DNA of 12,614 nucleotides. It comes from Circinella minor (lineage: Eukaryota > Mucoromycota > Mucoromycetes > Mucorales > Lichtheimiaceae). This document shows, in pieces, positions 1 to 12,614 of this stretch. How positions within the stretch are numbered: the stretch's first letter is position 1; every line of letters begins with the position of its first letter. The stretch is taken from contig JAEPRB010000580.1 of assembly GCA_016758965.1 (NCBI GenBank), positions 1 through 12,614 on the forward strand, given 5' to 3'. The translations under genes and the position numbers were made by a program. Under the pieces are notes generated by a model. It had not been told where the DNA came from and did no database searches. It worked only from the letters and a program-made list of their open reading frames with translations.

Positions 1-950
1 AATTAAACTTGATATGTTCAAGTTAGATACTGAATAGGTTGAAATGGAATTAATTACATATTTTATTCATTCCAATAACAACACTTATTTAAGCCGATTC
101 AGAATAGCGATCTCTTGCTAGGTAATCAGTCATTTGTATTGATTTTTCATCCATAGGTACGTAGAATAACTCTCATAGCATCCCTTGAGGAGAATACTGT
201 ATATTAATAGATACGTAACTAGATGAATTTGCGAACATAACACAGTACATATATATTCATATCTAAAGTTATGAACGCAAAAAGGCAATTGCTAATTTCT
301 TTGATTATTTCATAAATAAAAACATAATACTAAGCAAAAAATGAAGATGCCCCATAGGAAAGCATTATTTTATTATGATAAATAAAGACAAAGTCATGAC
401 TTGTATTTACTACTTGTTTTTTACTGTACTAGTTTTTCTTTTGCTTAATCTTCTTTTTTTTGCTATATACAATGATTGTATGGCTTTTTTCGGACCTATT
501 AGTTTCTTGAGATATTTGTAGATTCAGATATCATTACAATTCAACTGTTAGTTACCGAGTTTATTGATATTGTTTTGGTATAGTTAAATGTAATATGCTT
601 ACCGTATTTTATTATTCCTATATGTATGGATATCTTTTTGTGTGTTCTGAAATGGATTCAAAGGTCACTTGTATGATAGTTACTATTGAATTAAACAAGT
701 GATTTTAGTTGGACGATGTATTAAGTGAATAGTAAATATTTACACTTACCTGCATATGTATGTGATACAGAACTGTACTCTATTATGAGTAGTGTTTTTT
801 ACCTCTTGTTAGTTCGTAATGACAATAAGATGAGCTCTTCAAGTCTCTGATTCTAATGTAGGTTGTATAAAGTCCTGCTCGTGAATTACCAAAATATTTT
901 GTATGTGCTTTTTCTTCATTTTCTCCATGGCTAAAAAATAATTGACTTAC
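1..950. other. AT-rich intergenic DNA without a recognisable gene
   Basis: Both strands are broken by frequent stops and no open frame here reads like protein. Two TACGTA palindromes (158-163, 212-217) are present. No tRNA-like, terminator-like or repeat structure was recognised. Confidence 0.6.
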
Positions 951-1004
951 TGTTTTAAATGGTTATTTTTGAGAGATCACTTTGGTGGTTTTCTTTACCT
1001 ATAA

Positions 1005-1125
1005 CTTTTTTTTATATGTTTTTTTTTTACGTATGTTCTTTTTTTATGTTTTTTTTTTTTATGTTTTTTTTTTATGTTATGTTCTTTTTTTATGTTTTTT
1101 TTATATGTTTTTTATACGTATATAT
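1005..1125. repeat. T-rich minisatellite, degenerate (T)7-11 ATG units
   Basis: The plus strand is a run of T tracts of 7-11 bases separated by ATG, ATATG or ACGTATG, for example TTTTTTTATG repeated with small changes. Two TACGTA sites (1028-1033, 1115-1120) sit inside or at the edge, and a third lies just beyond (1137-1142). The Phe/Met/Tyr-rich open frames seen in two plus frames are a by-product of this composition and are not genes. Confidence 0.8.
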
Positions 1126-1269
1126 TATAATAGCATGTACGTAATATTTTTCTTGATCACGTCACAATACTCCTATGTGGTTGAGCCTTCGGTAATAGTT
1201 GATATCCTCTCATCGTTAGTGCTCTTTAATACTTGATTCCGTAAGTCAGACGTTTCATCATACGTTTTT

Positions 1270-1470
1270 TCATATTGTAAATTTCCCCAAGTAAAATGAC
1301 AATATTGCTCCCTTGAAGTTTTGATAATCACAAAACGGAATGCCCCTGAGTATATCTGCTAGCTCGAATATATGTTGACCAAGGTATAACCAAACGTATT
1401 TTTTCTGTTGCGTGTTTCTAGTGATATTAAGTTGCTCTTTTGCTTTGTTTTGAGTGCTTGGTTGTTGCAT
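1270..1470 (-). pseudogene. Block A fragment 6 (66 codons)
   Basis: A frame with plausible globular content, for example YVWLYLGQHIFELADILRGI, ending in TGA. A second frame of the same DNA (IVILLGEIYN) resembles fragment 4 (IVIFWGCDIR), which hints that one of the two copies is frameshifted. No known domain. Confidence 0.25.
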
Positions 1471-1729
1471 ATTCTTTACTAATAGGTGTCAATATAAAAT
1501 ACGTAGTGTTGTTTGCATGGTTTCTTTCGTGGTAAATTAATTGTTGATTGTTGATTGTTGGTTTCGATTATAAAAAAAAATATGAACTGTTAGGTAATGG
1601 TGGTGCTGTTATCTACTGAATGTAGCGTGCTTCGTATAATATAACAGTTGTTGCGCTTCCTGGATATTGATGACTGGTGGTATTGATTCCTTTCAGAGTC
1701 TGTTTATGTGACAAATAGTGTTCTTGATA

Positions 1730-2065
1730 CTATAACTTCCCAATTGAATGAAAGTTGCTCCTTTTGATTGTTGTTGTGGTGACGATGATGATGGTGACAG
1801 TGGTGCTACTGCTGTTGTATGTAATATGTGCTGTGTTTTTGATCGTAGCAATTTTCATACTGTTACTATAAATATGTATAGCTGGTAGTATTTTTATAGC
1901 ATTCCGCGATCGTTTTTCATAATAATTTGTTTCTTGAAAAAAAAAATATGGCTTGCTGATTTTTTGAATTGACGCTCCAAAAGCAATTCCTTTAATATAG
2001 TTCGAATTTTCGTTTTCAAAATATGGCTTCCTTGAGCTTCCAATAGGATAAAAAGTGGTGATTTT
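1730..2065 (-). pseudogene. Block A fragment 5 (111 codons without start)
   Basis: Open from after a TAA (2066-2068) to a TAG (1730-1732). The first half (NYIKGIAFGASIQKISKPYF) reads like a folded protein; the second half becomes Thr/Ser-rich (TTVTIIIVTTTTIK). It lacks an ATG until far inside, so it is likely an exon remnant or decayed internal segment. Not recognised. Confidence 0.3.
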
Positions 2066-2200
2066 TTAGTGGTTCAATAACAAATGGTTTGATCTTTGTG
2101 TTTTAGAGATGACGGTGATGTGATCAAGATGTTATACGTAGTATAATCCTCCTTTTTTTTTGATAGATGTTACTGTTATCAAGAATATAATTGTATGTAA

Positions 2201-2347
2201 TTATTTGTACTTGTTGATTTTTGATCCATAAAGTTTAATAATGTGCCCCGTATATGTTTGCTGTCTTATGTCACAACCCCAAAATATGACAATGTGCTCG
2301 CATCTTGAATGATAGTAATGATCCCCAATAGTTGTTGTCCTTGAATA
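2201..2347 (-). pseudogene. Block A fragment 4 (48 codons)
   Basis: Open between a TAA at 2348-2350 and a TAA at 2201-2203, with no Met start. It includes CEHIVIFWGCDIRQQTYTGH. The DNA around 2270-2320 resembles that around 1290-1340: both read on the minus strand as TTCAAG, then an A/G/C-rich stretch, then ATTGTCAT, then GGGG. Block A may therefore contain internally duplicated modules. Function unknown. Confidence 0.25.
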
Positions 2348-2692
2348 TTATGACTTGGTATTTGATGTTTAGTTTCATTAAGATAATTGGTGCGTATATA
2401 TCGTGACGATTAATTTTAGTAATCCCTTTTTAATATGCTTCCCCTTTTTCTTGGTAATAAGATGTTCAATTTCCATATATTGCCCAATAGAAATATATAT
2501 TTGATGACGATTTGTGATAATGATAATGATGAACGCTCTATAAGAGGATACCGCTCTTGTTTTTGATATTTGATATCTTCACGGGTCTTTTCAATACTTG
2601 TCATTCGACTATCTGAAAAACCCCAATATAATTTCTTTCTTTAGGTGGCTTGAGAATCATTTGTTGTAATAAAAATTTTACTTCTTCTGATG

Positions 2693-3076
2693 TCATATAC
2701 GTATATATACATGGATGTTCCCTGCTTCATACCGTATAATAGTGTATGTTTGGTGTGATTTAGTTTGGTTTGAAAAGATTTGGTTCGTTGTGAAAACATG
2801 AGTTGCGATCGTTTGTTTTTGAATAATGTTTTTTTTTATATATGTACAATAAGGTGGTGCTGCTTTGATAATTATTGATGATAAATTGGCAGATGATGTT
2901 GTTATTTGTTCCGTGACTTGGTGTTGTATTTTTGATAAATCATAGTGTTGAATAACGCTTCTGATATTTTTGTTGAGTTGTTTCTTTTTTGATGTGTGCG
3001 AAAAAAAAATAGAGTAATGTTGATAGGTGGTTTTCTTTTTTTGGTTCCAATGTTCATTCTTGTTTTTCATTACCAT
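2693..3076 (-). pseudogene. Block A fragment 2 (127-aa frame)
   Basis: This 127-codon frame is Lys/Gln/Thr/Ile-rich, with a central protein-like stretch (SVIQHYDLSKIQHQVTEQ) near residues 41-58. It starts at ATG in a CCATGG context and ends TAA next to a TACGTA site (2698-2703). It probably continues fragment 1 after a frameshift rather than being an independent gene. No motif, signal peptide or membrane segment is seen. Confidence 0.3.
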
Positions 3077-3272
3077 GGTTTTTGTTGGTAGTGAGTCCGC
3101 ATAAAAAAATATGGTTTGTTGGTTTACAAAATAGTCTTAATTGAGTTATATCGATTTTGACTCCTGATTCCTTCACCCACAATAGCTGCGATTCAGTATC
3201 AAAAAGAAGACATAATTGATACCAATGTCCCGTTAGTTCAGTTTGTGTTTGTCCAAAAGAATCACCTCCCGA
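3054..3272 (-). pseudogene. Block A fragment 1, best-preserved piece (72 codons)
   Basis: The frame is open from just after a TAA at 3273-3275 to a TGA at 3054-3056. It contains balanced, globular-looking sequence such as GHWYQLCLLFDTESQLLWVK, then LRLFCKPTNHIFLCGL, with regular alternation of hydrophobic and polar residues typical of beta strands. It has no Met start. The following fragment (3076-2693) begins out of frame with a Met in CCATGG and overlaps its end by 23 nt, so one frameshift would join them. Function unknown. Confidence 0.4.
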
Positions 3273-3634
3273 TTACTTGAGTTCTTGTTATAGTAGAAAA
3301 AAATGGAAGCTTCACAAATATCCCAAAGAGCACCCCAAGGTTGAGAATCCAGCCACCCTAAGCTAGAATTCATACCAATGTCTCCAAGTTCATCTGCGTC
3401 AACGCACGATGAACTTCCATTCTAAAGATGGGATCTTCTGTCCAATAGAGGGTATCTTGCGAACACCAAAAAAACAAGTGTAAAAATTATTCCGCAATGA
3501 CATCGGAATGTGCACCTTCTAACAATAGGTGTCTGCGCCCACCAAAAAAAAAAACAAATGAGGGAGAACTCTGTGGCGCCTTCCGTGTGCCACACGCCAA
3601 AAAAAACCAAAGCGCCAAAAACGCCAAAGCCTCT

Positions 3635-3661
3635 GCGCACCCTGCGCACCCTGCGCACACC
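3635..3661. repeat. Three tandem copies of a 9-bp unit CTGCGCACC
   Basis: Two perfect copies and a third ending CTGCGCACA are visible. Translated, they give Gly-Cys-Ala or Arg-Arg-Val repeats depending on frame, which explains the odd composition of the minus-strand open frames across this point. Confidence 0.85.
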
Positions 3662-3666
3662 CTAGG

Positions 3667-3960
3667 ATGACACCTCAACGAATGGACTTGATGAAGAAAA
3701 GGACTTACGGGCAGTGCAGTCCATACTACAGCTGGTGTACTAGGCTCCAGGGCCCTACTCCGTGGCATCACCCATGGCTGATGACCATGAATGCAGGATC
3801 GGAGGTACACAGAGTAAGAGAACTTCAAGGACACTTGTTCCTTTATAGGTCCCTTGGCAATCCGATACCTCTATCTGGAACAGATGTGAGGCCGATGACA
3901 ATACTAACACTGGGAATTCATTATTCTGCTTCCATTATAACAAGCTTGCAATTGTTATAA
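3667..3960 (+). CDS. Possible 97-aa reading frame in the GC island
   Basis: ATG-initiated and open for 97 codons, with a mixed composition (Trp, His, Pro, Met) unlike the flanking low-complexity frames. No motif, signal peptide or membrane segment is evident, and an equally long frame lies opposite on the minus strand. The openness may simply come from higher GC. Treated as a weak hypothetical. Confidence 0.15.
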   Translation: MTPQRMDLMKKRTYGQCSPYYSWCTRLQGPTPWHHPWLMTMNAGSEVHRVRELQGHLFLYRSLGNPIPLSGTDVRPMTILTLGIHYSASIITSLQLL

Positions 3961-4041
3961 TGGAGTATATAAAGACCTATAAATCAACTCTTTTAATAGT
4001 TAGTAAAATCCGATCAACACGTTACATTCATTACTTTTCAT

Positions 4042-4047
4042 TTTATT
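4042..4047 (-). terminator. Candidate polyadenylation signal AATAAA
   Basis: On the minus strand AAAAAATAAAATG lies about 80 nt after the TGA that closes the last exon (4127-4129). It is well placed to end the transcript that starts near 6890. Confidence 0.4.
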
Positions 4048-4126
4048 TTTTCAAGAACAAGAAAAAAAGGAAAAATAACTTACGGTCTTTATATCGAAAA
4101 AGAAAAACGCTTGTTTGTCATCACTT

Positions 4127-4369
4127 TCATGCCAAGAACCTAACCAGACCAAGTGTCCCATCCGTATCCCAAACTCTGCTTCCCCCCTTACCCACACCCA
4201 CGGTCACCAACCATAGGCTAGCCACAGAAGTAGGCACCCCTTCACCGTTCCACCAACCATAGTATGAACATACACTACCTTGCCTTCTCTCCACCAAGCC
4301 ATCCGCCAAGATGCCATCCTCTTCCGCCCCACCAAGCGGTACAAACCTACCCGTAACACCACTACGGGT
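4127..4369 (-). other. Candidate terminal exon E10 of the array transcript
   Basis: A branch-like ATCTAATC and an acceptor TTTGAATAG precede it. From its first base one frame is open for 80 codons to a TGA at 4127-4129. The sequence is GC-rich with Gly, Val, Trp and Arg abundant (for example GRFVPLGGAEEDGILADGLV, YYGWWNGEG), unlike the T-rich exons before it. It opens with a perfect hairpin (4349-4369). No frame of the preceding exon E9 stays open into this frame, so if it is translated E9 must be skipped: E8 ends in a compatible phase. A second minus frame (4204-4416) overlaps and is less convincing. Function unknown. Confidence 0.35.
4349..4369 (-). other. Perfect hairpin at the 5' edge of E10
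   Basis: Seven-base arms ACCCGTA and TACGGGT enclose a 7-nt loop. The 5' arm begins exactly at the predicted splice acceptor. It could influence splice-site choice in RNA. Confidence 0.55.
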
Positions 4370-4467
4370 CTATTCAAATAAAAAATATAATTACAGATTA
4401 GATATCCATTGTTCATTCTTTATAATCCCGTATTCTTTACATATTTATCCTTTTATATTTTACATAC

Positions 4468-4532
4468 CTCAATGGTTCAAAAACCATTCACTGCGCCAAA
4501 AATGGACAAAACTGTGAGGGAGTCGCCTCAAC
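4468..4532 (-). other. Array exon E9 (65 nt)
   Basis: Acceptor AACTAG, exon start GTTGAGGCGACTCCCTC, donor GAG|GTATGT. It is the most diverged copy of the repeated mini-exon. In the frame that opens most copies (codon split as AG|G) it reads LRRLPHSFVHFWRSEWFLNH and then meets TGA one base before the donor. The two other frames have earlier stops. Confidence 0.5.
4471..4488 (-). other. Perfect hairpin at the 3' edge of E9
   Basis: AATGGTT and AACCATT flank a 4-nt TTTG loop. It ends 2-3 nt before the predicted donor GAG|GTATGT, so the last intron is bracketed by a hairpin in each flanking exon. Confidence 0.55.
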
Positions 4533-4631
4533 CTAGTTATTAATAAAATATATAATAAATGTTTCATTAGTTGTCACAATATTAATCACCAGCATTAACT
4601 CTTGTTTATCCATGTACGTAATTCAACATAC

Positions 4632-4699
4632 CTCTAACAAAAAAAACAGCAAAACTGAAAAAATAAATACGGAACAAAAATGAGGGAGACTTGCTCGGC
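4632..4699 (-). other. Array exon E8 (68 nt)
   Basis: Branch site TTACTAAC (4730-4737), acceptor ATATATAG, exon start GCCGAGCAAGTCTCCCTC, donor GAG|GTATGT. Two frames are open, both highly hydrophobic (for example FCSVFIFSVLLFFLLE). The length is not a multiple of three. Confidence 0.55.
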
Positions 4700-4796
4700 C
4701 TATATATTAAAATGACACGATGAAATGACGTTAGTAACTAAAAATACAGTTGATTATCATATCATTATATATATATACAAGCTTATTTGTAAGTAC

Positions 4797-4852
4797 CTTC
4801 AAAAATAAATAATAAATAATAGAGGGAGGAAGGGAACCAGCCCAACCTCGAC
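4797..4852 (-). other. Array exon E7 (56 nt)
   Basis: Branch site TTACTAAT (4886-4893), acceptor TATATATAG, exon start GTCGAGGTTGGGCTGG, donor GAAG|GTACTT. It has a small insertion in the conserved head compared with its neighbours. Confidence 0.55.
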
Positions 4853-4974
4853 CTATATATATAAATGTGGATGATGCAAAGTATGATTAGTAACTATAGT
4901 ATCATTTCAACTTCATACTCTTATTCATATCCGTATCCATATCCATATCCATAACATACATATAAAATATTTAC

Positions 4975-5061
4975 CTCAATGATAGCAGCAAAAATGTGGA
5001 ATAAATAGGGTATAAATACAAAAATAAGGGTATAACAAAAAGAAGAGGGAGCCTGCTCGAC
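4975..5061 (-). other. Array exon E6 (87 nt, symmetric)
   Basis: Acceptor TATATATAG, exon start GTCGAGCAGGCTCCCTC, donor ATTGAG|GTAAAT. This is the only full copy in the first array whose length is a multiple of three. Read with the split codon AG|G it gives SSRLPLLFVIPLFLYLYP and stays open to a matching split codon, so its inclusion or skipping would preserve frame. The frame starting at its first base is also open. Array-2 exon e4 has the same phase property. Confidence 0.6.
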
Positions 5062-5175
5062 CTATATATATGAATGTGGAATACGTATGATAATAATGGT
5101 CAGTAGCTGCGATATCACTTTTATTCATCACCCAATCCATAATTCATATCCATATTATATATTTAGAATATTTAC

Positions 5176-5255
5176 CTCGAAAACAACAAAAATAAATAGG
5201 GTATATTCTAAAACGGGTATATTGAAAAAAAAAAAGAAAAGGGAGCCAGCTCGAC
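5176..5255 (-). other. Array exon E5 (80 nt)
   Basis: Acceptor TCTATGTAG, exon start GTCGAGCTGGCTCCCTT, donor TTCGAG|GTAAAT. An 11-base T run inside makes the frame sensitive to one-base slips. The frame beginning at its first base stops at TAG after 15 codons; the other two are open. Confidence 0.6.
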
Positions 5256-5372
5256 CTACATAGATATAGATATGAGTTACGTGAAATATAATTAGTACTG
5301 TAGCTACGTATCAGATCATTTTTACTTATCGCCTTGTCCGTTGTCCGTATCCAATATTCATAAAATATTTAC

Positions 5373-5445
5373 CTTAAATAAAATGGGTATATTAATATAA
5401 ATAGGGTATCTTGAACATAAAAAAAAAAGAGGGAGTCCACTCGAC
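5373..5445 (-). other. Array exon E4 (73 nt)
   Basis: Branch site ATACTAAT, acceptor ATATTTAG, exon start GTCGAGTGGACTCCCTC followed by ten T, donor TTTAAG|GTAAAT. Its split-codon frame (RSSGLPLFFL...) is open and ends in phase 0. Confidence 0.6.
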
Positions 5446-5541
5446 CTAAATATATATATGGATAACAATAAAGGTAGGATATTAGTATACGTTAAATTTA
5501 ACTACTGACATCAATTTGTATCCACTCGACCAAATAATTAC

Positions 5542-5617
5542 CTCTCAAAAAAACACCAACTATCGAACTGCACCAATAGAAAAAAAAAAGTAAAGAGAAA
5601 CGCAAAGGGAAACGAGC
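5542..5617 (-). other. Array exon E3 (76 nt)
   Basis: Branch site ATACTAAT, acceptor CTTTGTAG, exon start GCTCGTTTCCC, donor GAGAG|GTAATT. In phase with E2 it encodes a strongly hydrophobic stretch (FPFAFLFTFFFLLVQF) long enough to span a membrane. The following intron is clearly homologous to the intron between array-2 exons e3 and e4. Confidence 0.5.
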
Positions 5618-5705
5618 CTACAAAGAAGAAGATCGTTGTATTAGTATTCAATATTCTTATATGCTTTATACCCAACTCATAATAATAATATAAAAAGTTC
5701 CTTAC

Positions 5706-5831
5706 CAATAAAAAGAAAAGAAAAAGAAATGATTTTTTTTTGGGGTTTTAAAAGGTTTTTTTCGATTTTTTTTGGAGGTTTTTTAAGGTTTTTATACTTT
5801 TTTTTTGGGATTTTTGTTGGTTTTATATTTT
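5706..5831 (-). other. Candidate exon E2 (126 nt), Lys/Pro-rich
   Basis: Acceptor AAATTTAG and donor TATTG|GTAAGG. Only one frame is open throughout; it is very basic (KPTKIPKKKYKNLKKPPKK) and then turns into a Phe-rich end. The frame needs one leftover base from the upstream exon, which is what E1 would supply beyond its TAG. The DNA is a low-complexity run of G tracts spaced by T tracts on the plus strand, so the open frame may be accidental. Confidence 0.35.
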
Positions 5832-5939
5832 CTAAATTTTAACACAAAAAAGAAAAAAAAAACGGGTCAGTAACAAGTTCTTTTTTTTTTTTTTTTGACA
5901 AGTAAAAAACATGTTTTAAACAAGTATTATGAAACTTAC

Positions 5940-5971
5940 TTTTGTGGTTTTTTTAAGGTATGAAAAATAAA
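5940..5971 (-). other. Possible 32-nt micro-exon E2a
   Basis: Bounded by an acceptor TTTTGTAG and a strong donor AAAA|GTAAGT. Its inclusion would shift frame by two. It may equally be a chance pair of sites in the long first intron. Confidence 0.2.
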
Positions 5972-6040
5972 CTACAAAATAGAACAATTATAATTAAAAT
6001 ACACAATAAAATGGTTTTTTTTTGTATGCAATAAGACAAA

Positions 6041-6047
6041 ACTTACC
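6041..6047 (-). promoter_or_regulatory. Splice donor 7 nt after the stop codon of the 262-aa gene
   Basis: GAGGAG|GTAAGTTTT is the strongest donor match in the window. Its position just after TAG means downstream exons are 3' untranslated unless the stop is bypassed. Confidence 0.65.
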
Positions 6048-6053
6048 TCCTCT

Positions 6054-6842
6054 CTAGAACCAAATTGATGTGGCATTGGGGGGGAGGATATCCACCTCCA
6101 TATCCCCCTCCCACCAATCCACATCCATATACTCCTTATCTCCAAATCTCCAATCAACCTCCATATATTCTTCTTCTTCTTCACCTTCTTCTTCATCATC
6201 ACTTTCTTCACCATCATCATCACTTTCTTCTTCTCTTTCTTCCTCATCTTCTTCTTCTTCTTCTCTTTCATCTTCTCTTTCATCTTCAACACCTACATCA
6301 AAACTACAACTAGAACTAGTGCTACCAACCGAACGAGCAGAAACATCATCACCACCAGGGACAGAAACCAAGGAACCAGAGGAACCCGAAAATACGGACG
6401 AGAGAGACGAGACAGGTAAAAGCGGAGAAAGAGTAGGAGAGTAAGCGGGTGAACCTGGAGGAGAAGAGCCAGGAGAGAGATTGGGGAGAGTCGAAAGAGT
6501 TGATAGAGTCGAGATTGAAGAGACAGGAGAAGGCGGAGCAGAAGAAATGGGTGAAGCAGGAGTAATAGTAGCAGCAGCTACAAAAGAAGCAACGCGACCA
6601 GAAGACAAGCGAGAGGGACAAAGTCGCTGGCGCGGAGCAATCTCTCTTTTAGAGATTTCTTGTTTTTTGATTGTGTTGATGACAGAACGCAAACCTGGTT
6701 GTACCCAGCCGGAGCTAGGTACAATGACAGGAATGGAGGTTCGGAGAGGAGCAATAGGAGGACGATTATAACGGAAGCGAATGCGTGATTTATTATGATT
6801 GTAAGCAGCAGCAGGAGCTGTAAGTGAAGTAGAGCGTGTCAT
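6054..6842 (-). CDS. Ser/Pro-rich acidic, largely disordered protein (262 aa)
   Basis: This is the only intact, convincing gene in the window; I do not recognise its family. Residues 18-76 are basic and contain RIRFRYNRPP and a patch KKQEISKREIAPRQR. Residues 95-160 are Ser/Pro-rich with many SP and TP pairs (SPGSSPPGSPAYSPTLSP), possible proline-directed phosphorylation sites. Residues 184-226 are almost all Glu and Asp. Three short repeats follow: EYMEVDW, EYMDVDW, DMEVDI. No signal peptide or membrane segment is seen. The ATG is the first one after the expected transcription start, about 72 nt below a TATA box, with a short pyrimidine-rich leader. The frame ends in TAG, and a canonical donor GAGGAG|GTAAGT follows only 7 nt later, so the transcript is probably spliced after the stop. 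A nuclear regulator or chaperone-like acidic protein would fit, but this is inference. Confidence 0.8.
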   Translation of the reverse strand: MTRSTSLTAPAAAYNHNKSRIRFRYNRPPIAPLRTSIPVIVPSSGWVQPGLRSVINTIKKQEISKREIAPRQRLCPSRLSSGRVASFVAAATITPASPISSAPPSPVSSISTLSTLSTLPNLSPGSSPPGSPAYSPTLSPLLPVSSLSSVFSGSSGSLVSVPGGDDVSARSVGSTSSSCSFDVGVEDEREDEREEEEEDEEEREEESDDDGEESDDEEEGEEEEEYMEVDWRFGDKEYMDVDWWEGDMEVDILPPNATSIWF

Positions 6843-6913
6843 ACTTGTAAGTAAAAAAAAAAATAAAAAGGGTAAAGAAAAAAAAAAAACGCGCCGCCAT
6901 GGAAATGAATTTT

Positions 6914-6922
6914 TATTTTATA
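6914..6922 (-). promoter_or_regulatory. TATA box of the 262-aa gene
   Basis: TATAAAATA on the minus strand, in the sequence GCAGCTATAAAATAAAAATTC. Initiation about 30 nt downstream (near 6885) would leave a T-rich leader of about 40 nt. An ATG at 6900 (CCATGGCGG) would lie upstream of that start and is out of frame. Confidence 0.5.
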
Positions 6923-6997
6923 GCTGCATTACGGTTACCATTCCTTTGGATCCCGGCACACAGTCTAGAACCAACTATTTGATTACCACCTCCACAT

Positions 6998-7013
6998 ACA
7001 CACACACACACAC
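6998..7013. repeat. (CA)8 microsatellite
   Basis: Uninterrupted CA dinucleotides upstream of the 262-aa gene, beyond its TATA box. Confidence 0.9.
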
Positions 7014-7516
7014 TATACTCATAATTTTTATTACTACTTTTTATAATGTAATGACATCTATTTATTATTATTATGAAATCTTTTATAAAAGAAAAAGTAA
7101 AATCTCTTTATTCTTCATTTCAGAAAAAGAATGTCACTTCTTAACTAATCTAAAACAAATAAAGTTATAAAAATGCACGGACCACTCTGGTTTTACCTGA
7201 ACCTCAACTATTTTTTTTTTCCTTAATACCTTGAAATGAAGTAGTTTTATCGAGTCACTCTAATTCTATGAAATGACCTCAAGTTAAAAAATAATAATAC
7301 TAACAGTTGAAATGGCGTCTTTTAAATATGATTAGTTTCTTATGAACCACACCATTTATACCAAGAAATAATATATTATTATACGGAAATAAAGCCACAA
7401 ACCTTATTTTTCTTACATAAAGTTTAACTGGGATAAAGTATTAGAAATGGATGTCCTTGGTGATTACGAGTATCTTTAATAGAATATTAATAATAAAGCC
7501 TTCGTGTTTTCAAGTA

Positions 7517-7816
7517 TTACACATTGTTAGATATAATTTTTTCATATGTTGAAAGCTGCCTGAAACGCTGGGTTAGCTCTTTAATCCGGAAGATCTTAAA
7601 GAGTATGACCTTTTCAACGTGTTTATGCTCATACGTACAACTATTATTGTTATGAATAATTTTGAAAAAGTAGTCTTGATATTCATTGATGATTTTCATA
7701 TGAACAGTGAAATTTACTACCGCTGGTTTATAGCACTTTCTCACTTGGATACCAATTGATCGATAATAACGACGAGTTCCATTTTTAATGGTAATTAGAT
7801 ATACCTTTTCTACAGA
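7517..7816 (-). pseudogene. Block B C-terminal fragment (99 codons)
   Basis: Open from after a TGA to TAA at 7517-7519, without an ATG at its start. It includes EKVYLITIKNGTRRYYRSIG, CYKPAVVNFTVHMKIINEYQ and HVEKVILFKIFRIKELTQRF. The NGTRRYYRSIG part faintly recalls KKGRSKYDIPFGF in the previous fragment, suggesting a repeated fold. A further short piece (VEVQVKPEWSVHFYNFI) lies at about 7213-7134. Confidence 0.4.
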
Positions 7817-7969
7817 TCACCAATTGGACACAAAGATTGAGTTTGACAGTATAAAAAAAGTTATTCAGATAACCAATTTTATATTAGGATTGACAGGCTA
7901 TTCATCTTATATTGTTATGTTTGTTTATACCCACTAAACTAAATACTTTAATCTGTAATCAACTAATGC

Positions 7970-8247
7970 CTATTTTTCTATTGTACGATAGGAGTTGAAA
8001 CCAAAAGGTATATCATACTTGGATCTTCCTTTTTTTCCTACTATATGGACAGCAACCTTAATACTACATATATTTTGATTTGATTGAGACACCTTTTCAG
8101 TTGTGTAGATATACTTCTGTATGATCATAAACTATGCTTTTCAACAAGTTTAGCTAGATTAAAATTTTTGACAACCATTATTTTTATAGTTTCGGATGAG
8201 ACCGAAATAATAACACGACCTTTCGGGTCCAACTGAGTCGCTCCAAT
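7970..8247 (-). pseudogene. Block B fragments joined by a one-base frameshift
   Basis: 8247-8125 reads TQLDPKGRVIISVSSETIKI and ends in TGA. An ATG overlapping that stop in another frame (8128) opens 8128-7970: MIIQKYIYTTEKVSQSNQNI, SIKVAVHIVGKKGRSKYDIP, FGFNSYRT. The two together look like one beta-rich domain. Confidence 0.4.
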
Positions 8248-8295
8248 TTAAAGCAGTTTTCACCTTAGCAATCATATCCTGATGAACATATGATG

Positions 8296-8586
8296 TTAAT
8301 TACCTATATACGGTTCCATTTTTATACAGCCTTGTACCTGTTTCTGGTTTTTGATTTTGGTGGATGGTGGTGCTATATATACTTGCTTGTATCGCTTAAA
8401 AGTTTTTTTTTCTACTTCGGATGGGCACTTCATAGCTCTTGCGGACTTTCTGGGAAAAAGTCCCATTTCAGGGTTGTTGGCCATTGTTGATACAGCAACA
8501 GTTTCTGTTTCTTCAAATAATTGCTATCTCAACAACAACGTTCCTCGAATAAATTCCACCATCTCGTACAGAATGAACACGTCATC
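8296..8586 (-). pseudogene. Block B fragment with one in-frame TAG (about 96 codons)
   Basis: DVFILYEMVEFIRGTLLLR is followed by TAG (8524-8526), then in the same frame QLFEETETVAVSTMANNPEM, LFPRKSARAMKCPSEVEKK and QVYIAPPSTKIKNQKQVQGC to TAA at 8296-8298. The segment is basic. The opposite strand also has an open frame here (8351-8590), taken as its shadow. Confidence 0.4.
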
Positions 8587-8915
8587 TTAACTACTTTATA
8601 CCTTCTTCTATACAAAACATGGTATAATGCGGCATCATTCTTAATCGCCTCAGCAACTTGCAGTTATGCAACAAATACTCCTGATTTATTGTAAACACTA
8701 ATCGTGGAAGACTTTTTCTTTTCATTGACTTGTATCAACAGCCAATTATTCCACACATTCATTTCTTGCTGTACGAGAATGGCATCATCCTTGTACAATT
8801 CCAGACTAAGAGTGTACTTCAATGAAGTTACCAAGTTCATCAGCGCGTCACATGTACTTTTGTCTGTATAATACTCTAACAATGACGATGAAACCAAGTA
8901 TAAAACAAAGTGAAT
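8529..8915 (-). pseudogene. Block B fragment with one in-frame TAA (about 128 codons)
   Basis: Contains SLLEYYTDKSTCDALMNLV, SLELYKDDAILVQQEMNVWN and NWLLIQVNEKKKSSTISVYN, ends FVA with TAA at 8664-8666, and continues in frame with LQVAEAIKNDAALYHVLYRR to TGA at 8529-8531. Near its end another frame (8586-8527) reads DVFILYEMVEFIRGTLLLR, so a frameshift lies at about 8590. Confidence 0.45.
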
Positions 8916-8988
8916 TCAACCGATCGATCTATAAAAGTCACTGTGAGAAAAAAGTGGTGTATTAATTACCGGCAACGTCTGCAGACGA

Positions 8989-9351
8989 CTAAGATGGGTC
9001 TGCGATTAGTCTACAAAATTGTTGGCACGTTCTTGGTGGTAAATATAATGGGTTTTCTTTTTTACCATATTCACCAATAACGATGGATCAAAGTTGGTTT
9101 TTGGTTTCTGATAACAAAGGGATCGAATCAAAAGCAAAAAAGGTCGCACCATGGAGATATACAAAAATGGACCTGTATGACTGTCCACTTCCCTTATTCT
9201 TGATCTCAGCTTGATACATTTTCTGTTCGTCAAAAGATTTGATCACACGGGCTCTTACTGTTAGATTTGGAGGAAATGTCATCCAGTTCAACATAAATTC
9301 ACCACTAATCAAACAAAGCATAAATCTGTGATAATCTAAACTTTGTCGTTT
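8989..9351 (-). pseudogene. Block B fragment with one in-frame TGA (about 120 codons)
   Basis: Before the stop: RQSLDYHRFMLCLISGEFML, FPPNLTVRARVIKSFDEQ, QSYRSIFVYLHGATFFAFDS. After TGA (9088-9090), in the same frame: SIVIGEYGKKENPLYLPPRT and CQQFCRLIADPS, then TAG (8989-8991). This is the clearest nonsense break in the block. No catalytic motif was recognised. Confidence 0.45.
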
Positions 9352-9423
9352 TTACAACTGCCAAATTATCACTTCCACAAAATAAAAAATTGGATACACA
9401 CACGTAATGGATCAAATTCTGTT

Positions 9424-9750
9424 TCAACCATGATCCCTGGGTTTGCAAAGCTGTTTCGGATCATCCAATAATGACTTGAAGAAGGTCATGTCTTGCGGTT
9501 TATTGGATCTTTGAAATATACTAATTTGTAACATGAAAGGGTTCTCTATTTAATGTTTTGGATTTATAGTCACTACGGCTAGGGGCACAATTGTCGTGGG
9601 GTGTTTATTGGATTGAAACTGCTGGTAGTCATCGCTATACAACCATAATACAATCACCATTTTATTCTCGCACAAATGCTCCACATCCTCATATGGTTCA
9701 CCATCACTGCTCTTTATAGTACGTTTGGATAAATACTCCAGTAATGGGAG
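9424..9750 (-). pseudogene. Block B fragment with one in-frame TAA (about 108 codons)
   Basis: The first part contains RTIKSSDGEPYEDVEHLCEN, VIVLWLYSDDYQQFQ and PTTIVPLAVVTINPKH, then a TAA at 9550-9552. The same frame continues with IENPFMLQISIFQRSNKPQD and MTFFKSLLDDPKQLCKPRD to a TGA at 9424-9426. Coherent sequence on both sides argues that the TAA is a nonsense mutation in a formerly continuous frame. Confidence 0.45.
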
Positions 9751-9805
9751 TTACACTTTTAATCACTGTATCTTGCTGTCGCAGTGACAGCTCTTCTCCT
9801 TTGTA

Positions 9806-10009
9806 TCATGTTGTTGTACAATGTACACGATCTGTGGAACTTGCCATCTGGTAAGTAATTTTTTCATCTCTTATGGGGCGAATAGAACAAAAAGTTTGGT
9901 TTGAAAGGGAATGAGTCACAAAGATGTTGCTTGAAAGATGATAACTGGGAGTCAAAAGCAATTTTTCATCTGTGAAACTGTTAATTAGGCCGATTATTTG
10001 ATTAGATAA
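9806..10009 (-). pseudogene. Block B fragment (67 codons)
   Basis: Open from 10009 to TGA at 9806-9808, with IIGLINSFTDEKLLLTPSYH, SNIFVTHSLSNQTFCSIRPI and RDEKITYQMASSTDRVHC. Balanced composition and no low complexity. It follows the previous fragment directly after two closely spaced stops. Confidence 0.4.
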
Positions 10010-10012
10010 CTA

Positions 10013-10159
10013 TCATGGTGCTCCATCTTCAACAGCTAGTGCATAGATGTCAATGGTGGTCTGCATATTATTATCAGTAAATGTTGGGTATTTGTACGAA
10101 AAAAATCGTAATGTGGAACCTCGTTTGGAAGTTGGCTTGTTGATGTTTAGGTCACACAT
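10013..10159 (-). pseudogene. Block B fragment (48 codons)
   Basis: Reads MCDLNINKPTSKRGSTLRFF and on to TIDIYALAVEDGAP. The upstream DNA in another frame gives SAPHFQPSELSVC, and removing one GT of a duplicated GTGT would join the two, so the break looks like a recent dinucleotide slip. Confidence 0.4.
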
Positions 10160-10275
10160 ACTGATAACTCACTAGGTTGAAAATGTGGAGCAGAAATGGA
10201 TGAAAAATTTGAGATGTTGGGGTAATTGGATAGGTATGTGGAATTTTGCCTTCAGACACTGTAGTTTTATTGTCA

Positions 10276-10455
10276 TCATTGAAATATTCTAGACCTGGTT
10301 AGGAATGATCCAATGTCATAGCTGTTGTCTTGGTGACCTTGAATCAACATATTAGTTATATCATCACCCAAACCCAGTGGAGACAATAGATCTTGATAGG
10401 TTGATATGAAGGTCGGATTGGATTGAAAAGTTAACTGAAAATCTTGATGGATCAT
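10276..10455 (-). pseudogene. Block B N-terminal fragment (59 codons from ATG)
   Basis: Starts MIHQDFQLTFQSNPTFISTY and continues acidic and polar (LGLGDDITNMLIQGHQDNSY). Upstream DNA is AT-rich, so this ATG may be the original start. It ends in TGA, but a one-base shift at about 10296 continues into PGLEYFNDDNKTTVSEGKIP (10298-10152). Confidence 0.4.
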
Positions 10456-11045
10456 GATGTTTTACAAATAATTTTAGATGTTAATGCATGAAATAAAAAA
10501 AAATTGTATATAAAAAGAAGTAAACATAAGTCAACCTTGACTGGATTGAATGTTACATTGTCGGAATTAGGGGGATAAAGGGACGATAGAACCTAGAGGA
10601 AACATCAGTGTTTACATATATTTGTATATCTGCTACATATTTTTCGAATCCTTTTTTTTTTATGTATGTAGTACGCATGAGGATTTTTTTTATCCGAATT
10701 CGTAAAATCGTTATTTATTAAAAGGGTACAAAGTCTCCCCGTCCATTTCATATTTGTTAATTTTTACACCTCATTAACTTCACTAAAAATCAAGGAGTGG
10801 TAAAAAATAATATAACAAAACTTCCATATCCTTATTTATTTCAAGTTTCATAGGACCTAACAAAATTGACTGCTTAGCTGATAGAGAACAAAAAAATTAT
10901 TTTTACGTATATTAATTAGATTACATATTATACAGGATAGGCTACTTTTTTATTATATCCACTTGAGTGTTTTTCATAAGAGCTTATAGAATGTTTATTT
11001 ACTCTTTGTCATTCCCGCTTTAAACATTTGTATATCAAGTTGATT
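10456..11045. other. AT-rich intergenic DNA without a recognisable gene
   Basis: Short A/T tracts and frequent stops on both strands. One TACGTA site at 10904-10909. A TATATA-like run at 10514-10520 on the plus strand could be part of the lost promoter of block B. Confidence 0.5.
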
Positions 11046-11159
11046 TTATTTTAGCTCACGCGTAGTACTAGTAATCTGTCTGTCGTCTTTTGTGGATTTC
11101 GTCTTTTCTTCACAGACCAGAGTAGCATACTGTTCAGCTGTTAAGTCAATGTTTGTCAT
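11046..11159 (-). CDS. Possible tiny gene or first exon (37 aa)
   Basis: ATG at 11159 in the favourable context ACCAAAATGAC, about 20 nt below a TATATAAT element. It reads MTNIDLTAEQYATLVCEEKT then a polar tail KSTKDDRQI, ending at TAA in CTAAAATAAAATC, where AATAAA overlaps the stop. GC is clearly higher than in the flanks. A GTGAGC donor-like site about 12 nt before the stop means it could instead be a first exon. Longer upstream frames are AT-driven. Unrecognised. Confidence 0.3.
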   Translation of the reverse strand: MTNIDLTAEQYATLVCEEKTKSTKDDRQITSTTRELK

Positions 11160-11661
11160 TTTGGTACGTATATTATATATGAAGGAAAGAAATACGGAGA
11201 TAGGAAAAGATACAACAATATAGAAAATGAATGATGTTTGTAGTTTTGTGACTATATTCAGCATTTTTTCCCTTCAACGCAAGGTTATGAACGTTCTTAA
11301 TAAGAAAAAGAACTACGGTAATTATAAAAATATATTGATAACAATGCACATACATATAATTTATTTATTACTTAGCTAAGTATTTATTGTAGATATTTTA
11401 AAAAAAATAATGATTTGAAGTACGTATTCAATATATCCATGTTCATCGAAAAAAGAAATGTATACGTAGTATCTGCTAATTTTCACAGCTACTCATTTTT
11501 ACAAAAAGGAAATAAAAAATGTCATTATAAAGATTAACGAGGATCCTCTCTATATGAATATGAGTTAGGGTAACTATGATTAGTAACTACAGTTTTATTT
11601 CCATTTAACACCCTTATCAATATCCATATCCATATCCACAGTACATATATAAAATATTTAC

Positions 11662-11733
11662 CTCCACAATGATAGCAAAATGTTTACGTAGAATAAATAG
11701 GGTCTACGAACAAAAAGAGGGAGCCAGCTCGAT
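11662..11733 (-). other. Array-2 exon e4 (72 nt, symmetric)
   Basis: Acceptor TATATATAG, exon start ATCGAGCTGGCTCCCTC, donor GTGGAG|GTAAAT. Its split-codon frame (SSWLPLFVRRPYLFYVNILL) is open and ends with the same phase, as in E6; the frame from its first base hits a TAG. Preservation of the same frame in two separate arrays is the best hint of coding here. Confidence 0.55.
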
Positions 11734-11834
11734 CTATATATATGAATAACAATAAGCTTATGATATTAGTATGGTGTACAGTTGATTTAACCTACGTATG
11801 TCATTAATTTTCCCATACCCGATCAAGAAATTAC

Positions 11835-11865
11835 CTCAAAAAAATGGGAGAAGCTCAACTGCAAC
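11835..11865 (-). other. Array-2 exon e3 (31 nt, or 24 nt with an alternative acceptor)
   Basis: Acceptor TTTATTTAG followed by GTTGCAG and then TTGAGCTTCTCCC; the second AG gives an alternative 24-nt exon aligned with the conserved head. Donor TTTGAG|GTAATT. It is shortened relative to other copies. Confidence 0.45.
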
Positions 11866-11964
11866 CTAAATAAAAGAACATATACATATTAGAACTAGTA
11901 AATTATTGACATCATTATTTCTCTTTTCCACTTTCAATCCATACGTATACGCAATTATATTTAC

Positions 11965-12017
11965 CTCCAATAACACCGATTAGAAAAGACGAAATGAATG
12001 CACAAAGAAAAACATGT
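11965..12017 (-). other. Array-2 exon e2 (53 nt)
   Basis: Acceptor GTTTATAG, donor TTGGAG|GTAAAT, placed like E3 in array 1. Its head has diverged from GCTCGTTTCCC. Confidence 0.45.
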
Positions 12018-12115
12018 CTATAAACAAATAAACAAAGAGCGAGATTGTTATATTAATATCCAGTATCTTAATATGTTTTATCCAATTTATATAACACTAT
12101 AAAACATTACTTACT

Positions 12116-12614
12116 TAATAAAAGAATTATTCAAATGATAAGAGAAGGAGTGCATGAGAGAAAGTAAAGAGACAACTGTATTAGATCTAACCAAATAAAA
12201 ATAAAACGTTTTGACCAATCTGACCCATAAAATGTATTCTAAATTCATTCATACGAAAGGGCTAAAAAACATGTTGACATGATAATAAGTCCACTTTTTC
12301 GTAAAGAATAATTTTCTTTTTCAACTGTTAATCTGGTAGAATGTTACAAGATAGTTGTAATACAACTGGATTCAAACATTCAATGTGAATGAGAAAGGGT
12401 GTGTGTAAATGAAGCAAGAATACAAGTTGGAATCTCCAATTATATATAATAAAAAGACGACAAAGTTTTTTAAAACCATGAAGTCTTTTATTTATATGTA
12501 TAAAGTTATCAAGGTTTTAACCCATAATATTATATATCTAATATCAACGATCAATATCTTTCTCTCAAAGTCTATTATTTATATTCTTATATTCAACCGG
12601 TCTGCTTACGTAAC
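12116..12614. other. AT-rich DNA without a recognisable gene
   Basis: No protein-like frame is seen. The window ends with TACGTA (12607-12612). The first exon of array 2, if any, would lie here or beyond the window. Confidence 0.5.

Follow-up and report, generated by a model that had tools for sequence, protein, structure and literature searches.

The locus and its predicted chain of short introns

The window, i.e., the whole stretch of DNA analysed here, is the complete contig C568 of the Circinella minor assembly (12,614 bases), and the genome searched comprises 46.6 Mb in 619 contigs. Its minus strand carries an open reading frame (ORF) of 262 amino acids, followed by a chain of splice signals for 11 short introns running from 6047 to 3976, in which seven tandem micro-exons are embedded (Table 1). 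An earlier note, made from the letters of the window, had described these seven exon-intron units between 5617 and 4468; all of them were found at the outer coordinates it gave and with exactly the exon lengths it listed, 87 nt being the only multiple of three. The features it ascribed to every unit held in part. An exact TACTAAT branch site stands ahead of four of the seven exons, its place being taken by TACTGAC, TACTAAC and AACTAAT in the rest; the conserved exon head is present in six and missing from E4; and the exon bodies were described as T-rich, E10 having only 35% T.

Table 1. Predicted features of the ORF-array locus and of the second array in the window
Feature	Position	Strand	Basis
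ORF in exon 1, 262 aa, MTRST...NATSIWF, stop TAG 6056-6054	6054-6842	-	Stop position kept in six copies
7 nt between stop codon and first donor GAG/GTAAGT	6047-6053	-	Sequence, six-copy comparison
Exon 2, 32 nt, non-coding in the window copy	5940-5971	-	P0003 has the same E1-E2 junction in copy C495
Exon 3, 126 nt, A-rich, length varies	5706-5831	-	Splice signals
Micro-exon 4, 76 nt	5542-5617	-	Splice signals
Micro-exon 5, 73 nt, head GTCGAGTGGACTCCCTC	5373-5445	-	Splice signals, unit model
Micro-exon 6, 80 nt	5176-5255	-	Splice signals, unit model
Micro-exon 7, 87 nt, invariant columns 76/87 (six copies)	4975-5061	-	Splice signals, unit model, alignment
Micro-exon 8, 56 nt in six aligned copies, invariant columns 49/56	4797-4852	-	Splice signals, unit model, alignment
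Micro-exon 9, 68 nt	4632-4699	-	Splice signals, unit model, alignment
Micro-exon 10, 65 nt	4468-4532	-	Splice signals, unit model, alignment
Exon 11, 286 nt	4084-4369	-	Splice signals, copy comparison
Exon 12, begins at acceptor 3976, end uncertain	3709-3976	-	Splice signals
Second, shorter array, three introns: 11965 to 11865, 11835 to 11733, 11662 to 11549	11549-11965	-	Unit model, intron grammar

The chain is longer than the array itself: introns 1-3 precede it on the ORF side, and introns 10-11 follow it. Introns 1-10 measure 75-122 nt, and the branch motifs of introns 2-11 begin 29-44 nt upstream of the acceptor; intron 1 has no strict branch motif (TTTTAAT only). With an intron grammar of donor GTA.., branch site NNCT[AG]A[CT] and acceptor [CT]AG, 10 branch-acceptor pairs were counted in 4350-6060 on the minus strand; 200 dinucleotide shuffles gave 1.8 ± 1.4, and none of them reached 10. 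One of the ten, at acceptor 5297, is nested and spurious, and intron 1 fails the grammar. Under the same grammar, the plus strand of this region holds no such pair, and neither strand of regions 1-3500 and 6900-11000 shows an excess of them. In two ordinary genes of the same genome, the Mago and UPF2 loci, introns begin with GTAA, and TACTAA occurs in two UPF2 introns (by eye). From its signals, the chain is expected to be spliced in vivo. A GTAAGT donor also follows exon 12 after 3709, for which the grammar gave no acceptor. As well, the first, coding exon of the second array would fall beyond the contig end.

The C-terminal half of the 262-aa ORF is acidic and predicted to be disordered, and a structure model of a 261-residue piece of it is of low confidence (mean pLDDT 47.7). 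No known protein domain scored above the cut-off in this ORF, and nine other ORFs of the window together with the C. umbellata protein P0001 gave sub-threshold matches only. One of these, in the minus-strand ORF 2696-3136, is to DUF5855 (E=5e-4, 20.6 bits against a cut-off of 28), lies in AT-rich sequence and is probably due to chance; the minus-strand ORF 9091-9351 found no homologue in the protein search. A viral link was dropped, as none of the 600 matches of a pattern search in IMG/VR encodes a relative. A snoRNA host, or another known RNA in the introns or exons, was likewise rejected, no part of the window having an Rfam match at the gathering score. The telomere repeat, searched as exact TTAGGG x4, had no match in the genome.

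A multicopy family with mosaic copies

A protein search with the ORF gave five matches outside the window at E<=1e-3, in Circinella only, and two more C. umbellata proteins were reached through the C-terminal part of P0002. According to these searches, the predicted gene is one of a multicopy family so far found in Circinella only. In the genome, the ORF has 29 matches and the array, used as a DNA query, at least 35, six of which (the window's own included) span all or nearly all of the array; besides the window, sixteen further stretches were taken for comparison. The two parts recur together: an ORF match adjoins the array in 12 of the 14 contigs with array matches, the remaining two being C172, where the contig ends, and C94, where the ORF match is 22 kb off.

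Six copies with an intact frame end in ...NATS[IL]WF and stop at the same place with three different codons (TAG in C568, TAA in C404b and C216b, TGA in C352, C88 and C603), the first donor following after 7 nt in C568, C404b and C216b, 4 nt in C352, and 14 nt in C88 and C603. The same terminal residues close P0001 and P0005, two of the six retrieved C. umbellata proteins, and in the distant paralog C197 a TAA stands at the same place with GTGAGT 8 nt after it. Among the six intact copies, dN/dS of the ORF is 0.38-0.60 in 12 of 15 pairs and 0.38-0.83 in 14 of 15, the exception being the pair C404b-C216b (1.47, with low dS); several further copies look broken. The first junction also appears in a protein model, P0003 (Circinella minor INT45_008406), which equals the ORF residues of copy C495 up to the E1-E2 junction and then continues into spliced exon 2, its terminus ...KEEFIL being the exact spliced E1-E2 reading of that copy.

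A run of C directly before the stop (6056-6090) counts 7 Cs in four intact copies and is interrupted by A in C88; it is 8 to 10 long in C211, C404a, C216a, C495 and C43, in which the frame is shifted past the stop. When two of these frame-changed copies were spliced in silico, the frame ended in E3 (C211) or E2 (C495), both before the array.

From 36 units of six copies, a unit model was made that covers the branch site, the acceptor and the head of the exon. It gave 73 matches with E<0.05, spread over 17 stretches; seven units fall in the window, one of them in the second array. Five matches with no assignable acceptor were dropped, leaving 68 units, of which 36 were recovered by construction because they had seeded the model; a donor was found in 63 of the 68 and a branch motif in 60. 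GT after AG opens 63 of the 68 heads, and AG/GTA stands at 62 of the 63 donors found (the search required GGTA). By this model the copies hold 1 to 6 units each, some assignments looking off (e.g., in C43 and C216a), and the alignment places one extra unit between E4 and E5 in C352 and C216b. Divided by three, the lengths of the 63 exons leave a remainder of 2 in 33, 0 in 18 and 1 in 12. Exon 8 measures 56 nt in C400 as well as in the six aligned copies; its counterparts are longer in C211 (81 nt) and C172 (77 nt). The exon head contains the near-palindrome GAGCNNGCTC in 26 of the 63 exons (e.g., 5061-5045), with GAGT..ACTC variants in E5; a hairpin was dropped as its explanation, the loop being two bases and thus too short, and the palindrome not being formed in E8-E10.

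Similarity between copies is 84% for units in corresponding positions, whereas within a copy units from different positions reach 60%, not far from the shuffled 54%. Therefore, the tandem amplification predates the spread of the copies, and the splice signals and the head are the main features lasting between units. Within the window copy, the units are 52-67% alike (mean of shuffles 0.54, maximum 0.60).

In places the duplication that the copies share extends to about 10 kb, and identity shifts along the copies. C603 and C88 share with the window almost no DNA-alignable exon 1 beyond the exon end, dS being about 1.3 and near saturation over the alignable codons; over the array and exons 11-12 they are 83-95% identical to it, and over E11-E12 C603 reaches 94-95% and its close relative C88 85-91%. 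Exon 11 is 94-99% alike in five of eight other copies and 84-91% in C88, C400 and C172, and the block 3562-4400 is 94-97% alike in C211, C404, C352, C603 and C216, even in copies whose coding exon differs strongly. Array identity to the window is 72-73% for C216b and C211, figures probably lowered by added or missing units (C216b has 81% in the genome DNA search). The simplest reading of these shifts is that the 3' module moved between paralogs by gene conversion.

Another part of the window, 8061-10400, which has no known domains, recurs twice each at C216 and C404 (86-88%), in part at C5 (84%), and at C85, C102, C43 and C524 (68-70%); C5, C85, C102 and C524 are not among the array matches listed. 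At C216 13298-14484, part of the exon 12 region is present twice, the two copies being separated by an N run, perhaps an assembly join.

Conservation and coding potential of the exons

Invariant columns were counted over six aligned copies in introns 3-10 and exons 4-10 and compared by Fisher tests. The earlier note had proposed as a test that splice sites should be better conserved than intron interiors, and this is what was found: 39 of 48 donor columns and 28 of 32 acceptor columns are invariant, against 473 of 751 in the interiors (p=1e-4). Exon heads likewise exceed the other exon columns (88/102 vs 259/403, p=8e-6), and the splice dinucleotides of exons 2-10 are all kept in the six copies except for one donor, after E5 in C404. 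When the exon columns other than the heads are pooled, their invariant fraction (0.64) is not above that of intron interiors (0.63); against C352 and C216, pooled exon columns reach 80-81% identity, equal to the 81% of the introns. The individual exons differ: the invariant fraction is 0.87 in E7, 0.88 in E8, 0.81 in E9 and 0.82 in E10, with 0.54-0.75 in their preceding introns, and 0.47 in E4, 0.45 in E5 and 0.56 in E6, which are no better kept than the introns before them (0.49-0.75 over all introns preceding E4-E10).

Pairwise indels are multiples of three in 5 of 34 cases in exons and 12 of 51 in introns. Variable exon columns are not concentrated at third codon positions; E10 is a weak exception (3, 3 and 6 over the three positions), and E7 has the fewest at third positions (5, 4 and 1). 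Substitutions in E11 are flat over the codon positions (e.g., 15, 14 and 15), and its 80-codon open frame, present in six of nine copies, is broken in C88, C172 and C400. With splice sites and heads well kept but 29 of the 34 exon indels breaking a triplet frame, the best reading of the units is as non-coding micro-exons of a 3'UTR, not as variable C-termini.

Both of these had been among the suggestions of the earlier note. Its variable 3'UTR fits the single stop place, with three stop codons 4-14 nt before the first donor in six paralogs, as well as the ends of P0001 and P0005. Its variable C-termini do not agree with the off-frame indels, with substitutions that have no third-position bias (E10 weakly excepted), or with the frame-changed C211 and C495, which terminate ahead of the array. 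A coding array was rejected on the indel phase, the flat or third-position-poor substitutions, the conserved stop and the spliced translations. The remaining C. umbellata models speak against a non-coding array: in P0002, P0006 and P0007 (three of six), exon 11 and some array-like exons are coding and the end of exon 1 is spliced out, P0006 and P0007 seeming, by eye and as gene models, to read through window-intron sequence in the manner of retained introns; P0004 ends elsewhere.

A further suggestion, a decayed effector-like micro-exon gene, does not suit the intact copies, in which the splice sites are kept apart from the donor lost in C404 and the ORF dN/dS lies mostly at the values given above, although several other copies do look broken. 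In schistosome micro-exon genes, as described in PMC10526429, the small exons code for secreted proteins, and introns can be up to 5 kb long. The window shares with them its runs of small exons in a multigene family, and differs from them in its non-coding-looking exons and its introns of 75-122 nt. Exon lengths in the schistosome genes are mostly multiples of three, in comparison with 18 of 63 here. A gene of the schistosome type was rejected because the window exons do not evolve as coding.

A candidate 3'UTR module for mRNA decay

We propose that translation would end in exon 1 of this multicopy Circinella gene, and that the transcript would then cross at least 11 short introns, the seven tandem micro-exons joining a long non-coding tail. 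The 3'UTR junctions may mark the mRNA for decay dependent on the exon junction complex (EJC), the micro-exons may supply UAUUUAU sites for a zinc-finger protein of the TTP/Cth2 type, and the number of units, varying among copies, may scale or tune the decay control. On balance, it is probable that the spliced, AU-rich 3'UTR tail with its tandem micro-exons sets the life of the mRNA. Against the proposal stand the three C. umbellata models with coding sequence in this region, the open frame of E11 in six of nine copies, the pooled exon columns that are no better kept than introns, the longer counterparts of exon 8 in C211 and C172, and the one ORF pair with a dN/dS of 1.47.

In the predicted mRNA, junctions 3-10 lie 165-670 nt past the stop and junction 11 about 956 nt; given the predicted splicing, junctions 3-10 are beyond the distance of more than about 50 nt after the stop that is typical of NMD-controlled genes with 3'UTR introns. 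Of the EJC core and UPF factors, Mago nashi and UPF2 were searched for, and both have domains above the cut-off in the genome. According to PMC6173133, post-stop junctions can trigger decay in fungi that retain the exon junction complex, and 3'UTR introns trigger EJC-dependent NMD in Neurospora (PMC6173133, citing Zhang and Sachs 2015). The window resembles these cases in having introns more than 50 nt past the stop in a genome that encodes Mago and UPF2. Unlike them, it has at least ten predicted introns in series, most of which go back to a single old tandem duplication; its gene is a multicopy orphan, and decay of the mRNA is predicted from the sequence.

The motif UAUUUAU is present in 41 of the 63 exons and 6 of the 56 introns. 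Counted as TATTTAT, it occurs 58 times in the exons, against 5.2 ± 2.4 in shuffled sequence, and 7 times in the introns, against 7.7; in the window copy alone, it occurs 7 times, against 0.52 in shuffles (0/5000). Its columns are weakly better kept than other columns of the exon bodies (40/49 vs 166/260, p=0.02). Since the motif was noticed and picked before testing, and the units are related by descent and not independent, this enrichment is a lead.

TTP acts on AU-rich 3'UTR targets, as is the case for Cth1/Cth2. A tandem CCCH protein with the motifs LYKTEYC...RYKTQIC, which we take to be of the TTP type, is encoded at C220. The window gene, with post-stop UAUUUAU(U) beyond chance (the motif being chosen post hoc) and such a protein encoded in the same genome, resembles the targets of Cth1/Cth2 and TTP; unlike in those targets, its candidate sites lie inside separate micro-exons. 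Yeast Cth2 has been tied to the AU-rich element UAUUUAUU (PMC4732752), in which UAUUUAU is contained.

A more specific version of the proposal, which we regard as speculative and unlikely, is a countable decay element, in which each micro-exon would bring one exon junction and usually one AU-rich site, and the number or skipping of units would set the mRNA life of each paralog, the coding ends diverging while the 3' module is swapped by gene conversion.

Control of mRNA decay is the most likely function, and its main rival is that the array is a neutral passenger, in which an exon was long ago duplicated in tandem together with its intron; the result would have persisted because most of it is spliced away, and would have been spread and homogenised by gene conversion, the exons having no function beyond splicing. 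The age and divergence of the units in the window copy, close to the shuffles, and the large, mosaic duplicated segments agree with such a history, as do E4-E6, conserved no more than their preceding introns; the heads and E7-E10, however, are better conserved than introns, the exons, unlike the introns, are enriched in UAUUUAU, and exon 8 keeps its 56 nt across six aligned copies. On this evidence a passenger without exon function seems somewhat unlikely.

It is quite improbable that the array and exons 11-12 form a long non-coding RNA of their own, encoded on the strand of the ORF but unjoined to its mRNA. The donor a few nt past the stop is conserved and used by P0003, introns 1-3 bridge the ORF and the array, and the two are adjacent in most contigs (12 of 14), although exons evolving without a reading frame, and a block 3562-4400 more alike than the ORF between several copies, would suit such an RNA. 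A combinatorial cassette encoding variable C-termini is very improbable: the stop is conserved with three different codons, the exons show no codon-like evolution, and frame-changed copies terminate in E3 (C211) and E2 (C495), against which can be set the mixed-phase exon lengths, the pre-stop C-run that is 7 long in four stopping copies and 8 to 10 in several others, and the C. umbellata models that run into such exons.

For the decay module, part of the background is established, 3'UTR introns associated with NMD being already known, and in Cryptococcus 3'UTR introns are reported as the least conserved class (PMC5006051). In the open-licence PMC literature, we found no description of a conserved tandem run of similar size in a fungus, nor of this gene family. 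At least ten predicted 3'UTR introns after a fixed stop, kept across paralogs and partly in the models of a second species, would offer a naturally occurring case in which to ask whether 3'UTR splicing is itself under selection as a function, and whether junction-dependent and AU-rich decay act jointly in early-diverging fungi.

As to the origin of the run, the AGGT model describes intron gain by tandem duplication of exon plus intron (PMC4974935), and the window resembles it in its tandem units and in AG/GT on both edges of most exons. Unlike in that model, the existing introns look multiplied and not newly made, and the duplication is old. What points to multiplication is the similarity of units E5-E7: compared together with the intron ahead of each, they reach 60-67%, and shuffled sequences average 54%.
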